DNA from: Candidatus Desantisiibacteriota bacterium
GTDB taxonomy: Bacteria; JACRDZ01
Length of the DNA: 8,145 nucleotides
Reading direction: 5' to 3'
Assembly: GCA_016209155.1 (NCBI GenBank)
Contig: JACQWU010000301.1
Location: forward strand, 1 to 8,145
Shown: positions 1 to 8,145 of the stretch, piece by piece
Position numbering within the stretch: position 1 is the stretch's first letter
Layout of the letters: each line of letters opens with the position of its first letter
Position numbers and translations under genes: made by a program
Notes under the pieces: model-generated
The model's database searches: none
What the model was told of the DNA's origin: nothing
The model's input: only the letters and a program-made list of their open reading frames with translations

Positions 1-2
1 AA

Positions 3-2429
3 GATGGTATCACTAGGTGTCAAATCACCAATAGTACTATAGCTGATAATGGAAAATATGGAATATGTATAGGTGTAAATGATTTAGAAAAATTAGAATT
101 ATCAGGGAATAATATATACAATAAAGAAGGAATATATATTTCAGCCGGAACAATATCAGAAAACAAGACATGGTCAGAAAAATCTGAAGTCTTTATAATT
201 GGAGGAAGCATTAATATTAATGGGCTTAATAATCCAATATTAACTATTTTACCAGGAATTGAATTAAAATTTGATTCAACAGGAAGTATAAATGTTAATA
301 AAGGTGCGTTAAAAGCAAGCGGATCAAAATTTACGTCTATTAATGATTCCCCTTCGCAAGGAGATTGGAAAGGTATATATTTTAATCCAGATACAGATGA
401 TAGCAATACAATTTTAGATAATTGTGTAATTGAATATGGCGGCAAAGAAAAAGCAAATCTTGTATTTACATCTTCATCCCCAACAATTTCAAACTGCATA
501 ATCAAAAATAGCAAAATAAATGGAATATACTGCACAACATCTGCATCTCCATTGATTAAAAATAATATTATCGAAAGTAACAATTATGGTATCAGGATAG
601 ATAAAAGCAGCAGACCTGATGTTTCAAACAATACATTCAGCAATAATTCGGAATATGCAATAAGAGCAAGCATAAATGCTTTAAACAATATAAATACAAA
701 TTCATTTAATAATAATGGGAAATTGGGAATAAAAGTTATTGGTGGAAAATTAGAGCAAGATATAACCATAAAAAAAGAGAACCAAAGATATGATGTATAT
801 GAAGAAATGATATGCGTATATAAAGATACAGAAAATCCATATACATTGGCGATCGAACCAGGAGTGGAAATGAGATTCGATAATATGTGCGGAATACAGG
901 TAAGTGATGATAATTGGGAATATAATTTTCCATGGGATCGCAGAAGCAGCAAAAAAGGAATTTTGCGAGCAATAGGAACAGATACTGAAAAAATAAAATT
1001 TACTTCAATATCAGAAAATCCAGCACCTGGAGATTGGGCTTTTATTAGTTTTTACGAAGGAGCTGTGAACTACGATACTACAACAGGAGCAGGAAGTATA
1101 TTAGAAAATTGTGCAATTGAATATGCAGGTGGATTATTTAAATATTGGAAATATCAAGGTATGTTATCGTATGAATTAGTAACAGGTTATATGAATGATG
1201 GGATAAGGATTTCTGGCGTTTCTTTAAAAATTAATAAATGTGAAATAAAAGATAGCAGGGGACATGGCATAGGACTATCTGGTAATAGTGCACCTATAAT
1301 TTCAAATAATGAAATAAAAAATAATTTAATGAATGGAATAGAAGTAGGTGGTAATTGTGCACCTATAATCACAAATAATAAAATAAGCACTAATTCTGAG
1401 TATGGAATATTATCCAGTGGTTTTGATGCTGCACCAGAAATAGTAGGAAATAATATAATAACTAATGGGAAATATGCTATAAAAGCAAATATAAATAATG
1501 TTAATCGGATAAATAATAATGTAATTAGAGATAATAAAAAAATTGGGATTGAGCTTGAAGGTGGAACAGTAACAAAAGATATAATTTTTAAGAAAGAACA
1601 TATCAGATATGATGTTATCTCCCCAATATTTGTTTATAATTATGGCAATACAACTATTATTCCTACATTAACAATAGAACCTGGAGTAGAAGTGAGATTT
1701 AGTAATTACTATGGATTGCGGATTGGATTTGTGAGAAACGAGGACAAAGGTATATTGCGAGCAATCGGCACAGAAACAGAAAAAATAATTTTTACAGCAA
1801 ACACAGATACTCCGATAAGAGGGGCATGGGAAAATATCTACCTTGATAACGGAGCAATTGATTATGATAGTACTACAGGAAAGGGAACAATACTGGAGAA
1901 TTGTATAATTGAATATGGAGGAGTAAATCCAGATCGTACGGTTGTAGAAAATATTTACATTAATAATAATTCACCAAAAATAAGCAAATGCGAAATAAGA
2001 GAAGGTCGTGGTGATGGGATAAAGATATATGGTGCTAATTCGCTATTACTAAATAGTAACGTACACAATAATGATGGGTATGGGATAAATTCAAGTGTTT
2101 CTTCTCTCTTAATATTAAATACAGTTATTGCAAACAATAGTAGTGGAGGGATTTATTTAAATTATTCTCCATTAAAAATAAATTATAGTTATATATACGA
2201 TAATGCAAATTATGGGATAAATAATATTGGACCAAATTTAATAGATGCTAAATATAACTGGTGGGGAGATATAAGCGGTCCGCTGGATGATAATGATGAT
2301 AGAAATACAGGTGGTTTGTATAATCCAAAAGGTAAAGGGAGTAGAGTTACAAATAAAATAAATTACAGCGAATGGCGGATGCCGTTAGAGATAGAAACAG
2401 ATGATTTGATGTGGGAGAGGGAGCAATAG
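3..2429 (+). CDS. Right-handed parallel beta-helix repeat protein, 5'-truncated by window edge
   Basis: The frame is open from base 3 to TAG at 2427-2429 (808 codons visible), so the start lies outside the window; the TTG at 552 is not a start, because the same repeat pattern runs through it without a break. The protein is built of short Asn/Ile/Gly-rich coils of the type P.I.NN.I..N..YGI, typical of PbH1/NosD-like pectate-lyase-fold helices. At least three long super-repeats are visible. Each has an LTI.PG[IV]E.[KR]F strand (PG at about residues 84, 286 and 560), then G.L.A.G......FT.....P..G.W, then ILxNC.IEY.GG, then beta-helix coils. The helix closes with YNWWGDISGPLDD (about residues 755-767), a common terminal motif of such domains, followed by a polar tail ending in EIETDDLMWEREQ. 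No C-terminal membrane anchor or LPxTG motif is seen. The likely role is an extracellular adhesin or polysaccharide-interacting protein; no catalytic residues were identified and the exact function is unknown. Gene 2 follows after 26 bases. Confidence 0.93.
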   Translation, partial: DGITRCQITNSTIADNGKYGICIGVNDLEKLELSGNNIYNKEGIYISAGTISENKTWSEKSEVFIIGGSININGLNNPILTILPGIELKFDSTGSINVNKGALKASGSKFTSINDSPSQGDWKGIYFNPDTDDSNTILDNCVIEYGGKEKANLVFTSSSPTISNCIIKNSKINGIYCTTSASPLIKNNIIESNNYGIRIDKSSRPDVSNNTFSNNSEYAIRASINALNNINTNSFNNNGKLGIKVIGGKLEQDITIKKENQRYDVYEEMICVYKDTENPYTLAIEPGVEMRFDNMCGIQVSDDNWEYNFPWDRRSSKKGILRAIGTDTEKIKFTSISENPAPGDWAFISFYEGAVNYDTTTGAGSILENCAIEYAGGLFKYWKYQGMLSYELVTGYMNDGIRISGVSLKINKCEIKDSRGHGIGLSGNSAPIISNNEIKNNLMNGIEVGGNCAPIITNNKISTNSEYGILSSGFDAAPEIVGNNIITNGKYAIKANINNVNRINNNVIRDNKKIGIELEGGTVTKDIIFKKEHIRYDVISPIFVYNYGNTTIIPTLTIEPGVEVRFSNYYGLRIGFVRNEDKGILRAIGTETEKIIFTANTDTPIRGAWENIYLDNGAIDYDSTTGKGTILENCIIEYGGVNPDRTVVENIYINNNSPKISKCEIREGRGDGIKIYGANSLLLNSNVHNNDGYGINSSVSSLLILNTVIANNSSGGIYLNYSPLKINYSYIYDNANYGINNIGPNLIDAKYNWWGDISGPLDDNDDRNTGGLYNPKGKGSRVTNKINYSEWRMPLEIETDDLMWEREQ

Positions 2430-2443
2430 GAAAAAATATAAAT

Positions 2444-2448
2444 GGAGG
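2444..2448 (+). promoter_or_regulatory. Shine-Dalgarno site deciding the gene 2 start
   Basis: GGAGG lies seven bases before ATG 2456, ideal spacing. It selects this ATG over the in-frame GTG at 2411, which would overlap the upstream gene and place 15 polar residues before the signal peptide. The same site recurs before the third gene with identical spacing. Confidence 0.9.
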
Positions 2449-2455
2449 AATAAGT

Positions 2456-5209
2456 ATGAATAGAAAAATATCATATACAATATCAGTTTTAATTTTGTTA
2501 ATTTTAAGTTTAATTACAACTGAATCACAAAATATTTATGCTGAAGTTTATGGGAGTATATCTGGGAGGGTGTTATTTGCAGAAACTGGAGAACCAGTGA
2601 AAGGGATATTAGTATCTATATCTGTTTTAGACCCAGAGACATGCACTCCATTATCATGTAGGATTAGCAGTACGATAAAGACGGATGTGAATGGTAATTA
2701 TGTTTTTAATAGAATTCCTCCAGGGGAATATAAAATAAATTTAGGCGATCTTACCACTGAATACAATCATTATTATTATGATACGAGTATGGGGAGGTTG
2801 GCTTCTGGGTACTCTGATGCTGATTGTGAAAAATATAAATTGTTTGTTGGGAAAAAGTCTGTAGATGATTATGTATATAGAAAAGTATATGAATCACATA
2901 ACTTGCCTATAAAATTTTTGTCAGGCAAAAATATAACAGAATTAAATATTTTGTTTAAAAAAGTTTATGGAACGATATCAGGGAAAATATTGCGTGAGGA
3001 TAATACTCCTTTTGAAGGAAGTATTAGACTTAGTGCTAGTACTATAATAGGTGATACAATTTACTATCCTCGTTATTTTGGTGATTTTACTCAAAAAGAT
3101 GGGTCTTTTAATTTACAATTATTACAGGATTCACCTGGTTGGAATTTATTTATATATTATAGACCGAATTATGAAGGTAATATTGCATATGCATATAAAT
3201 ATCCTACACTTATAGATATCAAAAGAGGAGAAGATAAAAATGATATTATGATTTATCCCATATTTGATACAACTACAGTATTTATAGCCACTGTGTATGA
3301 TACTACTAAAATTCCTCTAAAAGGAATTAAAGTATATTTAATTCATAAAAATATTCTAGGGCAAAAAGATTATAATATAGTAGCTACAACAAATGAATAT
3401 GGTAAAATTTTTATAAAGGGACTTCCATCAGGAATTTATAATATTGAATTAGATAAACCAATTGACATTGAAAAGACTTTTGCTGGTAAAAAGATAGTAT
3501 TTAAGAGTAGCAAGAAATATATTTATCAAAAAGCTGTAGAAATTATTTTAAATAAAATTAATGAAGAAGAATTGATTTTTATTGAAGATAAAGCTACTAC
3601 CGTAGAACCTACTATTTTACATAGAACAGGATGTAATAGCTCTGCAGGTGATTTGGCAAATGATCTTTGTAATAAGATATGTCAAGAAAAAAAATTTGCT
3701 GAATGTGGTAAAAATGGACCTTGTCCAACACAACAATCAAATCCAGCTGCTAATTGTGGACCATATATATGTGATGGGATAACATTTTGTTATGAATTTG
3801 GTCGTGATGCTGGTGATGCGGAAATTCTTATTAAATGTGATGACCCAATATTTTATGAGATTGTTGAAGCACATGAAAAAGTGCATAAAACCCAATATAG
3901 CCCATGTAGTAAATATGATAATGCTGGTGAGTATAATGATGCGATGAGCTTAAATCATTGTAATGATGAAAAACAAGCTTTCACAGCAGAGAAAGGCCAA
4001 GCTGAATTATATGTAAGTGCATGTCGTAGTACTTTAAACCTTGGCAACGACTGGTGCGATGAACAATTCGCCGTAAACGACCCAGTTATTCCTAAGCCTT
4101 TATATTACTCCCAACTTCCCGATGTAGCAATACTTGAAGGTGGCTCAAATACAGCAATGCAAAGTTTAATCAGCACTTTTCGCTACAGCAATATCCTCAC
4201 AGATATAACAACCACATCTCAGGAGTTATTCAGCTATGCCAAAGTTTGTGTTATCCCTACAGGTGGTCTTGTAGGCAACGATTCCTCTCCGCAATTTAAA
4301 GCATTACTCGGACAGTATGTATCTGCAGGCGGATTTCTTGTAGTAATGGCAACTCAACACAGCAGTGATTTGAGTTGTATTCCTGTTACCGAAGGTGATA
4401 TGCTTTCAGGATATATGTGGCGAGAAGACATGTCATGCTGGTCAAATTCAGTGGAGATACAGGAATGGCATACAATCTTAAGCGGTCAGAGTAAAAATAT
4501 ACTTTCAGAACCTGTGGATGGTTATTTTACTTCATGGCCAAAAGAATCAAAAATCTTATTAAGAAGAACAAAAAACGGTCAGCCGTGCATGTTGCTTTAT
4601 TCCTATGGCAAAGGCTGGGTATTGGCAACAACAATTTACACAGACTATGGTTATAGCGTAGGTCAAGCAAGCACAAGCGGAAAAGCCCTGCTTCGCGACA
4701 TAATCACCTGGGCTAGAAATTCTGTTGAGATGATAGAATATAGACCAGGCAGTTCGATAGATATTCCGATTACAATAACGAACAAAACAGAAGTGTCAGT
4801 GAATAGTGTCAGTGTCAGTGTGTTAACACCCAATGGTGTCGAAAAAGAAAAAATCCCTCTTAATCTCCCTTTGCAAAAGGGAGAAACAGGGGCATATACA
4901 TACACTGGAACAGCAGGTCAGGAACTCGGCATATGGCGTATAGAATATGCTTTATTGGATTCAGCAGGCATAAAAATGCAAAAAGAATCGGCTGGGGCTA
5001 ATTTTGTCGTATCTTCTCCTCCAGCTAATATAAAACCTGCTCCAGACTTATCTTTTTCAGTTCAAAGCAATACAGAGAATTATGTTAAAGGCAGTAGTGC
5101 TGAGTTTACAATAATTAGCTGGAATACCAGTGATGAGGAAAGAAATATTACGTGTAAATATTTCTTCCCTCATCACTGGTGGAACACACAAAATGTGCAG
5201 TATGTATAA
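2456..5209 (+). CDS. Secreted multidomain protein with HExxH metallopeptidase-like core (paralogue A), 3' end probably truncated
   Basis: This encodes 917 residues. The start is ATG 2456, set by GGAGG and by a clear signal peptide: MNRK, hydrophobic residues 5-20, and an IYA cleavage site after residue 29. Domains in order: a carboxypeptidase-regulatory/CNA-B-like sandwich (about 30-100, YGSISGRV...G.PVKG...G.Y.F..IPPGEY); a second beginning VYGTISGKI (about 170-265); a third (about 272-345, PLKGIKV...GLPSGIY). Next is a Cys-rich segment (about 393-535) containing HEKVH at 473-477, followed by Q480, C502, E505 and E512. E505 lies 28 residues after the second His, a spacing that fits a gluzincin-type third zinc ligand. 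Residues 556-754 resemble a glutamine-amidotransferase/ThuA/DUF4350-like flavodoxin fold (DVAILEGG, VCVIPTGGL, GGFLVVMAT), but no nucleophile Cys motif is seen. Ig-like domains follow from about 755 and 862. The second breaks off after about 55 residues, where the frame runs into unrelated sequence at 5203 and stops at TAA 5207. Probable role: exported protease or surface protein; substrate unknown. Confidence 0.9.
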   Translation: MNRKISYTISVLILLILSLITTESQNIYAEVYGSISGRVLFAETGEPVKGILVSISVLDPETCTPLSCRISSTIKTDVNGNYVFNRIPPGEYKINLGDLTTEYNHYYYDTSMGRLASGYSDADCEKYKLFVGKKSVDDYVYRKVYESHNLPIKFLSGKNITELNILFKKVYGTISGKILREDNTPFEGSIRLSASTIIGDTIYYPRYFGDFTQKDGSFNLQLLQDSPGWNLFIYYRPNYEGNIAYAYKYPTLIDIKRGEDKNDIMIYPIFDTTTVFIATVYDTTKIPLKGIKVYLIHKNILGQKDYNIVATTNEYGKIFIKGLPSGIYNIELDKPIDIEKTFAGKKIVFKSSKKYIYQKAVEIILNKINEEELIFIEDKATTVEPTILHRTGCNSSAGDLANDLCNKICQEKKFAECGKNGPCPTQQSNPAANCGPYICDGITFCYEFGRDAGDAEILIKCDDPIFYEIVEAHEKVHKTQYSPCSKYDNAGEYNDAMSLNHCNDEKQAFTAEKGQAELYVSACRSTLNLGNDWCDEQFAVNDPVIPKPLYYSQLPDVAILEGGSNTAMQSLISTFRYSNILTDITTTSQELFSYAKVCVIPTGGLVGNDSSPQFKALLGQYVSAGGFLVVMATQHSSDLSCIPVTEGDMLSGYMWREDMSCWSNSVEIQEWHTILSGQSKNILSEPVDGYFTSWPKESKILLRRTKNGQPCMLLYSYGKGWVLATTIYTDYGYSVGQASTSGKALLRDIITWARNSVEMIEYRPGSSIDIPITITNKTEVSVNSVSVSVLTPNGVEKEKIPLNLPLQKGETGAYTYTGTAGQELGIWRIEYALLDSAGIKMQKESAGANFVVSSPPANIKPAPDLSFSVQSNTENYVKGSSAEFTIISWNTSDEERNITCKYFFPHHWWNTQNVQYV
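4805..4822 (+). repeat. Short AGTGTC hexamer repeat (Ser-Val) in gene 2
   Basis: Tandem AGTGTC-type hexamers encode alternating Ser-Val in an Ig-like strand. This copy is two residues shorter than the equivalent tract in the third gene, so the tract has changed length in whole units without breaking the frame. Confidence 0.75.
4850..4884 (+). repeat. Palindromic CCCTTTGCAAAAGGG-type repeat inside gene 2
   Basis: A perfect 9-base inverted repeat (4864-4872 with 4876-4884, loop GCA) follows a CCCTCTTAAT lead. Read in frame it gives KIPLNLPLQKGE, and in antisense SPFCKGRLRGIF. From general knowledge, NPPLQRG/PPFCKGG peptides are the signature of a palindromic dispersed repeat found across many bacterial genomes. 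Here it appears to be domesticated within an Ig-like domain as in-frame coding sequence. Its assignment to a named repeat family was not checked. Confidence 0.7.
5127..5179. repeat. 23-bp inverted repeat (long hairpin) inside gene 2, near the junction
   Basis: The arms 5127-5149 and 5157-5179 are reverse complements with one A/C mismatch, separated by a 7-base loop (5150-5156). It codes for TSDEERNITCKYFFPHHW. There is no T-run after it and it lies within coding sequence, so it does not look like a terminator. It ends 23 bases before the abrupt unit junction at 5202/5203. Confidence 0.85.
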
Positions 5210-5315
5210 TCCATCTGGTAAAGGGAGTAAAGTTACAAATAAAATAAATTATAGCGAATGGCGAATGCCGTTAGAGATAGAAACAGATGATTTGATGTGG
5301 GAGAGGGAGCAATAG
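5203..5315 (+). pseudogene. Orphan 3' fragment of a beta-helix gene
   Basis: This stretch matches 2317-2429 with a handful of substitutions and no indels. It encodes YNPSGKGSKVTNKINYSEW and onward to DDLMWEREQ and TAG. Everything upstream of these 37 codons is missing: the preceding sequence is the interior of gene 2 in another frame. It could be read from ATG 5202 (a 37-residue peptide overlapping the gene 2 stop), but no Shine-Dalgarno site precedes it, so translation is doubtful. The substitutions relative to the intact tail (Lys to Ser, Arg to Lys, several silent changes) show that it comes from a second, older beta-helix gene copy rather than from a very recent duplication. Confidence 0.85.
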
Positions 5316-5329
5316 GAAAAAATACAAAT

Positions 5330-5334
5330 GGAGG
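5330..5334 (+). promoter_or_regulatory. Shine-Dalgarno site of the third gene
   Basis: GGAGG lies seven bases before ATG 5342. The whole 26-base spacer differs from the one before gene 2 by a single base (T to C at 5325), so the translation signal was duplicated with the gene. Confidence 0.9.
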
Positions 5335-5341
5335 AATAAGT

Positions 5342-8145
5342 ATGAATAGAAAAATATCATATACAATATCAGTTTTAATTTTGTTAATTTTAAGTTTATT
5401 TACAACTGAATCACAAAATATTTATGCAGAAGTTTATGGGAGCATATCGGGGAAGGTGGTATTTGCAGAAACTGGAGAACCAGTGAAAGGAATACTAGTA
5501 TCTATATCTGTTTTAGACCCAAAGACATGCACTCCATTATCATGTAGTATTAGCAGTGCGATAAAGACTGATGTGAATGGTAATTATGTTTTTAATAGAA
5601 TTCCTCCAGGGGAATATAAAATAAATTTAAGTGATATTACTACTGAATATAATCATTATTATTATGATACAAGTATGGGAAGGTTAGCTTCTGGATATTC
5701 TGATGCTGATTGTGAGAAATATAAATTATTTGTTGGAAAGAAGTCGGTGGATGACTATGTATATGGAAGAGTATATGAATCACATAAATTACCTATAAAA
5801 TTTTTGTTAGGGAAAAATATAACAGAATTAAATATTTTGCTTAAAAAAGTATATGGAACAATTTCAGGAAGAGTACTACGTCAAGATAATGGTCTATTTG
5901 ATGGCTCTATTAGAGTGGAACCTGCAAGTATAGTTGATAATAATACTTATTATTCCCGTTATTATGGCATTTGGGTGGAAAAAAACGATGGTTCTTTTTT
6001 ATTAGATTTATTAGCAGATTCAGTTGATTGGAATTTATTTATAACATATAGTCCATCTTATAGTATGTTTAAAACAGAATTTGGAATTAAACGTTCTATT
6101 AATTATGGGTATAAACACTCTAATTCGATAGACACACGTGGAGCAAAAGATGTAAAAGATATTATAATCTATCCCGTGTTTGATACAACCACAGGATTTG
6201 TCGTTACTGTGTATGATACAAGTCAAATTTTTTTAGAGGGAATAGAAGTGGAATTAATTCATAAAAATAGATTAGGACAAAAAGAATATTCTATGTTAGC
6301 CAGTACAGATGAAGATGGGAAAGTATTTTTTAAAGCAGTGCCATCTGGGACATATAATATTACTCTGACGAAATTAATGATGGTGGAAGAAGAAAGAAGT
6401 ATTGGTCGAGGTAAATATGCTAAAAAAATAAAGGAATTGGTTCAAGGCTGGAAAACATATGAATATCCAGAGGCAATAGAAATTATTTTAAATAATATTC
6501 TTAAAAAAAATCTAATTTATGAAGAAAATAAAACTATTCTTAAAACACCTTTATATTTAAAATCTTCATTAGAGAGAAAGTGTTTTTCACTAGCAGATGA
6601 TTTGTGTGGCGCAGTATGTAATAATTTAAAGGATGCTGAATGTGCAAGTGAAGGTCCGTGTCCTACACCTGCTTCAGATCCAAGTGATCCTTGTCCAGGT
6701 GCAACATGTGGAGGAGATACAAAATGTACATCAATCGGTGAGGGCGCAGGTTTACCAGTTCCTACAATAAACTGTAGTAATCCAGAATTTTATGATATTG
6801 TTGCAGTACATGAAAATGTGCATGTGGGACAACTTGCGCCTTGTAGCCAGTATAAAACATGGGAGGAATATTTTTCAAAAATAAGGGCAAATAGATGTGC
6901 TTGGGAACATGCAGCTTATAGTGCTGAAATACCATATTGGGAGGGATTAAGAGATAGATGTAGAAATGTTTTGAATCTTGGTAACGATTGGTGTGATGAA
7001 CAATTCGCAGTAAACGATCCAATCATTCCAGAGCCGTTGTATTACTCCCAACTTCCCGATGCAGCCATTCTTGATAATGGCGCATCAGAACAAATGCAAA
7101 GCCTTTTAAGCACATTTCGCTATGGTAACATCCTCACGGACATAACAACCACACCTCAGGAGTTATTCAGCTATTCCAAAGTTTGTGTTATCCCTACAGG
7201 TGGTCTTGTAGGTAACGATTCCTCCCCACAATTTAAAGCATTACTCGAACAATATGTATCTGCAGGCGGATTTATTGTAGTAATGGCAACTCAGCATAAT
7301 AGCGATCTTTCATGCATTCCTGTTCCAGAAGGAGAGAGTCTCAACGGATACATGTGGCGCGAAGACATGAGCTGCACAGCAAATTCGATTGAGATACAGG
7401 ACTGGCATAATATTTTAAGCGGGCAAAGTAAAAATATTCTATCCGAACCAGTAGATGGTTATTTTACCTCCTGGCCAAAAGATGCAAAAATTTTATTACG
7501 AAGATCAAAAAATGGTCAACCGTGTATGTTGCTTTATAAATATGGTTCAGGCTGGGTATTGGCAACAACAATTTACACAGACTATGGTTATAGCGTAGGG
7601 CAAGCAAGCACAAGCGGAAAAGCTTTACTTCGTAACATAATCACCTGGGCTAGAAATTCTGTTGAGATGATAGAATATAGACCTGGTAGTTCAATAAATA
7701 TTCCGATTACAATAACTAATAAAACGGAGAAAGAAAGTGCAAGTGTAAGTGTAAGTGTAAGTGTTTTAACGCCCGATGGAGCGGAGAAGGAAAAAATCCC
7801 TCTTAATCTCCCTTTGCAAAAGGGAGAAACAGGAGCATATACATACACTGGAACAGCAGGACAAGAACTCGGCATATGGCGTATAGAATATGCTTTATTG
7901 GATTCAGCAGGCATAGAAATGCAAAAGGAATCGGCTGGTGCTAATTTTGCCGTATCTTCTCCGCCAGCTAATATAAAACCTGCTCCAGACTTATCCTTTT
8001 CAGTTCAAAGCAATACAGAGAATTATGTTAAAGGCAGTAGTGCTGTGTTTACAATAATTAGCTGGAATACCAGTGATGAGGAAAGAAATATTACGTGTAA
8101 ATATTTCTTCCCTCATCACTGGTGGAACACACAAAATGTGCAGTA
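5342..8145 (+). CDS. Secreted multidomain protein with HExxH metallopeptidase-like core (paralogue B), open at window end
   Basis: The frame is open for 934 codons plus two bases with no stop before the edge. The start is ATG 5342 after GGAGG, and the signal peptide is almost identical to paralogue A (cleavage after IYA, residue 29). The domain order is the same: three carboxypeptidase-regulatory-like sandwiches, a Cys-rich core, an amidotransferase/flavodoxin-like domain (about 573-771) and Ig-like domains. The core carries HENVH at 490-494 (6809-6823), then Q497, C519, E522 and E529. These align with HEKVH, Q480, C502, E505 and E512 of paralogue A although the surrounding sequence is only about half identical by eye. 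It is 19 codons longer than A over the shared length: 17 in the diverged middle and 2 in a Ser-Val tract. The C-terminal half is richer in G+C than the middle. Likely an exported putative zinc metallopeptidase; activity and substrate are unknown. The true C-terminus is not visible. Confidence 0.92.
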   Translation, partial: MNRKISYTISVLILLILSLFTTESQNIYAEVYGSISGKVVFAETGEPVKGILVSISVLDPKTCTPLSCSISSAIKTDVNGNYVFNRIPPGEYKINLSDITTEYNHYYYDTSMGRLASGYSDADCEKYKLFVGKKSVDDYVYGRVYESHKLPIKFLLGKNITELNILLKKVYGTISGRVLRQDNGLFDGSIRVEPASIVDNNTYYSRYYGIWVEKNDGSFLLDLLADSVDWNLFITYSPSYSMFKTEFGIKRSINYGYKHSNSIDTRGAKDVKDIIIYPVFDTTTGFVVTVYDTSQIFLEGIEVELIHKNRLGQKEYSMLASTDEDGKVFFKAVPSGTYNITLTKLMMVEEERSIGRGKYAKKIKELVQGWKTYEYPEAIEIILNNILKKNLIYEENKTILKTPLYLKSSLERKCFSLADDLCGAVCNNLKDAECASEGPCPTPASDPSDPCPGATCGGDTKCTSIGEGAGLPVPTINCSNPEFYDIVAVHENVHVGQLAPCSQYKTWEEYFSKIRANRCAWEHAAYSAEIPYWEGLRDRCRNVLNLGNDWCDEQFAVNDPIIPEPLYYSQLPDAAILDNGASEQMQSLLSTFRYGNILTDITTTPQELFSYSKVCVIPTGGLVGNDSSPQFKALLEQYVSAGGFIVVMATQHNSDLSCIPVPEGESLNGYMWREDMSCTANSIEIQDWHNILSGQSKNILSEPVDGYFTSWPKDAKILLRRSKNGQPCMLLYKYGSGWVLATTIYTDYGYSVGQASTSGKALLRNIITWARNSVEMIEYRPGSSINIPITITNKTEKESASVSVSVSVLTPDGAEKEKIPLNLPLQKGETGAYTYTGTAGQELGIWRIEYALLDSAGIEMQKESAGANFAVSSPPANIKPAPDLSFSVQSNTENYVKGSSAVFTIISWNTSDEERNITCKYFFPHHWWNTQNVQ
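7735..7764 (+). repeat. AAGTGT hexamer microsatellite in the third gene
   Basis: Five tandem hexamers (AAGTGC once, then AAGTGT four times) encode (A)SVSVSVSV within an Ig-like domain. The equivalent tract in paralogue A is shorter by two residues, so slippage in 6-base steps is likely and stays in frame. Confidence 0.85.
7793..7827 (+). repeat. Palindromic CCCTTTGCAAAAGGG-type repeat inside the third gene
   Basis: This is the second copy of the in-frame palindromic repeat (arms 7807-7815 and 7819-7827, loop GCA), again giving KIPLNLPLQKGE. Its presence at the same codon position in both paralogues shows that it entered the gene before the duplication. Confidence 0.7.
8070..8122. repeat. 23-bp inverted repeat (long hairpin), second copy
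   Basis: Identical in all bases to 5127-5179, including the single arm mismatch. It ends 23 bases before the window edge, just as the first copy ends 23 bases before the unit junction. Confidence 0.85.

Follow-up and report, generated by a model that had tools for sequence, protein, structure and literature searches.

The region studied here probably encodes the enzyme cassette, a zincin-type metallopeptidase, of a giant secreted protein in which the slot for this cassette is exchangeable. The window, i.e., the whole stretch of DNA that was analysed, is one entire contig (C239, 8,145 bp) of a MAG (G000) of 3.08 Mb that is incomplete (79%), and the collection holds only three other genomes for its phylum. 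The following features were located in the window, A and B being two paralogous ORFs:

3 to 2,429: 3' part of an ORF for a right-handed beta-helix protein (PF13229, NosD-like), upstream of both paralogues
2,456 to 5,209 (+): ORF A, 917 aa, ATG at 2,456, stop at 5,209, signal peptide MNRKISYTISVLILLILSLITTESQNIYA
2,555 to 2,737 (+): CarboxypepD_reg of A (PF13620), passing the Pfam cut-off
3,629 to 4,033 (+): Cys-rich diverged HExxH core of A, residues 392-526
3,872 to 3,886 (+): HEKVH of A (H473-H477), with Q480 after it
3,968 to 3,970 (+): E505 of A, candidate third zinc ligand, ExxA motif
3,989 to 3,991 (+): E512 of A, the Glu of A[FY]xAE, kept in four of four own-genome copies
4,046 to 4,102 (+): start of the constant region of A, NDWCDEQFAV, equivalent to DHPD[DE]xxSV of relatives
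4,103 to 4,717 (+): GATase/ThuA-fold constant domain of A, with GYMWREDMSC
4,718 to 5,206 (+): start of the Ig-like backbone of A, weak MG2, cut off at 5,209
5,210 to 5,341 (+): tandem-unit junction, the 130 bases or so that follow A, repeating the 3' end of the beta-helix ORF (offset 2,886)
5,342 to 8,143 (+): ORF B, at least 934 aa, ATG at 5,342, open and leaving the contig end
5,441 to 5,632 (+): first CarboxypepD_reg of B, Pfam match
6,203 to 6,397 (+): second CarboxypepD_reg match of B, singly below the cut-off
6,566 to 6,970 (+): Cys-rich diverged HExxH core of B, residues 409-543
6,809 to 6,823 (+): HENVH of B (H490-H494)
6,905 to 6,907 (+): E522 of B, candidate third zinc ligand
6,983 to 7,654 (+): DEQF linker and GATase/ThuA-fold constant domain of B

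The same beta-helix 3' end sequence precedes A and B. This repetition, together with the abrupt stop of A, indicated that a unit consisting of a beta-helix end and a giant gene is tandemly repeated. Judged from its sequence, ORF A looks like either a truncated copy of the giant protein or the product of a mis-assembly. Both N-termini consist of a hydrophobic export signal followed by CarboxypepD_reg (PF13620; E-values of 5e-12 and 9e-13 in A and B, respectively). An earlier note on this DNA had read three such domains: the domain itself was confirmed above the Pfam cut-off, and the number three is plausible, HMMER having detected two separate stretches in each protein.

Conservation in A, B, and the three further copies described below supported the HExxH core as a real conserved domain. 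A and B have in common the motif HExxHxxQ...C..E..A[FY].AE and, in A, C502 and E505 lie 25 and 28 residues, respectively, from the second His (H477). Coordinates were verified for the features that the earlier note had described in both paralogues (HExxHxxQ, the Cys at +25, E..A[FY].AE, and several Cys) and for the Glu 28 residues past the second His, which is E505 of A. The cores (A 392-526 and B 409-543) align without gaps and are identical at 52 of 135 residues (38.5%), so that the strong divergence stood, with a figure somewhat lower than the half that had been estimated. Eleven of 12 Cys positions in the 135-residue core coincide (hypergeometric P 3e-14), and all eight motif residues are kept (chance at that identity, P 3e-4). 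Identity between A and B is 92% over residues 1-170, 51% over 171-391, and 90% over 527-915.

Two further copies were found by searching the same genome, a third (HENKHVGQ) and a fourth (HERIHVGQ), both on contig C45, and a fifth with the same architecture (HEDVHVIQ...FELEAF) in G001, from another family of the phylum. HExxHxxQ with a later ExxA occurs in 5/5 of these cores, which represent two families of one phylum; homologues lacking HExxH, which the earlier note had named as evidence against its reading, were not found among them. In the fourth copy the column aligned with E505 holds Asn, and ExxA is recovered through a Glu located two positions before it. The loop of this copy is shortened by 13 residues, and its Glu spacing is 15 versus 28-29 in the other four copies. 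This shifted Glu and shorter loop indicated that E505 itself is no invariant column. Conservation of the second Glu, E512, is not clear in G001. The fourth copy and G001 carry few of the core Cys, yet they retain H, E, H, and Q. A hydrophobic N-terminal export signal was seen in four of the five copies (A, B, the third, and G001). The third paralogue (L012:4161-9000) is split over several frames and has no DEQF linker, which suggests a gene in decay or an error of assembly. Since A is truncated and the third copy frameshifted, some copies may be decaying. When 386 genomes were scanned with the core profile, true matches were obtained in G000 and G001 alone, i.e., in this phylum. Two weak matches were discarded as chance, one that stops inside (G218) and another in a multihaem CxxCH cytochrome (G356). 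No match was obtained in core scans of viral contigs, in phage and plasmid scans with the entire protein B, or in a first scan of genome contigs with A4.

The domain following the core was modelled confidently by AlphaFold2 (pLDDT mostly >90 over residues 161-340 of the model). Its fold is that of class I GATases, ThuA and the GH42 middle domain (VIA Z 14-17 over 166-202 residues), the matches at Z 14-17 including 1t0b, GATases, and 5xb7. This fold agrees with the amidotransferase-like domain of the earlier note, though the domain matched no Pfam family. The usual Cys nucleophile elbow, located from predicted strand and helix positions, contains no Cys (VVMATQHNSD in the window and QQHG in relatives; alignment A9), and because of this the modelled domain is probably no amidotransferase. 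It has a motif of its own, GYGWxEDQSC ... DGYFTxYP. A constant-domain profile with the motif G[YF][GM][WY]xE[DE][QMT][SA]C was searched against GTDB genomes and detected 59 further loci (L051-L109) in bacteria and archaea. The carriers belong to Nitrospirota, Deltaproteobacteria, WOR-3, Elusimicrobia, Endomicrobiales, Chloroflexota, Acidobacteriota, and Schekmanbacteria, and also include ANME-1/Methanophagales, Hydrothermarchaeota, a Paenibacillus strain, and the haloarchaeon Natronobiforma. In many loci the constant region opens with D-x-P-D-[DE], where the window has NDWCDEQFAV. The domains downstream of it are MG2, CARDB, and similar ones, and the Paenibacillus protein matched almost every locus over the length of this backbone (phmmer 1e-47 to 1e-264). 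A search of the open-access literature for this backbone under its domain names yielded nothing relevant. The genome under study also contains, on contig C349, an open ORF of 4700 aa (L025) with the same GATase-fold domain, no HExxH, and later repeats resembling RCC1 (WGxNxxGQLGDGT); the ORF before it resembles by sequence the Zn-phospholipase C of L050 and had no Pfam match.

The slot before the constant domain is occupied in these loci by diverse modules: Peptidase_M23 (L052 and L064, and more weakly, below the cut-off, L093), Amidase_6 (L057, L058, L083, and L087), Amidase_3 (L086), Zn_dep_PLPC (L055, and L050 below the cut-off), Lipase_2 (L071), PGAP1/LCAT (L100), and thioredoxin (L089). 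In seven loci (L062, L068, L069, L070, L079, L096, and L104), RHS/YD repeats directly precede the GATase-fold domain; these RHS-bearing loci were from archaea (ANME-1 and Natronobiforma) and Chloroflexota. Many other loci have Big_5/Ig spacers, or modules without a Pfam name, before the constant domain, so that the slot may not hold an enzyme in every case. A giant protein of Methanophagales (L065:1682-3300) carries in the same slot another HExxH domain (HELIH ... SDECYTYAMEYF) with a Cys-rich linker. An exchangeable enzyme cassette on a constant carrier, a feature of polymorphic toxins, is therefore present, with at least seven module types, and the HExxH domain is most likely one such exchangeable, exported hydrolase cassette. 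The architecture listed in the earlier note turned out to be that of no metallopeptidase family but a general giant-protein backbone whose slot is held by many unrelated hydrolases. This backbone with swappable hydrolases is a more interesting part than the HExxH domain.

Substitution rates between A and B also pointed to a separate behavior of the cassette. The highest dS, 0.94, was that of the core; residues 171-391 had 0.75, the constant region 0.46, and the N-terminus 0.26. dN/dS was 0.77 in the core versus 0.13-0.16 in the flanks. At a dS of almost 1 the core approaches saturation, and for this reason the contrast in rate between core and flanks is approximate. The paralogues are thus diverged, as had been proposed, though not merely so: since dS in the flanks is far below that of the core, the core behaves like a cassette with an evolution of its own. 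Cassette and flanks would have different histories, either because the flanks were homogenised by recombination or because cassettes were exchanged. A quick tree built from the constant domain showed modules of one type grouping within clades (10 changes for 9 labels, with a mean of 16.6 after shuffling). Among the labelled rows, the four HExxH cores all lay on the same side of a branch (support 85). L086 and L100, both from Elusimicrobia RIFOXYD2_FULL_34_15, have sister backbones (support 98, a starred branch) that carry Amidase_3 and a PGAP1/LCAT-like alpha/beta hydrolase, respectively, a clear module swap within one genome. M23 and Amidase_6 each showed more than one change on the tree, which the starred branches alone do not force.

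The main rival to this reading takes the core for a Cys-rich module of binding or adhesion that lacks catalytic activity, HExxH being a dead or structural remnant (e.g., of a metal-stabilised lectin-like or inhibitor-like domain). The high Cys content (12 per 135 residues, 11 of them shared), the absence of a match to a known peptidase family, the uncertain third ligand of the fourth copy, and the Ig-rich, adhesin-like context would all fit such a module. We nevertheless regard it as less likely, since none of the five copies departs from H, E, H, and Q, the motif persisting in the fourth copy and in G001 where much of the Cys framework is gone, and since the same slot of relatives holds known hydrolases.

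A more specific assignment was sought among known metallopeptidase families. HExxH, a feature of clan MA (zincins/gluzincins), is present in 5/5 copies. No Pfam family scored above chance against the core in hmmscan up to E 10, metallopeptidase models included; NCBIfam gave no family match, and neither did a core-plus-GATase profile against PDB sequence families. The earlier note had recognised no named family, and with the profile search run the core indeed lies outside every Pfam and PDB sequence family. Membership in the Tox-MPTase group was rejected, as no Pfam toxin metallopeptidase matched the core to E 10. The HExxHxxQ-E signature has been published for the PVC-metallopeptidase, now eCIS_core/PF13699/DUF4157 (PMC3482391), and it is present in the core. 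This identical signature, and the occurrence of two real PF13699 proteins on contig C225 of the same genome, would favor a strongly diverged eCIS_core/PVC-metallopeptidase acting in self-processing or effector loading. However, the PF13699 profile missed the core at E-values up to 10 and found the two C225 proteins at 1e-26 to 1e-30; hhalign of core and PF13699 gave 1.9% probability over 20 columns, covering the motif alone; and the stretch FG.dFs.VRiH...A...G..i.f, found ahead of the motif in true members, is missing here, Cys-rich sequence standing in its place. Membership in eCIS_core was consequently rejected, and even a strongly diverged relationship appears very improbable. The two C225 proteins (L110 and L113), one of them encoded after an alpha/beta-hydrolase-like ORF, suggest a contractile injection system in the organism.

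That HExxH arose by chance within a spacer that diverges rapidly, as the weak constraint on the core (dN/dS 0.77) might suggest, can practically be dismissed, since composition predicts only 0.0005 matches of HExxHxxQ in both proteins and the motif, followed by ExxA, is conserved at the same place in five sequences, including G001 and the fourth copy.

A secreted zincin is the best reading of the core, partly supported, with a predicted His/His/Glu site. AlphaFold2 models of the core were of low confidence, with pLDDT 44 for the core alone and 45-62 near the motif when the core was modelled in context (31 sequences); at this low confidence, HExxH and ExxA lie on separate, successive helices. 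A fold search with the core-alone model (pLDDT 44) gave no useful PDB match.

Based on these results, we propose that the order of domains would be a signal peptide, CarboxypepD_reg (prealbumin-like) spacers, the Cys-rich zincin-type metallopeptidase, the GATase/ThuA-fold domain, and the Ig backbone. In the HExxHxxQ ... ExxA arrangement, the two His and the Glu would bind Zn and the Glu of HExxH would activate water. The GATase/ThuA-fold domain, apparently without the usual Cys nucleophile, would be followed by a long Ig-type (MG2/CARDB) backbone, and in relatives the slot is filled by peptidoglycan amidases or peptidases, phospholipase C, lipases, or RHS shells. The most probable role of the backbone is to display or carry a degradative enzyme outside the cell, and the enzyme of the window would be a disulfide-rich peptidase cutting an extracellular protein or peptide, or one of a neighbour. 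Its role may be attack on neighbours, scavenging, or self-processing. A broader proposal, which we advance tentatively, is that these loci form a pan-prokaryotic class of giant secreted proteins with a GATase/ThuA hub, an MG2/CARDB backbone, and swappable hydrolases, in which HExxH would be a new, fast-diversifying cassette, acting in microbial conflict or predation.

If true, this would add a zinc-peptidase family absent from the profile libraries searched. The peptidase family would also be tied to a carrier that occurs in Nitrospirota, WOR-3, Elusimicrobia, Chloroflexota, Paenibacillus, and ANME-1 and has cell-wall amidases and phospholipases among its cassettes. Such a carrier, itself constant but fitted with swappable lytic enzymes, suggests attack between microbes, or scavenging, in lineages that are known largely through metagenomics. 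As the backbone is present in two named strains (Paenibacillus ginsengarvi and Natronobiforma cellulositropha), tests in culture are possible.

Taken on sequence grounds, the core would be a narrowly distributed new variant of secreted zincin-type peptidase, on a backbone apparently undescribed in the open-access literature. Gluzincins (thermolysin, M48, and the ImmA/IrrE type) combine HExxH with a downstream Glu in an ExxA-like context. The core matches none of them in sequence, and its Glu spacing is 28-29 in four copies and 15 in the fourth. It resembles eCIS_core/PVC-metallopeptidases in having HExxHxxQ and then a Glu on what is, at low model confidence, a following helix; these enzymes have been associated with exported proteins of several domains, some of them variable (PMC3482391). 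Unlike them, the core has no profile match and is Cys-rich in place of the pre-motif strand region, its protein carries an N-terminal signal peptide for export, and the core is the variable part, not the constant one. Tox-MPTase1-5 are small HExxH domains that act as exchangeable enzymes of large secreted, often RHS-linked proteins (PMC3482391); they are located at the C-terminus after RHS, whereas the cassette of the window precedes the constant region, close to the N-terminus. Polymorphic toxin systems have a C-terminal variable toxin and an adjacent immunity gene; the window cassette is N-terminal, on contigs that are short. ThuA, the GH42 middle domain, and class I GATases have the same fold as the constant domain, which differs from class I GATases in its elbow without Cys, its own motif, and its lack of a Pfam family. 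The giant CARDB/MG2 exoproteins (L051-L109) have the same constant domain and backbone and carry other modules, such as M23, Amidase_6, PLC, or RHS, in the slot.
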